Shown: positions 1 to 64,000 of the stretch, piece after piece | Layout: every line of letters starts with the position of its first letter | Position numbering within the stretch: position 1 is the first letter of the stretch | Assembly (NCBI RefSeq): GCF_038396635.1 | Contig: NZ_CP121687.1 | Location: forward strand, 1,426,001-1,490,000 | Source of the DNA: Defluviitalea saccharophila | GTDB lineage: Bacteria; Bacillota; Clostridia; Lachnospirales; Defluviitaleaceae | Direction of reading: 5' to 3' | DNA: 64,000 nucleotides | The notes under the pieces: generated by a model | What the model was told of the DNA's origin: nothing | Database searches by the model: none | The model's input: the letters and a program-made list of their open reading frames with translations, nothing else | Made by a program: the position numbers and the translations under genes

Positions 1-232
1 GACCTTTTTCAACCATATTCATAATCAAATGGATGGTTTTTAAATTATTCGGTCCTCTATCATTTAAATCTCCTATAGATACGATTTTTCTTCCTTTTGG
101 GTGAATGTATAAGCCGTTTTCTTCACGATAACCTAGTTTGGTGATTAGCTGAATAAGTTCCTCATAGCATCCATGAATGTCTCCAATAATATCAAAGGGA
201 CCTTTTTCTTTGATATGAAGTTTTGCTCTCAT
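1..232 (-). CDS. Metallophosphoesterase, PrpE/ApaH-like (partial, 5' end of gene)
   Basis: The first 77 codons of a minus-strand gene that runs off the left edge. The visible protein carries the first two calcineurin-like phosphoesterase metal motifs: GDIHGC at about residues 17-22 and GDLNDRGP at about residues 53-60, with the intervening spacing of Bacillus PrpE-type diadenosine tetraphosphatases and bacterial Pnkp phosphatase domains. A GGAGGG ribosome site lies about 5 bases before the ATG at 232. Because only a short N-terminal extension precedes GDIHGC, a stand-alone PrpE-like enzyme is more likely than a kinase-phosphatase fusion. The substrate (Ap4A, phosphoprotein or nucleic-acid phosphate) cannot be decided. 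Confidence 0.8.
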   Translation of the reverse strand, partial: MRAKLHIKEKGPFDIIGDIHGCYEELIQLITKLGYREENGLYIHPKGRKIVSIGDLNDRGPNNLKTIHLIMNMVEKG

Positions 233-647
233 AGTTTCCCTCCGTTTCTTATACTGTATATTTATAGATTTTACATTATCTCTTCAAAAAATCCATTTTT
301 CTATATAAAAACAAATACTATAGATAGGCTTTTATTACAAGAAATCTATTCAAAAATATATAATTATTAAAATTTTACACCACTGTTTAACATAAATTCT
401 TAATAAATTGTGGATTGTTTTTTGTTTTATCCACACTATCCACAAAGTTATGCACAGTTCTAAGCATTATTTTTCAGGACTTGTACCATTTTTCCACATA
501 CTCCACAATCCATATGTGTATATGAATTTAATTGTGGATAGATGGTATGCTTGGTATACATAATTTTTATTTCATTATGTTATAAAACCTAAACCTACCT
601 CATAAATTTATAGAAGAAGGTATTCAATAACCGTAAGGAGGATCAAT
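233..647. other. Gene-free region: AT-rich stretch plus DnaA-box cluster
   Basis: No plausible gene in 415 bases. Bases 241-400 are extremely AT-rich and 409-541 hold the DnaA-box cluster listed separately. The right part (542-640) must contain the promoter for the small gene at 648. The one reading frame at 173-370 has low-complexity content and no good ribosome site, so it was not called. Confidence 0.7.
409..541. promoter_or_regulatory. Cluster of DnaA boxes
   Basis: On the plus strand: perfect TTATCCACA at 427-435; single-mismatch boxes CTATCCACA at 436-444, TTATGCACA at 448-456 and TTTTCCACA at 490-498. On the minus strand: CTATCCACA at 533-541 (one mismatch) and CAATCCACA at 409-417 (two mismatches). 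A further two-mismatch box, TACTCCACA, is at 499-507. Five boxes within one mismatch of consensus in 115 bases is far above chance. No dnaA, dnaN, rpmH or plasmid rep gene is adjacent, so this is more like a DnaA-titrating or regulatory cluster than the chromosomal oriC. Confidence 0.65.
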
Positions 648-848
648 ATGAATCATTTAAATCAGAATTCCTATGGACTCCATGATATTCCTGAACCCTT
701 CAGAGGACAGAATAATACTTTTGGCAATACGACTGTAAATAACCAAGCTGAAACTCAGTCGGCAACTGTAAGTGGTACCAGTCGATTTGCTTTAGAAGAT
801 TTTCTTTTAATTTTACTTCTATTTTTACTGCTAACAGATCAGAAATAA
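648..848 (+). CDS. Small protein with hydrophobic C-terminus
   Basis: 66 residues, preceded by AAGGAGG 6-7 bases before the ATG. The first ~45 residues are polar and Asn/Gln/Thr-rich. The last ~20 form a hydrophobic segment (FLLILLLFLLL) ending in TDQK. It is followed at once by a terminator. I do not recognise a named family. The leucine/phenylalanine-rich tail resembles the neighbours at 980, 2755 and 3722 and the C-terminus of the protein at 3086-3571, so I place it in the same local set of small, probably membrane- or coat-associated proteins. Confidence 0.65.
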   Translation: MNHLNQNSYGLHDIPEPFRGQNNTFGNTTVNNQAETQSATVSGTSRFALEDFLLILLLFLLLTDQK

Positions 849-856
849 TTTCTTTC

Positions 857-881
857 AAAAAAGCCCTCAAAGGGTTTTTTT
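857..881 (+). terminator. Rho-independent terminator
   Basis: Short stem CCCT-CAA-AGGG flanked by A-run and T-run, ending in TTTTTTT, 9 bases after the stop codon of the small gene at 648-848. Confidence 0.75.
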
Positions 882-889
882 GTTGTGTA

Positions 890-917
890 ACACTTAATGT
901 GACAAGGTCATATTATA
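890..917 (+). promoter_or_regulatory. Candidate sigma-K promoter
   Basis: AC at 890-891, 17 bases, then CATATTATA at 909-917. This fits the known SigK pattern (AC in the -35 region, CATAnnnTA at -10). It lies about 60 bases before the small hydrophobic gene at 980. A similar site precedes the gene at 3722. Based on pattern only. Confidence 0.35.
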
Positions 918-979
918 TAACATACGAATGAAAACCCCTCTTACTTATTACTCAACATACTGTGAAAGGAGGTGCAATA

Positions 980-1135
980 ATGTCAGGCAAAGGCTTTGGA
1001 ACAAATAATATCATCTTCTTATTCTTCTTCTTATTATTATTTAACGAAGGATTCGGTTCTAAATTTGACAACTCTCTATTCTTCTTCTTATTAATCTTCT
1101 TAATTTTATTCGGTGGATATGGATTTGCTTACTAA
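980..1135 (+). CDS. Tiny hydrophobic protein, FFFLLLLF family
   Basis: 51 residues, start ATG at 980 with AAAGGAGGTG about 7 bases upstream, stop at 1133-1135. Translation begins MSGKGFGTNN, followed by two hydrophobic blocks, IIFLFFFLLLF and SLFFFLLIFLILF, separated by a short glycine/acidic linker, and ends GGYGFAY. The same two-block layout, with near-identical FLFFFLLLF and SLFFFL-IFLILFG stretches, is found in the protein at 2755-2961. The glycine/aromatic-rich ends recall small spore-coat or YjcZ-type sporulation proteins, but that is analogy only. Function unknown. Confidence 0.75.
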   Translation: MSGKGFGTNNIIFLFFFLLLFNEGFGSKFDNSLFFFLLIFLILFGGYGFAY

Positions 1136-1160
1136 AAAAGCAGCGACTTCATCGCACTTG

Positions 1161-1250
1161 TGAAATAAGAAAGTTTAGTCCCTTTCTTTCTTATTTCAAA
1201 ATATATAAAAGACAAAAACCAGAGAACACTCCTCTGGTTTTTGTTTTTTA
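1161..1250. terminator. Two hairpins between convergent genes
   Basis: Two perfect 13-bp inverted repeats: TGAAATAAGAAAG at 1161-1173 with its mirror at 1186-1198, and ACAAAAACCAGAG at 1212-1224 with its mirror at 1232-1244 followed by a T-run. The second is a classic bidirectional terminator for the small plus-strand gene at 980 and the minus-strand protease at 1269. Confidence 0.8.
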
Positions 1251-1268
1251 GGGACAAAATTTCTATCT

Positions 1269-2528
1269 TTAATACCTTCTTCTGTATATCCCCTCTTCTC
1301 CAATGAGTTTTTGAACGTCAATTAGCCCCCATCCTTGCTGTTCCTGAGGAAACTTAAGATCATTCGTACAGCTCTTAAGACGAAGCTTAATGTCATTAGG
1401 GGTTACATAGGGATGTCTCTCCAGAAAAAGCGCCAATGCTCCTGATACCATGGGTGTTGCCATAGATGTTCCACTTTTCTTTACATAATAAGTCGTTAAT
1501 GGGGTTGTGGGGTCTTTTTCATCCTTAGGAATATATTTTGTATCTGAAGCACAGGACATAATATCGGATCCTGGTGCTACCACATCGGGCTTTTTAATGC
1601 AGGCTCTGGTAGGTCCTCTGCCGGAATAGTCCGATATGGTATCTCCATGAATATTTACAGTCTTTTGATCATCCGATGCCCCGACTGTAATAATTTTTCT
1701 GCTGACTCCGGGAGATGTAATACTTTGCATTCTCGGTCCGTCGTTCCCTGCTGCTACAAGAGTAACAATCCCTGCATCCCATGCTGCATTAACTGCCTTC
1801 ACCAAAGGATCATTTTCTCCTTCTCTGTCAGGACTTCCTATGGACAAATTCGCCACTCTTATGTTGTATCTGTCCTTATTGTCAATCATCCATTGAATCC
1901 CTGCCAGTACATTAGATGTACTGCCGCTGCCTTTTTCATCTAATATTTTAATGCCTATTAGATTGCAGGATGGAGCAATACCTTTATATTGCCCATTCGA
2001 TTTTGTACCATCTCCTCCGATAATGCCTGCCACATGGGTGCCATGGCCATTATCATCATAGGGTTTTTCATATCCGTTTACAAAATCCTTAAAAGCAATG
2101 ATTCTGCTTCTTGGGTACATAAAGTCCTCATGGGGATAAATACCTGAATCCAATACTGCAACCCCTATGCCTCTACCTGAATACCCTCTCTGATGAACCC
2201 AATCTGCATGAATAACCTGTCTTGCGATATCCATTTGGGCAGTTATGTGGGAATCCTGCTGTACCCTTCGTACCCCTTTTAACTGCTTTAATCTGCCGAG
2301 ATTTTCCTTTGGTATTTCTACAACATATGAATCAATCATAGGAAGTCTGTACTTTACTTTCCCTAAACTACAAATTTGGTGTTCTTCTTCATCATCCATA
2401 CTACATTCTACAATCACTTGAACAGTTTCATTAGATGAATCACCCGAATGAATGGAACTGCCCTGTGAATGCGTTTTGCCTCTTTGACTCATAATGCCTA
2501 ATAAAAGCAATAAAAGAGACGTATCCAT
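1269..2528 (-). CDS. Subtilisin-family (S8) serine protease, AprX-like
   Basis: 419 residues with a complete catalytic triad: Asp127 (AVLDSG), His162 (GHGTHVAG) and Ser355 (SGTSMATP), plus the oxyanion Asn262 (AAGNDG). Residues 36-100 look like an I9-type propeptide/inhibitor domain. There is no typical signal peptide; the N-terminus is a short Leu-rich run then polar residues, as in AprX-like intracellular subtilases. Ribosome site AAAGGAG 7 bases before the ATG. It sits inside the block of tiny hydrophobic proteins and faces them. It could process or turn over these proteins during sporulation, but this is inferred from position only. Confidence 0.9.
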   Translation of the reverse strand: MDTSLLLLLLGIMSQRGKTHSQGSSIHSGDSSNETVQVIVECSMDDEEEHQICSLGKVKYRLPMIDSYVVEIPKENLGRLKQLKGVRRVQQDSHITAQMDIARQVIHADWVHQRGYSGRGIGVAVLDSGIYPHEDFMYPRSRIIAFKDFVNGYEKPYDDNGHGTHVAGIIGGDGTKSNGQYKGIAPSCNLIGIKILDEKGSGSTSNVLAGIQWMIDNKDRYNIRVANLSIGSPDREGENDPLVKAVNAAWDAGIVTLVAAGNDGPRMQSITSPGVSRKIITVGASDDQKTVNIHGDTISDYSGRGPTRACIKKPDVVAPGSDIMSCASDTKYIPKDEKDPTTPLTTYYVKKSGTSMATPMVSGALALFLERHPYVTPNDIKLRLKSCTNDLKFPQEQQGWGLIDVQKLIGEEGIYRRRY

Positions 2529-2754
2529 ATAATTACTCCTTTCCTGATTTCCCTAATCAATGTATAGCTATATAAATAATGTATTAAACCCTTTGGATTT
2601 AGTTTACATTTTTCTCATTTTATTAAAAAAAACTATTTTAATGTATGAGTTTGTCCCAAGTTTCATCATTTTTATCATTATTGTGTCATTAATATATTTC
2701 TGGTGCATAGAATATAAACGTGAGATATAAATTTTAAATAAGGGAGGCTTTTTT

Positions 2755-2961
2755 ATGGCAGAATCTAAATCTTGCTTCGGAGGAAACTCTAATATTTTAT
2801 TCTTGTTCTTCTTCTTACTTCTTTTCAATAATGGCGGAATTTTCGGCTTTGATACAAAAGGTCAAGGAGGCTGCGGCGGATTCGGCGATAATTCGTTATT
2901 CTTCTTCTTAATTATCTTCTTAATTCTATTTGGCAATGGATTTGGCGGCGGATTTTGCTAA
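2755..2961 (+). CDS. Small hydrophobic glycine-rich protein, FFFLLLLF family
   Basis: 68 residues; GGGAGG ribosome site at about 2741. Two hydrophobic blocks, ILFLFFFLLLF (residues ~15-25) and SLFFFLIIFLILF (~47-59), flank a glycine-rich centre containing GGCGGFG, and the protein ends GGGFC. It is a clear paralogue of the protein at 980-1135, with an enlarged centre and three cysteines. The upstream CATAGAATA at 2706-2714 fits a SigK -10 box but no matching -35 is clear. Two hairpins follow. Function unknown; a spore-coat or cortex-membrane role is a guess. Confidence 0.75.
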   Translation: MAESKSCFGGNSNILFLFFFLLLFNNGGIFGFDTKGQGGCGGFGDNSLFFFLIIFLILFGNGFGGGFC

Positions 2962-2966
2962 AATGA

Positions 2967-3036
2967 AAGGAACGGAAAATACCGTTCCTTAATTAAAAAG
3001 CAAGCAGAGGGATTTCCCTCTGCTTGCTGCTTTTTT
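2967..3036. terminator. Tandem terminator hairpins
   Basis: AAGGAACGG (2967-2975) with CCGTTCCTT (2982-2990), then GCAAGCAGAGGGA (3000-3012) with its mirror at 3015-3027 followed by a T-run. They lie between the convergent genes at 2755 and 3086. A third hairpin (3031-3076) follows, a partial copy of the dispersed repeat. Confidence 0.75.
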
Positions 3037-3076
3037 ATTGCATAGGAAATTCCTCCGTATTTCCTATGGGATAAAA
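3031..3076. repeat. Partial copy of dispersed hairpin repeat (copy C)
   Basis: TTTTTTATTGCATAGGAAAT (3031-3050) followed by an imperfect mirror ending in ATAAAAA. The first arm matches the terminal hairpin of the full element at 34003-34144 exactly over about 20 bases. Only the terminal hairpin is present here; the GC-rich left part is missing. Confidence 0.6.
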
Positions 3077-3085
3077 ACCTGTATC

Positions 3086-3571
3086 CTAATTATTAAATTT
3101 TGAACTGCCTAGAAGTAAAATAAGAAGAATGAAGATGAATAATTCTCCGTTTTCCATGCCTATTCCTACGGATTTGCTATTCATACAGTTTTCATCAATT
3201 TCATATACCCCATCGTCTTGAATCAACGGCCTTTCTTCCTCGCTGCCGCTGCTTTGAAGCTGTACGGATTTTACTTGCTGACTAATATTTTGAAAGGTTC
3301 TAAAGGTATTCATAGCATCAATGAGCTGATCGATTTGTAAGTGAATATTTGGATTTAAAAAGGGTTTTACGGCTTGCAGCAGAGCAATTTCTCTAGTTGG
3401 ATTTTCTTGTGCCTGCATTCTGTTGCCTTGAATAAGAGATTCGATTCTATTTATATACTTTTCTTTAAACTTATTTCTAATTATTTCCATGATTTCATTT
3501 AAATCTTGTTGCAAATCTATGCTAGTTCCTAATACTCCTCCAAGATTTTGAAGCAATTGGTTGTTTGACAT
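3086..3571 (-). CDS. Helical-repeat protein with hydrophobic tail
   Basis: 161 residues, mostly predicted helix, ribosome site AGGAGGGGG before the ATG. Residues ~65-100 contain a motif LLQAVKPFLNP...QIDQLI. It recurs in the proteins at 4008 (three times) and 4818 (once) as hydrophobic-x-A-[IVM]-x-P-x-L/M, four variable residues, then Q-x-x and a hydrophobic helix. The last ~20 residues (GELFIFILLILLLG) are a single hydrophobic segment like that of the tiny neighbours, so this protein links the two local families. I recognise no named domain. Function unknown. Confidence 0.75.
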   Translation of the reverse strand: MSNNQLLQNLGGVLGTSIDLQQDLNEIMEIIRNKFKEKYINRIESLIQGNRMQAQENPTREIALLQAVKPFLNPNIHLQIDQLIDAMNTFRTFQNISQQVKSVQLQSSGSEEERPLIQDDGVYEIDENCMNSKSVGIGMENGELFIFILLILLLGSSKFNN

Positions 3572-3664
3572 TTTCCCCCTCCTAGACCATTAATTAAAAT
3601 CTTCTTATACCAATGTATGATCATCAGTAAAAATCTGTTAATTCTTTATTGTATTATTATATGA

Positions 3665-3692
3665 ACCTTTTTATTACGTCCATCATATAATA
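3665..3692 (+). promoter_or_regulatory. Candidate sigma-K promoter
   Basis: AC at 3665-3666, 17 bases, CATATAATA at 3684-3692, then about 30 bases to the start codon at 3722. It has the same spacing and -10 form as the candidate at 890-917. Confidence 0.35.
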
Positions 3693-3721
3693 ATTTAGAA
3701 ATTCTATAAGTAGGTGGTTTT

Positions 3722-3910
3722 ATGAAAAATGAAAAAATGCTGCTTCTGAATGAGATGGTTTTTTTATTCTTTTTTCTCCTTTTATTTGATCCAGACAATA
3801 CATTAACAGATGAAAAACTCTTCTTTGCTCTTATTGTATTTTATGTCTTATTTGTAATAGACCTATCTCCCGGTCGTAAAGCAAATGGTAATTTACAAAA
3901 AACAAACTAG
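3722..3910 (+). CDS. Small hydrophobic protein, FFFLLLLF family
   Basis: 62 residues. Block one (MVFLFFFLLLFDPDN) matches the first hydrophobic blocks of the proteins at 980 and 2755. Block two (LFFALIVFYVLFVIDL) is in the equivalent place. Unlike its paralogues it has charged ends and no glycine-rich linker. The ribosome site is weak (TAGGTGG), 6 bases before the ATG. It leads a plus-strand run with the genes at 4008 and 4818. Function unknown. Confidence 0.65.
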   Translation: MKNEKMLLLNEMVFLFFFLLLFDPDNTLTDEKLFFALIVFYVLFVIDLSPGRKANGNLQKTN

Positions 3911-4007
3911 TAAAGATTGTCATGTTTTTACTGGTTTGTACATAAGTTTATTATAACTGTAAAATAAACAAATGTATTTTTATATACAGAACAGAGGAGG
4001 CAGCCCT

Positions 4008-4787
4008 ATGCATGAGGAGAACCAAGCACCTACCGAAGTTTCTGAAGATCATGTTAATGATGGATTGGATACTGATAAAATCCTTGAAATGGCAAAGCTA
4101 TTTAAAACCTTAATGGCTAATGATCAAGATGAAGATGAAGTTAATAACAAAGATGAAAATAAGGATGAAGTTAAAGTTAACCAAGATACTGAAGTCAACA
4201 AAAGCTCGGAGCAAAACAACATCTTTCAATTATTAGAAATGGCCAAACTGTTTTCAAATTTAATGGGGAACAATAGTACACAAAATCAGCCTCAAATAAC
4301 AAATTCAGCCCCTATAGTATATCCTTCCTCTTCTATTTTATTTGATGAAACCGTGCACACCCCTCAAATGAAGGTAATAAAGGCTGCTATTCCCTATATG
4401 AAAGTGCATCACCAAAGGGTTCTCGGAGTTTTTATCAAGTTCCTGGAATTAAAAAAAGTAATGGATATATACAAAAATAATAGTAGTCCTTTATCAACAG
4501 TTAGTTTATCAACGAATCCCAATTGGAAAATTGATATGTTAACTTCCATCCGTCCTCACTGTACGGTGGAAAAGCAATGTGTGGTAGATATGATGAGTAA
4601 AGTAATCGATATAGGTGAACTTATGAAAAAAATGCATTCCCTAAAACTCAATGAATCTGTAAAAACCCAAACAGATACGAATGGGCCCAATCAAAAGCAG
4701 GCACTCATTCAAGCTCTATCCCCTATGCTAAATGAAAACCAAAGACAAATGCTTAATATGCTGACTACTTTAATGGGCCCTACGTAA
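4008..4787 (+). CDS. Helical-repeat protein with acidic linker
   Basis: 259 residues from the ATG at 4008, chosen over an upstream ATG at 3972 because AGGAGG ends 7 bases before 4008. The N-terminal half has two copies of a unit reading LEMAKLF-x-x-LM-x-N, separated by a very acidic Asp/Glu/Asn/Lys linker. The C-terminal half carries three copies of the local helical repeat: VIKAAIPYMKVHHQR, MLTSIRPHCTVEKQC and LIQALSPMLNENQRQ. There is no signal peptide or membrane segment. Next gene starts 30 bases downstream. No named family recognised; I infer a structural or scaffold-like sporulation protein. Confidence 0.75.
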   Translation: MHEENQAPTEVSEDHVNDGLDTDKILEMAKLFKTLMANDQDEDEVNNKDENKDEVKVNQDTEVNKSSEQNNIFQLLEMAKLFSNLMGNNSTQNQPQITNSAPIVYPSSSILFDETVHTPQMKVIKAAIPYMKVHHQRVLGVFIKFLELKKVMDIYKNNSSPLSTVSLSTNPNWKIDMLTSIRPHCTVEKQCVVDMMSKVIDIGELMKKMHSLKLNESVKTQTDTNGPNQKQALIQALSPMLNENQRQMLNMLTTLMGPT

Positions 4788-4817
4788 AATATGATCTATT
4801 TTTGAAGGAGGTTTTTT

Positions 4818-5078
4818 ATGGGAAAGGATATTCTAAATGAACTGGATCCGGAAATGATAAAAGAAGCGAAAGCTGTAATGGAGGGACTTAAAGGAAAATC
4901 AGATCAAGAAATATTAGAAAGTCTTGTTAAACTCGCTGCACAAAAAAAGCAGTCCAATAAGAAGTTAACAAAAGAACAAAGTGCTGCTATTTTGGAAGCT
5001 ATGAAAGAAACCCTTCCTCCTAATCAAAGAAAGAAATTTGAAGCCTTGCTTCAAATGATGCAAATGATGAATATGTAA
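4818..5078 (+). CDS. Small helical protein sharing the local repeat
   Basis: 86 residues, GAAGGAGG ribosome site, probably co-transcribed with the gene at 4008. Highly charged and helical. Its C-terminus (ILEAMKETLPPNQRKKFEALLQMMQMM) carries one copy of the same repeat that ends the 4008 protein (LIQALSPMLNENQRQMLNMLTTLM). A terminator follows directly. No named family recognised. Confidence 0.75.
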   Translation: MGKDILNELDPEMIKEAKAVMEGLKGKSDQEILESLVKLAAQKKQSNKKLTKEQSAAILEAMKETLPPNQRKKFEALLQMMQMMNM

Positions 5079-5109
5079 TAAAAGCTATAGGTATCCCTAT
5101 AGCTTTTTA
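5079..5109. terminator. Rho-independent terminator
   Basis: AAAGCTATAGG (5081-5091) with CCTATAGCTTT (5096-5106) then T-run, directly after the stop of the gene at 4818. Confidence 0.8.
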
Positions 5110-5134
5110 TATCACAATAATATTAATTAAATTT

Positions 5135-5353
5135 TTAATATACTTCATAATATTCATCTTCATCAAATCCGGATTCATAGTCTCTGGTCCAATCTTTTTT
5201 TCGACTAGTAGTACTCGATAACTTCACTCTTCCCTTCTTTTTATTCCTTCCAGCTTCTAGTTCCATCTCTTTTCTCTTTTGCGCTTCTGCTTCTTTCTGA
5301 AGTCTCTTCATTCTCTCATAGCGATCAAATTCTGTTTCTTTCTTTGACACCAC
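5135..5353 (-). CDS. Small charged protein, unknown
   Basis: 72 residues, GGAGGAGAATAG upstream of the ATG. Residues 1-45 are Lys/Glu/Arg-rich and likely a single helix or coiled coil; the tail is acidic with aromatic residues (DYESGFDEDEYYEVY). No hydrophobic segment. It is on the opposite strand from the helical-repeat genes, with no convincing partner. Function unknown. Confidence 0.6.
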   Translation of the reverse strand: MVSKKETEFDRYERMKRLQKEAEAQKRKEMELEAGRNKKKGRVKLSSTTSRKKDWTRDYESGFDEDEYYEVY

Positions 5354-5472
5354 TATTCTCCTCCTATTAATGATTAAAACAATACTACTATATTATTATT
5401 CATAAATAGGATTTCTGTCAATACGCAAAAGAAAAATTCTCAAATCTTTTCTATATTTTTACATAAAAAACA

Positions 5473-6327
5473 CTATCTTTCAACTGCAGGAATAAAATAT
5501 TCGAAGGTACCTCCTTGATTGATTTCACCGAAAAAGCGATATGCCGGTTCCACAAAAAAGCTATCATCTTCAAGGTTTGAGGTATAGACTAATTCTGCCT
5601 GCCTAATATCTACTGCAAGATTCTCTCCGTCAATCGGTACTTTTACTAATTCTTTATAAGCTTCTTTTATGGATTTTATTGGTACCGTTTCCCTCGATTT
5701 ATAGATCAATTGATAACACTCTAAATCTAATATATCTCCGCTATAACTTATATTTGCTTTAGTGCAGTAGCCATAGTTTAGAACCCCTTCTAAAGTATTA
5801 ATGAATCGAATGTAATACATATTTTGATTTGGGATGTCTTCTATAATGCTTTTTTGATGATTGCAAGTCAAATTTAGATTTTCAATAAAATCCATAATAC
5901 TTTCTATGGCCTTTTCTTTTGAAATTTTAGTACTTGAATTGACATCTTTATGTGTAAGTCTATTATATTTTAGGATTCCTTGTTCTTTAAAAACGATCAA
6001 TCGCTGCTCATCATCTTCAATAATATACTCTAAAGGAGTTTCTTTTATAGTATTCTTGATATTTAATTTTTCCTTGTAAAATTCCACATCTTCAACAGTT
6101 TTCCTAATACCTTGGGCCTCATAGGTTTTCATACGGCTAATCATGTGGTTTTCTAAGCGAATATTTAAATCATACACTACTTTTGGAGGTTGACTTAATA
6201 TCCCTCCTGCTGCGCTGTTCATAAGCATTCCCTGAAGCATCCAGCTGTTTTCACTGAGATAATAAAGAAGCGGCGTGGCAATAATGGCGAATAGAAGTAG
6301 GAACCAATTTATTTTTCGTTCATCCAT
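5473..6327 (-). CDS. Membrane-anchored YycI-like protein (tentative)
   Basis: 284 residues: one N-terminal membrane segment (residues ~8-24), then an extracellular domain of mixed alpha/beta character. The C-terminal part (VEPAYRFFGE...FEYFIPAVE) resembles the closing strand pattern of YycI/YycH-type accessory proteins of the WalKR system. No walKR genes are nearby, so the match is by fold pattern only. AAAGGAG ribosome site. It lies directly downstream of the CBS gene but a terminator separates them. Confidence 0.5.
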   Translation of the reverse strand: MDERKINWFLLLFAIIATPLLYYLSENSWMLQGMLMNSAAGGILSQPPKVVYDLNIRLENHMISRMKTYEAQGIRKTVEDVEFYKEKLNIKNTIKETPLEYIIEDDEQRLIVFKEQGILKYNRLTHKDVNSSTKISKEKAIESIMDFIENLNLTCNHQKSIIEDIPNQNMYYIRFINTLEGVLNYGYCTKANISYSGDILDLECYQLIYKSRETVPIKSIKEAYKELVKVPIDGENLAVDIRQAELVYTSNLEDDSFFVEPAYRFFGEINQGGTFEYFIPAVER

Positions 6328-6348
6328 AGTAAGTCTCCTTTATAATAT

Positions 6349-6376
6349 AAAAGGTATGGCGTTAACCATACCTTTT
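6349..6376 (-). terminator. Terminator of CBS gene
   Basis: AAAAGGTATGG (6349-6359) and CCATACCTTTT (6366-6376). The stem overlaps the stop codon of the CBS gene. Confidence 0.7.
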
Positions 6377-6806
6377 ATTGATAATCCGGCATACTTGGTG
6401 TTGAAATATTCTTTAGAGCATCTTCTGCTTCATCTTGAAGCTGTCTTTGGGTAGCTAAGTCGCCTAAAGAAACCATTCCAACGATTTTGCCATTCTCTAC
6501 TACCGGAATTCTTCTAATTTGATTATCTGCCATCAATCTGGCTACTTCATCTACATCCATGTCCGGAGTACAAGTCACCACACTTGCAGTCATCACATCT
6601 TTACATGGGGTATTATTTACATCCTGTCCATCTGCAACATTACGAAGTACGATATCTCTATCTGTAATAATTCCAACGATTTCATCTCCGCTTCGTACAG
6701 GAACAGCGCCTACATTCGCATCTCTCATAATCTGAGAAGCTTTTAAAACGGATTCTTCCTCATCTACTGAAAGTATATTTTGTGTCATTATATCTCTAAC
6801 TTTCAT
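6375..6806 (-). CDS. CBS-domain pair protein
   Basis: 143 residues consisting of two CBS motifs (about residues 1-60 and 68-128) with typical signatures: VRDIMTQNILSVDEEES, VGIITDRDIVLR and VGMVSLGDLA. Stand-alone CBS pairs bind adenine nucleotides and sense energy or ionic state. No fused enzyme domain, and the partner is unknown. A GAGGGACAAT site precedes the ATG. Confidence 0.9.
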   Translation of the reverse strand: MKVRDIMTQNILSVDEEESVLKASQIMRDANVGAVPVRSGDEIVGIITDRDIVLRNVADGQDVNNTPCKDVMTASVVTCTPDMDVDEVARLMADNQIRRIPVVENGKIVGMVSLGDLATQRQLQDEAEDALKNISTPSMPDYQ

Positions 6807-6893
6807 TATTGTCCCTCCATAATAATTATTTTTTTATTATTTTGGGCAATGTTATTGAAAAATATGTACGGAGTAAATTTATTGTTTATATCA

Positions 6894-6940
6894 AAAAACA
6901 GGATGTTTATTTTATTAGAAAATAGAACCATCCTGTTTTT
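6894..6940 (-). terminator. Terminator of toxin-antitoxin pair
   Basis: AAAAACAGGATG (6894-6905) and CATCCTGTTTTT (6929-6940), just downstream of the minus-strand gene ending at 6950. Confidence 0.75.
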
Positions 6941-6949
6941 ACTAAAATA

Positions 6950-7429
6950 TTATTCAGTTTCATTTGCTATATCTAAAACCTTCACATATAAATTATTATC
7001 AATATATATATTATTGTATATCAACTGATCTAAAAGTGGCTTAATCTGATTAATATACCCTTTTTCTTTAGCTTTTATCAAAATCCCCATCGTTCCTGTT
7101 ATCTTAAGTCCTAAATACTTCGCATACTTTCGTGCTAGCAAATCATCTATTATACATAAATCTGCGTTTATTTCTTCTGCTAAAATCATTACTTCTACTT
7201 CTCCTTTATGGAGACTTGTTTTAAAGAATTTTTTAGCTTCTTCATTTTGTATTTTCTTTAATATAACAAAATCTGCATTGTCCAAAAAGTTATCTTTACT
7301 TTCTACCGATAGTTCTTCATAGACTCCATAAGGAATATAAACTTGATCATAAAGCAATTTTAATAGATTAAGATTATCTATTTTATAAAGTGATATCAAT
7401 GGAGTAGAGTTTACTACGACCTTACGCAT
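6950..7429 (-). CDS. PIN-like DUF3368 protein, probable toxin
   Basis: 159 residues of the DUF3368 branch of PIN-domain nucleases. The N-terminus reads VVVNSTPLISL (first metal-site region), the middle GEVEVMILAEE supplies a conserved Glu, and the CIIDDLLAR motif supplies paired Asp residues. The start overlaps the end of the UPF0175 gene by 8 bases, the usual layout of this toxin-antitoxin type. Predicted to cut RNA when freed from its partner; the target is unknown. Confidence 0.85.
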   Translation of the reverse strand: MRKVVVNSTPLISLYKIDNLNLLKLLYDQVYIPYGVYEELSVESKDNFLDNADFVILKKIQNEEAKKFFKTSLHKGEVEVMILAEEINADLCIIDDLLARKYAKYLGLKITGTMGILIKAKEKGYINQIKPLLDQLIYNNIYIDNNLYVKVLDIANETE

Positions 7430-7679
7430 TTTGAATATCCTCTAAAAGTTCATTTTCTTTTTCAAATCTGAATATAGTTACTCCTTGCTCTGAAAGATAC
7501 TCTATAAAATTTTCTTTATTCATTTCTGCTAGTTCTGCACTTTGACCCAGTGATAATTTTTTCTCTTTATAATATTTTACTGCTAAAGCTTTTTTCATTT
7601 CTTTAACAATATCTTCACTACTTTGTCTTAATGTCAAAACTATTTCTTGTGGAAGTTTTACACTTGTATTGATATACAT
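7422..7679 (-). CDS. UPF0175 family antitoxin
   Basis: 85 residues. It matches the UPF0175 pattern: an N-terminal strand with VKLPQEIV, a helix EMKKALAVKYYKEKKLSLGQSAELAEMNKENFIEYL, and a short C-terminal tail likely to wrap the toxin. It is translationally coupled to the DUF3368 gene by an 8-base overlap. Such antitoxins usually bind their own promoter; no clear operator is visible in 7680-7740. Confidence 0.85.
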   Translation of the reverse strand: MYINTSVKLPQEIVLTLRQSSEDIVKEMKKALAVKYYKEKKLSLGQSAELAEMNKENFIEYLSEQGVTIFRFEKENELLEDIQNA

Positions 7680-7747
7680 ATTTTTACACTTCCCTTCTAG
7701 TTTATATATTTCTATTATACCACTATATTTTAATTGTTAAAAGAATA

Positions 7748-7791
7748 AGAAAAGGAAAGAACTTATTCAAATAAGATATCTTTCCTTTTCT
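7748..7791 (-). terminator. Terminator of leuS
   Basis: AGAAAAGGAAAGA (7748-7760) and its mirror at 7779-7791, 14 bases past the leuS stop. Confidence 0.75.
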
Positions 7792-7804
7792 CTATGCATT
7801 ATAT

Positions 7805-10219
7805 TTATTTTACAACTAAGTTTACAATTTTTCCTGGCACATAGATTTCTTTTACAATGTTTTTGCCGTCTAATTTGCCTTCTACCAAGGCTCTTGCTTT
7901 TTCTAATACGGATTCTTTAGATTCATTGATATCTACTTCGATAGTGCTTCTTAATTTTCCATTCACTTGAACGGCTATTTCAATGGAATCTTCTTTCATC
8001 TTTTGCTCATCATAGGTTGGCCATGCTTCTTTAAATACAGAAGTAGTGTGACCGGTCATTTCCCATAATTCTTCCGCAACATGAGGAATAAATGGAGCCA
8101 ATAATACAATCAATGTATCTATTGTTTCTTGATCCAATCCGTTTGAAGCTTTAGCAATGGTTGATAATTTGTTGGTATATTCCATGAATCCGCTTACTAC
8201 AGTATTAAGATGGAAATCTTCCATTCTGGTTGTAATTTCATAAACTAATTTATGTCTTGTTCTTTCCATTTCTCTGGTAGACTCTACATAAGAATCTTTA
8301 TTTTCCGTAATAAGCTTCCAAACTTTATTAATAAAACGATATACGCCGTCAATTCCTCTGTCATCCCATTCAGAATCTAATTCCGGAGGACCTACGAACA
8401 ATTCATACATACGAAGAGAATCGGCACCGTATCTTTCTACCAGTTCATCCGGGGATACGACATTTCCTTTGGATTTACTCATTTTAGCCCCATTTTTTGT
8501 AATCATTCCTTGGTTAAACAGACGTGTAAATGGCTCTTCAAAATCTACTACGCCGATATCGTATAAGAATTTGGTATAGAATCTTGCATAAAGAAGATGA
8601 AGTACTGCGTGCTCAATTCCACCTACATACATATCTACAGGCAGCCATTTTTTCATCATTTCCTTGCTTACGAGTTCTTTATCATTATGAGGATCTGCAT
8701 ATCTTAAGAAATACCATGAAGAACCTGCCCATTGAGGCATTGTATTGGTTTCTCTCTTAGCAGGACCACCGCATTTTGGACAAGTGGTGTTCACCCATTC
8801 TTCAATAGCTGCCAGTGGAGATTCTCCTGTTCCTGTAGGTTCATAGGACTCTACCTCCGGAAGGGTAACAGGAAGTTGATCCTCCGGTACAGCAACCGCT
8901 CCACATTTTTCACAATGAACAATTGGAATAGGTTCTCCCCAATATCTTTGTCTTGAGAATACCCAGTCCCTTAATTTATAATTTACAGTTTTCTTTCCTA
9001 TACCGTGTTCTTGAAGGTAATTTGCAATAACTTCCTTAGCTTCTTTAGAAGAAATGCCATCAAAGATTCCGGAGTTCATCATAACGCCTTCTTCTGTATA
9101 AGCTTCTTGAAGTTCTCCAGCTTCTTCTCCTTCTTTTTTGATCACTTGAATAATAGGAAGGTTAAACTTCTTAGCAAAGGCAAAGTCTCTTTCATCATGG
9201 GCTGGTACACACATAATCGCTCCTGTACCGTAATCGGATAGAACATAGTCAGAAATCCAAATAGGAATCTTTGCCCCATTAAGAGGATTAATCGCATATC
9301 TTCCGGTAAATACTCCTGTTTTATCTTTATCTGCCATACGATCTACGGAAGACTTGGTTGAAGCCTGGAATACGTATTCTTCCACTGCTTGTTTTTGTTC
9401 TTCAGTAGTTATTACAGATACGATTTCGTGTTCCGGAGCTAAAACCATAAAAGTTGCTCCATATAATGTATCCGGTCTTGTAGTAAAGACTTTAATCTGT
9501 TGATCTAAACCTTCTACCTTAAAATCAATTTCTGCACCGTAGCTTTTTCCAATCCAGTCGGTTTGCATTTTCTTTACTTTTTCAGGCCAGTCTAACTCCT
9601 GCAAATCATTAAGGAGTCTTTCTGCATAAGCTGTAATCTTTAACATCCACTGACGAAGGTTTTTCTTCGTAACAACAGAACCACAGCGTTCACAGTTACC
9701 GCCTACTACTTCTTCGTTAGCAAGCCCTGTTTTACAACTGGGGCACCAGTTAATAGGCATTTCTTTTTCATAGGCTAAGCCATTTTCAAACATTTTTGCA
9801 AAAATCCATTGGGTCCATTTAAAGTAATTAGGATCTGTTGTATTCACTTCCCTGTCCCAATCATAAATGGCACTGATTTCATGAAGTTGTCTTTTAAAAT
9901 TTGCAATATTTTTTTCAGTTCCTACCCTTGGATGAATGCCTTTTTTAATGGCATCGTTTTCTGCAGGCAGTCCAAAAGCATCCCAACCCATGGGATGAAG
10001 TACATAGTAATTTTGTAATACTTTATAGCGACTCCATACATCACTAAGCACATAACCTCTCCAGTGTCCTACATGAAGTCCGTTTCCTGAAGGATAAGGG
10101 AACATGTCTAAGCAATAATATTTTTTCTTATCAGGTCCGTCTTGATTGATGGGGTTCTTTTCCCATCTTTCACGCCATTTTTTTTCAATAGTCTTATGAT
10201 CGTAGCGTATGTTATCCAA
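7805..10219 (-). CDS. leuS: Leucyl-tRNA synthetase
   Basis: 804 residues, the usual length for bacterial LeuRS. Class I signature HVGH at residues 49-52 within PYPSGNGLHVGHWRGYV; KMSKS around residue 570 (GAKMSKSKGN). The zinc-binding insert (CPSC...CERC), the editing domain with TRPDTLYGATFMVLAPEH, the WAGSSWYFLRY tryptophan-rich site and the anticodon-binding C-terminus are all present. It charges tRNA-Leu in the cytoplasm. Expression is controlled by the T-box leader directly upstream. Confidence 0.98.
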   Translation of the reverse strand: MDNIRYDHKTIEKKWRERWEKNPINQDGPDKKKYYCLDMFPYPSGNGLHVGHWRGYVLSDVWSRYKVLQNYYVLHPMGWDAFGLPAENDAIKKGIHPRVGTEKNIANFKRQLHEISAIYDWDREVNTTDPNYFKWTQWIFAKMFENGLAYEKEMPINWCPSCKTGLANEEVVGGNCERCGSVVTKKNLRQWMLKITAYAERLLNDLQELDWPEKVKKMQTDWIGKSYGAEIDFKVEGLDQQIKVFTTRPDTLYGATFMVLAPEHEIVSVITTEEQKQAVEEYVFQASTKSSVDRMADKDKTGVFTGRYAINPLNGAKIPIWISDYVLSDYGTGAIMCVPAHDERDFAFAKKFNLPIIQVIKKEGEEAGELQEAYTEEGVMMNSGIFDGISSKEAKEVIANYLQEHGIGKKTVNYKLRDWVFSRQRYWGEPIPIVHCEKCGAVAVPEDQLPVTLPEVESYEPTGTGESPLAAIEEWVNTTCPKCGGPAKRETNTMPQWAGSSWYFLRYADPHNDKELVSKEMMKKWLPVDMYVGGIEHAVLHLLYARFYTKFLYDIGVVDFEEPFTRLFNQGMITKNGAKMSKSKGNVVSPDELVERYGADSLRMYELFVGPPELDSEWDDRGIDGVYRFINKVWKLITENKDSYVESTREMERTRHKLVYEITTRMEDFHLNTVVSGFMEYTNKLSTIAKASNGLDQETIDTLIVLLAPFIPHVAEELWEMTGHTTSVFKEAWPTYDEQKMKEDSIEIAVQVNGKLRSTIEVDINESKESVLEKARALVEGKLDGKNIVKEIYVPGKIVNLVVK

Positions 10220-10256
10220 AATCCATTCCTCCTATTTTAGTACAAATTGTGTGAAT

Positions 10257-10496
10257 AAAAAAAACCTTTCGTCTTAGTTAGAGACGAAAGGTGACTTCGC
10301 GGTACCACTCTATTTTATTCTCAATGAGAATACTCTTAGCAATATGTATGTACATACATATCGTTCCTTTAACGGGGATACCGTCTCCACCTACTCTAAT
10401 TTCAGTGGGAAACTCCAAGGCGAGTTCAGTACTTCTCGATACTGTTTTCCACCACCCAACAGCTCTCTAAAATCTATGAAATACCTACTAGTCCTT
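10257..10496 (-). promoter_or_regulatory. T-box riboswitch (leucine) of leuS
   Basis: On the minus strand: a Stem I region (10496 to about 10390) with GAACTCGCC, where CTC fits a leucine specifier codon. Then the invariant T-box AGAGTGGTACCGCG (10311-10298) and a terminator stem CCTTTCGTCT (10265-10274) with AGACGAAAGG (10282-10291) followed by eight U. Uncharged tRNA-Leu pairs with the specifier and T-box to favour the antiterminator and leuS read-through. This is known T-box behaviour; the codon assignment is read from the sequence. Confidence 0.93.
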
Positions 10497-10561
10497 TTCA
10501 CTGTTTTTATCCATATTTTTTGAGGAAATTGTATCATATTGAATTGAAAAATGCAAGGCTA

Positions 10562-12637
10562 TTAAGCTTCTTTCTTTCTTGCTTCAATAACCTTTTGCTG
10601 TACATCGTGCGGTGCTTCTTCATATCTGTCAAACTTCATTGTGAAGCTTCCTCTTGCTTGAGTCATGGAACGAAGATCTGTAGCATATTTAAACATTTCA
10701 GCCATAGGCACTTCTGCATCAACCTGCTGGAATCTTCCTTTTGGATTCATGCCCAGAATTCTTCCTCTTCTCTTGTTGAGGTCTCCTATGATATCTCCCA
10801 TATATTCGTCAGGCACCGTTACGGAAACTTTTACAATTGGCTCTAATATCACAGGTTTTGCTTTTAAAAGTCCTTCTTTAAATGCGATAGAGGTAGCAAT
10901 TTTAAATGCCATTTCGGAGGAATCTACAGGATGGTAAGATCCGTCAACCAAGGTTGCCTTTAGTCCAACCACTGGATATCCTGCCAATACCCCATGTTTA
11001 ACGCATTCCTGGAGACCTTTTTCTACTGCAGGGAAGTATTGCTTTGGAACAGCTCCACCGAATATTTTTTCTTCGAAGATATAAGGTACTTCTAAATTGC
11101 CTGAAGGCTCAAATTCCATCCAAACATCTCCGTATTGTCCATGACCACCGGATTGCTTTTTATGTTTTCCTTGAACTTTAATCTTGCCTTTAATGGTTTC
11201 TCTATAAGGAATAGTAGGAGGAAGCAATTCAACTTCTACCTTAAACTTGGATTTTAATTTATTAATGATCACATCTAAGTGCTGCTCGCCAATACCATAT
11301 ATGATTTCTTCATGGGTTTCTTTATCTAAGAAGACATGGAAGGTTGGGTCTTCTTCCATAAGTCTTTGAAGCCCTGAAGACATTTTTTCTTCGTCTCCTT
11401 TTCCTTTAGGGAATACTGCCATATGCATAAGGGATTCTGGGAATTCTATTTCAGGGTAAACAATAGGTTTATTGATATCAGATAAAGTATCCCCTGTCAT
11501 TGTGTCATGAAGCTTTGCAACTGCTCCTATGTCTCCTGCACAAAGTTGAGATACCTCAGTTTGTTCTTTCCCTCTAAGGACATAAATATGAGCTATTTTT
11601 TCTTCCGTATCTTTGTTTCCGTTATATAGAACTGTATCTGCTTTAAGTATTCCCGAACATACTTTGAAAATAGAAAGTCTGCCAATATAGGGGTCCACAA
11701 TGGTCTTGAAAACAAATACGGATGTTGGTTCATCTATAGCACATCTTCTCTCTTCTTCTTTACCTGTCTTTGGATTTTTGCCTTCTAAAACAGAACGTCC
11801 TTCTGAAGGATTTGGCAAATACTCAATAATAGAATTCATCAATACACGAATTCCCGTATTGTTTAAAGCTGTACCACATAAAACAGGCACAATACTTCCA
11901 TCCATTACCCCTTTATGAAGAGCGTCCTGGATTTCTTCCAAAGTAAATTCTTCCTCATTAAAATATTTCTCCATCAATTCTTCCGAAGTTTCGGCTACCG
12001 CCTCTAAAATCATATTTCTAACTGGAGCTATTACATCATCCATTCCTTCAGGAACATCACAAGAAACTACCGTACCATTGGCAAATCTTCTTCCTTCCAT
12101 TTTAACTACATTAACAAATCCTACAAATCGATCATTTTCTTTAAAGGGTACTTGGAAGGGAGCAATACATTTTCCGAACCTTTCTTTCAAATCTTCTAAT
12201 ATATTTGTTAAATTGGCATGTTCATCATCCATACCATTGACAAAAATCATTCTGGGGAGATTTTGTTCTTCTGCATATTCCCAAGCTTTTTCTGTTCCTA
12301 CTTCTACACCGGATTTGGCAGACACAACTATGATGGCAGAATCCGCAGCACGCACTGCCTGCTTAACTTCACCGACAAAGTCAAAATAGCCAGGAGTATC
12401 TAAAATATTTATTTTAGTATCTTTCCACTCAACAGGAATAATAGAAGTGTTAATACTCACTTTTCTTCTAATTTCTTCGGGGTCGTAATCGCCTACTGTA
12501 TTTCCATCATCAACTTTTCCCTGTCGTTTAATTTGCCCTGTAACGTATAACATTGCTTCTGCCATAGTTGTCTTTCCACATCCGCCGTGACCTAAAAGTA
12601 CAACATTTCGAATTTGTTCCATGCTATAGTTTTTCAT
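10562..12637 (-). CDS. EF-G paralogue (translation factor GTPase, EF-G2-like)
   Basis: 691 residues with all five EF-G domains: GTPase (G1 GHGGCGKTT at 16-24, G3 DTPG at 80-83), domain II, domains III-V ending in the EF-G C-terminal region (LRSMTQARGSFTMKFDRYEEAP). G1 is the GHxGxGKTT form of the EF-G2-like branch, not the AHIDAGKTT of housekeeping EF-G. The G4 motif, normally NKxD, is NGMD at 134-137. No str-operon genes flank it, so it is probably a second EF-G, not the main fusA. GGAGGAAACTGC precedes the ATG. Role in translocation, recycling or stress not established. Confidence 0.85.
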   Translation of the reverse strand: MKNYSMEQIRNVVLLGHGGCGKTTMAEAMLYVTGQIKRQGKVDDGNTVGDYDPEEIRRKVSINTSIIPVEWKDTKINILDTPGYFDFVGEVKQAVRAADSAIIVVSAKSGVEVGTEKAWEYAEEQNLPRMIFVNGMDDEHANLTNILEDLKERFGKCIAPFQVPFKENDRFVGFVNVVKMEGRRFANGTVVSCDVPEGMDDVIAPVRNMILEAVAETSEELMEKYFNEEEFTLEEIQDALHKGVMDGSIVPVLCGTALNNTGIRVLMNSIIEYLPNPSEGRSVLEGKNPKTGKEEERRCAIDEPTSVFVFKTIVDPYIGRLSIFKVCSGILKADTVLYNGNKDTEEKIAHIYVLRGKEQTEVSQLCAGDIGAVAKLHDTMTGDTLSDINKPIVYPEIEFPESLMHMAVFPKGKGDEEKMSSGLQRLMEEDPTFHVFLDKETHEEIIYGIGEQHLDVIINKLKSKFKVEVELLPPTIPYRETIKGKIKVQGKHKKQSGGHGQYGDVWMEFEPSGNLEVPYIFEEKIFGGAVPKQYFPAVEKGLQECVKHGVLAGYPVVGLKATLVDGSYHPVDSSEMAFKIATSIAFKEGLLKAKPVILEPIVKVSVTVPDEYMGDIIGDLNKRRGRILGMNPKGRFQQVDAEVPMAEMFKYATDLRSMTQARGSFTMKFDRYEEAPHDVQQKVIEARKKEA

Positions 12638-12844
12638 TGCAGTTTCCTCCCAGTTATATTTTTTGCAAAGTCTTCATAATAGACTTCATTTTCTGTATAT
12701 TAGTTATATTCTACACGAAAGAAAGATTTCCTTCTTCCATTTTATTTTTTTATCCCTATCCCTAATGCATATTATATCCATTTATTTTATTTTTTATATT
12801 TATTTCCAGTAATATTATGTATATTTTTTTATAATCTCATATAA

Positions 12845-12873
12845 TTGACACACATACTTTATAAGTGTAAAAT
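12845..12873 (+). promoter_or_regulatory. Promoter of aroF operon
   Basis: TTGACA at 12845-12850, 17-base spacer, TAAAAT at 12868-12873. A strong SigA-type promoter about 60 bases before aroF. Confidence 0.75.
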
Positions 12874-12915
12874 GTTAAAAACATTTTAGTATTCTTAAGG
12901 AAATGTTTTTAACAT
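12872..12915 (+). promoter_or_regulatory. Twin operator-like palindromes before aroF
   Basis: ATGTTAAAAACAT (12872-12884) and ATGTTTTTAACAT (12903-12915) are both ATGTT-N3-AACAT palindromes, 31 bp (about three helical turns) centre to centre. The whole block is also a perfect 15-bp inverted repeat with a 14-base spacer. The left copy overlaps the -10 box and the right abuts the AAGGAGG ribosome site, a good layout for repression by a dimeric regulator. Confidence 0.55.
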
Positions 12916-12931
12916 ATAAGGAGGCTTAAAA

Positions 12932-13957
12932 ATGATCGTTGTAATGCGTCACGATGCGACAGAAGATAATATCAAGAGTGTTATTCAGGCAATCGAATAT
13001 TGCGGATTAACAACTCATCTTTCAAAGGGTTCTGAAATCACTATTATTGGTGTTATTGGAGATAAATCAAAACTAAACAAAGTAAATCTTGAACTGTATT
13101 CTGGAGTAGAAAAACTTGTACCCGTAACAGAATCATATAAATTATCCAATAAGAAGTTCCATGTAGGTCCTTCCGTCATCAAGGTTGGAAACTATGAGAT
13201 CGGTGGAAAAGAAATTGTTATTATGGCTGGTCCCTGTGCGGTTGAAAGCAGGGAGCAACTGCTTGAATCCGCCCATGCAGTAAAAAAAGCAGGGGCACAG
13301 TTCCTTAGAGGAGGCGCTTATAAACCCAGAACCTCCCCCTATGCTTTCCAAGGTCTTGAAGAAGAAGGCCTTAAATATATGGCTGAAGCCAGGGAAGAAA
13401 CCGGTCTTGCCATTGTTTGCGAAGTAACCAGTATACAGGCTGTAGAAACCGCTGCAAAATATGTTGACATGATGCAGATAGGCGCAAGAAATATGCAAAA
13501 CTTCCAGCTGCTTAAGGAAGTAGGTAAGACAAATATTCCTGTTCTATTAAAAAGAGGTCTATGTGCCACCATTGAAGAATGGCTCAACGCTGCGGAATAC
13601 ATTATGAGCGAAGGTAACACCAATGTTGTCCTTTGTGAAAGAGGTATTAGAACTTATGAGACGGCTACAAGAAATACCCTTGATATTAGTGCCGTACCTG
13701 TTATTAAGTCAAAAAGCCATCTTCCAATTATCGTAGATCCAAGCCATGCTGCAGGTATTCGCTCTCTGGTCGCTCCTTTGGCAAAGGCATCTATTGCTGC
13801 AGGCGCCGATGGTCTTATGATTGAAGTACACCCTAATCCTTCCTGTGCTTTGTCCGATGGTCCCCAATCCCTGAATCCCGATGATTTTTCAAAATTATGT
13901 TCTGAATTAAAACCACTTATTGAGATTATGGGAAGAAGCTTTAATAGTCATGAATAA
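12932..13957 (+). CDS. aroF: DAHP synthase (3-deoxy-7-phosphoheptulonate synthase), AroFI type
   Basis: 341 residues. An N-terminal ferredoxin-like regulatory domain (1-~67, MIVVMRHDATEDNI...) typical of class I-beta enzymes precedes the TIM-barrel core with AGPCAVES, GAQFLRGGAYKPRTSPYAFQG, LLKRGLCATIEEWL and IVDPSHAAG. It catalyses PEP plus erythrose-4-phosphate to DAHP, the first shikimate step. First gene of aroF-tyrA-aroA; it overlaps tyrA by 8 bases. Confidence 0.96.
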   Translation: MIVVMRHDATEDNIKSVIQAIEYCGLTTHLSKGSEITIIGVIGDKSKLNKVNLELYSGVEKLVPVTESYKLSNKKFHVGPSVIKVGNYEIGGKEIVIMAGPCAVESREQLLESAHAVKKAGAQFLRGGAYKPRTSPYAFQGLEEEGLKYMAEAREETGLAIVCEVTSIQAVETAAKYVDMMQIGARNMQNFQLLKEVGKTNIPVLLKRGLCATIEEWLNAAEYIMSEGNTNVVLCERGIRTYETATRNTLDISAVPVIKSKSHLPIIVDPSHAAGIRSLVAPLAKASIAAGADGLMIEVHPNPSCALSDGPQSLNPDDFSKLCSELKPLIEIMGRSFNSHE

Positions 13958-15047
13958 AGTTGGGATCATCGGTCTTGGACTGATCGGAGGCTCATTGGCA
14001 AAAGCTCTCAAACAAAAATGCAATATCAACGATATTATCGCCATGGATGTAGAGAGCAATGCACTGGAAAAAGCATTGAATGAAGGAATTATTAATGACT
14101 TTACAACGTCTATTGACGAACATTTTTCCGACTGTGATATCATCTTCATATGTACACCGGTTAAACAGATATCCTCTTATGTAAAAAAATTGCTTCCTTT
14201 TATAAAGGATGATTGTATCCTTACAGACGTGGGAAGTACAAAATCTGCTATTTTAAATGAATTAAATGTAATCCTGGACAGCACAAACTTTCACTTTATT
14301 GGCGGGCATCCTATGACTGGCTCTGAAAAAGCCGGTTATAGTGCCTCCAGGGGGCATTTATTTGAAAATGCCTATTATATTTTGACGCCACAGCCTTCAA
14401 CGCCTAAAGAAAAAATAGATCAGTTAAAAAGCATCGTCGTTTCCATAGGAGCTATACCAGTTATTCTCTCACCCCAGTATCACGATTTAGTCACTGCATC
14501 TATAAGCCATGTGCCTCATGTTCTGGCCGCAGCCTTAGTCAATATGGTAAAAGCTTTGGACAGTACCGACAAATATATGCATAAATTAGCAGCGGGAGGA
14601 TTTAAAGACATTACCCGTATAGCTTCCTCTTCTCCTGAAATGTGGCATAACATCTGTATGACCAACCAAAAAGAAATCTTATATGTGATTGATTATTTAA
14701 TCGAAATTCTCACACGATTCTCATCGGCTGTCAGAAATAAAGAAGATGATTACATTTGGAACTTTTTTAACAGTGCCAAACAATATCGAGATACCTTTTC
14801 TAGTAGAAGCCCTGGACCGTTTATGAAAACTTACGAAATTATAGTGGATGTAGTAGATGAACCGGGAATTATTGCAAGTATTGCTACTTTACTGAGCAAG
14901 CATGGAATCAATATTAAAAATATAGGTATCATCAACAGCAGAGAATATGAAAACGGCGTTCTCCAGATTGTTTTTGACGATGAAAAGAGCCAGGAGAAAA
15001 GCGTAAAGCTGTTAGAAGAAATGAATTATGTGATCTATAAGAAATAA
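13950..15047 (+). CDS. tyrA: Prephenate dehydrogenase with ACT domain
   Basis: 365 residues from the ATG at 13950, preferred over an upstream TTG because it gives the usual MNKVGIIGLGLIGGSLAKAL Rossmann start and a short overlap (ATGAATAA) with aroF. Further motifs: TDVGSTKS and GGHPMTGSEKAGY (prephenate/NAD site), HVPHVLAAALV helices, and a C-terminal ACT domain (VVDEPGIIASIATLLSKHGINIKNIG) for tyrosine feedback. Oxidative decarboxylation of prephenate to hydroxyphenylpyruvate. Its stop codon lies in the 8-bp target duplicated by the insertion sequence just downstream. Confidence 0.95.
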   Translation: MNKVGIIGLGLIGGSLAKALKQKCNINDIIAMDVESNALEKALNEGIINDFTTSIDEHFSDCDIIFICTPVKQISSYVKKLLPFIKDDCILTDVGSTKSAILNELNVILDSTNFHFIGGHPMTGSEKAGYSASRGHLFENAYYILTPQPSTPKEKIDQLKSIVVSIGAIPVILSPQYHDLVTASISHVPHVLAAALVNMVKALDSTDKYMHKLAAGGFKDITRIASSSPEMWHNICMTNQKEILYVIDYLIEILTRFSSAVRNKEDDYIWNFFNSAKQYRDTFSSRSPGPFMKTYEIIVDVVDEPGIIASIATLLSKHGINIKNIGIINSREYENGVLQIVFDDEKSQEKSVKLLEEMNYVIYKK

Positions 15048-15164
15048 GGTAGTGTAAAGTAGCTTATGAAAAAGTGAGATATAAAAAAATCACTTCATCT
15101 GGAAGTTTTAAAAGCTCAAGTTGTAGTTGATGGTTAGCTTCCGCCACCCTTGATGGCGCAGAAA

Positions 15165-15331
15165 ACAATGCTCTGAATATAGTACCGACGGCGATGGAAC
15201 TCAAAAACAGATAGATTTTACCGTCGTACTCACAGCATTGTAGCATTGTTTTCCTTACCCCATAAAGGGCAAGTCCCTTCGGGATGGCTAAAAAGTTTCC
15301 TCGGGCTTAAGAATCTAAAAACAGATAGCCC
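15165..15331. other. Structured non-coding left end of the insertion sequence
   Basis: Between the left terminal repeat and the transposase stop there are 283 bases without a convincing gene. They hold a nested hairpin: ACAATGCT (15165-15172) with AGCATTGT (15234-15241), enclosing AGTACCGACGG (15181-15191) and CCGTCGTACT (15221-15230). A second stem has GGGCT at 15303-15307 and AGCCC at 15327-15331. It could be a terminator, a transposition-control site or a small RNA. Confidence 0.5.
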
Positions 15332-16779
15332 TAGCTCGATTGAGACTTCTGCATCTGTAGAATGGTCTGCTGACCAAGAAAGAGAAGCAACTGCCATTTG
15401 CCAGGCATATTACTTGCATTTTGAAGTAAGGCTACTTCATTTAAAGGACGTTTCCAGCTGTATAAATCATGGGGACGAAGGAAGTTATAGTAGGCAACCC
15501 ACAGACTAACGCCATAGGCTGCACCATCTTCACTACCATAACCACAAGTAACTCGATAGGAAGCTTTAAAGGTACGATTCAGTCGTTCGATCATCTGTTT
15601 AAAAGGACGAAATTTTTTCGATACAGCATCATCATTGGATAGCCCAATAACTTGAGTAATATCAAAAAACTTTTGTTCCTTTAAAGCAAACTGCTGAGCA
15701 GCTAAAGGATAGGCGCTGTAACCATCAGCAATAAACTTAAAAGCTTTTGGAAGACCATTCTTAAAGTTATTAAGAGCCATACGCATAGCTAAAATACAAG
15801 GCCCAACACCACGATTATCAGAAACCTGATAACCGAGAATGGACTTGGAAACAGCATCCATTATAAACCAAATATATCCCTTGATGCCTTTTACCTTGAT
15901 ATAAGTCTCATCTGCAGCAAGGGTAGAAGAAGGTTTATAGTCGTAGGTATCCACAAAAGGTTTAATAAGCACAGCGGCAGTACGTGCATAATTAGCAACC
16001 ATGGTATGAGAAATAGAGACACCATGGATATCTCTTAAAGCTTGAGCAGTTTTTCGAAGTGAAAGTCCAAGATTAACATGATAAGTAAGGCAAAGCCCCA
16101 TGATATGAGCTGATTGTTTCTTGAATTTAAAGGAAGTAGCCCAAGACGGTAAAGGGTTTAAATCCATGTCAAAGAAATCTAGAGTGAATTCACGGTAGAT
16201 GTAGTGAAGTTTATAATTATGCTTTTTTGAAGGACTTAAGTCTTTAGGCAGCTTCTTAAGATTAGCAGTGTAATAGGAACAGTTCTTGTTTACACACTTG
16301 TGAACACGGAAGTGTTTCCGATCTTTCTTAGGAGTAAGTGAATGTCCACAATAAGGACATACAAAAGTGATCGGTGTTTTAACTATTTCACCGGTTACAA
16401 ATGTCTGGCCACAAATCTTGCACTGAAACTGACCTTTACCGCCATTATTATCGTAGAGATACTGATGAGGAGCATTGCAAAGAGGGCAAACAGTATCTTC
16501 GGGAACTGTTCTAGGTTTATTCTTTTGAGTACGAACAGGCTTTAAAACTTTACCATACTTCCATTGATAGTAATCAAGAAGGAAATGAAAGTCCTGTTTT
16601 TCAAACTTCCGGATAATGGGAAGTTTGTCAGTTTTAAATTTTTGGTAATCAGGGCTATTAGAATCATCGAAAGCCCACTGTTTAAGAGGGATATGCTTTG
16701 AGATAAATAATAATAAATCAAAAATTTGTTTATGCAAGTATTGAATATATAGTAGTAAGTAAGTTATAATTGAGTCCAT
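15331..16779 (-). CDS. DDE transposase with N-terminal zinc ribbons
   Basis: 482 residues. Two Cys-rich ribbons in the N-terminal half (CPLC...CKIC and CPYC...CVNKNC), then a helix-turn-helix-like region (LSLRKTAQALRDIHGVSISHTMVANYAR) and a catalytic core with LAADETYIKVKGIKGYIWFIMDA (first Asp), FIADGYSAYPLAA (second Asp) and QMIERLNRTFKASYR (Glu). This is the DDE order of IS240/IS6-type integrase-fold transposases. Intact and probably functional. It reads opposite to the aro operon. Confidence 0.9.
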   Translation of the reverse strand: MDSIITYLLLYIQYLHKQIFDLLLFISKHIPLKQWAFDDSNSPDYQKFKTDKLPIIRKFEKQDFHFLLDYYQWKYGKVLKPVRTQKNKPRTVPEDTVCPLCNAPHQYLYDNNGGKGQFQCKICGQTFVTGEIVKTPITFVCPYCGHSLTPKKDRKHFRVHKCVNKNCSYYTANLKKLPKDLSPSKKHNYKLHYIYREFTLDFFDMDLNPLPSWATSFKFKKQSAHIMGLCLTYHVNLGLSLRKTAQALRDIHGVSISHTMVANYARTAAVLIKPFVDTYDYKPSSTLAADETYIKVKGIKGYIWFIMDAVSKSILGYQVSDNRGVGPCILAMRMALNNFKNGLPKAFKFIADGYSAYPLAAQQFALKEQKFFDITQVIGLSNDDAVSKKFRPFKQMIERLNRTFKASYRVTCGYGSEDGAAYGVSLWVAYYNFLRPHDLYSWKRPLNEVALLQNASNMPGKWQLLLFLGQQTILQMQKSQSS

Positions 16780-16957
16780 AACAATGACCTTTCTATTCTG
16801 TTTTTTTGGTGTTGTAGGAGACTCAATTATAACAGAAAACAGGGGGTCATTGTTTTTTTATTTAAAAAAACTCTGTAACCCTTGATATATAAAGAAGTTG
16901 TAACAAACAACGGGGTGTCATACTTGACACTACCAGAAATAAAGAGGGGGCCCATAT

Positions 16958-18229
16958 ATGATTGTCAATCCTAAGGATAAAATAAATGGAGAGATTACTG
17001 TTTCAGGGGATAAATCCATCTCTCATAGAGCCGTTATGCTTGGTTCCATCGCTGAGGGCATAACGGAAGTAACAGGATTTTTGATGGGTGCAGACTGTCT
17101 GTCCACCATTGAATGTTTTAGACAGCTTGGTATTCCAATTGAAGTGAATGAGGAAAAGGTCATTGTCCATGGCAAAGGCCTGCTAGGTCTGTCCCAGCCA
17201 TCCAATATGTTAGATGTCGGCAATAGTGGAACAACCATACGACTGATGACAGGAATTCTTTCTGCTCAATCTTTCTCATCAGATATCACAGGAGATGCTT
17301 CCATTCAAAAAAGACCAATGCTTAGAGTTGTAGCTCCTTTAAGAGAAATGGGTGCTAAAATAGATGGAAAAGAAGGCGGCAAATACTGCCCTCTTCACAT
17401 TGAAGGTCAAGGATTAAAAGGAATTCATTATCAACTTCCTGTAGCCAGTGCTCAAGTGAAATCTGCAATTTTACTTGCTTCTTTATATGCAGAGGGAGAA
17501 ACAACCGTAATAGAACCTGCTCCTTCAAGAAATCATACAGAAATTATGGTGAATTATTTTGGAGGAAACATCCTTCAAAAAGACAATGTCATCAAAAGCT
17601 CCCCTGTTAAAAAACTTACAGGGCAATACATAAAAGTTCCCGGAGACATATCTTCAGCAGCATACTTTATTGTCGCTGCACTGATCCTCCCCCATTCAGA
17701 ACTTTTAATTAAGAATGTAGGGGTTAATCCCACCCGTGACGGAATTATCACCGTATTTAAACAAATGGGTGGAAATATTGAGCTCATTAATCAACGAACT
17801 CAATGCGGTGAACCTGTTGCGGATATTTTAGTCCGTTCTTCTAGTCTCCACGGCATAGAAATCGGAGGAAGTTTAATTCCTAAACTGATAGATGAAATTC
17901 CTGTAATCGCTGCTGCCGCATGTTATGCCAGAGGAACGACGATCATAAAGGATGCCCAAGAATTAAAAGTAAAAGAATCCAATAGAATTCAAACGATGGT
18001 ATCGGAACTTAAAAAGATGGGGGCGTCCATTAGGGAAACGGATGATGGAATGATTATAGAAGGAGGCAGTGCTTTAAGGGGTGCCCAGGTTGAAAGTTAT
18101 CATGACCATAGGGTTGCTATGTCTCTGGCCATTGCTGCCCTAAAAGCTGAAAAAGAAACTACTATCAATAATAGCGACTGTGTAAGCATTTCTTTCCCTA
18201 ACTTCTTTTCTTACCTGGAAAAGCTTTAA
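16958..18229 (+). CDS. aroA: EPSP synthase (3-phosphoshikimate 1-carboxyvinyltransferase)
   Basis: 423 residues, full length. Motifs: [18 protein letters not shown] (shikimate-3-phosphate/PEP site), [48 protein letters not shown] and [13 protein letters not shown]. It transfers enolpyruvate from PEP to shikimate-3-phosphate. GAGGGGGCCC precedes the ATG by about 6 bases. It was originally the third gene of aroF-tyrA-aroA; the insertion sequence now separates it from the operon promoter, so expression depends on read-through or a promoter at the element's right end. Confidence 0.97.
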
Positions 18230-18256
18230 TTTAATAAATGTCTCATAAAAGCATAA

Positions 18257-18285
18257 TTGCACATTTTTAAAGATTGCACTATAAT
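18257..18285 (+). promoter_or_regulatory. Promoter of SGNH hydrolase gene
   Basis: TTGCAC (18257-18262), 17 bases, perfect TATAAT (18280-18285), about 50 bases before the start codon. Confidence 0.7.
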
Positions 18286-18333
18286 ATATCCATGAAATGA
18301 ACATGCCATGATTGATTATTGGAGGGTGAAAAG

Positions 18334-19002
18334 ATGATTAAAACAACCATCGTTGGCTTTGGAGATAGTCTTACTTACGGATATGGTGTTCCACGCAATG
18401 TAGGATATGTTGAAAGATTAGAGAAATTCATGCCCCAATATTTTCCCAATATATCATGGCATATATGTAATAGCGGTACTTCAGGAGATACCACGAGAGA
18501 AGGCTTAATAAGACTTGAAAAAAATGTTCTATCATATCATCCGAATATTGTTTTTATTCTCTTTGGGTCTAATGACTCTGCTATGAATGAAAAGCAATTC
18601 AGGTCTCTCGAAGAATATGAAAACAATTTAAGAAAAATAATTGTTAAGATAAAGAGTCATAATAATCGTACGGGGTTAAACGGCTGTATACCGATTCCTG
18701 TTTTAATCACGCCACCTCCCGTTCGAGAGGAATTATGCGCTCCTGTTAGAACGAATAATCGGTTAAAACAATATGGATATATTGTTAAAACACTAGCTAA
18801 AGAATACCATTGCCCTTTAATTGACTTTTTTGAGAATATGATGATGCAGGAAAACTATTACGAACTTTTAGCGGATGACGGCTTGCATCTTAGTGAAAAA
18901 GGATATGACCTTCTTTATGATCTTGTATTTTCAGAAATTACAAAACTCATCAATTACCAAGGGGTATTAAAAGACTGGGACGAATATTCAGAAGAATATT
19001 AA
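18334..19002 (+). CDS. SGNH/GDSL-family hydrolase
   Basis: 222 residues from the ATG at 18334, chosen because GGAGGGTG lies 5 bases upstream; an in-frame TTG 15 bases earlier has no ribosome site. Block I GFGDSLTYGYG (catalytic Ser), block II CNSGTSGDTTREGL (Gly), block III FGSNDSAM (Asn), and block V DDGLHLSEKGY (Asp-x-x-His) complete the SGNH set. Probably an acyl or carbohydrate esterase. No signal peptide, so cytoplasmic. Substrate unknown. Confidence 0.88.
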   Translation: MIKTTIVGFGDSLTYGYGVPRNVGYVERLEKFMPQYFPNISWHICNSGTSGDTTREGLIRLEKNVLSYHPNIVFILFGSNDSAMNEKQFRSLEEYENNLRKIIVKIKSHNNRTGLNGCIPIPVLITPPPVREELCAPVRTNNRLKQYGYIVKTLAKEYHCPLIDFFENMMMQENYYELLADDGLHLSEKGYDLLYDLVFSEITKLINYQGVLKDWDEYSEEY

Positions 19003-19035
19003 AGACTCCTCAGCACGCTGAGAAGTCTTTCTTTT
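19001..19035. terminator. Bidirectional terminator
   Basis: AAAGACTcCTCAG (19001-19013) and CTGAGaAGTCTTT (19018-19030), then CTTTTATTT. Shared by the convergent SGNH hydrolase and trkH genes. Confidence 0.8.
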
Positions 19036-19037
19036 AT

Positions 19038-20483
19038 TTATATTTCATTTCTCCAGGATTTAGGTACAAACAGAGCGATCATCGTAAACAATTCAAGTCT
19101 TCCAAGTAACATCAGAATGGAAAAGAGTATTTTACTCCAGGCACTAAATCCGCTGAATGTCCTTGTAGGGCCTATGAAGCCAAAGCCCGGACCAATATTT
19201 CCCAAAGTTGCGGCTACCGAAGTAATGGAACTTTCAAAATCAATTCCTTCAAGGGAAACAAGAACCGTTGATACAATAAAGATAAAGAAATACAACGCAA
19301 AGAAACTGGTAATACCTGTAATTGTTTCATTGCTAACGACCTTTTCGCCGCCAACTCTAATAGGAATGATGGCTCTGGGATGAAATATTTTTTGAACTTC
19401 TCTTTTAATCAGTTTCAACAGGACTAAAATTCTAATGGTCTTTATCCCACCGGCGGTGGAGCCTGCACAGCCCCCAACAAACATAAGCAGAAATAGCACC
19501 GCTTTACTGAATGCCGGCCAAAGATCAAAGTCGGTGGTAGCATACCCTGTAGTGGTAATAATAGAACTCACTTGAAAAAACGCATCTTTTAAGGCCAATC
19601 CAAAGTTCTCGTATAAATTAGCTTTCAAATTAAGAGCTATTAATATCGTAGATGCAAGAATAATACCTAAATAAAGTATTAATTCCTGGTCTTTTATTAC
19701 ATCTCTCCATCTTCTTTTAAATAGAGCATAATATAATGAAAAGTTGATTCCTGACAATGTCATAAATATACCTATAACCATATGAATATAAATACTGTTA
19801 TAAGCACCTATACTGGCATTTCTCGTTGAAAGTCCTCCAGTTCCTACAGTTCCAAAAGTATGGGCAGCAGATTCAAATAAACTCATTCCCCCGAGTACGA
19901 GTAAACCTATTTGTACGAGTGTCATAGTAATATATGTTATATATAAAATCTTTGCCGTATCTTTTATTCGTGGAACAAATCTGTCAGCAGTAGGTCCCGG
20001 GCTTTCTGCTTTGAACATTTGGAATCCTCCTACGACAGGCAAAAAAGCGACTGTAAAAACCAGTATTCCCATTCCCCCAATCCAGTGGGTAAAAGAACGC
20101 CAAAACAGAATTCCCTTTGGCATAGCCTCAACATTATTTACCAGAGTGGCTCCAGTAGTTGTAAAACCGGAAATCGTCTCAAATAAGGCATCTACATAAG
20201 AAGGTATACTATCTGAAAGTACAAAAGGAAGCGCCCCAAATATAGAAAGTACAATCCATCCAAAAGATGCTATAGCCAATCCCTCTTTGATTTTAATTGC
20301 TTTCTTGTCAGCTTTTATCTTGTACATAATAAAGCCGACTGCCCCCGTCAATAAAATACAAAATAAAAAAGGATATTTATCTACTTGATTGTAATATATT
20401 GATATGAGAAAAGACGGAATCATAAGTAAAGCTTCTATAATCAGTATGATTCCCAGTGTCTTTCCTACAATTCTATAGTTCAT
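19038..20483 (-). CDS. trkH: Potassium uptake protein TrkH family
   Basis: 481 residues with about ten membrane segments in the four-fold M1-P-M2 plan of TrkH/KtrB. Selectivity-filter regions are visible at SGFTTTGATL, TVGTGGLST, ITTTGYATTDF and LGNIGPGFG. It forms the K+ pore and pairs with the TrkA protein encoded directly upstream; the reading frames overlap by 4 bases, indicating translational coupling. Confidence 0.95.
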   Translation of the reverse strand: MNYRIVGKTLGIILIIEALLMIPSFLISIYYNQVDKYPFLFCILLTGAVGFIMYKIKADKKAIKIKEGLAIASFGWIVLSIFGALPFVLSDSIPSYVDALFETISGFTTTGATLVNNVEAMPKGILFWRSFTHWIGGMGILVFTVAFLPVVGGFQMFKAESPGPTADRFVPRIKDTAKILYITYITMTLVQIGLLVLGGMSLFESAAHTFGTVGTGGLSTRNASIGAYNSIYIHMVIGIFMTLSGINFSLYYALFKRRWRDVIKDQELILYLGIILASTILIALNLKANLYENFGLALKDAFFQVSSIITTTGYATTDFDLWPAFSKAVLFLLMFVGGCAGSTAGGIKTIRILVLLKLIKREVQKIFHPRAIIPIRVGGEKVVSNETITGITSFFALYFFIFIVSTVLVSLEGIDFESSITSVAATLGNIGPGFGFIGPTRTFSGFSAWSKILFSILMLLGRLELFTMIALFVPKSWRNEI

Positions 20484-21841
20484 TTGAATAGTCCACCCTT
20501 CACTGGCTTAGTAAACAATTCTAAATCCGGGACATTGGAGGATAAGCAAAAGATGATCAGCCTATCATCTGGCTCAATTATGGTATTTCCATTAGGTATT
20601 ATAACTTTGCCTTGATGTACAATGGCTCCAATAATAATGCCTTTAGGTAAGCCCAACTCAGCTATAGGTTTTCCAATAATGCGAGAATCTTTGATTGCAA
20701 TAATTTCGGTAACTTCCGCCTGACCTCCCAGAAGAAGGGACACCGATACAACTTTTCCTCCTCTAATAAACTTAAGAATACTGCTAACAGCAATATTGGT
20801 TGGATTTAGGGCAACATCTATTCCTAGATTGTCAATAATCTTTACATAATTAGGTCTGCTTATTTTAGCGATAGTTTTATGAACTCCAGCCTGGTTAGCA
20901 ATGAGCGTCATCAGAAGATTTTGTTCGTCGAAACCGGTTGCCCCGATAAAGGCATCCATGGACTCTAATCCTTCTTCTTCCAGAAGATTAATATCTGTTC
21001 CATCTCCTCTAATAATTAAGGCATCACTTAATCTTTCAGAAAGATATCTGCATCTGTCCCTATCCTGCTCAATAATGCTAACCTTTGTATTGAAGGATTT
21101 AAGCTTTTGGGCTAAATAGTACGCAATATTGCCCCCTCCCAAAATCATTACTCTTCTAATTTTGCCTCTGTCACCATGAAAATTAAACTTTTCACCGAAT
21201 TTAGTAACTTTTTCAGTACTGCCAATAACATGGATAATATCATTTTCAATAAGTTCTGTGTATCCATGAGGTATTATAATTTCATCATTTCTAGTGATCG
21301 CCGCTATAAGCAGGTCTTCCATATCATCCAGTTCTATAATATTTTTCCCAACAAAAGTAGGCATATTTTTTATATTAAAATCAAGAATTGAAACCTTTCC
21401 TTTAGCAAAATCCTCAGAATAAAAATTATAGCTTTTTAGAAGATACCTAGCTATTTCATTGGATGTAGCAAGCTCCGGATTGATAATATGGTCAATTCCC
21501 ATTTCTGTCTTAATAAAATCAAGTTGTTTGGTATATTCTGGATTTCTTATTCTTGCTATTGTCTTTTTGCAGCCTAATTTTTTTGCTAAGCTGCAAATAA
21601 TTGCATTGGTCTCATCACTATATGTTGTAGCTATTAAAAAATCATAGGACTTAATGTTAAGTTCTTTTAATACTTCAATTTCAATTCCATTCGCTGTGAC
21701 AGTCAATACATCTAAATAATCATTGATTCTCTCTAATACTTTCGAATTCTGATCTATTAAAGTAACATCAATATCTGAATTGATTAGGGACTCCGCCAGC
21801 CTATAACCCAGCTTGCCTATGCCTACTATGATTACCTTCAT
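20480..21841 (-). CDS. trkA: Trk potassium uptake regulator TrkA
   Basis: 453 residues from the ATG at 21841, chosen because AAAGGTGAT sits just upstream and the protein then begins MKVIIVGIGKLGYRLAESL, the normal TrkA nucleotide-binding start; the longer frame adds 35 residues with no counterpart. Two RCK modules: TrkA-N folds at ~1-125 and ~230-350 (second GGGNIAYYLAQKL), each followed by a TrkA-C domain. It binds NAD(H) or ATP and gates TrkH. First gene of a trkA-trkH operon. Confidence 0.94.
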   Translation of the reverse strand: MKVIIVGIGKLGYRLAESLINSDIDVTLIDQNSKVLERINDYLDVLTVTANGIEIEVLKELNIKSYDFLIATTYSDETNAIICSLAKKLGCKKTIARIRNPEYTKQLDFIKTEMGIDHIINPELATSNEIARYLLKSYNFYSEDFAKGKVSILDFNIKNMPTFVGKNIIELDDMEDLLIAAITRNDEIIIPHGYTELIENDIIHVIGSTEKVTKFGEKFNFHGDRGKIRRVMILGGGNIAYYLAQKLKSFNTKVSIIEQDRDRCRYLSERLSDALIIRGDGTDINLLEEEGLESMDAFIGATGFDEQNLLMTLIANQAGVHKTIAKISRPNYVKIIDNLGIDVALNPTNIAVSSILKFIRGGKVVSVSLLLGGQAEVTEIIAIKDSRIIGKPIAELGLPKGIIIGAIVHQGKVIIPNGNTIIEPDDRLIIFCLSSNVPDLELFTKPVKGGLFK

Positions 21842-22026
21842 AAAATCACCTTTCATATTTGTATGATTAGCTACTATTATATTATTTGATTTTACATCTA
21901 AAATCGATAAAAGAAAAGAGATTTTGATTTTATTTAAGCGTTCCATTTAATTCAATGGACAATACATAAAATCTCGTAAATAAGATACCATAGTCTATAT
22001 AACATTAAATGGAGTGGAGATAGTAT

Positions 22027-23578
22027 ATGCCTTCTATTAAAATCACTAAAAAAAATAAAGAGGATAAAAACAATGATGTTCCTACCTCTCCTGTAAATGC
22101 TGAAACCCTTACCGGTAACCTGCAAATTGATATAGAGACTTTTAAAAAAATATTTTTCTTTCCTCAAAATAAAGACTTTATCATCCGCACAATACAGTTA
22201 AAAGGCTTCAATGTGGATGGATGCTTCCTCTATTTAGACGGCTCTACCTCCGTCGATACCCTTACCAGTAATATTATTAAACCCTTAATGGAAAGTGGTC
22301 CTAAAAACATAGAAGATAACCCTATAGATTATATTACAAATAATATTATTACTTCTAAAAACGCTCAACGTATCTCTAATATCTCAGATATCACAAAAGA
22401 TATCGTTAAAGGCAATACGATTATACTGATTCAAGGTTCCCTTGAAGCCCTTTCAGTTTCTACAACGGAGTTTGAGCACCGCCCTGTTGAAAAACCCGTC
22501 AATGAAAACGTTATAAAAGGACCGAAGGAATCTTTTGTTGAATCTGCGGATACAAATCGCTCCCTTAATAAGAAAGCATTTTAAAAGTGAAAAACTGGTT
22601 TCTGAGAGTATTGAAGTCGGAGAGAAATCTAAAAATGATGTATATATGATGTATGTAGAAGGAATCACTGATCCCAACTTAATCAATACTGTCAGGGAAA
22701 GAATAAAAGGCATCAAAACCGATTTTCTGTCCAATGTTTCTATGCTTGAGCAGTTTATCGAAGAGAGAAGTTATTCTCTTATTTCTACCGTAATGTACAC
22801 AGAACGCCCTGACAGATCTGCGGCTTTTTTAGCAGAAGGCCATGTGATATTCATTATTGACGGCTCTCCGGGCTGTTTGATCGTTCCTGTAACCTTTTGG
22901 TCTTTTTTTCATGCAGCTGAAGATCAGTATCAACGATGGTTCTATGGCAATTTTATTAGAATCGTAAGGTTGTTGGCAGTATTGATTTCACTTTTAACTC
23001 CTACTTTGTATATTGCCATCGTAAATTTCCACGGAGAAATGATCCCCAGCGATTTAGCCGTTTCGATTGCAGCTTCCAGAGAAGTACTTCCTTTTCCCGT
23101 AATCACAGAAATACTTTTAATGGAAATATCTTTCGAACTCATCAGAGAAGCCGGAGTAAGAGTACCTACAACCATAGGACCAACCATAGGAATTGTCGGC
23201 GCCCTGATACTGGGTCAAGCTGCTGTTGAAGCCAATATCGTAAGTCCTATTTTAGTAATTGTCGTAGCAATTACAGGATTATCTTCCTTCGCAATACCGG
23301 AAACTGCCCTAAGCTATACCATTCGAATCTCCAGATTTCTGTTACTGATGGCAGGAGCAAGTATGGGTTTCTTTGGAATTTCTCTTGTTTTAATTATAGG
23401 GTTAGCCTATATACTTAGCATTACGTCCTTTGGAGTTCCTTTTATGTCTCCATTGGCTCCTCATTTTCCTTCCAGTAACGATACCTTTACAAGAGCACCT
23501 ACCTTTAAACAAGGACTTAGACCATCAAATGTATCTAAATCAGATTTTATAAGAAGAAAAAAACCTAAGAGAAAGTAG
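22027..23578 (+). pseudogene. Spore germination receptor subunit A (GerA/GerKA family), frameshifted
   Basis: Two overlapping frames make one GerA-family protein of about 517 residues, the usual length. The first (22027-22584) gives the N-terminal soluble domain and ends ...GPKESFVESADTNRSL. The second, in the +1 frame, resumes at about 22560 with IAPLIRKHFKSEK and continues through YVEGITDP and the membrane half (PTLYIAIVNFH, GVRVPTTIGPTIGIVGALILGQAAV) to 23578. The family expects ESLRTNISLIRKR here. Two missing bases (or one extra) near 22556 explain the break: AAT-CGCT would read AAT-ATC-GCT. It could be a true mutation or a sequence error. First gene of a germination operon. Confidence 0.85.
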
Positions 23579-23585
23579 TGAAAAA

Positions 23586-24680
23586 GTGCTTAAAAAATAT
23601 GATGGAAAAATGGGCTTTAGAGAGTTCTTCGCTGTTGTATTTTTTGCGATTGGCATGAAGTTAACCGATACAACTCCCATTTTAATGGTAGAATTAGGCC
23701 TAAACGCTTCCTGGATGATTCCTATTGTATCAGGGCTGGTTATTTTTCTTTCTTTTTTATTCCTTTTATCCTTACTAAAACTATATAAAACCAAGAGTTT
23801 AATAGATATCATTTACCATCTTACTGGAAAGTTCTTTGGATCTCTTATGATACTCCTGTTATTCTTTATGGTTTTAGAATACCTGGTTGTATCTACAAGA
23901 GATTATGCCGATATTCTGAGTACTCTTTTTTATTTAAGAACACCATTAAAATATCTATTACTTATGCTTATTATTACGGCATTCTATATATCCCATAAAG
24001 GACTTGACATTATCGGAAGTTTATGCTGGTTTACATATCCACTCATACAATTGGTTTTTGTGGTTTTAATACTTCTTTTATGGAAAGAATTGGATTTTAA
24101 TTATTTGTTCCCTTTAGGAGGGCCAGGGATGAAAACGATATTAAAAGAAGGCGTCGTCCATTCATCCATAGTCAGCGAAATCATTCTCTTATCCGTCTTT
24201 TTCCCAAAGGTAAGATCCTATAAAGAGTATAGAAATGCAAATTTTGCAGGACTTGGTATTTCAGTTATTTTTATATCTATATTCATGATAAGCTTCATTT
24301 GCGCCTATGGATATTTCGCATTATCTACCCTCAATTATCCTTATCATCAGATTACACGCTTGGTTAGTCTGGGACGATTTGCCAAAAATATGGAATCTTT
24401 CTTCTTAGGCTTTTGGTCCATTGGCGTTTCAGTACGTTTTGGCGTTTATTTTTATGCCGGTGCCACATTAGGGGCATCTCTCATAAAAATAAAAAACCCA
24501 AAGACTCTATTGCCTTATCTCGCAGTGATCGTTTATATACTTGCAAGGCTTCCTGAAAACTTTACTCAATATGTTTTTTCGGTCAGAAAGGTTGGGGTTA
24601 CAATATTATGGACTTACTTGCTTTCTCTCTCTCCATTTTTGTGGACGGTTGCAAAATTGAAAGTGGAATATAAGTCTTGA
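23586..24680 (+). CDS. Spore germination permease (GerAB/GerKB family)
   Basis: 364 residues, ten predicted membrane segments, APC-superfamily transporter fold. It begins GFREFFAVVFFAIGMKLTDTTPIL, typical of GerAB proteins. Start taken as GTG at 23586, 8 bases past the A-subunit stop; an ATG at 23610 is the alternative. It forms the inner-membrane germinant-sensing part of the receptor with the A and C subunits. The gene is intact. It overlaps the next start by 4 bases. Confidence 0.9.
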   Translation: MLKKYDGKMGFREFFAVVFFAIGMKLTDTTPILMVELGLNASWMIPIVSGLVIFLSFLFLLSLLKLYKTKSLIDIIYHLTGKFFGSLMILLLFFMVLEYLVVSTRDYADILSTLFYLRTPLKYLLLMLIITAFYISHKGLDIIGSLCWFTYPLIQLVFVVLILLLWKELDFNYLFPLGGPGMKTILKEGVVHSSIVSEIILLSVFFPKVRSYKEYRNANFAGLGISVIFISIFMISFICAYGYFALSTLNYPYHQITRLVSLGRFAKNMESFFLGFWSIGVSVRFGVYFYAGATLGASLIKIKNPKTLLPYLAVIVYILARLPENFTQYVFSVRKVGVTILWTYLLSLSPFLWTVAKLKVEYKS

Positions 24681-25894
24681 AAATATTAAGAATAGCTTGT
24701 TTACTATTGATTACTATCTTTCTTGCCGGCTGCTGGGATAGGATAGAAATAGAGGAATTTGCATTTGTTTCAGTCATCGGACTTGACGAAGGAGAACATG
24801 GTAAAGTTAGAGTTACCTTTCTAATTATTAATCCTCAGATTGGTACCTCCACCAACATTCAAGTAGATGAACCTCCCAACGATATCATCACATTCTTATC
24901 GGATGATCTCGTTTCATGCCGGGAGCTGGCAAGCACCTCCGTGGCAAGGCGTTTAACCTTTTCCCATACTAAAGCGATTATAGTCAGTGAGGCCTTTGCA
25001 AAATCTGATAGATTTTTTCCAATGCTGGAAGCAACTCAAAGGGACAGAGACTTCAGAAGAGACATTAATTTAATCGTATGTAAAGAAAAAGCTTCTGAAT
25101 TTATTAGAAACAATCATCCTCCTTTTGATATAAGGGCATCAAAATACTATGAGTTCATTACATCCAGATGGGAAGACGTAGGCTTTGTTCCCCTGTCCAA
25201 TCTTCATAGACTTTCTCTGAGGACTTTAGATGATCTAGGGTTATTTCTTGTTACCTATGCTACAACAAAGCCTGATGATCCAAAAACGAATTTTGACAGC
25301 GAAGGAGATTTTATCGCAGGGCAAATTGATAAATTAGACGAAAATCCATTACAAATGATGGGCTCCGCAGTGTTTAAAAAAGGCAAAATGATTGGAAAAA
25401 TGACCGGAGATGAAACCAGATTATCACAGATACTAAGACCAAATGTAATCACAAATAATATTCTTGCAACTTTTCCCGATCCATTAAACGAAGAAGAAAA
25501 AGTATCAGCAAAAATAGCAAGAAGAAAAAATAAAATCAAAATAAAGATAACCGATGATTATCCTATTATTGATGTTACTGTACCTTTAGTATTAAGTATC
25601 ACTTCTATTCCAAGCGAAACAGATTACGTAACAAATATAAAAAACCAGGAACTGCTTAAAAACTCGATTCAAAAACGGATGGAAAGTATCACTATGGAAT
25701 TAGTTAAAAAAACTCAGAAAGAATTCGGTGGAGAGCCATTTTTATGGTCTGAAATAGCCAGAAGAAAGTTTTGGCTTTTTGAAGATTTTAACAAATACAA
25801 TTGGCCTGAGAAATATAAAAACGCAAAAGTAACAGTAAAATACGATATCAGAATTGAAGACTTCGGTAAACATTATAAACCACCGAAGCTGTAG
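24677..25894 (+). CDS. Spore germination lipoprotein (GerAC/GerKC family)
   Basis: 405 residues. Lipoprotein signal with lipobox FLAGC (Cys19), followed by WDRIEIEEFAFVSVIGLDEG, the near-universal GerAC start (CWDxxEIxxxAxVxxxGLD). Domains: N-terminal ~20-190, C-terminal ~230-400 with IKIKITDDYPIIDV. TTG start overlapping the stop of the permease gene. Third subunit of the receptor, anchored to the outer face of the inner spore membrane. Confidence 0.93.
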   Translation: MKILRIACLLLITIFLAGCWDRIEIEEFAFVSVIGLDEGEHGKVRVTFLIINPQIGTSTNIQVDEPPNDIITFLSDDLVSCRELASTSVARRLTFSHTKAIIVSEAFAKSDRFFPMLEATQRDRDFRRDINLIVCKEKASEFIRNNHPPFDIRASKYYEFITSRWEDVGFVPLSNLHRLSLRTLDDLGLFLVTYATTKPDDPKTNFDSEGDFIAGQIDKLDENPLQMMGSAVFKKGKMIGKMTGDETRLSQILRPNVITNNILATFPDPLNEEEKVSAKIARRKNKIKIKITDDYPIIDVTVPLVLSITSIPSETDYVTNIKNQELLKNSIQKRMESITMELVKKTQKEFGGEPFLWSEIARRKFWLFEDFNKYNWPEKYKNAKVTVKYDIRIEDFGKHYKPPKL

Positions 25895-25924
25895 TTTTTA
25901 ATAAAAAACTACAGCTTCGGTGGT
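25879..25924. terminator. Long perfect hairpin terminator
   Basis: A 21-bp perfect inverted repeat (arms 25879-25899 and 25904-25924, loop AATA) whose left arm includes the last codons and stop of the GerAC gene. It serves the convergent germination operon and manA. The T-tract after it is modest. Confidence 0.75.
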
Positions 25925-25953
25925 CTTTATATTAGCAGTCTATTAAATCTTAT

Positions 25954-26934
25954 TCAAGATACAGGAACATAAGTTTTAATTATTTTACACGGTCCTAATA
26001 TACTATAGTCCCCCATACCGGCAGGAATAAAAAAAGAGTCTCCTGCATTAAAGGGAACCGTACCCTCTCTGTATTGAATCGCTCCGTTACCTTCAATAGC
26101 CATGAGCAGGTCAAATCTTTCTCCATTTAAAGTCTCTTTGCTTTCTTTTTGTACTTCAAGTATTTCTGTAATAAAGTACTTGCAGGATACAAGATGGTTT
26201 CTTGTGTTTTCTCCTTCTTTAATGATCGTACCTTTCACCTTTTCTTGACCCGAACAATGGGATAAGTTGGTTACATCCAAGGCTTTTTGTATATGAAGTT
26301 CTCTTGAATTACCGTTACCATCTACTCTGTTCCAGTCGTAAACTCTATAGGTGGTATCAGAGTTTTGTTGTATTTCTGCAATTAAAAGTCCTTCCCCTAT
26401 TGCATGAAGGGTTCCGGCAGGGATGAAGAACACATCGCCCTTTTGGACATCCACGAAATTTAGAAGATTTTCCAAAGTTCCTTTTTGGATACCCTCCTCA
26501 AACATTTCCTGAGACACCCCGGGTTTAAGTCCATACACTAACTGTGCTCCCGGCTTTGCATCTAATACAATCCACATTTCTGTTTTACCCAGTTCGCCTT
26601 CATGTTCTTTAGCATATTCATCTTCAGGATGAACTTGAACTGAAAGTTTATCTGAAGCATCAATGATTTTAACAAGAAGAGGAAATTTCTTTTTTCCTTC
26701 TTCTCCAATTTTAGTCCCCAAGGCCTCTATACCATATTCATCAATAACTTCTTTTAAAGATTTGCCTTTTAATACTCCATTGGAAACCGTACTTGTACCG
26801 TTCTCATGGCAAGCTATTTCCCAGCTTTCCCCGGTTGTATCCGAAGGAATATCTTTGCCAAATATTTCTCTGAGTCTTTTCCCGCCCCAAATAGGTTCTT
26901 TATACACAGGGTCAAGTTTTAAAGGATATAACAT
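25954..26934 (-). CDS. manA: Mannose-6-phosphate isomerase, class I
   Basis: 326 residues from the ATG at 26934, preferred over 26958 because AGGGTGATT directly precedes it. Begins MLYPLKLDPVYKEPIWGG. Metal-ligand and family motifs: KIIDASDKLSVQVHPED (Gln/His), GKTEMW (Glu) and FFIPAGTLHAIGEG (His), then a cupin C-terminus. It converts mannose-6-phosphate and fructose-6-phosphate. Single gene between two terminators. Confidence 0.95.
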   Translation of the reverse strand: MLYPLKLDPVYKEPIWGGKRLREIFGKDIPSDTTGESWEIACHENGTSTVSNGVLKGKSLKEVIDEYGIEALGTKIGEEGKKKFPLLVKIIDASDKLSVQVHPEDEYAKEHEGELGKTEMWIVLDAKPGAQLVYGLKPGVSQEMFEEGIQKGTLENLLNFVDVQKGDVFFIPAGTLHAIGEGLLIAEIQQNSDTTYRVYDWNRVDGNGNSRELHIQKALDVTNLSHCSGQEKVKGTIIKEGENTRNHLVSCKYFITEILEVQKESKETLNGERFDLLMAIEGNGAIQYREGTVPFNAGDSFFIPAGMGDYSILGPCKIIKTYVPVS

Positions 26935-27056
26935 AGGAATCACCCTTTCTGCTGACACTAAGCCTTACCTTTTTTAGGATACCTTTAAAACCTATTAACG
27001 TCAACTATTTTAACCATGCTTTTATTCTTACCCTTAATAGACTAATCAATGCAGTA

Positions 27057-27082
27057 AAGCCCTTGAATGTTCAAGGGCTTTA
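27057..27082. terminator. Hairpin terminator
   Basis: AAAGCCCTTGAA-TG-TTCAAGGGCTTT, directly downstream of the HlyD-type gene on the minus strand. Confidence 0.75.
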
Positions 27083-27090
27083 TCTCATAG

Positions 27091-28497
27091 TTATTGTGCG
27101 CTAATACGTTTTCCTTCTTTTAGTCCTTCTAATTGAGGGTTTTTAATAACCTGATCTCCTTCTTCCAATCCTTCTAAAATAACGACTTCCTGATCATTTT
27201 CTAAGCCTTTGACAATAGGCTGAACCATTGCTTTTCCATTTCTTACGACCCAAAGGGCTTCTCCATCTTCATAGGGGAAAAGAACTGCTTTAGGCACTGC
27301 AAGCCGGTTTTCTTCTTTATAGGTTACGAATTTTACATCCACGGCATAGCCCGGTCGAAGCTCTACTTCTTCCTTTTCGCTTAACTTTATCGTTACTTTA
27401 ACCCGCTGCTCTGTTAATCCTAAAGAAGATATCCTGTCTTCAGCGGAAGGCGCAATTCTGTCAACAACCCCTTCAAATACCACATCTTTATCTTTTCTCT
27501 CTTGAATGAGCTCTACAGCCATACCTTCTTTCAGCCCAATAACATCCTCTGTTAAAACGAAGGTTTCTATTTCATAGATACCGGGCTGGAAGATGCTTGC
27601 TAAGGGAGCTTGAGGGGATGCAGGCATTCCTTTTTCTGCTTTTAAATCTTTCACAATTCCATCAAAAGGTGCTTTTATGTCCGATCTTTCAATCTGATAC
27701 TTGATTTGTTCAATTTGGGCATCCAAAGATTCTATCATTCCTTTATAATATTGAACCGTTCCGGACTTGTCAGAACCTTGATTCAGTTGAGACTCCAGGA
27801 GGGCAATTTGACTTTTTATTGCTTTCTTTTGTCCTTCGTAGTAAAGATCACTGCCTTCAGTTTGTTCTTTAAGCAATTTAAGAACATCTTCCTGTATTTT
27901 CAAATTGCTTTTAGCTTGCTTTAAAGCTTCTTCAGCATCGTCCTTCTCTTTTTGGCTGACTGCCCCGCTTTCAAACAAAATATTGATTCTTTTATATTCC
28001 TCTTCTGCCATTTCAAGTTGTCTTTTAGCTTCTTCAATCCTTATTTGCTGCTGATTGATTTGAGATTTATAGGGTGCACTATTGGTCTCCACCTTTTGTC
28101 CTTCTAACCCTTGCAGCTGAGCTTTTAAACTAACAAGCTGCTGGTTCATTTCATCATAGGTTTTTTTCTCCTGTCCCTGCATACTGATTTTCTGTTCTTC
28201 CAATTGGGCCAGTTGATAGGTTAAATCTTTAGTATCTATTTTTAAAAGGATATCTCCCTCTTTAACTTTATCCCCTTCTTTTACATGAACTGCTTCAACT
28301 AAACCTTGAACCGCAGGATAAATAGTTTCCTGCTTTTGTGCCGTTACAGTCCCTTCTTCCCTAAAGGAAACTTCTACAGTTTTAGGTTGAACCTGAAGTA
28401 CTTCTGCCGTTAAAGGCTTTAAAGCAGAAAAAATACTCAATAAAATAATCAGTATGACCCCCGAAATTAAGAAAATCCATTTAAGTGATTTCTTCAT
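27091..28497 (-). CDS. HlyD/MacA-type efflux adaptor
   Basis: 468 residues from the ATG at 28497, chosen because GAGGGTGC lies 6-7 bases upstream. One N-terminal membrane anchor (residues ~6-25), biotinyl-lipoyl half (VQGLVEAVHVKEGDKVKEGDILLKID), a long coiled-coil hairpin (~85-250), the second lipoyl half (IKAPFDGIVKDLKAEKGM) and a beta-barrel region. It partners the ABC permease and ATPase encoded upstream to form a MacAB-like exporter in a Gram-positive envelope. Third gene of the minus-strand operon. Confidence 0.9.
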   Translation of the reverse strand: MKKSLKWIFLISGVILIILLSIFSALKPLTAEVLQVQPKTVEVSFREEGTVTAQKQETIYPAVQGLVEAVHVKEGDKVKEGDILLKIDTKDLTYQLAQLEEQKISMQGQEKKTYDEMNQQLVSLKAQLQGLEGQKVETNSAPYKSQINQQQIRIEEAKRQLEMAEEEYKRINILFESGAVSQKEKDDAEEALKQAKSNLKIQEDVLKLLKEQTEGSDLYYEGQKKAIKSQIALLESQLNQGSDKSGTVQYYKGMIESLDAQIEQIKYQIERSDIKAPFDGIVKDLKAEKGMPASPQAPLASIFQPGIYEIETFVLTEDVIGLKEGMAVELIQERKDKDVVFEGVVDRIAPSAEDRISSLGLTEQRVKVTIKLSEKEEVELRPGYAVDVKFVTYKEENRLAVPKAVLFPYEDGEALWVVRNGKAMVQPIVKGLENDQEVVILEGLEEGDQVIKNPQLEGLKEGKRISAQ

Positions 28498-28528
28498 AAA
28501 AAGCACCCTCTTTCTTTATTCTCTTTCT

Positions 28529-30898
28529 TTATTCTCTTTCTTTTAACACTTCTACTAAATCCAACTTCTTAATATTCCGTGCAATATTAAGCTGTGCCAA
28601 AATAATGGCAAGAGCCGTTCCCATTAAAGCTATCACAAATGAGGAAGGTGAGGTATAAGTAGGCATCGTCATGATATCACTGCTCATACTTTCTGCCATA
28701 CTCTGTTTAAAAACAAAGGTCATGGGTATTCCCAAAAGCATTCCTACGCCCCCAAGCATCCACTGCTCAAAGGATATAATTTCTAAGACTTCTCTATAAG
28801 TCATCCCCAAAACCCTTAAGGAAGCCAGTTCTCTTTTTCGCTCCGCCAGCGAGATAATGCTGGAATTATATACAATGGCAAAGCCTGTAACTACCGCAAT
28901 TAAAACCATAACCCAAATCATATACCCATAGGAACCTAGCATTTCCTTATATTTATTAAGTGTTGTACTGCTTTCTTCAATCGATTGAATAACTTTTGAA
29001 GTTTTATATTCGTTCTTTAATGAAGCAATATCCTTTGGATGAATATTTAAGATCGCACTGGTAGCAATTTTACCTTGACCTAAGAGTCTTCCTAAACTTT
29101 CTTCTTCCATATAGGCATTGCCTCCTAAATATTGCGGAATAATGCCGGTTACATAAACATAAATAGGATCTTCTTTGGCCCAAGGGCTCTCAAATTGAAC
29201 TTTGTCTCCAACTTCTACATGAAGAGATTTGGCAATGGAATCCGATAAAAGAATTCCTTCTGTTGGAACTTTCACTTTGTTTCCGCTAGAATCCAGAATG
29301 TTATATAGATTTGATTCTTTATGAAGTCCCAGGATCACCAGATTTTTTTCATGATACATATTTTTAAAAGTTGCAGGGACCTCCAGCATCGTTTCCATTT
29401 CTATAATACCCTTCTTGTTTTTGAGCTCTCTAAGAACATCTTTTACATACAAAGGAGACTCGAAGCTTACTTTTACATTATAGGTTTGGACCTTGTTAAA
29501 CTGGTCGAATATCATCATATCAAGCATATCATTAAAGGAAATCATCGTTGCCATCATAGCAAAGGTAAAAATAACTCCTATAAGGGTGAAAAAACTTCTG
29601 CCCTTGCTGCGAAAGATATTCCTCATAGCCATGCGTCCCTGAACGGTTAAATTGCTCCATAGAAGTTTTATGCTTTCTATCAGGATTTTCTTACCAATAG
29701 GCGGAGCTTCCGGTCTCATTCCTTCCGCAGGATGAAGTTTAAGTACTCCTTTAACCCCTTGGAAACCGGCAAAAAGGCAGCCAAGAACGGATAAAACAAT
29801 TCCCATTATAAAATACTCCCAGGAAAACTGATTTTTTAGATTAGGCAACTGGAAGAATTCTTTATACACTTCCGTCATACCTCCGGATAAAGCTGTTCCA
29901 AGCAACCCTCCAATGATGCCTCCTCCAAGGCCTATAATCCAGCTATAGGATAAATAGTGGAATAAAATCTCTTTCTCCGTATATCCAAAGGCTTTTAATG
30001 TTCCAATCAAACCTCTTTGCTGTTCTACCAACCGCTTTAACATAATGTATAAAATGATTGCTGATATACCAATAAATAAAAAGGGAACACTTTTAGCCAT
30101 AGAAGCAACCCCATCCAATTCCTGTTGCAGCATGGCATGACTGAGTTGATCCTTTCGCTCAAATGCTACTTCAAAACCGTATTTTTTTAACTTCGCCTTT
30201 AGTTCGTCTTCTACATCTTGAAAGCTATAGCCTTCTTCTAAAGTAAAAATAATGTCATTAACAGTTCCCCCTGCACCAAATAAAGAATCCATAGCTTCAT
30301 AAGGAATATAAGCAATATCAAAAGTTTCCGGTGTTGGCATCATGCTCTGCTCATTTTGCATAGGATAAACAAATTCCGGACTTTGGGCTGTTCCTGCAAT
30401 CACTAACTTTCTTTTTACTCCATTGATGACTACAGAGATTTCTTCCTCCATCTCCAATCCATGGACTTCAAAAAATTTAGGGCCAATCCAAATATTTGCT
30501 TTGTCAGCTTCCAATTCCCTGCCCTGAATTTTTTGTACGCCGTTTAAATGAGAGGGATCAGCAGGATCTATGGCTACCAGTCTAAGATATACATTATCCT
30601 CTTTTCCCTTAGGAAGAAGCACTCGAATATCTTTCACCAAGCGCCCTTCTATTTTTTTAATCCCTTCTATCCTGGAAAGGGTTTGAACCTTCGATAGGGG
30701 CATGGAACGTATTTTTGCAAATCCTTCGGCAAAATGCTTTTCCTCATAGAATTCATTCTTTGCCCGATTGAGATTATCCATGGCAATGGACATAGCCGTA
30801 TAAGACATCAAGCCAATACTAATGACAATCAGACAGGCAATATATGCCATCTTATTTTCTTTTAAATCTCGAAATAATTTCTTCCATAGAATCACCAT
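28529..30898 (-). CDS. ABC transporter permease, FtsX/MacB-like (two FtsX units)
   Basis: 789 residues. N-terminal membrane segment (~18-38), extracellular domain (~40-255), FtsX block of three segments (~265-400), a fourth segment at ~435 starting a second unit (RNIFRSKGRSFFTLIGVIFTFAMM), second extracellular domain (~480-650), and a final FtsX block (GYMIWVMVLIAVVTGFAIVYNSSIISLAERKRELASLRVLGM). Its start overlaps the ATPase gene by 7 bases. Such duplicated FtsX permeases export peptides or lipids, or confer resistance; the cargo is not predictable. Confidence 0.9.
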   Translation of the reverse strand: MVILWKKLFRDLKENKMAYIACLIVISIGLMSYTAMSIAMDNLNRAKNEFYEEKHFAEGFAKIRSMPLSKVQTLSRIEGIKKIEGRLVKDIRVLLPKGKEDNVYLRLVAIDPADPSHLNGVQKIQGRELEADKANIWIGPKFFEVHGLEMEEEISVVINGVKRKLVIAGTAQSPEFVYPMQNEQSMMPTPETFDIAYIPYEAMDSLFGAGGTVNDIIFTLEEGYSFQDVEDELKAKLKKYGFEVAFERKDQLSHAMLQQELDGVASMAKSVPFLFIGISAIILYIMLKRLVEQQRGLIGTLKAFGYTEKEILFHYLSYSWIIGLGGGIIGGLLGTALSGGMTEVYKEFFQLPNLKNQFSWEYFIMGIVLSVLGCLFAGFQGVKGVLKLHPAEGMRPEAPPIGKKILIESIKLLWSNLTVQGRMAMRNIFRSKGRSFFTLIGVIFTFAMMATMISFNDMLDMMIFDQFNKVQTYNVKVSFESPLYVKDVLRELKNKKGIIEMETMLEVPATFKNMYHEKNLVILGLHKESNLYNILDSSGNKVKVPTEGILLSDSIAKSLHVEVGDKVQFESPWAKEDPIYVYVTGIIPQYLGGNAYMEEESLGRLLGQGKIATSAILNIHPKDIASLKNEYKTSKVIQSIEESSTTLNKYKEMLGSYGYMIWVMVLIAVVTGFAIVYNSSIISLAERKRELASLRVLGMTYREVLEIISFEQWMLGGVGMLLGIPMTFVFKQSMAESMSSDIMTMPTYTSPSSFVIALMGTALAIILAQLNIARNIKKLDLVEVLKERE

Positions 30899-31596
30899 AC
30901 CACCTCCTCAGGGGACAATGGCTTCTCATTTTTTTCTATGCGGTCAAGTCTTCCATCTTTAATATAAAATATCCTATCCGCCATCTTAGCAATTTCACCG
31001 TTATGGGTAATAATAATCACTGTTTTCTTATACTCTTCATTGAATTTACGAAGTAACTTTAGTACCTGAAGGCCTGTTGTGATATCCAATGCGCCCGTAG
31101 GTTCATCACATAATAGAATCTCAGGATTTTTAGCAATAGCCCGGGCTAAAGATACCCTTTGTTGTTGACCTCCCGACATTTGAGACGGAAAATGATGAGA
31201 TCTGTCTTCAAGTCCTACTTCCTTTAAAACATCTTCCACTTTTAGTGGATTCTGTGCAATCTCTACAGAAAGTTTAACATTCTCATAGGCTGTTAAATTA
31301 GGCATGAGGTTGTAAAATTGAAAAACGAAGCCAACAGAGTTTCTTCTATAAAGGGTGAGTTCTCTGTCTGAGGCGCCATGAAGACTTTGATCTTTATAGT
31401 ACAATTCACCCGAAGTAATGGTATCCATGCCTCCAATTAAGTTTAACATCGTACTTTTCCCAGAGCCGCTGGGTCCAAGGACAACGACAAATTCCCCCTC
31501 ATATATTTCAAAGCTGGCATCTTTTAAAGCTTCCACCGTTACTTCTCCCATTTGATATACTTTTCTTAAGTTCTTTGCTCGTAATAATAATCCCAT
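30892..31596 (-). CDS. ABC transporter ATP-binding protein, MacB/LolD type
   Basis: 234 residues from the ATG at 31596, supported by GGGAGGTG 5 bases upstream. Walker A GPSGSGKST, Q-loop FQFYNLMPNL, signature MSGGQQQRVSLARAIA, Walker B ILLCDEPTGALD, H-loop IITHNGEIA. First gene of the operon with the FtsX-type permease and the HlyD adaptor. It is transcribed divergently from a TetR regulator, which likely controls it. Confidence 0.94.
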   Translation of the reverse strand: MGLLLRAKNLRKVYQMGEVTVEALKDASFEIYEGEFVVVLGPSGSGKSTMLNLIGGMDTITSGELYYKDQSLHGASDRELTLYRRNSVGFVFQFYNLMPNLTAYENVKLSVEIAQNPLKVEDVLKEVGLEDRSHHFPSQMSGGQQQRVSLARAIAKNPEILLCDEPTGALDITTGLQVLKLLRKFNEEYKKTVIIITHNGEIAKMADRIFYIKDGRLDRIEKNEKPLSPEEVVW

Positions 31597-31655
31597 TTTG
31601 ACACCTCCCATCGAATTATGTGTATGTTGTTTCCCTCTTTATATTGTCGAGTGAC

Positions 31656-31831
31656 TGACTACATTAATTTAGTCAAAAAAAATTCCATGTTTGTTTTAGT
31701 GTATCATCTGCTATTAAAAATTATGAATTATAATAAGAATATATTTCATATTTTTATAATATACCTCATCATTGCATATGTCAATATACTTATGAAATAT
31801 TAAGTTGATTTATTTCATAATTTCTATTATG
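31656..31831. promoter_or_regulatory. Candidate TetR operator region
   Basis: Between the divergent ATPase and TetR genes: TTATGAAATA (31790-31799) and its exact mirror TATTTCATAA (31811-31820), 11 bases apart, with a third half-copy TATTTCATA at 31742-31750. Other palindromes are TGACTA-N8-TAGTCA (31656-31675) and CATAAT-TTCT-ATTATG (31816-31831). The first pair is the most convincing autoregulatory operator. Confidence 0.45.
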
Positions 31832-31851
31832 CTATTAATGAGGTGAATAAG

Positions 31852-32439
31852 ATGAATGGTTTTGAACTGCGTAAGAAAAAAAAGATGGAAAGTATTCTCC
31901 TTGCTGCAAGAGAACTATTTTGCCAAAAGGGAATTAAAGCTGTAACCATTACAGAAATTGCAAAAAAAGCACAGGTGTCTCCTGTCAGTATATATAATTT
32001 CTTTGAAAGCAAAGATAACTTAGTGAAAGAAGTCGTTTTTTCAATTATGGATGAGCAGATGAAAGTCTACGAAGAATTGCTGGACAGCGAGCTTCCATTC
32101 AAAGAAAAATTTGAAAAAATGGTTTTTATGAAAATGGAGGCTGTTGAACAATTCAGCTCTTTGATTTTACAATCGCCCATATGGAATGAGCCTTTTACTC
32201 GAAATATTATTAACCACTTTTATGAAACAAAGACGATTCCCCTAACAAAAAAATTTATTGAACAAGGAAAAAAGGAAGGCTTTGTAAATCCTGATATTTC
32301 TACAGAGTCCATTGTATTATATGTAGATATGTTTAAATCTCTATTGGAGCGGCCGATGATTTCAAAACAAGAAGCATATGATTTGATTTATCTTTGTTTT
32401 TTTGGTCTTTTAGGTAAAACTACATCTATGGAACTTTAA
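31852..32439 (+). CDS. TetR-family transcriptional regulator
   Basis: 195 residues from the ATG at 31852, with GAGGTG about 6 bases upstream. N-terminal helix-turn-helix at ~10-55: ILLAARELFCQKGIKAVTITEIAKKAQVSPVSIYNFFESKDNLV, a clear TetR signature. The C-terminal ligand domain is not assignable. Divergent from the ABC export operon, so a ligand-released repressor of that operon is likely. Confidence 0.92.
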   Translation: MNGFELRKKKKMESILLAARELFCQKGIKAVTITEIAKKAQVSPVSIYNFFESKDNLVKEVVFSIMDEQMKVYEELLDSELPFKEKFEKMVFMKMEAVEQFSSLILQSPIWNEPFTRNIINHFYETKTIPLTKKFIEQGKKEGFVNPDISTESIVLYVDMFKSLLERPMISKQEAYDLIYLCFFGLLGKTTSMEL

Positions 32440-32466
32440 GTACTTTCGTATGAAAGTGCTTTTTTA
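32437..32466. terminator. Bidirectional terminator
   Basis: AAGTACTTTC-GTAT-GAAAGTGCTTTTTT, between the convergent TetR and TraX genes. Confidence 0.75.
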
Positions 32467-33126
32467 TTTAAAAAGAATGAGTTTAGTAAAATATATACCT
32501 AACAAATGCATAGGATAAAAAATATAAAAAACATATTTATTCATCTTGATATTGAGTTTGGTATGCCCGTAGATCAATGGAATACTGAATACCGCAAAGC
32601 CCTGGATATGATTGGATAAAAGAGGTATGCTTAAGAAAATACCTGTAACGATCGCAGAAAGTTCTCTTTGATTTCTAAAAATATAAAATAAAACCATGAG
32701 TAAAATTCCCTGCAGACCATAGCTGAAATCTCCCAAGGATACAAGGATCAGTAATATCGTAACAATAAACCATTTCTTTTCCTTTAAAAAATGAATTATG
32801 AGCAATCCCATAAGCAAGGTAGGAAAAATATTAAGCTCATACCACGATAAATCGAACGCCAGGACATAAAAAGGCTGCGAGAGTACACTAAAAATCCCTA
32901 ACCTTATGGCATATTTGATGATATTGCTGGTATATAAAAACCCTACTACGATACAGTAAGCAAATAAAGGAAAGGATATTCTTCCAATAATCCTCAGCAC
33001 GATCATATCTGGAAAGAATACATACCCTATATGGTCAATCAGCATAGTAATAGCAGCAACAATTTTTAAGAAATTTGTATCAAGATTAGAACTTATCTTG
33101 GGCTCTAAGGTATTTTCATAGATCAT
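32464..33126 (-). CDS. TraX family membrane protein
   Basis: 220 residues with about seven to eight membrane segments. The N-terminal LKIVAAITMLIDHIGYVFFPD, followed by LRIIGRISFPLFAY and ending YIFYPMHLLGIYF, is the TraX family pattern. TraX acetylates F-pilin in conjugative plasmids, but chromosomal Firmicute homologues are membrane acyltransferase-like proteins of unknown substrate. No conjugation genes are present here. Confidence 0.85.
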   Translation of the reverse strand: MIYENTLEPKISSNLDTNFLKIVAAITMLIDHIGYVFFPDMIVLRIIGRISFPLFAYCIVVGFLYTSNIIKYAIRLGIFSVLSQPFYVLAFDLSWYELNIFPTLLMGLLIIHFLKEKKWFIVTILLILVSLGDFSYGLQGILLMVLFYIFRNQRELSAIVTGIFLSIPLLSNHIQGFAVFSIPLIYGHTKLNIKMNKYVFYIFYPMHLLGIYFTKLILFK

Positions 33127-33237
33127 CTTAAATACTCCTTATTCTCATCTATATAAAATAATGACTAAAAAAGAAGGCATTTCGTTAAGATTTTTTATGC
33201 AATAATAATGATAATACTTTTTATTTGAGAATCGTTC

Positions 33238-33266
33238 TTGACATTGTTATTATTATATAGTATTAT
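33238..33266 (+). promoter_or_regulatory. Orphan strong promoter, plus strand
   Basis: TTGACA (33238-33243), 17-base spacer, TATTAT (33261-33266), pointing right although the genes on both sides are on the minus strand. About 95 bases downstream lies a terminator hairpin, so a short untranslated RNA (about 33273-33365) is possible. No frame of useful length lies between. Confidence 0.4.
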
Positions 33267-33333
33267 TTCTATATTAGCACATGACAGCTAGTTAGTATAC
33301 TTAAACATCTTAATCCCCCCTCTTTAAATGTTT

Positions 33334-33362
33334 AAAAGCAGCTCAATCTTTGAGCTGCTTTT
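33334..33362. terminator. Terminator hairpin
   Basis: AAAAGCAGCTCA (33334-33345) and TGAGCTGCTTTT (33351-33362). It terminates the minus-strand gene at 33380 and could also end a plus-strand transcript from the promoter at 33238. Confidence 0.75.
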
Positions 33363-33379
33363 ATTGTTCCCCTAATGCT

Positions 33380-33562
33380 TCACTTATATCTCTTTTTAAC
33401 CCATTTAAAGGCCAAGGTCAATAAAACATATAAACAGATCACAACCAGCAATGTTATTAATCTTTCCAGTCTTGAGCCGTCTGCAAACAATACAGGACCT
33501 AATCCAAAGAAAGTCACAACTATAAAACCAATAATAATCACGATATCAAGAACAATTTTCAT
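33380..33562 (-). CDS. Small membrane protein (possibly DUF6954)
   Basis: 60 residues, two membrane segments (IVLDIVIIIGFIVVTFFGLGPVLF and LITLLVVICLYVLLTLAF) joined by ADGSRLER, basic C-terminus KWVKKRYK. AAAGGAG ribosome site. The GLGPVLFADGS centre fits what I remember of the DUF6954 family, but the name is tentative. Followed by a terminator; likely paired with the gene at 33634. Confidence 0.65.
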   Translation of the reverse strand: MKIVLDIVIIIGFIVVTFFGLGPVLFADGSRLERLITLLVVICLYVLLTLAFKWVKKRYK

Positions 33563-33633
33563 TAAAAAAATACTCCTTTTGTTTTATAAATTCATATGGC
33601 ATATATTTTTAATATTTACAACCAGAAAGAAAA

Positions 33634-33918
33634 TTATTTATCACTGCTCTTTCTTCTACTTTTTAAATATCTCACTCTGAACCAACATACCATTACAACA
33701 GCAGATAATACAAAAAACAGAAAAGAAATAACAAAATCTCCTTTCTTAAAGGTATACACAAGCATAGCTCCAAAAGTAATGGTCAAAACCGCGCATAAAA
33801 CAGAAAACAATATATATCGTAAATTCGCTTTTGCTTTCTTATTGGTTGCTTCTTCAACCGCATCTTCAATAATAAAATTTAAAATAATATCAACAACTTC
33901 AAACACGATATCCAGCAT
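33634..33918 (-). CDS. Small membrane protein, unknown
   Basis: 94 residues from the ATG at 33918, chosen because AAGGGGGA lies 7-8 bases upstream. N-terminal amphipathic helix, a soluble KKAKAN stretch, then two membrane segments (YILFSVLCAVLTITFGAMLVYTF and FVISFLFFVLSAVVMVCWF) and a basic tail. No family recognised. About 70 bases upstream of the 60-residue membrane protein gene, same strand. Confidence 0.6.
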   Translation of the reverse strand: MLDIVFEVVDIILNFIIEDAVEEATNKKAKANLRYILFSVLCAVLTITFGAMLVYTFKKGDFVISFLFFVLSAVVMVCWFRVRYLKSRRKSSDK

Positions 33919-34002
33919 GATCAATTCCCCCTTGAGGAGAAATACTATACTTTATATCTTTTGTATATGCAATAAATTTTTAATTTAGTCAATAGTTTTT
34001 CT

Positions 34003-34144
34003 AGAAAGAGTTTCGCAAGCGAAACTCTCGCGCCGAGCGCAGTCGGCAACGCCGACAAAATACAATATGCGCGAGTGTGCATCCTGCCAGGAAGGTTTTT
34101 TATTGCATAGGAAATTCGGAGGAATTTCCTATGCAATAAAAAAA
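34003..34144. repeat. Dispersed hairpin repeat, full copy A
   Basis: About 142 bp that matches 56498-56638 at roughly 80 percent. Parts in order: a palindrome AGAGTTTCGC-AA-GCGAAACTCT (34007-34028), a GC-rich core (GCCGAGCGC, GTCGGC, GCCGAC) against an AT-rich background, and a terminal hairpin with arms at 34096-34117 and 34122-34144 that ends in an A-run. The base composition contrasts sharply with the surroundings. No gene within. Confidence 0.75.
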
Positions 34145-34200
34145 GAGGACTTCTCAAATCGTCCTATGACTTGAGAAATCCCCTAAAATAGAGCCTTTTC

Positions 34201-35211
34201 TTAGAACTTGCCAGCCTTAGCTGCTTCTTCAATTGCAACTGCTACAGCAACGGTAGCACCAACCATTGGGTTGTTACCCATTCCGATAAGTCCCATCATT
34301 TCTACATGGGCAGGTACGGAGGATGATCCAGCAAATTGAGCATCAGAGTGCATTCTTCCCATTGTATCTGTCATACCATAGGAAGCTGGTCCTGCTGCCA
34401 TGTTGTCTGGATGTAAAGTTCTTCCTGTTCCACCGCCGGATGCAACAGAGAAGTATTTTTTGCCTTGTTCTGTGCATTCTTTTTTGTAAGTTCCTGCTAC
34501 AGGATGTTGGAATCTGGTTGGGTTTGTAGAGTTTCCTGTGATGGATACGTCTACACCTTCATGGTGCATGATTGCAACGCCTTCTCTAACATCGTCTGCA
34601 CCGTAGCATCTTACTTTTGAACGTTCACCATTGGAGTAAGCTGTTTCTTTTACGATGTTAAGTTTTCCTGTGTAGTAATCAAAAGTAGTTTGAACATATG
34701 TAAATCCGTTAATTCTTGAAATAATTTGAGCTGCATCTTTTCCAAGACCGTTTAAGATAACTCTTAAAGGTTCTTTTCTAACTTTGTTTGCTGATTTTGC
34801 TATACCGATAGCGCCTTCAGCTGCTGCGAAGGATTCATGTCCTGCAAGGAAAGCAAAGCATTTTGTTTCTTCTTTAAGAAGCATTGCTCCAAGGTTTCCA
34901 TGTCCAAGTCCTACTTTTCTGTCATCAGCAACAGAGCCTGGAATACAGAAAGCTTGAAGTCCTTCACCTATAGCTTTAGCTGCTTCAGATGCAGTGGTGC
35001 ATCCTTTTTTAATTGCAATCGCTGCTCCGGCAATATATGCCCAGCATGCATTTTCAAAGCAGATTGGTTGAATATCTTTTACGATTTTATAAACGTCTAT
35101 TCCTTTTTCGTCACAAACCTTTTTAGCATCTTCGATAGAAGCTATTCCATATGTATTTAAAACAGAATTAATCTGATTTATTCTTCTTTCATATCCTTCA
35201 AATAAAGCCAT
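34201..35211 (-). CDS. GGGtGRT family protein
   Basis: 336 residues. Carries the name-giving motif SGGGTGRTLHPDN in its C-terminal third (about residues 257-269), plus GHGNLGAMLL, CFAFLAGHESFAAAEGAIG and a glycine-rich end (MGLIGMGNNPMVGATVAVAVAI). Family of unknown function found mostly in anaerobes. 20 bases downstream of the NifU-like gene and clearly co-transcribed. Soluble, no signal peptide. AGGAGGATGAGG ribosome site. Confidence 0.9.
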   Translation of the reverse strand: MALFEGYERRINQINSVLNTYGIASIEDAKKVCDEKGIDVYKIVKDIQPICFENACWAYIAGAAIAIKKGCTTASEAAKAIGEGLQAFCIPGSVADDRKVGLGHGNLGAMLLKEETKCFAFLAGHESFAAAEGAIGIAKSANKVRKEPLRVILNGLGKDAAQIISRINGFTYVQTTFDYYTGKLNIVKETAYSNGERSKVRCYGADDVREGVAIMHHEGVDVSITGNSTNPTRFQHPVAGTYKKECTEQGKKYFSVASGGGTGRTLHPDNMAAGPASYGMTDTMGRMHSDAQFAGSSSVPAHVEMMGLIGMGNNPMVGATVAVAVAIEEAAKAGKF

Positions 35212-35231
35212 TTCCTCATCCTCCTAATCTA

Positions 35232-35924
35232 TTATTCTTCTCTTGGGTCGATTACTTTTGCAGCTTCAGCAAATCTTCCATATGTACCTGTAGCTTTCTT
35301 TAATGCTTCAGCAGGCTCAGTACCTTTTTTAATCATTTCCATCATTTTTCCAAGATGAATGAATTCATAGCCAATGATTTCGCCATTTTCATCTAAACCT
35401 GTTCTTGTAACGTATCCTTCTGCCATTTCTAAGTATCTTGGACCTTTGGATACAGTGCTGTACATTGTACCTACCTGGCTTCTAAGTCCTTTACCTAAGT
35501 CTTCAAGCCCTGCCCCGATTGGAAGTCCACCTTCAGAGAAAGCAGTTTGGCTTCTGCCATATACGATTTGAAGGAATAATTCTCTCATTGCAGTGTTAAT
35601 CGCATCACAAACTAAGTCTGTATTCAGTGCTTCAAGAATTGTCTTTCCTGCTAAGATTTCTGCAGCCATAGCAGCAGAGTGAGTCATTCCAGAGCATCCG
35701 ATGGTTTCTACTAATGCTTCTTGGATCACTCCATCTTTAACATTAAGAGTCAATTTACATGCGCCTTGTTGAGGTGCACACCAGCCCACTCCGTGAGTTA
35801 AACCGGAAATATCCTTTATTTCTTTTGCCTTTGTCCATTGTCCTTCTTGTGGTATAGGTGCTGGTCCATGATTAGGTCCTTTAGCTACACAAGTCATTCT
35901 TTCAACTTCATGTGTGTAATTCAT
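35232..35924 (-). CDS. NifU-N-like (Fe-S scaffold type) protein
   Basis: 230 residues. The core (residues ~50-120) reads LTLNVKDGVIQEALVETIGCSGMTHSAAMAAEILAGKTILEALN, the IscU/NifU N-terminal pattern with its ligand Cys in IGCSG; two more Cys lie in GWCAPQQGACKL. N- and C-terminal extensions are unlike housekeeping IscU. There is no iscS partner; the only partner is the GGGtGRT gene. Probably a dedicated Fe-S or metal-cluster scaffold for a pathway not yet defined. Confidence 0.8.
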   Translation of the reverse strand: MNYTHEVERMTCVAKGPNHGPAPIPQEGQWTKAKEIKDISGLTHGVGWCAPQQGACKLTLNVKDGVIQEALVETIGCSGMTHSAAMAAEILAGKTILEALNTDLVCDAINTAMRELFLQIVYGRSQTAFSEGGLPIGAGLEDLGKGLRSQVGTMYSTVSKGPRYLEMAEGYVTRTGLDENGEIIGYEFIHLGKMMEMIKKGTEPAEALKKATGTYGRFAEAAKVIDPREE

Positions 35925-36233
35925 TCTAATCCCCTTCCTCTTAAATATAAATTTTCTTTAATTGGTAATAATCCTTATGAATGATTAAATCTATTATCCC
36001 CATGAGGTATATTATACCACGAATATCTTATTCATTCTATTTTAAAATTAAATTTTTTGTTAATTAATATACATACTTGGTTTTTAATTATGGATTTTGT
36101 TGAATATGCTAAACTACTGTCTCTTCTTAAAAACTATTGGGTGACAAATCATACCCGTACGTTATATAGCCTTTCCTATATAATGTAAATATGATATACT
36201 GTCAAAAATAAAAGGAATTAAAGAGGTGAAAAT
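35925..36233. other. Divergent intergenic region
   Basis: 309 AT-rich bases between the divergent NifU-like and DUF3783 genes. It must hold two promoters; TATACT-like boxes occur near 36194-36199 but no well-spaced -35 pair, conserved RNA or strong palindrome was found. Confidence 0.6.
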
Positions 36234-36647
36234 ATGTCTTTTCAAAAAATAGATTTAGAAGATAAAACAAGGTCAGCGGATAGAATATCTGTAATGGTTT
36301 ATGGTTATGATGAAAATGAAATCAAAATATTAAAAGCATATTGCGATGAACACTTAATCGAGCATTTCATTCCAGTCAATGATGCTATGATTGATATGTC
36401 ATTAGAGGGTATACTTAAGCTCGATCAAACGGAAGCCTCTCCTGCCCAGTCGCTTCCGGCAAAGGCAGTCATTATGAATGGCTTTTCAGGAAGTGACTTG
36501 CAAGCCTTTTTAAGAGGTTTTAAGAATACCGGACTGGAACGCCCCATATTTGCTACCGTAACCCCTGTCTCCAAAGTATGGCCCTTTAAACTATTAATCA
36601 ATGAATTAATCAAAGAACATGAAATGATGAAAAATAGAACAAAATAG
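36234..36647 (+). CDS. DUF3783 domain protein
   Basis: 137 residues. The second half (AKAVIMNGFSGSDLQAFLRGFKNTGLERPIFATVTPVSKVWPFKLLINELIKEH) fits the DUF3783 pattern; the first half, ISVMVYGYDENEIKILKAYCDEH, looks like a short alpha/beta domain. GAGGTGAAAAT precedes the ATG. Soluble; function unknown. Single gene with its own terminator. Confidence 0.8.
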   Translation: MSFQKIDLEDKTRSADRISVMVYGYDENEIKILKAYCDEHLIEHFIPVNDAMIDMSLEGILKLDQTEASPAQSLPAKAVIMNGFSGSDLQAFLRGFKNTGLERPIFATVTPVSKVWPFKLLINELIKEHEMMKNRTK

Positions 36648-36680
36648 GAGCGGCTTGTGCCACTCCGTTTTATTTTTCTT
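36647..36680. terminator. Bidirectional terminator
   Basis: GGAGcGGC-TTGT-GCCaCTCC followed by GTTTTATTTTT, between the convergent DUF3783 and MORN genes. Confidence 0.75.
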
Positions 36681-37767
36681 ATTTAACCGGTTCTCCATTT
36701 TTCCATATGCCCTTATGAATGATATTGCCTTTTTCATCATATTTGATGCCTTCTCCATGGGGAAGGCCGTAGGCAAACTCCCCTTTATACATGATTTGTC
36801 CATTCTCATAGTATTCTATGCCTTTTCCATGGGAGCAGTCGTCTTTCATTTCTCCTTCATAATGGAGTTTTCCGTTTTCATAGTATCCTTTTCCTTGGCC
36901 GGTAGCTCTTCCGTCTACAAATTCTCCCATGTACATGGTTCTTCCGTTTTCATAATATATTTTACCCCTTCGGTCAAAGACACCATCCTTCCAATATCCT
37001 GTATAAAAAATTCTTCCATTAGAATAATAGGAGTCTCCTTTACCGGAAGGAAGTCCATTTTCTACTTCTCCTTCATAAACTTTTTTGCCTTTGGTATCAT
37101 AAAAGATACCCTTTCCTGATATGATTCCTTCTTTAAAAGTACCTTCGTACATGATTTTCCCATTCGGATAGTATCTAATGCCTTCCCCGTGGGGTTTTCC
37201 ATTTTCCATAAAGCCCTCATAGGCCAAGGAACCATCTTCAAAATACAATCTTTTCTTCCCTAAAACCATATTGGATTGATCTTTCTGATCCAACGCCTCT
37301 ATGCTTTTTATACTCATATCGTAAATTTTATAATGACCATCGGTTAATTTTAAAATATACTCGAAGGTATTTCTGCGGTCTGTGTATTCTTCGTTCCCAT
37401 GACACTTTACAATGATATCTACTTCAACAGTGATATCCTCTTCCTTTTTGTCAACAAATCTTACATTCTCAATCTCATAAATTAAATCATAAGATGATAA
37501 AATACGGAAAGTTTCTCTTAGGTCAGAATAATGCAGAACATAAATAGGGCTTTTTTTATGAAACAATGCAATATACTCTTCCGAATTATGCTTTTTTATT
37601 GCTTTGATCATATCTTCTAAAACTTCTTTTATTTCTTTTTGCTCTGCTTGAGAGATTTCCTTTCCTTTACTGTCTTCTGCATGAACAGGATTAATCCTGT
37701 ACATGCTCATAAAGAACATGATAACCATAAGAATCAAAAGAAAACTTACTCTACTGAGCCTTTTCAT
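36679..37767 (-). CDS. Secreted MORN-repeat protein
   Basis: 362 residues. Signal peptide or anchor at 1-30 (SFLLILMVIMFFMSMYRINPVHA). Residues ~35-170 form a helical/NTF2-like domain (VLEDMIKAIKKHNSEEYIALF). Residues ~175-362 hold about eight MORN units of the form YYENGKIMYEGEFKDGLPHGKG. In bacteria MORN proteins are mostly YwqK-like antitoxins or surface-associated, but the signal sequence argues for export here. It overlaps the terminator region of DUF3783. Function unknown. Confidence 0.85.
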   Translation of the reverse strand: MKRLSRVSFLLILMVIMFFMSMYRINPVHAEDSKGKEISQAEQKEIKEVLEDMIKAIKKHNSEEYIALFHKKSPIYVLHYSDLRETFRILSSYDLIYEIENVRFVDKKEEDITVEVDIIVKCHGNEEYTDRRNTFEYILKLTDGHYKIYDMSIKSIEALDQKDQSNMVLGKKRLYFEDGSLAYEGFMENGKPHGEGIRYYPNGKIMYEGTFKEGIISGKGIFYDTKGKKVYEGEVENGLPSGKGDSYYSNGRIFYTGYWKDGVFDRRGKIYYENGRTMYMGEFVDGRATGQGKGYYENGKLHYEGEMKDDCSHGKGIEYYENGQIMYKGEFAYGLPHGEGIKYDEKGNIIHKGIWKNGEPVK

Positions 37768-37800
37768 ACATACACTCCTTTTTAATGATATGCCGTGGTT

Positions 37801-38604
37801 TTAACCATCGCTTCTCTGCCTTACTACTTCATACATTAATATCCCGGCTGCCATGGCGGCATTAAGGGATTCCGCTTTTCCCAGCATAGGTATCTTGACT
37901 AAAATATCCGTTTGCTTGGCGGTAGAATCTTTAATGCCATTGGCTTCATTGCCTATGAGTAAAGCAATATTTTTTCTTAAGTCACATTGATAGGGGTATT
38001 TTTCTCCCTTTAAATGAGCGGATAAAATGAATATATGTTTTTTCTTTAATTCTTCCAGGAGAACATTAATGTCTAAATCTGTTAAGATTGGAAGATGAAA
38101 AATCGAACCCATGGTAGAGCGAATCACTTTGGGATTGTATAAATCCACAGTTCCCTTAGTCAGAAAAATCCCATTCGCTCCCAAAGCATCTCCTGTTCTG
38201 ATGATGGTTCCTAAGTTCCCAGGATCCTGAACATCTTCTAAGATAATAAAGAAGCCATTTTGAACAGATAGAGTTTCTTCCAACGAAAATACTTTTTGTT
38301 TGCAAATTGCTAAAATCCCCTGAGGGGTCATCGTATCTGATACAGCATTAAAGATTTTATCGCTTACTTCAATGACTTCATTTTCAGAAAGATTTCTATG
38401 TAGTGCAATTTGGTTTAAGAAAGACGGATTTTCTTGTTTGAAGGAAGCGGCAACAAAAATTGAATCGATCTCCCAGTCCTCCGGTACTTCCTCCACTAAT
38501 TTAATCCCTTCCACTATAAAAACTTTTTCCTTATTTCTATTCTTCTTATTTTTTTGTAATCCTATAAGTCTTTTAATATGTTTATTCTGTGTGCTTTCAA
38601 TCAT
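37801..38604 (-). CDS. TrmH/SpoU family RNA 2'-O-methyltransferase
   Basis: 267 residues. N-terminal substrate-binding domain (IESTQNKHIKRLIGLQKNKKNRNKEKVFIVEGIKLVEE). SPOUT catalytic domain with the three SpoU motifs: DPGNLGTIIRTGDALGANGIFL, LLIGNEANGI and IPMLGKAESLNAAMAAGILMYE. It methylates ribose in rRNA (or tRNA) using SAM; the position cannot be assigned. RlmB- or TsnR-like paralogues share the layout. Confidence 0.93.
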   Translation of the reverse strand: MIESTQNKHIKRLIGLQKNKKNRNKEKVFIVEGIKLVEEVPEDWEIDSIFVAASFKQENPSFLNQIALHRNLSENEVIEVSDKIFNAVSDTMTPQGILAICKQKVFSLEETLSVQNGFFIILEDVQDPGNLGTIIRTGDALGANGIFLTKGTVDLYNPKVIRSTMGSIFHLPILTDLDINVLLEELKKKHIFILSAHLKGEKYPYQCDLRKNIALLIGNEANGIKDSTAKQTDILVKIPMLGKAESLNAAMAAGILMYEVVRQRSDG

Positions 38605-38753
38605 AGATTCACTTCTTTCGCTTCTTATTCTCTAGACTTACCACTTTTGTAGTATCGGCCTTATTTCATAGATTTAATCCTTTCTTTTGTAATATTTTCT
38701 TAACAATTATACCACAATATATTAATAAACAAAAGAAATGGTTATACTGTCTG

Positions 38754-38806
38754 TTGACAGGCAAATAAACATTTGTTACTATATTATCAAAAGATAATTA
38801 TTATTA
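38754..38806 (+). promoter_or_regulatory. Promoter and PerR/Fur-like box of fprA
   Basis: TTGACA (38754-38759), 17 bases, TACTAT (38777-38782). Just downstream, AGATAATTATTATTA (38792-38806) matches the Fur 7-1-7 consensus at 13 of 15 bases and the PerR consensus at 12 of 15. The 16-base string ATAATTATTATTATTT recurs upstream of the rubredoxin gene (63370-63385 on the plus strand). Flavodiiron genes in Clostridium are known PerR targets. Confidence 0.5.
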
Positions 38807-38846
38807 TTTGATATTTAAAATCAATTTATTTTAGGAGTGTGAACAT

Positions 38847-40055
38847 ATGTATAAATCGATAAAAATATTGGATAACTTATATTGGGTTGGCGTCCTCGAT
38901 CCCGACCTTAGGATATTCGATATTGTTATGGAAACCAAATATGGTACAACTTATAATTCATATATATTAAAGGGCAGTGAAAAAACGGTATTATTTGAAA
39001 CAGCCAAAGATAAATTTTCAGACCAATTCATGGACAGAATCAAGGATATTATTGATATAAAAGAAATTGATTATATCGTAGTGAATCATACGGAACCGGA
39101 TCATGCAGGCTCTGTTGCCACATTACTGGATTACTGTCCAAATGCAACCATCGTAGGAACCGGACCTGCCCTAAGATTTTTAAAAGAAATAGCAAATCGT
39201 CCTTTCAATGCTCTTCCTGTATCCGATGGAGATACCCTAAATATAGGAGACAGAACGATTCGATTTATAATGACGCCTTTCCTCCATTGGCCTGATACCA
39301 TGTATTCCTATGTTGAAGAAGACAAAGTATTAATTACCTGCGATTCCTTCGGAGCCCATTATTGCGACGAAAGAGTATTTAATGACGTGATGGAAAAGGA
39401 AAAAGAAGCAGATATCATGGACGCATATAAGTATTATTTCGATATGATTATGGGACCTTTTAAACCCTATGTGCCTCAAGCATTGGATAAAATTAAAGAT
39501 TTAGAGATTAATATCGTATGCCCCGGTCACGGTTTAATCTTAAGAAATGAAATACAAAAATACTTGGATTTATATAAAGAATGGTCCGTTGTAAAAGAAA
39601 GAGAAAAACCAAGTGTCGTCATTGCCTATGTTTCAGCTTATGGCTATACGAAGAAAATGGCTGAAGAAATTGCTAAAGGGGTTTCCTCTGCAGGAGACGT
39701 GGAAGTATTCGTATTCGATATGGTTGAAGAAGATGCTTCAAAGGTTATGGAAGAAATTCAAAGTGCTAAAGGAATATTATTTGGTTCACCTACCATTGTA
39801 GGCGATGCCCTTCCTCCCATTTGGAATCTACTTATTTCTTTAAATCCGGTAATTCACAAAGGAAAATTGGCTGGAGCCTTCGGTTCTTACGGCTGGAGCG
39901 GAGAAGCCGTATCCAATATAGAAGGCCGCTTAAAACAATTAAGATTTAAAATGCCCCTACCGGGACTTAAAATCAACTTCAATCCGTCAGAGGAACAATT
40001 AAAACAAGCTTATGAATTTGGACAAAAATTCGGACAAGCGATATTAAATGAATAA
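38847..40055 (+). CDS. fprA: Flavodiiron protein (oxygen/NO reductase) FprA
   Basis: 402 residues. N-terminal metallo-beta-lactamase-like di-iron domain with HTEPDHAG (His81, Glu83, Asp85, His86) and later ligands in FLHWPDTM, CDSFGAHY and CPGHGLIL. C-terminal flavodoxin domain (~255-400) with IAYVSAYGYTKKMAEEIAKG and FGSPTIVGDALPPIW. It reduces O2 to water (or NO to N2O) with electrons from rubredoxin, encoded at 63072-63230. Cytoplasmic. Confidence 0.95.
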   Translation: MYKSIKILDNLYWVGVLDPDLRIFDIVMETKYGTTYNSYILKGSEKTVLFETAKDKFSDQFMDRIKDIIDIKEIDYIVVNHTEPDHAGSVATLLDYCPNATIVGTGPALRFLKEIANRPFNALPVSDGDTLNIGDRTIRFIMTPFLHWPDTMYSYVEEDKVLITCDSFGAHYCDERVFNDVMEKEKEADIMDAYKYYFDMIMGPFKPYVPQALDKIKDLEINIVCPGHGLILRNEIQKYLDLYKEWSVVKEREKPSVVIAYVSAYGYTKKMAEEIAKGVSSAGDVEVFVFDMVEEDASKVMEEIQSAKGILFGSPTIVGDALPPIWNLLISLNPVIHKGKLAGAFGSYGWSGEAVSNIEGRLKQLRFKMPLPGLKINFNPSEEQLKQAYEFGQKFGQAILNE

Positions 40056-40072
40056 TTTGCTAAAGCAAAATT

Positions 40073-40107
40073 AAATCCTCCAATCTGAAAAATTGGAGGA
40101 TTTTAAA
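40073..40107 (+). terminator. Terminator of fprA
   Basis: AAATCCTCCAAT (40073-40084) and ATTGGAGGATTT (40092-40103), T-rich tail; shared with the convergent glucosidase gene. Confidence 0.75.
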
Positions 40108-40112
40108 GTTTT

Positions 40113-41798
40113 TTACATTTTATATGCTCTGGCCTCGTATTCTCTTAAAGTTATTTTCTCTTCTCTTGTGTCAATACTGTCTACGTCATAGTTTGAAATT
40201 AAAATTTCTTTTTGACATCCCTTAAGTTCTTCTGGAATTTCAAACTCTACCTGTTTGTCTGTAAAGTTGCATACAATCAATAGTCTTTCTTCTCCCAGTT
40301 TTCTAATAAAAGCATAGATTTCTTCACTATCGGGCAATAAAAGTTCATAGTCTCCATACACTATGATTTCATGCTGTTTTCTTAGCTGTATGAGCTTCTT
40401 ATAATAATTAAATACTGAGTTCGGATCATTGATTTGGGCTTTAGCATTGATCCATTTATAATTCGGATTTACTTTAATCCATGGAGTGCCCGTGGTAAAT
40501 CCGGCATTGGTGCTATCATCCCAGTGCATTGGGGTTCTTGCGTTGTCTCTGCTGACATGATGAATATAATCCATTACTAAATCTTTATCTAAACCTTTCT
40601 TATGGATTAACTCATCATAAGCATTGAGGGTCTCAATATCCCTATAATCTTCTATGGATTCAAAACGTACATTGGTCATACCAAGTTCTTCTCCCTGATA
40701 AATATAAGGAGTTCCCTGAAGCATATGAAGAAAGGTTGCTAACATCTTAGCAGATATTTCTCTGTACTGTTCGGAGTCATTTCCAAAGCGTGAAACAGCT
40801 CTTGGCTGGTCGTGATTGCTTAGATACAAACTGTTCCAAGCCTTTCCGGCAAGTCCCTTTTGCCATCTGTCCATAACTTCTTTTAAATCTGTTAACTTAA
40901 ATCGCTTATTGCTCCATTTGCCATGTTCTCCATTGGTAAGTTCCATATGCTCAAAATGAAACACCATATTTAATTCAGAACGGTCATAACCGGCATATTT
41001 TTTTGCTTCCTCTACTGTTACTCCAGCAGTTTCTCCAACGGTCATAATATCGTATTTCGAAAGAACTTTTTGGTTCATTTCTTTTAGATAGTCATGAACA
41101 TGGGGGCCGTGAACACAGTAGGGAAATGGATCCCCATAGAGTCCGGTCTTAATTTCGCCATCAGGCATTTCAGGCGTCTTTGAAATCATACTGATTACAT
41201 CCATTCTGAATCCATCAATGCCTTTATCCAGCCACCATTTCATCATATCGAATATTTCATTGCGTACCTTCGGGTTATCCCAGTTTAGATCCGGCTGCTT
41301 CTTGGAAAATAAATGCAGATAGTACATATCAGTAGTTTCATCATATTCCCAAGCGGAGCCTCCAAATGCAGAGCCCCAGTTATTCGGAGCCCCTCCGTCC
41401 TTTGATTTTTCTCTCCATATATAATAGTCTCGATAGGGATTATCCTTTGATTTTCTGCTTTCTATAAACCACTTATGCTCATCGGAAGTATGGTTAACAA
41501 CCAAATCCATAACGATTTTGATATCCTTTTTATGAGCTTCCTGCAGCAAAATATCAAAGTCTTCCAAGGTCCCAAACTCATCCATAATATCATGGTAATC
41601 GCTAATGTCATAGCCGTTATCATCATTAGGAGATTTATATATAGGAGAAAGCCAGATCACATCTATTCCCAGTTCCTTTAGATAATCCAGTTTTTCAATA
41701 ATACCTTTTAGATCCCCTATGCCATCTCCATTACTATCCTTAAAACTCCGAGGATATATCTGATATACAACGCTTTCTTTCCACCACTTCTTATCCAT
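40113..41798 (-). CDS. GH13 alpha-glucosidase (oligo-1,6-glucosidase type)
   Basis: 561 residues from the ATG at 41798, with GGGAG(TG) about 8 bases upstream. Begins KKWWKESVVYQIYPRSFKDSNGDGIGDLKGI, the standard start of the oligo-1,6-glucosidase/trehalose-6-phosphate hydrolase branch. Conserved regions: DLVVNHTSDEH, GFRMDVISM (nucleophile Asp), MTVGETAGV (acid Glu) and LSNHDQPR. Cytoplasmic, no signal. It splits alpha-1,6- or alpha-1,4-linked glucosides such as isomaltose. Preceded by a LacI regulator gene and a palindrome. Confidence 0.92.
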   Translation of the reverse strand: MDKKWWKESVVYQIYPRSFKDSNGDGIGDLKGIIEKLDYLKELGIDVIWLSPIYKSPNDDNGYDISDYHDIMDEFGTLEDFDILLQEAHKKDIKIVMDLVVNHTSDEHKWFIESRKSKDNPYRDYYIWREKSKDGGAPNNWGSAFGGSAWEYDETTDMYYLHLFSKKQPDLNWDNPKVRNEIFDMMKWWLDKGIDGFRMDVISMISKTPEMPDGEIKTGLYGDPFPYCVHGPHVHDYLKEMNQKVLSKYDIMTVGETAGVTVEEAKKYAGYDRSELNMVFHFEHMELTNGEHGKWSNKRFKLTDLKEVMDRWQKGLAGKAWNSLYLSNHDQPRAVSRFGNDSEQYREISAKMLATFLHMLQGTPYIYQGEELGMTNVRFESIEDYRDIETLNAYDELIHKKGLDKDLVMDYIHHVSRDNARTPMHWDDSTNAGFTTGTPWIKVNPNYKWINAKAQINDPNSVFNYYKKLIQLRKQHEIIVYGDYELLLPDSEEIYAFIRKLGEERLLIVCNFTDKQVEFEIPEELKGCQKEILISNYDVDSIDTREEKITLREYEARAYKM

Positions 41799-41870
41799 TA
41801 AGTTCACTCCCATTAGTTCACATATTTTTAAACACCACTGTTAAATTGATACTATTTTCAGCAAAAATTT

Positions 41871-41894
41871 TATAGGTGTTTCGAAACACCTATA
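41871..41894. promoter_or_regulatory. 24-bp perfect palindrome, candidate LacI-family operator
   Basis: Left half TATAGGTGTTTC, then its exact mirror, centred on TTCGAA with the central CG usual for LacI-family operators. It lies about 75 bases before the glucosidase start and about 100 bases past the LacI stop. A second, imperfect-spacer inverted repeat (TATTTCAATAGTGTT with mirror, about 41926-41958) lies nearer the lacI gene end. Confidence 0.55.
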
Positions 41895-41995
41895 GGGATA
41901 ATTTGATACTATCATAATCATTAATATATTTCAATAGTGTTTACAACACTATTGAAATATAGTTTTGGTTTATAAGATTTAGGGAGCCTATCTTT

Positions 41996-43018
41996 TTATA
42001 ATTTTTTTACACTGCCTCTTATAACCAATCTCGTAGAAAGTTTAATATCATGGACTTCTATCTTCCTTCCTGCAATTAAGTCCAGAACATACTGAATTGC
42101 AATGGTAGCCTTCTGTGTAACATCCTGGTGCATGGTTGTCAGCATGGGGCGAGATAAAGTCGCATAGACGTTATCGTCAAAGCCAACAACTGAAATGTCT
42201 TCTGGAACTTTAATATTATGATCGTTAAAGTAATAAATTGCATTGGCAGCATAAAAATCCGATGCAAAAAACAAGGCAGAATAGGCTCCTATGACGTTCT
42301 TAATAATACCATCTAAAACTTTTGTTCTTTCTTCTTTGTCACGACCGATAAATATAAAATCTTCTTTTTGGAACTGAATGCCCTTTTCCTCCAAGGCAAG
42401 TTTATAGCCTTCCAATCTTTCTGCATCTACCCCAACCGGATGTCTATCATCCGCCAAAAAAGCGATTTTTCGATGTCCGTTATCCAGCAGATACTTTGTC
42501 ATTTCATAAGCCCCTTCTTTATCTTGAAGGCCGACATTGGTATATAAAAGATCATCATCATGGAAATAGCAGTCAATGAACACAATGGGCTTCTGTGTAT
42601 TTTGTTTCATTTTTGCACAAGAATCCTTGTCAAAACCTACTGCAATCAAACCCTCCACATTCCATGCCAATGCCATCTTTAAATTTTCCTCAACATTTTT
42701 TGCCATATATAGCATCATATAATAGCCCTGAGTTCTGATTTCTCCTTCTAATGCACCAATGAGTTCACTGAAGAACGGGTCTTGAACGGGGCTATTAATA
42801 TCGCTCCTGCCATAATTTATGAGCACACCAATGATTTTAGAACCGTTATTCGCTAATAATCTGGCTCCCATATTAGAAACATAATTTGCCTCTTTAATAA
42901 CTTGTTCGACTCTCTGCAAAGTTTCCGGAGAAACTTTGTTGGTCCTGCCATGCAGCACATTGGATACAGTCGTAGGAGATACTCCTGCCCTTTCAGCTAA
43001 TTCCTTTATTGTAACCAT
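41996..43018 (-). CDS. LacI-family transcriptional regulator
   Basis: 340 residues. N-terminal LacI helix-turn-helix (VTIKELAERAGVSPTTVSNVLHGRTNKVSPETLQRVEQVI), then a periplasmic-binding-protein-like sugar sensor domain (IIGVLINYGRSD..., PEDISVVGFDDNVYATLSRPMLTTMHQD). It sits directly upstream of the alpha-glucosidase on the same strand and most likely represses it until an alpha-glucoside binds. Confidence 0.94.
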   Translation of the reverse strand: MVTIKELAERAGVSPTTVSNVLHGRTNKVSPETLQRVEQVIKEANYVSNMGARLLANNGSKIIGVLINYGRSDINSPVQDPFFSELIGALEGEIRTQGYYMMLYMAKNVEENLKMALAWNVEGLIAVGFDKDSCAKMKQNTQKPIVFIDCYFHDDDLLYTNVGLQDKEGAYEMTKYLLDNGHRKIAFLADDRHPVGVDAERLEGYKLALEEKGIQFQKEDFIFIGRDKEERTKVLDGIIKNVIGAYSALFFASDFYAANAIYYFNDHNIKVPEDISVVGFDDNVYATLSRPMLTTMHQDVTQKATIAIQYVLDLIAGRKIEVHDIKLSTRLVIRGSVKKL

Positions 43019-43327
43019 AATTAGGTATCCTCCTTGATGGATTAATAAACCAAAGTTTTCTTCTGATAGTATCTAAGATAAGAATTTCATCTAAATTTAT
43101 TATATTGAATAAAATACTTAAGAACAACAGTAAAGATAAATTCCAAGCATCGTTCTACCAGGTATAAGCTATTACGATACAGAATCCTGCGTTTTAGGGA
43201 CTTAATTATTAAATTTAGTCTTTCAGCGCTGATTTATCTAATAATTTGTCAAAATATATATTTTACAAATTTTGTCCTTCCTGATAAAATTATTAGGTTT
43301 GATTAGAAAAAGGAAGGAGTTTTATTC
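43019..43327. other. Divergent intergenic region
   Basis: 309 bases between the divergent LacI and SulP genes. It holds an imperfect palindrome, ATTTGTC-AAAATATATATTTT-ACAAAT (43244-43270), about 60 bases before sulP, and the AAGGAAGGAG ribosome site. No gene or known riboswitch motif seen. Confidence 0.55.
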
Positions 43328-44977
43328 ATGCAGTCTTATTTGCCTCAGCTTTTTACAGTTTTAAAAGGATATAGTAAAAAACAGTTTTTTAATGATTTAT
43401 CTGCCGGAATTATTGTAGCGATTATCGCACTTCCTCTATCCATTGCCCTGGCCATAGCCTCTGGTGTTTCTCCTGAAAAAGGATTATACACTGCAATTAT
43501 TGGTGGCTTTATCGTATCTTTTCTTGGGGGAAGCAAAGTTCAGATTGGAGGTCCCACCGGTGCATTTGTTATTATTGTACTTGGCATCATTAATCAATAT
43601 GGTTTAGAAGGCCTTATTACTGCCACTATAATGGCTGGTTTCTTTCTTATTATTATGGGCGTTTTTCAATTTGGAAGCATGATTAAATACATACCTTATC
43701 CGATTACGACCGGTTTTACCAGTGGAATTGCTGTAACCATTTTTTCTACGCAAGTAAAAGATTTTTTAGGGATACAAGCCAATGGAGCACCTTCAGAATT
43801 CATTGAACAGTGGAGCTTTTATTTTAATCATTTAAATACTATTCATCTTCATACTCTTTTTATTGGAATACTGTCTTTACTCATTCTGATTTTTTGGCCT
43901 AAAATTAGCAAGAAAATTCCCGGTTCTTTAATCGCTGTTATTGTTTCTACATTAATTGTATCTTTCTTCAATTTGGACGTAGAGACCATCGGAAGTCGAT
44001 TTGGTGAGATTCCATCTACACTTCCTAAACCGACTCTTCCTTTTGCTACCTTTGACACGATAAAAGAACTTCTTCACCCCTCCATTACTATTGCCCTTTT
44101 GGCTGCTATTGAGTCTTTGCTTTCAGCTGTAGTGGCAGATGGACTTATTAATGGAAAACACCGCCCTAATATGGAGTTAATTGCTCAGGGTGCGGCTAAT
44201 ATTGGCTCTGCCATCTTTGGGGGAATTCCTGTAACAGGAGCTATAGCCCGCACAGCAGCGAATATCAAAAACGGTGGAAAAACTCCAATATCCGGAATAG
44301 TTCATTCCATTGTTCTTTTTCTGATTATGACGTTTTTCATGCCTTATGCAAAACTGATTCCTATGTCATGTCTCGCTGCAATTTTGATTATGGTGGCTTA
44401 CAATATGAGTGAATGGAGATCCTTTGTGAGCTTATTTAAGGCTCCTAAAAGCGATATCGCCGTACTTCTCATCACTTTTATTCTGACTATTTTCTTCGAT
44501 TTAGTGGTTGCCATTGAAATTGGGATCGTATTGGCTTCTATCTTGTTTATGAAACGAATGTCCGATGTGACTTCAATAGAAACTACTATCAGAGAACTAA
44601 ATGATCAACCTGATGGGGATATGGATGAAGAAATGCATTCAGACAATATGTCTGACAAAGTTATGGTCTATGATATTAATGGTCCATTTTTCTTTGGGGC
44701 AGCAGATACATTTATTAATATCGTAAGATCTATGCAAAAGCTTCCTAAGATACTGGTTATTAGAATGAAAAAAGTACCTGCTATGGATGCTACAGCGTGT
44801 CATGCCCTACAAGGACTCCTAAAAAAATGTCGTAAAAATAAGACTAAAGTATTTTTTACCCATGTACGTCCTCAGCCTCTTAGAACCTTACAGAATTACG
44901 GAATTATTGAGGAATTAGGCGAAGATGCCATATGTTCTTCCACCGACGAAGCTATTAAAAAAGCTAACATTGCATAA
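43328..44977 (+). CDS. SulP-family anion transporter with STAS domain
   Basis: 549 residues: about ten to twelve membrane segments (FFNDLSAGIIVAIIALPLSIALAIASGVSPEKGLYTAIIGG, GPTGAFVIIVLGII) and a cytoplasmic STAS domain at ~440-545 (VMVYDINGPFFFGAADTF...MDATACHALQGLLKK). SLC26/SulP proteins carry sulfate, bicarbonate or dicarboxylates; the substrate is not readable here and no sulfate or carbonic anhydrase gene is next to it. Confidence 0.93.
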   Translation: MQSYLPQLFTVLKGYSKKQFFNDLSAGIIVAIIALPLSIALAIASGVSPEKGLYTAIIGGFIVSFLGGSKVQIGGPTGAFVIIVLGIINQYGLEGLITATIMAGFFLIIMGVFQFGSMIKYIPYPITTGFTSGIAVTIFSTQVKDFLGIQANGAPSEFIEQWSFYFNHLNTIHLHTLFIGILSLLILIFWPKISKKIPGSLIAVIVSTLIVSFFNLDVETIGSRFGEIPSTLPKPTLPFATFDTIKELLHPSITIALLAAIESLLSAVVADGLINGKHRPNMELIAQGAANIGSAIFGGIPVTGAIARTAANIKNGGKTPISGIVHSIVLFLIMTFFMPYAKLIPMSCLAAILIMVAYNMSEWRSFVSLFKAPKSDIAVLLITFILTIFFDLVVAIEIGIVLASILFMKRMSDVTSIETTIRELNDQPDGDMDEEMHSDNMSDKVMVYDINGPFFFGAADTFINIVRSMQKLPKILVIRMKKVPAMDATACHALQGLLKKCRKNKTKVFFTHVRPQPLRTLQNYGIIEELGEDAICSSTDEAIKKANIA

Positions 44978-44983
44978 AAAAAC

Positions 44984-45084
44984 AGGGAGTTTGTGTGAAC
45001 TGGCCTATGCCAAGCAGAGAATCTAATTTTTAATGAATCAGAGTCTCTGTTTGGAAGGATCCTATCACAAACTCCCTATTTTTT
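44984..45084. terminator. Long branched hairpin between convergent genes
   Basis: AGGGAGTTTGTG near 44985 pairs with CACAAACTCCCT ending near 45080, enclosing a second imperfect stem CCAAGCAGAGA / TCTCTGTTTGG. Arms of about 37 bases end in ATTTTTT. Probably a terminator for sulP, but much longer than needed. Confidence 0.55.
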
Positions 45085-45113
45085 GCTTAATATCAGGATG
45101 CGCAAAAAGCTTC

Positions 45114-46037
45114 CTAACGATTAACAGATCTGGCCATCCGTCTATACGTGTGTCGTTTGCCTTTAATAGCAATAGAATAGGTCATAATATTTTCCGGCGT
45201 TGCAATACCAGGAGACATGCCAGAGTCCCCAATATGATGCATATCCGTTCCTGTCATTTTACTGTATAAAGCAATAGATTTAATAGTATCCTGATCTGCC
45301 CCCTCTTGAGAGGTGCCTATGGTGGTCATGGTCATACAACCATTTTCATGGGCAAAATCAACTAAGTCTTTTATATATTCCACAGTCATTCCCGGAACTG
45401 TTCCTGGGGCCGGTAAAAGCAATATATCCGTTCCTGCTTTAATAAATTGAAGAACCGTTTCTTTATCAATAAGCCCTTTCCCGCTTTCATCGCTGCTGCC
45501 TGCAGCATGCATTTTCCCTGCAGCTATAATAATTTCATTGCCTACGGCACTGGAAATTTCATTTATTTTCTTTAGTATTTCTTCATTGGTTACCCCTGTT
45601 TTTGGATTACCGGTGAGTACAACCATATCTGCTCCATGGGCTATTGCTTTTTGAACATTTTCAACTGAAGCCGTCCTTCCCTTTGGAAGACTTGCCCTTT
45701 CATCGATAACCACAGCATTTTCGTCTACAGGCTCTAGATTAATGCCTACCATTCTTCCTGTAAGCCGTTTGATTTCTTTTATAACAGATTCTCCTTCTTC
45801 TGTTGGAAGCCCTAGAACTTTAGGGTTATCCACATCATAGAAATTCAAAAGAATAATATCCGCGCCAAAAGCACAAGCTACCTCAACATTGCTTACATCA
45901 TAGAGAATAGGCGGAAATACCCCAATGACTTCAGAAACCAGGGTTCTTCCTTCCGCTGCTTTGATGCTTAAAAGCTTTTCTTTCTTGTCCATAGAAGCTA
46001 AATCAGAAGCATTTAAATCCAAAATGCGTTTCATCAT
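45114..46037 (-). CDS. TIM-barrel protein of PTS loci (DUF7916-like)
   Basis: 307 residues with a beta/alpha barrel pattern: SNVEVACAFGADIILLNFYD, GRMVGINLEPVD, AIAHGADMVVLTGNPKTGV, EIIIAAGKMHAAG, FIKAGTDILLLPAPGTVPGMT, NGCMTMTTIGTSQEGAD and a phosphate-site-like GDSGMSPG. Related to BtpA/phosphosugar-lyase-like barrels; often mis-annotated as a haloacid dehalogenase although no such motif exists. Downstream of the PTS and HPr genes, so a sugar-phosphate aldolase or isomerase is plausible. GGAGGGAAG ribosome site. Confidence 0.65.
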   Translation of the reverse strand: MMKRILDLNASDLASMDKKEKLLSIKAAEGRTLVSEVIGVFPPILYDVSNVEVACAFGADIILLNFYDVDNPKVLGLPTEEGESVIKEIKRLTGRMVGINLEPVDENAVVIDERASLPKGRTASVENVQKAIAHGADMVVLTGNPKTGVTNEEILKKINEISSAVGNEIIIAAGKMHAAGSSDESGKGLIDKETVLQFIKAGTDILLLPAPGTVPGMTVEYIKDLVDFAHENGCMTMTTIGTSQEGADQDTIKSIALYSKMTGTDMHHIGDSGMSPGIATPENIMTYSIAIKGKRHTYRRMARSVNR

Positions 46038-46231
46038 CTTCCCTCCTCCGTGGTTTTATGATCTTAACAGGACCTTTTGATTCCATATCAGCAATAATAC
46101 AACTCACTAATATACTTGTATCTAATATTTACAGTATAGTATGAAACATTATAACGAATCAATACGTTCTTTGATGGCCAAATTAAAATTAAATCCTGCT
46201 GGGGAGATGGCATGAATGCTCATACATTAAA

Positions 46232-46265
46232 AATGGAGCGGGATTTTAAAAAATCCCACTCCATC
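46232..46265 (-). terminator. Terminator after HPr gene
   Basis: ATGGAGcGGGATT with AATCCCaCTCCAT, 20 bases past the minus-strand HPr gene, followed on that strand by TTTTTAA. Confidence 0.75.
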
Positions 46266-46287
46266 TATTGACAAAGAATCTATTCAT

Positions 46288-46539
46288 TTAGCTCTTAAAG
46301 AACTGTTCTATTGTTTTCATTGCTTCTTGTTCGTCTTGACCGTTTACTTTCACAGTTACTTTGTCGCCCTTGCCTGCACCCAAAGATAAAATCCCTAAAA
46401 TACTTTTTGGATTTACTTCCTTAGAGTCTTTAGCGAGCTTTATGTCAGAAGAAAACTTTTGACATAATTTCGTTAACTCCGATGCAGGCCTTGCATGAAG
46501 TCCTTCTTCTTTAGCAACGATAAAAGTTTTTTCTATCAT
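46288..46539 (-). CDS. HPr-family phosphocarrier protein
   Basis: 83 residues. Active His15 in EEGLHARPASEL and Ser46 in NPKSILGILSLGAG, so both the EI-dependent and the HPr-kinase sites are present. It passes phosphate from enzyme I to IIA. Located 13 bases downstream of the fructose-type IIBC gene, so it may be a system-dedicated HPr rather than the general ptsH; no enzyme I gene is near. Confidence 0.93.
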   Translation of the reverse strand: MIEKTFIVAKEEGLHARPASELTKLCQKFSSDIKLAKDSKEVNPKSILGILSLGAGKGDKVTVKVNGQDEQEAMKTIEQFFKS

Positions 46540-46552
46540 GTAATCGCCTCAT

Positions 46553-47920
46553 TTATTCTGATTTTTTTAAGAATCCTATAGCAAAAGCAGTTACAACAGT
46601 TCCTGCTGCAAGGGCAATGACATATCCTAAAATATTAGTTACTGCAAAGGTAACAAATATTCCTCCATGGGGTACAGAAAGAGTACATCCCATCAGCATG
46701 GATAATGCGCCCGTTACAGCTGAGCCTACCATAATAGAAGGAATAACTCTAAGCGGATCTGCTGCTGCAAAAGGAATAGCACCTTCTGTAATGAAACTGA
46801 TTCCAAGAACCCATGCAGCTTTTCCTGCTTCTTTTTCTGCTGGGGTAAATTTGTCTTTAAATAATACTGTCGCCAATGCCAATCCTAAAGGAGGTACCAT
46901 ACCTGCTGCCATTACAGCCGCCATAACCGTAGATCCTGCACCTGCTGCAGCGGTTAAAGTTCCGGTTGCAAAGGCATATGCTGCCTTATTTACTGGTCCA
47001 CCCATATCAAATGCCATCATGGCTCCTAAAACAATTCCTAAAATAACTGCATTAGTACCTTGCAAATTAGCCAAGAAGTTGTTCATTGCCGCATTGATAG
47101 CCGCTACGGGAGCACCTACTACATAAAATAATATAAGTCCTGTGGATATAACTCCCAATACCGGAATAACAAGTACAGGCATAATACCTTGCAGTGTTTT
47201 AGGTAATTTAATATATTTTTTGATGGCTAAAGCAATATATCCCGCAAGAAAACCTGCTATAATTCCACCTAAAAATCCTGCACCCATAGTATTTGCAATC
47301 ATTCCTCCAACCATACCTGGTGCCAAACCTGGTCTGTCAGCAATGGAATAAGCTATATATCCAGCCAATATGGGAACCATTAATGCAAAGGCACTGCCTC
47401 CACCAATTGCCATTAAATAAGCCGGTAAAGTTCCTTCATTATTTGATGCATCATATCCGAAAATAAAGCTGATTGCAATAGCAATACCTCCGGCTACGAC
47501 AAAAGGAATCATGAAGGAAACTCCATTCATCAGATGCTTATAAGCACCTTTTCTTTCTTGAGCTCTTTGAGCTTTGATTTTTTGTACTTCATCAAAAGCA
47601 TCCCCGCTGTTTCCATAAATCGGCGCTTTAAGAGCTTTCTCAATTAAGCCTGCAGCGTCTTTAATGGCATCACCTACGGAAACTTGTATAACTTTTTTGC
47701 CAGCAAAACGATCCATAGGTACATCCGTGTCTGCTGCTACTATGATGGCGTCTGCTTTCTTAATTTCATCCTCAGTTAATTCATTTTCTACTCCTACCGA
47801 CCCCCTCGTCTCAACTTTTGCTTCATGGCCTTTTGCCTTTGCCGCATCCAATATGGCTTCTGCAGCCATGTAGGTATGGGCAATTCCTGTTGGACATGAT
47901 GTTACTGCTAGAATTTTCAT
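46553..47920 (-). CDS. PTS fructose-type IIBC component
   Basis: 455 residues from the ATG at 47920 (GGGGGTTGAG upstream); a longer frame adds 17 residues without support. IIB domain ~1-100 with phosphorylated Cys9 in KILAVTSCPTGIAHTYMAAEAI, then a linker and a IIC membrane domain (GVSFMIPFVVAGGIAIAISFIFG, GGIIAGFLAGYI, FDMGGPVNKAAYAFATG, ITEGAIPFAAADPLRVIP). It imports and phosphorylates fructose or a related sugar. IIA is encoded separately just upstream. Confidence 0.95.
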   Translation of the reverse strand: MKILAVTSCPTGIAHTYMAAEAILDAAKAKGHEAKVETRGSVGVENELTEDEIKKADAIIVAADTDVPMDRFAGKKVIQVSVGDAIKDAAGLIEKALKAPIYGNSGDAFDEVQKIKAQRAQERKGAYKHLMNGVSFMIPFVVAGGIAIAISFIFGYDASNNEGTLPAYLMAIGGGSAFALMVPILAGYIAYSIADRPGLAPGMVGGMIANTMGAGFLGGIIAGFLAGYIALAIKKYIKLPKTLQGIMPVLVIPVLGVISTGLILFYVVGAPVAAINAAMNNFLANLQGTNAVILGIVLGAMMAFDMGGPVNKAAYAFATGTLTAAAGAGSTVMAAVMAAGMVPPLGLALATVLFKDKFTPAEKEAGKAAWVLGISFITEGAIPFAAADPLRVIPSIMVGSAVTGALSMLMGCTLSVPHGGIFVTFAVTNILGYVIALAAGTVVTAFAIGFLKKSE

Positions 47921-48017
47921 ACTCTCAACCCCCATATTTATTTTTTTATATAAATGAGGCAATTGCCTCAAATATATCCTATAACACCCTCAAATCTCTT
48001 ATGCCTGTTATGGAGAT

Positions 48018-48455
48018 CTAGATTTCATCCAAGACTTTTAGAATATCCTCCTCTGTCTTGGCATTGCTTATAGAATCCCTGAACTCCTGCTTCATAAGTC
48101 TTCTTGAAATATTAGCAAGAATTTTTAGATGTTCTGTGCCGGCTTGGCTTTCCGGAACGCCTATAAGAAAAACCATGCTGACAGGTTTTCCATCCGGAGC
48201 ATCCCATTCAATATTATTGACCTTTGCAAATGCCAATAAGGGTTCTTTCACCGCATCGGTTTTGCCATGGGGTATGGCAACTCCAAAACCAACTGCCGTA
48301 CTAAATTCTTCTTCCCTTCTTAATACGGTCTTGACATATTCTTCAATATTCTCCACTTTACCTTCGTCTGCAGCCATTTGAGCCATCTTTCTTATGGTCT
48401 CTTCTTTTGTTCTGGAATCAAGATTAAGTGCAATTAAATTTTTATTAATTAACAT
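48018..48455 (-). CDS. PTS fructose-type IIA component
   Basis: 145 residues of the PTS_EIIA type 2 fold. Phosphorylated His63 in GVAIPHGKTDAV. AAAGGAGGAATTCC before the ATG. It receives phosphate from HPr and donates to the IIB domain of the next gene. Together the genes form IIA-IIBC-HPr on one transcript. Confidence 0.94.
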   Translation of the reverse strand: MLINKNLIALNLDSRTKEETIRKMAQMAADEGKVENIEEYVKTVLRREEEFSTAVGFGVAIPHGKTDAVKEPLLAFAKVNNIEWDAPDGKPVSMVFLIGVPESQAGTEHLKILANISRRLMKQEFRDSISNAKTEEDILKVLDEI

Positions 48456-48478
48456 GGAATTCCTCCTTTACCTATGTC

Positions 48479-49801
48479 TTAGTTTAGAAATTCATTTAAG
48501 TCTTCATTTAATTTCTCCAGGGTTTTTTCGATGTCATCCTCTCCATTAATAATTTGATAGATCGCTTTATCCGCCATATCCATGGCCTTCTCATATTTAT
48601 GAAAACGAGGCGTTACAATAGATTGCTCGATTACCTCTCCTAAAACCCTTGTATCTACAGAAATTTCTTCATCCGGATTGTATCTTCTGAGTTCCTCATC
48701 GGCATCCTTTGATTCGGTTACTTCTCTTAGGGCAGGAACCCCTTGAGAATATTTAAAGACATTCATTTGGCTTTGAGGATGATAGACCATAAACTTTAAA
48801 AATTCCCACGCTTCTTTTTCATGTTTTGTTCTGGAACTGATCCCTATTAAAAAACTGTGAAGCTCCGAGGCATTATTGCCATTAGGACCTTTAGGAAGCT
48901 TTACACATTCCCATTCAAAATCGTCATATCTAATCACTCGGTAAGGATAGGATTTATAAACCCTATACCAGGAAAAAGGAAAGGGGCGAAAAGCAACTTT
49001 TCCTTTATCAAAGTCATCTATGGTCACTTTCATATTCTGATTTAAAGCATTGATTTCTTTAACAAATTGAATAGCTTTTAATACTTCCGGCTGGGTAAAT
49101 AATGCCCTTTTCCCGTCTTTAGTAAATAATTGCTGTCCATTGGTATAAACACCGTCTTCCCAGGTAAAATCTACCGTTCCAAATTGATCGATTTTCCCGT
49201 CGCCATCCGTATCTTTGGTTACCCTTTTGCAGATTTCATAAAAGTCTTCCCAAGTCCAATCATTCTTAGGCATTTCAATATTTTCTTTTTTCAGGAGGGT
49301 TTTGTTCACAAACATTAAGGTTGGTTCCACTTCTCGGGGTAAAGCATATTGAATCCCGTCCAGTTGCCCTGATCTTATGGCATTATCATACATCCGATGG
49401 ATATCGAAATTCTTATCTTTACTGATTAAAGGACCTAAATCTTTCATAATGCCAATGGATGCAAAGGTATTAAAATCTCCTTCCTGGACTACAAAAATAT
49501 CAGGTTCTTTCCCCTCAATTATTTTACCCGATAACCACTCAGGGTAATCATTTTTTAGAGTTCCAACTCTACTATATTTTATTTTTATCTTAGGATGTAG
49601 TTTTTGAAATTCTTCTATTGCTTCATCCACAATTTGATAACTGTTCACATTGGTATTAGGAACATCATATGCATTCCCTGAGAAAATACCAAACTCCAGA
49701 ACGATATACTGATTTTTCTTGTAATGACCAATGATTCCTATAATAATTAATGTAACTACAATAAAAACAATTTCAGCTACAATCCCTTTAATCTTATGCA
49801 A
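48479..49801 (-). CDS. Membrane-tethered extracellular solute-binding protein
   Basis: About 440 residues. Start taken as TTG at 49801 because AAGGTGAT lies just upstream (GTG at 49810 is the alternative). A single N-terminal membrane segment (IVAEIVFIVVTLIIIGIIGHY) without a lipobox, then a type 1 sugar-binding-protein fold (EEFQKLHPKIKIKYSRVGTL, DIFVVQEGDFNTFASIGIMKDL, WEDFYEICKRVTKDTDGDGKIDQFGTVDF). No cognate permease or ATPase adjoins it; it lies between a chemoreceptor gene and the PTS genes. Could be a sugar sensor for chemotaxis or signalling. Confidence 0.85.
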   Translation of the reverse strand: MHKIKGIVAEIVFIVVTLIIIGIIGHYKKNQYIVLEFGIFSGNAYDVPNTNVNSYQIVDEAIEEFQKLHPKIKIKYSRVGTLKNDYPEWLSGKIIEGKEPDIFVVQEGDFNTFASIGIMKDLGPLISKDKNFDIHRMYDNAIRSGQLDGIQYALPREVEPTLMFVNKTLLKKENIEMPKNDWTWEDFYEICKRVTKDTDGDGKIDQFGTVDFTWEDGVYTNGQQLFTKDGKRALFTQPEVLKAIQFVKEINALNQNMKVTIDDFDKGKVAFRPFPFSWYRVYKSYPYRVIRYDDFEWECVKLPKGPNGNNASELHSFLIGISSRTKHEKEAWEFLKFMVYHPQSQMNVFKYSQGVPALREVTESKDADEELRRYNPDEEISVDTRVLGEVIEQSIVTPRFHKYEKAMDMADKAIYQIINGEDDIEKTLEKLNEDLNEFLN

Positions 49802-49847
49802 AATTATCACCTTTAGTTTCTTAATAAGATTGTATTTTGTTTAGAAC

Positions 49848-51542
49848 TCAAACTATTTTAAAATTCCTGATTGTTTCTTTTAATACTTCTGCCTGTTTCG
49901 TTAGGTCTTTAGAGCTTATTACCATTTCACGAAGACCCTGACTCTGTTCTTCAGTTGATGCTGCCACTTCTTCGCTGCTTGCAGCAAACAATTCTGCTAT
50001 ATATGTAATTTCTTTGCTGGCTTTATTCAGCATACCTACATTCTGTAATAAATCATCTATACTCTTGGATATTTCTTTAATTTCTTGGAAGACTGTACCA
50101 TTAGCAACTTCAATATTTTTAAAGCTGTCATCTGCATCCTTTATAAATCGAACAGCATTAGATACTTCCTGAATTCCTTCTGCTATGGTCTTTGAAATAC
50201 TCTCGGTCTCTGCCCGGATTCCAGTAATAGAAGCAGTTACTTCTTTAGTCACCGTTTCGGTTTCTTCTGCAAGCTTTTTAACTTCACTGGCTACTACTGC
50301 GAAACCTTTTCCCAACTCTCCGGCTCGTGCCGCTTCTATAGCGGCATTTAAAGCTAGTAAATTAGTTTGTTCTGCAATTTCTCTAATAGATTGTATACTT
50401 GTTCCTATTTCATAGGATTTCTTGTTCAATCCATCCACTTGAATGGATATTCTTTTCATAACAAAATTAATACCATCTATCTTCTGTATAAAATTATTAA
50501 TCGATACCATTCCTTCTTGAGTTAATACATTGGAGCGGTTGGATAACGCAATAATTTGTTGAGAGTTTTCAGCAATTCCTTGTAGTTCTTTATGAACAGA
50601 TTCTGCTATCTCTGTGGATATATTAGCTTGGGTAACTTGTTCTTCCGCTCCTTTGGCAGTTTCTTCTGTGGCATCAGCAATTTGCCTGCTTCCATTGGCA
50701 AATTGCTCTATACTCTTGTTTAACTGTTCCGCAAGTACCGTGAGACTGTCGCCAACTTCATGAACTCTGATACCGATATTTTTTATACTGCTCTTCATTT
50801 GGTTAAAGGTATCTGCTAATATTTTCAATTCATCATTAGACTGAAGAATAATATCGTCTCCTGTCAAATCTCCTCTTCCAATAATCATTGCGCCTCCTGT
50901 CAGCTTCTTAAAGGAATGCGTGATCTTATTGGACAAATAAATAGAATATGTAATGGATATTGATATAGCCCCTATAATAATACTAATGATTACTATAATA
51001 ATCATTCGAAATTGTTCATTAATACGACTCATAATATATTCACTATAAGTTAATTGACTATTGATGAGATTATCGACTTGATTATTAATAAATTCTGCCG
51101 TTTTTCTAATTTCATCGTATCTTGTCGTCACTTCTGCCATAGACATCTGTTTATTTTCTGCTATCGCCTTTATGTTGTTAAAATAGGTGTTTATCAATCC
51201 TTCTATTCCTTCTAAATATTTTCTACTTTCCTGATTTTCCTCTGTAATACTTTGTCTTAAAAATTGCAAATCATTTTCTAAAATTTCATGAGCTTCTCTT
51301 GAATTTTCATAAATTTTTTCTCTCTCTACTGCTAATTGTCTCACTAAAGTGGGAGTATGTTCATTAATTACATTTTCAATATGATTCGTTGTCATGATTG
51401 ATTGAAAAATTTCATTATAAGCCCTATTATATCGGATAGATACGATAAGGGAGGTTATAATTGCAAACAACAATGGAAGGACTGCTACAAATAATCCAAA
51501 TTTTATCTTTCCTCCTATTGAACGAAAACCCAAAATTCTCAT
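49848..51542 (-). CDS. Methyl-accepting chemotaxis protein
   Basis: 564 residues: membrane segment ~15-35, extracellular four-helix-bundle domain (~36-190), second membrane segment (~187-208, [22 protein letters not shown]), HAMP (~210-265), and the cytoplasmic signalling domain with the hairpin tip [41 protein letters not shown]. Probable input: the solute-binding protein encoded 47 bases downstream, or sugar-loaded RbsB-like protein. No che genes nearby. Confidence 0.94.
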
Positions 51543-51565
51543 GATTCTCTCCCCATCTTTAGTGA

Positions 51566-52543
51566 TTATTCGTTAATGTTATTATCTATAAACTCCTCAA
51601 TTTCTTTCAGTGCAGGAATTGCAGGGATTGCTCCTCTTTTGGTTGTCATTAAGGCTCCGATTGCATTTGCAAAGCCAATCATTTTTTTAAATTCAATGCC
51701 TTGTATATCGTGAATATTCTTTTCACTGGTTAATATTTGATACAGTAATCCTCCTAAAAATCCGTCTCCAGCCCCGGTTGTGTCCACCGCTTTAACTTTA
51801 TAGGAAGGCACATATGCTTCATAATCGGATTTCTTGAAATAGCTTCCTTTATCGCCTAAAGTCACAACGATGAGAGGTATATTATACTTAATTTCTAAAT
51901 ATCGTACAGCCTGTTCTATATCCGTAATATCTGTCAAAAGCTGCAGCTCTTCTTCAGATACTTTTAAAATGTCCGCATAAGCCAGGCCCTTTTCCATATA
52001 TTGCTTAGCTTCATCTGCATTCTTCCATAATAAAGGTCTGTAATTCGGATCATATGATACAAGTACCTTTTTTGCTTTGGCATATTCTACTGCCTTCAGA
52101 GTCGTGCTTCTGGCTGGTTCATGGGTCATTGAAACAGAACCAAAGTGAAACACTTTTGCATTGTCTATGATGTTAAAATCTATATCTTCTTCCCTGAGCA
52201 TCATATCTGCTCCTGGATTACGATAAAAGCTAAACTTCCTGTCCCCGTTGTCATCTAAATGTACAAAGGCTAAAGTCGTATTGGCTTCGTCATCAAATAC
52301 AAGATTCCTGGTCCCAACTTGAATATTCTCCAGGACATCCTTTAGAAAATATCCAAATTGGTCCCTTCCTACTTTCCCAATAAATTCTGTTTTCATATTG
52401 AGTTTAGCCAGCACACCTAATACATTAGCTGGTGCTCCCCCTGGATTTTGTTCAAATAAAGAGCATTCGTTAGAAGATATTCCTGCAGGGGTAAAATCAA
52501 TTAAAAGTTCTCCTAATGCTACAGCATCATACATATTTTTCAC
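51566..52543 (-). CDS. PfkB-family carbohydrate kinase, fructokinase-like
   Basis: 325 residues. Signature one: [32 protein letters not shown]. Signature two: [15 protein letters not shown] with the catalytic Asp. Closest in pattern to bacterial fructokinases. It probably phosphorylates the free sugar imported by the ABC transporter encoded upstream. GATGGAGTGAAAAAT precedes the ATG. Confidence 0.9.
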
Positions 52544-52668
52544 TCCATCAAATGAGATTCATTATGCAAAATAAATTGATTGAATATTATTAAAAATGTT
52601 TTTTTATTGATTATACTACAAAACAATGAATAATTCAATTACTTGACTAGCAAAATATACCTCTTGAT

Positions 52669-53682
52669 TTATTTGACGTCTTTTCTTTTTTTGACAGAAT
52701 CAACATAAACTGCAGTTAAAATAACAGCTCCTTTTATAATCGATTGCCAAAAAGATGAAACGTTTAATATGTTCAGTCCGTTATTTAATACACCAATGAT
52801 AAGAGCGCCTATCATCGTTCCTCCAATGGTACCAATTCCACCGGACATACTGGTTCCACCCAGTACAGATGCTGCAATAGCATCCATTTCAAACCCTTGA
52901 CCTACTGTAGGCTGCCCTGAATACATTCTGGCACATAATACAATTCCTGCAAAAGCTGAAGAAAATCCAAGAAGGGTAAACACACCTATTTGTATTTTTT
53001 GGATGTTAATTCCCGAAAATTTTGCTGCATCTACATTGCCTCCTACAGCATAAACATGTCTTCCGAATTTGGTTTTATTTAATAGAATGCTTGTAAATAT
53101 AAAGAATGCAGCCATATAAATAATAGGCAAAGGTATTGGTCCTAAATATCCATTACCAATGAAGTTAAAACTTTCTTCGATGGTGCGGACAGGCATTCCG
53201 TCTGTGTATACATAAGCCGCTCCTCTAGCCATAAGCATTGTACATAAAGTAACAATAAATGCCGGCAAACCAGTCTTTGCAATAATGACTCCATTTAAAA
53301 GTCCGATCAAAGTTCCTAAAGCTAAGCCAATTAAGACAGCTATCGGTGTAGGTACTCCCGATAATGTAATTAATCCTGCAGACAAAGTACCTGATAATGC
53401 TAATACTGAGCCAACAGATAAATCAATTCCACAAATAATAATTGCAAATGTCATTCCAAAAGCTAATATGGCATTGGTAGATATTTGTCTTAGAACATTT
53501 AAAATATTACTTGTTGTCAGGAATACAGGAGATAAGATACTTAATGCAACACACATGGTAATAAAACCAATTAATATACCTCCGTATTTTTTAAAATATC
53601 CTACAACACCCTGTTGAAGTCTGCCAAGAATTTTATTATTTAAATTATTGTTTTCAATTACCGCATCTGTCTTAACCGACAT
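52669..53682 (-). CDS. rbsC: Ribose/fructose-type ABC permease
   Basis: 337 residues with about eight to ten membrane segments; BPD_transp_2 family pattern (GMTFAIIICGIDLSVGSVLALSGTLSAGL, GLPAFIVTLCTMLMARGAAYVYTDG, AIAASVLGGTSMSGGIGTIGGTMIGALIIGVLNNGLNIL). It overlaps the ATPase gene by 11 bases. The RbsC name denotes the family; the actual sugar may be fructose, given the PfkB neighbour. Confidence 0.93.
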   Translation of the reverse strand: MSVKTDAVIENNNLNNKILGRLQQGVVGYFKKYGGILIGFITMCVALSILSPVFLTTSNILNVLRQISTNAILAFGMTFAIIICGIDLSVGSVLALSGTLSAGLITLSGVPTPIAVLIGLALGTLIGLLNGVIIAKTGLPAFIVTLCTMLMARGAAYVYTDGMPVRTIEESFNFIGNGYLGPIPLPIIYMAAFFIFTSILLNKTKFGRHVYAVGGNVDAAKFSGINIQKIQIGVFTLLGFSSAFAGIVLCARMYSGQPTVGQGFEMDAIAASVLGGTSMSGGIGTIGGTMIGALIIGVLNNGLNILNVSSFWQSIIKGAVILTAVYVDSVKKRKDVK

Positions 53683-55177
53683 TTTTCATCCCTCCCGTAG
53701 CATAATGCATGATGCGTTCCTGATTGAGTTCATCGTGCTTTAATTCTCCTGCTATACTACCTTGATGCATAACCAAAACTCTATCACTCATGTTAATAAT
53801 TTCAGGTAATTCAGAAGAAATCATAATAATGCCAACCCCTTGTTTTGCAAGCATACTTATAATCCCATAAATCTCAGCTTTAGCGCCTACATCAACGCCT
53901 CTTGTCGGTTCATCTAAAATCAATACTTTAGGATTAGTCGCCAGCCATTTGGCTATAACAACCTTTTGTTGATTGCCACCGCTTAAATTTTTTGCAGCTT
54001 GATTCATAGAGGGGGTTTTTATAGATAGTTTTGAGATAAAGTTCTGAACTATTTCTTCTTCTATTTCTTTATTCACCCGTGCCCCTTTAATAAATCTGCT
54101 TAATACTGGAAGAGTAACATTATATCCGATACTTCTAATCAATACTAACCCTTGTTTTTTTCTGTCCTCCGGCACCAAACCTATTCCGTTGTTCATCGCA
54201 TCCAGAGGAGAGTTGATTTTTACTTCTTTTCCTTCTATCTGAATTACACCAGAATCATATTTGTCTATTCCAAAGATTACCCTGGCTAATTCTGTTCTTC
54301 CTGCTCCTACAAGGCCGGCAATTCCTAAGATTTCTCCTTTACGGAGTGAGAAATTTATATTGTTCAAAACACCTTTTTTATTAAGGTCTTTGACCTCAAG
54401 AACAACTTCTCCTATTTCATGGTCTGATTTCACATATAAATCCTTCAACTCCCGACCTACCATCATTGTAATGAGTTCATCCCTCGTGGTTTCTTTCGTT
54501 ATCTTGGTTCCGATATACTGCCCATCCCTCATAACAGTAATTCTGTCAGTAATTCTAAAGAGTTCTTCCATTCTATGAGAAATATAAATAATCGAAATTC
54601 CTTTTCTCTTTAATTCTTCAATCGTTTCAAACAGCATTTCTACTTCTTTTTTAGAGAGGGATGCTGTCGGCTCATCCATTACAAGAATGTTGGCTCCCAC
54701 AGATAATGCTTTTACAATTTCAATCATTTGCTGCTGCGCTACACTTAAAGAACCAACGATATCTGTAGGTTCAATTCTAAGTCCTAAGGAATCCATTAAA
54801 TTTCGGGCTTTTTTATTCATCTCTGCAAAATTTACAAATCGCAGCCCTTTTTTAGTATCTTCTCTTCCTAAAAAGATATTTTCTGCAACACTCATATTTG
54901 GAGCTAAGCATAATTCTTGATGGATAATACTGATTCCATTAGCATGAGCACTGTGTACTCCTGTTATATCTACTTTTTTCCCATTTATATAAATATCCCC
55001 TTCATCTGCTTGATAGATGCCCCCTAAAATTTTCATCAAAGTCGACTTCCCTGCTCCGTTTTCTCCAAGCAACGCATGGACTTCTCCCACTTTCAAATCT
55101 AATTTAGCATCCTTGAGAGCATATACGCCTGGAAATCGTTTATGAATATTTCGCATACTTAAAATAACATCGTCCAT
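53672..55177 (-). CDS. rbsA: Sugar ABC ATPase (two ATP-binding cassettes)
   Basis: 501 residues. First cassette: Walker A GENGAGKST, signature LSVAQQQMIEIVKAL, Walker B ILVMDEPTASLS. Second cassette: degenerate Walker A GLVGAGRTEL, signature LSGGNQQKVVIAKWLA, Walker B VLILDEPTRGVD. This is the RbsA/MglA/XylG layout. Partners are the RbsC-type permease downstream and the two binding proteins upstream. Confidence 0.96.
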   Translation of the reverse strand: MDDVILSMRNIHKRFPGVYALKDAKLDLKVGEVHALLGENGAGKSTLMKILGGIYQADEGDIYINGKKVDITGVHSAHANGISIIHQELCLAPNMSVAENIFLGREDTKKGLRFVNFAEMNKKARNLMDSLGLRIEPTDIVGSLSVAQQQMIEIVKALSVGANILVMDEPTASLSKKEVEMLFETIEELKRKGISIIYISHRMEELFRITDRITVMRDGQYIGTKITKETTRDELITMMVGRELKDLYVKSDHEIGEVVLEVKDLNKKGVLNNINFSLRKGEILGIAGLVGAGRTELARVIFGIDKYDSGVIQIEGKEVKINSPLDAMNNGIGLVPEDRKKQGLVLIRSIGYNVTLPVLSRFIKGARVNKEIEEEIVQNFISKLSIKTPSMNQAAKNLSGGNQQKVVIAKWLATNPKVLILDEPTRGVDVGAKAEIYGIISMLAKQGVGIIMISSELPEIINMSDRVLVMHQGSIAGELKHDELNQERIMHYATGGMKNVG

Positions 55178-55200
55178 TTCAGCCCTCCTCTTAGAAACAC

Positions 55201-55229
55201 TTGTGGATTTACTGCCTGTAAATCCACAA
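55201..55229 (-). other. Intercistronic hairpin between rbsB and rbsA
   Basis: TTGTGGATTTAC-TGCCT-GTAAATCCACAA, a perfect 12-bp stem with no following T-run on the minus strand. Such stems after binding-protein genes usually protect the upstream message and lower downstream expression, giving excess binding protein. Confidence 0.6.
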
Positions 55230-55261
55230 ATGCTGTTTCGTTCTATGCATTCTTTCTATGC

Positions 55262-56263
55262 TTAGAAACCGTTATTTCCGTCTATGTCTACGTTGTCTTT
55301 GGTTAATAATTTTACAGGTACTTTAATTTCGTGTTCTACTTGTTCTCCATTGAGGTATTTGTATGCAGCGTCTACGGCAATCTTACCAATTTCTGAAGGA
55401 TATTGTGCTGATGTAGCTGTCATCTTTCCTTCTCTAACCATTTTCTTTCCATCTTCTGAACCATCTACTCCGTAAATTGCTTTTACATCATCTAATTTTC
55501 CAGCTGCTTCTAAGGCTGCAATTGCTCCCATTGCTGTCGGGTCATTTAATGCCATAACTACTGTAATTTCTGGGTTTGCCTGAATAATGTTTTCCATAAC
55601 AGGCATCGCTTGTTCCAATTGTCCGTCAGAAGATTGTTGTGCTACTATTTTAAGTCCTGGATAGTTTTTGATGGTTTCAATAAAACTGTCTGTTCTTTCA
55701 ATAGCTGATTTTGCTGTTGGATGTTCTAAAATAACTACATTACCTTCTGTAATACCTAAAGTTTCTGTTAAATGCTTAGCAGCTAATACACCAGCTTCCC
55801 AGTTGTCAGATGCTACTGTTGTGACTACCAGGTCATCATCAAATACCGGAGCATCTACTACAAATACCGGTACTCCTGCTTTGTTTGCCGCTTCTAATGC
55901 TGGTTTAATACCCTTCCAGTCAACAGGATTCAAGAAGATTCCATCTACGCCTTGTGCAATTAAGTCTTCTATACCAGCGATTTGTTTGTTAAGGTCTAAT
56001 TGTGGGTCAAGTGTTATTAATTTATCTCCATTTGCTTCAATAGCTTGTTTTAATCCTTCGTTTAAAGTTACAAAGAATGGGTTGTTTAAGGTCATAAATG
56101 TCGCGCCGAATCTTCTTTGTTCAGTTTCTATTTGAGTTTCTTCATTTTTCACTTCTGATCCTGAATCACTTTCAGCAGGTTCTTGCTTATTGGCACCACA
56201 ACCTGCAAATAATGATATTGCCATTGTGAGAGTTACTAAAAATGCTAATATTCTTTTTTTCAT
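55262..56263 (-). CDS. Sugar-binding lipoprotein, RbsB type (copy 1)
   Basis: 333 residues. Lipoprotein signal with lipobox LFAGC near residue 22, acidic linker, then a Peripla_BP_4 domain from KRRFGATFMTLNNPFFVTLNEGLKQAIEANGDKL onward. The mature domain is almost identical to that of the gene at 56716 (a few differences in about 290 residues), whereas signal and linker differ, pointing to recent duplication or gene conversion. It delivers sugar to the RbsAC-like transporter. Confidence 0.95.
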   Translation of the reverse strand: MKKRILAFLVTLTMAISLFAGCGANKQEPAESDSGSEVKNEETQIETEQRRFGATFMTLNNPFFVTLNEGLKQAIEANGDKLITLDPQLDLNKQIAGIEDLIAQGVDGIFLNPVDWKGIKPALEAANKAGVPVFVVDAPVFDDDLVVTTVASDNWEAGVLAAKHLTETLGITEGNVVILEHPTAKSAIERTDSFIETIKNYPGLKIVAQQSSDGQLEQAMPVMENIIQANPEITVVMALNDPTAMGAIAALEAAGKLDDVKAIYGVDGSEDGKKMVREGKMTATSAQYPSEIGKIAVDAAYKYLNGEQVEHEIKVPVKLLTKDNVDIDGNNGF

Positions 56264-56308
56264 ACTAAAATCCTTTCTTTCTTAATTTGATTAGTTAATC
56301 TTTTAGGG

Positions 56309-56322
56309 TCAACCATGGTTGA
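56309..56322. promoter_or_regulatory. Palindrome before rbsB copy 1
   Basis: TCAACCATGGTTGA, a perfect 14-bp palindrome about 45 bases before the start of copy 1. It is absent before copy 2, while GTGTATTATGTCATT (56368-56382 and 57805-57819) is present upstream of both. Confidence 0.35.
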
Positions 56323-56497
56323 TTATATTTACAATTAAATACTACAATAAAACAGTTATCGAATCATGTGTATTATGTCATTAATGTACAATTACATTTG
56401 TCATTTTTAAAAAATTTCATGTGATTTTTGCTTACGCTCTATGGATATAAATAAATCTTGTGTATGTATTAGCCAAACTTTCTCTGGGCTGCATGTA

Positions 56498-56638
56498 AGA
56501 AAGAGTTTTGATTGCGAAACTCTTCCGCCGAGCGCGGTCGACAAAGCCGGCAAAATACAATACGTACGAGTGTACATTCTGCCCGTAAGGCTTTTTATTA
56601 CATAGAAAATCCGGAAGAATTTCCTATGTAATAAAAAA
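56498..56638. repeat. Dispersed hairpin repeat, full copy B
   Basis: About 141 bp, collinear with 34003-34144: same start AGAAAGAGTTT, same core CGCCGAGCGC and CAAAATACAATA, same CGAGTGT, and the same terminal hairpin ending ATAAAAAA. Many differences in the terminal hairpin compensate each other (for example GCATAGG/CCTATGC versus ACATAGA/CCTATGT), suggesting the folded structure is kept. Confidence 0.75.
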
Positions 56639-56664
56639 CCGTTGCTTTTTGAACAACGGTTTTT
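56634..56664 (-). terminator. Terminator of rbsB copy 2
   Basis: AAAAACCGTTG and CAACGGTTTTT, with a T-run on the minus strand running into the dispersed repeat. It implies copy 2 is transcribed as its own unit. Confidence 0.75.
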
Positions 56665-56715
56665 CGATAAAACTACTTTATTTTATATTACTGCTTAGCA
56701 ATGGTTCAACTTTTC

Positions 56716-57729
56716 TTAGAAACCATTATTTCCGTCTATATCTACATTCTCTTTGGTTAATAATTTTACAGGTACTTTGATTTCGTGTTCTACTTGTTCT
56801 CCATTGAAGTATTTGTATGCAGCGTCTACGGCAATTTTACCAATTTCTGAAGGATATTGTGCTGATGTAGCTGTCATCTTTCCTTCTCTAACCATTTTCT
56901 TTCCATCTTCTGAACCATCTACTCCGTAAATTGCTTTTACATCATCTAATTTTCCAGCTGCTTCTAAGGCTGCAATTGCTCCCATTGCTGTCGGGTCATT
57001 TAATGCCATAACTACTGTAATTTCTGGGTTTGCCTGAATAATGTTTTCCATAACAGGCATCGCTTGTTCCAATTGTCCGTCAGAAGATTGCTGCGCTACA
57101 ATTTTAAGTCCTGGATATTTCTTGATGGTTTCAATAAAACTGTCTGTTCTTTCAATAGCTGATTTTGCTGTTGGATGTTCTAAAATAACTACATTACCTT
57201 CTGTAATACCTAAAGTTTCTGTTAAATGCTTAGCAGCTAATACACCAGCTTCCCAGTTGTCAGATGCTACTGTTGTGACTACCAGGTCATCATCAAATAC
57301 CGGAGCATCTACTACAAATACCGGTACTCCTGCTTTGTTTGCCGCTTCTAATGCTGGTTTAATGCCCTTCCAGTCAACAGGATTCAAGAAGATTCCATCT
57401 ACGCCTTGTGCAATTAAGTCTTCTATACCAGCGATTTGTTTGTTAAGGTCTAATTGTGGGTCAAGTGTTATTAATTTATCTCCGTTTGCTTCAATAGCTT
57501 GTTTTAATCCTTCGTTTAAAGTTACAAAGAATGGGTTGTTTAAGGTCATAAATGTCGCGCCGAATCTTTTTTGCTTGTTTTCTTCTTTTGGTGCTTCCGA
57601 TGTCTTTACTTCGGTAGATGCGGGCTCAGATTCACTTGATGTCGCTTGTTGATTGTTTGTACCACAGCCTGCAAATAATGAAAACGCCATGGTAAGTACT
57701 AACAGAATCGCCAAAATTCTTTTTTTCAT
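56716..57729 (-). CDS. Sugar-binding lipoprotein, RbsB type (copy 2)
   Basis: 337 residues. Lipobox LFAGC, a longer Ser/Thr/Glu/Pro linker than copy 1, then an almost identical Peripla_BP_4 domain beginning KRFGATF; differences such as KYFNGEQ for KYLNGEQ and ETIKKYP for ETIKNYP are conservative. GGAGGGGTTTAA ribosome site. Directly downstream of the two-component system. It may provide extra binding protein or act as sensor input. Confidence 0.95.
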   Translation of the reverse strand: MKKRILAILLVLTMAFSLFAGCGTNNQQATSSESEPASTEVKTSEAPKEENKQKRFGATFMTLNNPFFVTLNEGLKQAIEANGDKLITLDPQLDLNKQIAGIEDLIAQGVDGIFLNPVDWKGIKPALEAANKAGVPVFVVDAPVFDDDLVVTTVASDNWEAGVLAAKHLTETLGITEGNVVILEHPTAKSAIERTDSFIETIKKYPGLKIVAQQSSDGQLEQAMPVMENIIQANPEITVVMALNDPTAMGAIAALEAAGKLDDVKAIYGVDGSEDGKKMVREGKMTATSAQYPSEIGKIAVDAAYKYFNGEQVEHEIKVPVKLLTKENVDIDGNNGF

Positions 57730-57946
57730 TTAAACCCCTCCTGATTATTAGTGTTATAATATTGTTTATGTGCAAATCATACAACAAACCAGTCATTGTA
57801 TCACGTGTATTATGTCATTTAATTATAATTACAAATGTCATTATCAGGATTACATTTGTATATTTCCACAGCATTCTCTGGTTACTTGTCTGAATTATAT
57901 ACAAACCTCTTATCATACCCTTGATTTTTCGCAAGATAATATAAAA

Positions 57947-57979
57947 CCCTTAAATATATAAAAATCATATATTTAAGGG
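57947..57979 (-). terminator. Terminator of response regulator gene
   Basis: CCCTTAAATATAT (57947-57959) and its mirror (57967-57979), just past the response-regulator stop. Confidence 0.7.
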
Positions 57980-57988
57980 CATAACTTT

Positions 57989-58666
57989 TTAATTATTATC
58001 AATATTATTTCCTATGGTAATTCCGGTCTGAACCGCCAAAATAGCGATTTGAGTCCTGTCTCTTAAATCTAATTTACTTAAAATGTTACTGATATAATTT
58101 CTCACAGTTCCTTCACTAAAATTAAGTTCTTTGGTAATCTCCTTATTGGATAATCCCATCCCAATAAGCTTCATGATTTTTAGTTCGTTTTTATTTAAAG
58201 ACGAAATGGCATCACACTGAATTTTATTGGTATAATCTGCTTCAGCCATTTGAGAAAAGAATTTGCATACTTTAGTAGCTATGGAAGGATTAATTAAAGA
58301 ACCGCCGTTCATTACAATTCGGATAGATTCTACCAGTTCATTTAATGATATTCCTTTAAGCAAATATCCGCTGGCTCCATTCTTTAGTGCATCAAATACA
58401 TACTCATCATCATCAAAAGTAGTCAGTACAATAATTTTAATTTGCGGATACATTTTTTTAATTACTTTAGTTGCCTCCACACCATTCATTTCAGGCATCC
58501 TTATGTCCATTAATATAACGTCAGGCTTTTTCTCCTTTGCCAGTTCCACAGCTTGTTTTCCAGTTTCAGCTAGAGCTACGATTTGCATGTCTTCTTTATT
58601 TGAAATAACAAACTCCAGACTTTGACGAATCAATTCTTGGTCTTCAGCTATCATAACTTTAATCAT
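57989..58666 (-). CDS. NarL/LuxR-type response regulator
   Basis: 225 residues from the ATG at 58666 (GGGGGGAAG upstream). Receiver domain with acidic pocket AEDQ and phospho-acceptor Asp54 in DVILMDIRMPEMNG; C-terminal LuxR helix-turn-helix (LNKNELKIMKLIGMGLSNKEITKELNFSEGTVRNYISNILSKLDLRDRTQIAILAV). It pairs with the histidine kinase encoded 33 bases upstream and probably activates the sugar transporter genes that follow. Confidence 0.94.
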   Translation of the reverse strand: MIKVMIAEDQELIRQSLEFVISNKEDMQIVALAETGKQAVELAKEKKPDVILMDIRMPEMNGVEATKVIKKMYPQIKIIVLTTFDDDEYVFDALKNGASGYLLKGISLNELVESIRIVMNGGSLINPSIATKVCKFFSQMAEADYTNKIQCDAISSLNKNELKIMKLIGMGLSNKEITKELNFSEGTVRNYISNILSKLDLRDRTQIAILAVQTGITIGNNIDNN

Positions 58667-58699
58667 ATGCTTCCCCCCATTATTCATTTCGTCTTTCAG

Positions 58700-60025
58700 T
58701 TAAATAGCTTTATTTCTAACAGGAATATCCACTATCACTTGAAAACCCTTTCCTTCTTCACTTCTAAACCTTGCATTGCCTTGAAGCATAAGAACCCTTT
58801 CCGTTATGTGTTTAAGGCCAAAACCCTGATGAATATTAGCACAGCCAATGCCATCGTCTATAATATCAATTTCAACTTTATCTTCATTAAATATGAGAGA
58901 TATTTTGATATTTTGAGCTTGTCCATGACGCACCGCATTGGTAATGCTTTCTTGTACCACCCGATAGACAGCTTCTTCCTCATCACCGTTAAGACGAGAT
59001 TCATCACCTCGAATTTGAACTTCTACCTTGGTACTGGTACATTCATTAATATTGTCGGCAAGTTTTTGTATTGCTGAAACTAAAGAATATCTCTCAAGCG
59101 CATCAGGTCTAAGCTGCTTAACTGATTTTCTTACATCCAACAGTCCCTGCCTTGCAAGATCTGCTATTTTTCTTAATTGATGTTTTGTTTTGGAACTATC
59201 TATATCAATCAATTCCAAGCAGGCATCTAGTCCGGTAGAAATACCCGTTAAGGTATGCCCGATGATATCATGAATTTCTCTGGCAAGCCTGTTTCTTTCT
59301 TTGATTTTCGCCATTTCTTCGGATTTCTTTGCATAATCCTCCAATTGTATATTAACCACCCTAAGTTCTTCAGTCGTTCTCACTAATTTGTCATAGAGTT
59401 CTCTAATTTTTACATTCTCATCAATTTCTTTTTGTACAACAAAAACCATAAAAATGATAAAAAGCATCTGATTGGCGGAAAACAGGATGCTTTTTATTCC
59501 CTGCAAATACAGCCTTAGGGTAGGGTTAAAATATTGAATGTATTCATTAATAGAAACCATATTAAGTTTTACCGATAAAATATCATAATCAAAAATACTG
59601 TACAGAGCTAAAGTAAACGCAATAAAAAGGGACCTGCTTTTTTTGCCATCAATATAAATGATGATATTTGTAAGGGGTAAAAGCAAAAGACTTTTATGTC
59701 CCATGTTTAATAAGTAAATAATGATAATACAAATTAAAATATCAAAAACACACCACAGGATTTGTATCGTACTGCTTTCTTTAAAGAACCGTTCCCTTAA
59801 TTCAATACTTAGGAGAAAGACAAGTAATAACAAAATAGAATAGGCAGGAACTTTCCAGGGAATAACCGGTATGTACTGTATACTCTCCAAAAACTCTCTG
59901 GCGTGGAAATCCCATATAATGAGCTTCGTACTACGATAAATGATTGCTGCCAGAAAAATTACGGTTATAAAATTTACTAGAAATAAGATGATTCTTATAA
60001 TCCCTATATTCCTTTGAGTAGTCAT
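58700..60025 (-). CDS. Sensor histidine kinase, NarL-partner (HisKA_3) type
   Basis: 441 residues. About six membrane segments in residues 1-200 with little extracellular sequence, a coiled-coil linker, HisKA_3 phospho-acceptor in RNRLAREIHDIIGHTLTGI (around residue 245), and an HATPase domain (QESITNAVRHGQAQNIKI, DDGIGCANIHQGFGLKHITERV). The membrane-embedded input suggests it senses a membrane protein or a sugar-loaded partner. AGGAGAAAAAT ribosome site. Confidence 0.94.
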   Translation of the reverse strand: MTTQRNIGIIRIILFLVNFITVIFLAAIIYRSTKLIIWDFHAREFLESIQYIPVIPWKVPAYSILLLLVFLLSIELRERFFKESSTIQILWCVFDILICIIIIYLLNMGHKSLLLLPLTNIIIYIDGKKSRSLFIAFTLALYSIFDYDILSVKLNMVSINEYIQYFNPTLRLYLQGIKSILFSANQMLFIIFMVFVVQKEIDENVKIRELYDKLVRTTEELRVVNIQLEDYAKKSEEMAKIKERNRLAREIHDIIGHTLTGISTGLDACLELIDIDSSKTKHQLRKIADLARQGLLDVRKSVKQLRPDALERYSLVSAIQKLADNINECTSTKVEVQIRGDESRLNGDEEEAVYRVVQESITNAVRHGQAQNIKISLIFNEDKVEIDIIDDGIGCANIHQGFGLKHITERVLMLQGNARFRSEEGKGFQVIVDIPVRNKAI

Positions 60026-60136
60026 ATTTTTCTCCTGTTAATTATTGTTCTTTATTGAATATTACTGATTATATAATAATATTGTAAGAAATACTTGTCA
60101 ACGAATTAGAATCTTGCGAGCTTTTATCAGCTCACA

Positions 60137-60165
60137 TTGACATCTATTATCATTTGTAATATACT
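60137..60165 (+). promoter_or_regulatory. Promoter of feoAB
   Basis: TTGACA (60137-60142), 17 bases, TATACT (60160-60165), a near-consensus SigA promoter. ATTATCA, a Fur half-site, lies inside the spacer. Confidence 0.75.
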
Positions 60166-60192
60166 ATCGACAGATATTTTGTTAATAATTAC

Positions 60193-60207
60193 TGATAATA
60201 ATTATCA
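60193..60207 (+). promoter_or_regulatory. Fur box of feoAB
   Basis: TGATAATAATTATCA is a perfect match to the 7-1-7 Fur consensus (TGATAAT-N-ATTATCA), about 28 bases past the -10 box and 20 before the feoA start. Iron-loaded Fur would repress the operon. Confidence 0.88.
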
Positions 60208-60228
60208 TTTTAAACAAGGAGGATTGCC

Positions 60229-60450
60229 ATGCTTCTATCGAATGCAACCCCTGGTCAGATCATAGAAATTGTATCTATTCCTGACCCGTCTATTAGAGCA
60301 CAAGCTATTCGTTTTGGACTCTATGAAGGGGCTCAGGTTAAATGTTCTCAAGTGATTCATTTAGGTCCAGTAATTCTTCAAAACCGCATGCAGGAAATTG
60401 CTATCGGACATAGATTAGCAGAAAAAATTCAAATTAAATCTGTTTCATAA
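60229..60450 (+). CDS. feoA: Ferrous iron transport protein A
   Basis: 73 residues, SH3-like FeoA fold: NATPGQIIEIVSIPDPSIRAQAIRFGLYEGAQVKCSQVIHLGPVILQNRMQEIAIGHRLAEKI. Small cytoplasmic partner needed for full FeoB activity. AAGGAGG ribosome site. 18 bases before feoB. Confidence 0.94.
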   Translation: MLLSNATPGQIIEIVSIPDPSIRAQAIRFGLYEGAQVKCSQVIHLGPVILQNRMQEIAIGHRLAEKIQIKSVS

Positions 60451-60468
60451 CTTATGGGAGGTACCATA

Positions 60469-62334
60469 ATGAGTTCGTGTCATACAAGCACCCAGGTTGA
60501 TCTTAAAAATCATAGCGATAAAATTAAACTTGTTTTAGTCGGAAATCCCAATGTCGGCAAATCGGTGTTCTTTAACGCTTTAACAGGGATATATGTGGAT
60601 GTATCCAATTTCCCCGGCACAACTGTAGATATCAGTCATGGGGTATATAAAAATTATGTTGTCCTGGATACTCCAGGGGTATATGGGGTTTCGTCTTTTA
60701 ATGACGAGGAAAGAGTTGCAAGAGACGTGATTCTTGATGGAGATATCATCTTAAACGTTGTCGATGCCGTACATATGGACAGGGATTTATTTCTTACTCA
60801 ACAGCTTATAGATATGGGCAAAAGAGTGATTGTAGCCCTGAATATGATGGATGATGTAAAGCGAAACGGACTGCAAATAGATGTTAAAAAATTGTCAGAA
60901 CTCCTGGGAGTTCCGGTTATTCCAACAGTCGCAGTCAATAAACAGGGAATAAAAGAGTTAAAAAATACTCTCGAAACAGCTTCTACAGGAAACTCCATAA
61001 GTGGTATTAAAGAGCTCATGAAATCCATAATGCCTAAGGTATCGAATCCTGCTGAAGCTCTCCTTGTATTAGAAGAAGATGAAAATATAATAGAAAGAAA
61101 TCATATCAAAGAAAAATATCCTTATAGAGAAAAAATCTATCTTCAAAGACGCAAAAGAGTAAATGAAATTGTGAACTCAGTTGTAACTGAAACAACTAAC
61201 GGTGCTTCTTTTAAGACGCGTTTAAGCCAACTGATGTTAAAACCCCTTACAGGAATTCCTATATTGCTTCTGACCCTTTTTATTATGTATCAATTTCTAG
61301 GGGTATTTATCGCCCAAACAGTTGTAGGAATCACTGAAGAAATTATTATGGGCACTTACTATAATGACTCTATTATGAGTATATTTGGTCCCCTGGTGAA
61401 GGGATATGATTTTTTAGAGAAATTTTTAGTTGGCGAGTTTGGTATCTTAACCATGGTTCCGATTTATATTCTGGGACTTTTGCTTCCTCTTGTTATAGGT
61501 TTTTATTTCCTTTTATCCATATTAGAAGACTCTGGATATCTTCCACGTATTGCAACATTGGTGGACAGGGTGCTGACAAAATTAGGATTAAACGGCAGAG
61601 CCATTATTCCGATTATCTTAGGTTTTGGATGTGTGACCATGGCTACGATTACCACAAGGATTTTAGGCTCAAAACGGGAACGTTTTATAGCTACCATGCT
61701 CCTTGGTCTAGCCATCCCCTGCTCCGCTCAATTAGGTGTTATTGCAGGAATGATCAGTGCCGTAGGTCCGGTTTATTTCACAGTTTATATAACAACCATT
61801 ATTCTTGTTTTCGTGCTTGCCGGTACTCTTCTTAATCAAGTAATGCCCGGGGAATCCACGGACCTTTTAATTGATATTCCCCCTCTTAGAATGCCAAGGG
61901 TTAAAAATGTTCTATCAAAGACTTATACTAAATCTATGGCATTTTTAAAAGAAGCGTCCCCCTTATTTGTTATTGGTGCAGTACTCATTACCTTTATGGA
62001 TCATTTTGGAATTCTGCTTTCTATCCAAAATGCAATTGCTCCTTTAACAGAAGGATTCTTGAAACTGCCAAAAGAAGTGGCAACAGCTTTTATTATGGGG
62101 ATTGTAAGGCGGGATTTTGGTGCCGCAGGACTCTTTAAATTGGCTGAAGACGGCATGTTAAATGCTGCACAGACTTTAATTTCTCTCGTTGTTATTACTT
62201 TGTTTGTACCATGTATTGCCGCTATCTTGGTTATTTTTAAAGAAAGAAGCTGGAAAGAATCTCTCCTCATCTGGTTTGGAAGTATGTTTATTGCATTTTT
62301 GGTGGGAGGAATGCTGGCATTTGTATTAGTATAA
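60469..62334 (+). CDS. feoB: Ferrous iron transport protein B
   Basis: 621 residues from the ATG at 60469, with GGGAGGT about 6 bases upstream. N-terminal G domain: GNPNVGKSVFFNALTG (G1), NFPGTTVD (G2), DTPGVYG (G3), NMMD (G4). Helical spacer (~165-255), then a membrane domain with two Gate motifs (e.g. GFGCVTMATITTRILGSKRERFIATMLLGLAIPCSAQLG). Shorter than the ~770-residue E. coli form, as is usual in Clostridia. Imports Fe2+. Confidence 0.96.
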   Translation: MSSCHTSTQVDLKNHSDKIKLVLVGNPNVGKSVFFNALTGIYVDVSNFPGTTVDISHGVYKNYVVLDTPGVYGVSSFNDEERVARDVILDGDIILNVVDAVHMDRDLFLTQQLIDMGKRVIVALNMMDDVKRNGLQIDVKKLSELLGVPVIPTVAVNKQGIKELKNTLETASTGNSISGIKELMKSIMPKVSNPAEALLVLEEDENIIERNHIKEKYPYREKIYLQRRKRVNEIVNSVVTETTNGASFKTRLSQLMLKPLTGIPILLLTLFIMYQFLGVFIAQTVVGITEEIIMGTYYNDSIMSIFGPLVKGYDFLEKFLVGEFGILTMVPIYILGLLLPLVIGFYFLLSILEDSGYLPRIATLVDRVLTKLGLNGRAIIPIILGFGCVTMATITTRILGSKRERFIATMLLGLAIPCSAQLGVIAGMISAVGPVYFTVYITTIILVFVLAGTLLNQVMPGESTDLLIDIPPLRMPRVKNVLSKTYTKSMAFLKEASPLFVIGAVLITFMDHFGILLSIQNAIAPLTEGFLKLPKEVATAFIMGIVRRDFGAAGLFKLAEDGMLNAAQTLISLVVITLFVPCIAAILVIFKERSWKESLLIWFGSMFIAFLVGGMLAFVLV

Positions 62335-62375
62335 TAAGCCGCTCTCTCCTGATCTAAGATATAGAAGGTGATATA

Positions 62376-62531
62376 ATGAAATGCCCCACTTGTGGCAATG
62401 AAGTAGATGTAAAATTAGCCCCTCGGTGTCCCAGATGCAATACCATTGTTGAATATCCATATAAAAAATGTGAAGACTGTAAGGGCTGTTCTTTTTTCGG
62501 CAAATGCCCCTCAGACACAAAGAAAAAGTAG
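62376..62531 (+). CDS. Cys-rich zinc-ribbon mini-protein after feoB
   Basis: 51 residues, start ATG at 62376 with GAAGGTGATATA upstream, stop 62529-62531. Begins MKCPTCGNEV with a second pair CPRC (Cys18, Cys21), forming a zinc ribbon; a second cluster, CEDCKGCSFFGKC (Cys32, 35, 38, 44), follows. 41 bases after feoB and before the shared terminator, so co-transcribed. It may bind iron or zinc for the Feo system. Distinct from the membrane-anchored FeoB-associated Cys-rich proteins because it lacks a membrane segment. Confidence 0.75.
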   Translation: MKCPTCGNEVDVKLAPRCPRCNTIVEYPYKKCEDCKGCSFFGKCPSDTKKK

Positions 62532-62550
62532 GGAAATTCCCTACTTTTTT
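62523..62550. terminator. Bidirectional terminator
   Basis: AAAAAGTAGGGAA-A-TTCCCTACTTTTT, overlapping the end of the zinc-ribbon gene and serving the convergent ferritin-like gene. Confidence 0.85.
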
Positions 62551-63008
62551 AAATTGGATTTATATGATTTTAATTTAATATAATGTCCTTCTTCTTCAGC
62601 AATTAATTTTTTTAATATCTCAGCAACCGGAGACTTCGCATGCTCCAATAAACTTTTATAGTATTCAATCGTAATTTTTTCTGTTTCGATGCCTAAATCA
62701 ATCGCTTCTTCTAAAGAATCAGGAACTGCTTCTCTTTGCTCAAATCCTTTGCTCTTTGCGTAGTTATGGAAAAATAAATCTACACTTTCTTCAAAAAGAT
62801 AATCGTCCCCTTGCTCTTCATTCGAATTATCATACCATTTCACAAAAATCTTTTTGTGTCTTTTTTCATCTTCAGCTAAGGAAAGCAATCCTTCTTTAAT
62901 TTCTCCTTTAGTTTTTTGGGCTAATCCTTCATAAAACTTAATACCCTCTTCTTCCATGCTAATCGCAAGCTTTAAAATTTCTCTATAACTGTATGAATGT
63001 TCCCCCAT
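62541..63008 (-). CDS. Ferritin-like (rubrerythrin-type) diiron protein
   Basis: 155 residues from the ATG at 63008, with GGAGTG about 6 bases upstream. Four-helix bundle with diiron ligands in AISMEEEGIKFYEGLA, LAEDEKRHKKIF (ExxH), GIETEKITIEYYKSLLEHA and LIAEEEGHYIKLK (ExxH). No C-terminal rubredoxin domain, unlike classical rubrerythrin; a separate rubredoxin gene is just upstream. Likely peroxide reductase or iron-handling protein. Confidence 0.85.
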   Translation of the reverse strand: MGEHSYSYREILKLAISMEEEGIKFYEGLAQKTKGEIKEGLLSLAEDEKRHKKIFVKWYDNSNEEQGDDYLFEESVDLFFHNYAKSKGFEQREAVPDSLEEAIDLGIETEKITIEYYKSLLEHAKSPVAEILKKLIAEEEGHYIKLKSYKSNLKK

Positions 63009-63040
63009 TAATATCACTCCATTTTTTAATTAGTAAATGA

Positions 63041-63070
63041 AAAAATAAGTAGGGTATCCCCCTACTCATT
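63041..63070 (-). terminator. Terminator of rubredoxin gene
   Basis: AGTAGGG (63048-63054) and CCCTACT (63060-63066), followed on the minus strand by TTATTTTTT. Confidence 0.7.
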
Positions 63071-63071
63071 T

Positions 63072-63230
63072 TTATTGTTCTTCAAATTCATCCTTGCCTA
63101 CTCCGCAAACAGGGCAAACCCAATCTTCAGGAACGTCTTCAAAAGCTGTTCCTGGTTGAACTCCGTTATCTGGGTCTCCTTCTTCTGGATCATAAACATA
63201 TCCACATACTAAACAAACCCATTTACTCAT
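63072..63230 (-). CDS. Rubredoxin
   Basis: 52 residues, start ATG at 63230 after AAGGGG, stop 63074-63072. Begins [18 protein letters not shown] and ends [16 protein letters not shown]: the two Cys-x2-Cys knuckles (Cys6, Cys9, Cys39, Cys42) bind one iron. Electron donor for flavodiiron protein and rubrerythrin. Too short for many gene finders but unmistakable. Confidence 0.97.
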
Positions 63231-63326
63231 ATGCATACCCCTTTTCTTGATAGTATTTTATGTATATACTATAGATTTTAAATATAAAAATCTATACTAT
63301 ATTAAATATGTCTTGCTCTTATGCAT

Positions 63327-63382
63327 AATATACCACCAAATTATTCCTCTTGTCAAATGCTATTATTAAATAATTATTATTA
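63327..63382 (-). promoter_or_regulatory. Promoter and PerR/Fur-like box of rubredoxin gene
   Basis: Minus strand: TTGACA (63356-63351), 18 bases, TATATT (63332-63327). Upstream, AAATAATTATTATTA (63368-63382 on the plus strand) differs by one base from the site at the fprA promoter. It overlaps the pyk stop codon. Confidence 0.45.
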
Positions 63383-64000
63383 TTTATGATTCCTTGTTTT
63401 TTCGGGCATGCCATTATAAACGAATCCATTTTTGCTGTCTACTGTGATTAAAGTACCGCTTCTAATTAAGGTTACTGCGTTTTTCGCACCAATTATAACA
63501 GGAATATCCAAGGCTCTTGCCACTATGGCTGCGTGGCTGTTTTCTCCTTCTTCTCCTTCTTCTACAACAATAGCAGAAGCTTTTTTAATGTATGGAAGGA
63601 AATCATTGTTCGTTCTATAAGTAACTAAAATATCGCCTTTTTTGAAATATTTTTCAGCTTCTTCAACGACTTTAATGACGCTGGCTGTTCCTGCAACCAC
63701 CTTATTTCCTATGCCTTCTCCTTTTACCAATACGTTTCCTACAATATGAACTTTTAGAATGTTTGTTGTACCTGATACGCCAACAGGTACTCCGGCTGTA
63801 ATGACGATAATGTCTCCAGTCTTTGCAACGCCTGTTTCTACAGACTTGTCTACAGCTAAACTAAACAGTTCATCTGTTGTAGATTTTAATTCTGTTTTAA
63901 CCGGTATGCAGCCCCAAACTAAATTGAGTTGTCTCCAGGTCTGTTCGTCAATGGTACAACCTAAAACTGGAGAAGAAGGTCTGAACTTAGAAACCATTCT
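63380..64000 (-). CDS. pyk: Pyruvate kinase, C-terminal part (gene runs off the right edge)
   Basis: The last ~206 codons. The upstream part is the pyruvate kinase C-terminal allosteric domain (MVSKFRPSSPVLGCTIDEQTWRQLNLVWGCIPV...AKTGDIIVITAGVPVGVSGTTNILKVHIVG). It is followed by the extra PEP-utiliser-like domain (YFKKGDILVTYRTNNDFLPYIKKASAIVVEEGEEGENSHAAIVARALDIPVIIGAKNA) found in Bacillus- and Clostridium-type enzymes. Catalytic barrel not in the window. Confidence 0.95.
   Translation of the reverse strand, partial: RMVSKFRPSSPVLGCTIDEQTWRQLNLVWGCIPVKTELKSTTDELFSLAVDKSVETGVAKTGDIIVITAGVPVGVSGTTNILKVHIVGNVLVKGEGIGNKVVAGTASVIKVVEEAEKYFKKGDILVTYRTNNDFLPYIKKASAIVVEEGEEGENSHAAIVARALDIPVIIGAKNAVTLIRSGTLITVDSKNGFVYNGMPEKTRNHK

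Follow-up and report, generated by a model that had tools for sequence, protein, structure and literature searches.

The window analysed here is a 64 kb stretch of DNA from a single-contig clostridial genome of 3.01 Mb. It contains a cluster of genes for mostly small proteins in the order A (648), B (980), subtilase (opposite strand), C (2755), D (3086, opposite strand), E (3722), F (3972/4008) and G (4818), as listed in Table 1. An earlier note on this DNA had placed a subtilase gene among genes for tiny proteins; the ORFs were found where it had put them, and a match to PF00082 was obtained for 1269-2528. The ATG of B at 980 is preceded by AAAGGAGG, the mechanical ORF opening earlier at a GTG at 962, and the ATG of F at 4008 lies behind GAGGAGG, this ORF being also listed from 3972. 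Elsewhere in the window, a PIN-domain-like gene with a small upstream UPF0175-like gene forms a toxin-antitoxin-like pair (6950-7690, minus strand), for which no match was found at the corresponding place in the closest relative, G001. A transposase-like ORF of 482 aa with zinc-ribbon and integrase-type features (15331-16779, minus strand) lies between genes of aromatic amino-acid biosynthesis.

Table 1. Genes and promoter-like elements of the cluster, in window coordinates
Feature	Position	Strand	Characteristics and evidence
A, 66 aa protein	648..848	+	'LxDIPEPFR' N-terminus; C-terminal block EDFLLILLLFLLL; orthologues, dN/dS
sigmaK-type promoter of 980, AAC...CATATTATA	889..917	+	kept in most relatives; L040 8889 = window 889
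B, 51 aa twin-block protein, C-terminal Tyr	980..1135	+	alignment, dN/dS
S8 subtilase, 419 aa	1269..2528	-	PF00082 E 2.7e-55; D126/H161/S354 triad and N261
sigmaK-like promoter of 2755, TCA-N17-CATAGAATA, imperfect -35	2686..2714	+	upstream alignment, conserved
C, 68 aa twin-block protein, C-terminal Cys	2755..2961	+	alignment, dN/dS, AF2
D, 161 aa; helical N-part with KPF, DGVYEIDENC, C-terminal hydrophobic tail	3086..3571	-	alignments A3/A9
sigmaK-type promoter of 3722, AAC...CATATAATA	3664..3692	+	L040 11664 = window 3664
E, 62 aa twin-block protein, second block degenerate	3722..3910	+	profile match, dN/dS
F, 259 aa, repeated KPF/IPY-type helical motifs	4008..4787	+	alignment A4; hhalign to A5, A6
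G, 86 aa, one KPF-like motif (AMKETLPPNQRKKF)	4818..5078	+	alignment A5; hhalign to F

The proteins encoded at 980, 2755 and 3722 were proposed earlier to share two phenylalanine/leucine blocks in fixed order with Gly-rich linkers, and this is borne out: they form one family of about 50-70 aa, in which the second block of the 3722 protein is degenerate. Alignment clearly identifies the proteins from 980 and 2755 as paralogues, which have in common a first block N-I-[IL]-F-L-F-F-F-L-L-L-F-N and a second block D-N-S-L-F-F-F-L-[LI]-I-F-L-I-L-F-G. The 3722 protein retains block one and has a weakened block two (KLFFALIVFYVLF); it matches the twin-block profile with an E value of 0.0011 in the window genome, and its orthologue in G001 with 1.7e-6. 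When the window was filtered for RBS-led ORFs of 40-90 aa with two Phe/Leu blocks, exactly these three ORFs were recovered, and none were found in 20 Markov copies of the 64 kb, so that the similarity exceeds what chance would give. Comparison of the window with orthologues gave dN/dS values of 0.08-0.12 for 980, mostly 0.07-0.33 for 2755 and 0.15 for 3722 (0.05-0.08 for the subtilase, for comparison), which indicates that the twin-block ORFs are coding and under purifying selection. Most C copies end in Cys and most B copies in Tyr or Phe. AF2 predicted two helices in the 2755 protein, at residues 9-25 and 43-60, with low confidence (pLDDT 57.8, few input sequences). Other families show the blocks as plain internal repeats, as in MGFIDSFKGNEESLLFFFLLLVILFEKGDWFGDSDESLLFFFLLLVILFQ, and have up to six copies in a row; convergence may account for the likeness of such hydrophobic, low-complexity blocks between orders. 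It was also observed that Met-rich or Leu/Met twin blocks, instead of Phe/Leu, lie beside the same subtilase in L077, L078, L079, L082 and L084, which represent several families.

The subtilase scores 188.2 bits against PF00082, for which the gathering score is 21.8, and is thus a member of peptidase family S8. The catalytic residues D126, H161 and S354 and the oxyanion Asn N261 are intact in every orthologue with alignment coverage, and the closest solved structures by sequence are subtilisin-like serine proteases (3afg, E 7.6e-72). In order to avoid circularity, its linkage to the small ORFs was assessed at 20 loci picked solely by the presence of a subtilase relative. Six of these contain a twin-block ORF, partly Met-rich (for example MPGFGGNNMMMMLLLMMMMQGGSMDSSFMMLLLLMMMQGGG...), in every case no more than about 1.1 kb from the subtilase and in four no more than 210 bp from it, and no twin-block ORF was found away from the subtilase in 178 kb of these loci. 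No leuS was found in them either, which argues that the linkage is more than an inherited neighbourhood at one site. In family f61 of another order the subtilase is divergent to twin-block genes, which are followed by a KPF-repeat protein. Lack of conservation of the small ORFs or of their link with the protease in related genomes had been named earlier as telling against the grouping; both proved to be conserved, the synteny in 6 of the 20 blindly chosen loci and in the same layout among relatives. Twin-block genes also occur without the protease, and the idea that it constantly accompanies the tiny proteins was given up for that reason.

When 2755 was used as the query, 14 of the order's 96 genomes proved to contain relatives, most often a pair of copies separated by 1.7-2 kb, and with a twin-block profile the count was 17 of 96 (E<=1e-4). 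The family is kept in at least 13 related genomes, usually with two copies on either side of an intact S8 subtilase. The window's family keeps the full layout from A to G, as do members of several further families, mostly beside leuS and fusA. The complete cluster is also present on a MAG contig filed under 'Candidatus Epulonipiscium sp.', almost every gene matching at 100% protein identity. In several families twin-block genes are present in the absence of a subtilase. Outside the class twin-block proteins are rare, with five matches in a 299-genome sample of the phylum, the window's own genome included.

The proteins at 648 and 3086 had been described as ending in similar hydrophobic tails. 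The tails (EDFLLILLLFLLLTDQK and GELFIFILLILLLGSSKFNN, respectively) are real and are conserved in alignments. Orthologues of A were found in the window's family and in L034, together with shorter relatives, and its dN/dS is 0.18-0.40. For 3086 the description of the tail stands but is incomplete, since proteins of its type are the tightest partner of the subtilase. The D-type signature is of the form SIHxDG[IV]Y[ED][IM]DxxC and is accompanied by a hydrophobic tail. Such a protein comes directly after the subtilase in most of the subtilase-selected loci, and in L077, L078, L079 and L084 its start overlaps the subtilase end, which makes D the closest partner of the protease. In the window's family, L029-L032 have a second D-type ORF overlapping the subtilase end, and in the window's genus D is seen only as the separate copy at 3086, for which AF2 gave a pLDDT of 48.4 (few input sequences).

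D, F and G have in common a short helical motif around KPF/KPY. By hhalign, D matched alignment A6 with a probability of 91% and G matched F with one of 82%; the pairs F with A6 (45%) and D with F (24%) were weak. A KPF profile built solely from the window's order matched 18 of the 25 twin-selected loci from other orders, as against 3 of 40 control ends, two of these three control matches overlapping D genes, and there were no matches in 58 kb of the window. Where twin-block genes of other orders lack the protease, a KPF/KPY-motif protein is their common neighbour. The association of twin-block and KPF proteins is thus the widest one, with the subtilase added over part of the distribution. A recurring three-gene set adjoins twin-block genes in L041-L048, L053 and L064 of other orders. 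It encodes an 'NLNKKxQQ..MDP' protein of about 108 aa, a KPY protein and a protein of about 115-127 aa with a double 'DDLLLLALLFILL..DDELLILILLFLFFIG' tail, and it often adjoins an FAD-dependent reductase and, in L064, a SleB-like cortex-lytic enzyme.

Upstream regions were searched for a sigmaK-type motif, AC-N16-18-CATANNNTA, in the form in which the consensus is generally known. It occurs 30 times in the clusters, with 8 expected. Promoters of the sigmaK and sigmaE types have been described (PMC517825, PMC3789822). The motif lies immediately upstream of 980 and 3722 in exact form, and 2755 has a conserved version with an imperfect -35; 648 has a sigmaE-like promoter and a conserved CATAnATTTATA upstream, and at the adjacent gene, 5135, the promoter is instead of the vegetative TTGACA type. 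With kinship ignored, the motif precedes 18 of 68 twin-block ORFs and 17 of 298 long control ORFs (Fisher 3e-6), the -10 element alone precedes 33 of 68 and 44 of 298, and sigmaA-like sites show the opposite trend, with 4 of 68 against 39 of 298. For many twin-block ORFs of other orders no sigmaK-type promoter was found upstream.

A SigK above the curated cut-off is encoded in the genome, as is SpoIVA. In the order, all 17 genomes with twin-block proteins have SpoIVA, the base rate being 75 of 96 (p 0.0095, kinship ignored), and in one family twin-block proteins are present in the two genomes with SpoIVA and absent from the five without it (p 0.048, kinship ignored). Across the class the association is weak, with SpoIVA in 22 of 25 twin-block genomes as compared to 278 of 391 (p 0.038, kinship ignored); two of the three exceptions lacking SpoIVA are genomes 61% complete. 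Most genomes with SpoIVA have no recognisable twin-block proteins, which are therefore not required for sporulation in general. In one family (G131, at L131 1709-3184 and 9655-11423, and also G158) about 6.5 kb separate the subtilase/twin-block cluster from spoIVA, and this apparent link was treated as weak because der, plsY and other housekeeping genes intervene. The window also contains a GerA-type germinant receptor subunit (22027-23578, plus strand) that appears split: its two overlapping ORFs, of 185 aa and 347 aa, are read in different frames, pointing to a frameshift or a sequencing error. GerAB- and GerAC-like genes follow.

When ten window proteins and 42 family members were compared with Pfam and NCBIfam, only the subtilase matched above chance, and a literature search of open-licence papers found no description of such a system. 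YjcZ is a tiny, Gly-rich and hydrophobic spore protein. The 42 twin-block proteins gave no Pfam or NCBIfam match to YjcZ or tiny_TM_bacill at E<=1, and neither did the window proteins. The yjcZ gene belongs to the sigmaK regulon (PMC517825), and YjcZ-type proteins resemble the twin-block proteins in size, glycine content, hydrophobicity and sigmaK-type control but have one hydrophobic block and not two. The aprX gene of B. subtilis is listed as a sigmaK gene (PMC3416734). AprX is like the cluster protease in being an S8 subtilase with an intact triad and in its late mother-cell control, which is likely for the cluster protease, with no orthology implied. We know of no twin-block or DGVYEID partner in the neighbourhood of aprX. 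YabG is a mother-cell sporulation protease with a role in assembly of the spore surface layers of C. difficile (PMC10681294). The maturation role proposed below would be analogous, although YabG is a cysteine protease and the cluster enzyme a serine protease of family S8. By analogy, the likeness to YabG and AprX supports the idea of a maturation protease without implying membership. SpoVM and CmpA are small membrane proteins of the forespore that guide assembly of the spore envelope; they too are micro-proteins, likened here by description only, but their sequence differs and the twin-block design is multi-copy. CspBA and CspC are likewise S8 family proteases linked to clostridial sporulation. 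Assignment of the subtilase to these germination proteases was rejected, as it scores 78 bits against a cut-off of 1250 for the NCBIfam CspBA model and 60 against 675 for CspC. The twin-block family and its gene arrangement are new, but they are of a general type already known, in which small hydrophobic spore proteins accompany a sporulation protease.

The family and its selection, the synteny, the catalytic residues, the promoter enrichment and the association with spore formers are established here. In our reading, to which we give a probability of about 0.55, the cluster is a sporulation locus expressed late in the mother cell, encoding micro-proteins of the spore envelope that are assembled with the KPF and tail proteins, the subtilase being the likely maturation protease. 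Location, assembly, cross-linking and the substrate of the protease are what we infer. The products would go to the spore envelope, either to the coat/exosporium or to the outer forespore membrane, where 980, 2755 and 3722 could be inserted or packed by means of their two short Phe/Leu helices, which a flexible Gly-rich linker would join. Their conserved C-terminal Cys or Tyr might, by conjecture, serve in cross-linking or capping. The helical KPF-motif proteins (3086, 3972 and 4818) and the tail-bearing 648 and 3086 could form a surrounding scaffold. The subtilase would be made in the mother cell; the DGVYEID..C protein of 3086 type would be its most likely target for maturation, and other cluster members possible ones. 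The earlier idea of a structural or signalling role is thereby narrowed: a structural or spore-envelope role fits better, and signalling is unsupported.

It could be argued that only shared regulation places the protease beside the tiny genes, as functionally unrelated members of a late-sporulation gene island, given that several families have the twin-block genes without the subtilase and that in many subtilase loci no twin-block ORF can be recognised. We hold this to be unlikely, since the pair persists at more than one genomic site, adjoining leuS/fusA in some families and with no leuS in the retrieved DNA of others, and since its divergent layout recurs in another order. The twin-block proteins could also be holin- or type I toxin-like membrane peptides for lysis or permeabilisation of the mother cell late in sporulation, with the subtilase then degrading mother-cell proteins. 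Their tiny size, the two hydrophobic helices predicted by AF2 at low confidence, the sigmaK-type timing and an AprX-like protease without an obvious signal peptide would suit such a role. It is nevertheless quite improbable in view of the up to 3-6 divergent copies per locus, the constant KPF/tail partners, the conserved terminal Cys/Tyr and blocks of 12-14 residues, which are short for spanning a bilayer.

The subtilases PatA and PatG act on cyanobactins, and the small ORFs adjoining a subtilase, with a sub-cut-off PatA-type similarity that is weak and common to many subtilases, bring to mind precursors of pheromone- or RiPP-like secreted or signalling peptides matured by this enzyme. That is very improbable: there is no leader/core pattern, no transporter or modifying enzyme is seen within the cluster, the entire sequence is conserved with both blocks included, the timing is of sigmaK type, and the tightest partner of the protease is D and not a tiny protein.

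Taking the cluster as a spore-envelope locus, we tentatively suggest, as a possibility somewhat short of even odds, that it belongs to an undescribed envelope-building system of clostridia, composed of twin-block proteins, KPF/KPY helical proteins and DGVYEID..C tail proteins, with a dedicated subtilase that triggers or trims the assembly in one branch. Many spore-envelope proteins of clostridia have no counterpart in Bacillus, and small hydrophobic proteins are poorly detected by gene callers and standard proteomics. The searchable twin-block profile makes it possible to find unannotated copies. A conserved multi-copy family with a promoter signature and a protease partner offers concrete targets for studies of clostridial spore assembly, and such a system, if true, would be a solution to envelope building separate from the coat proteins of Bacillus.
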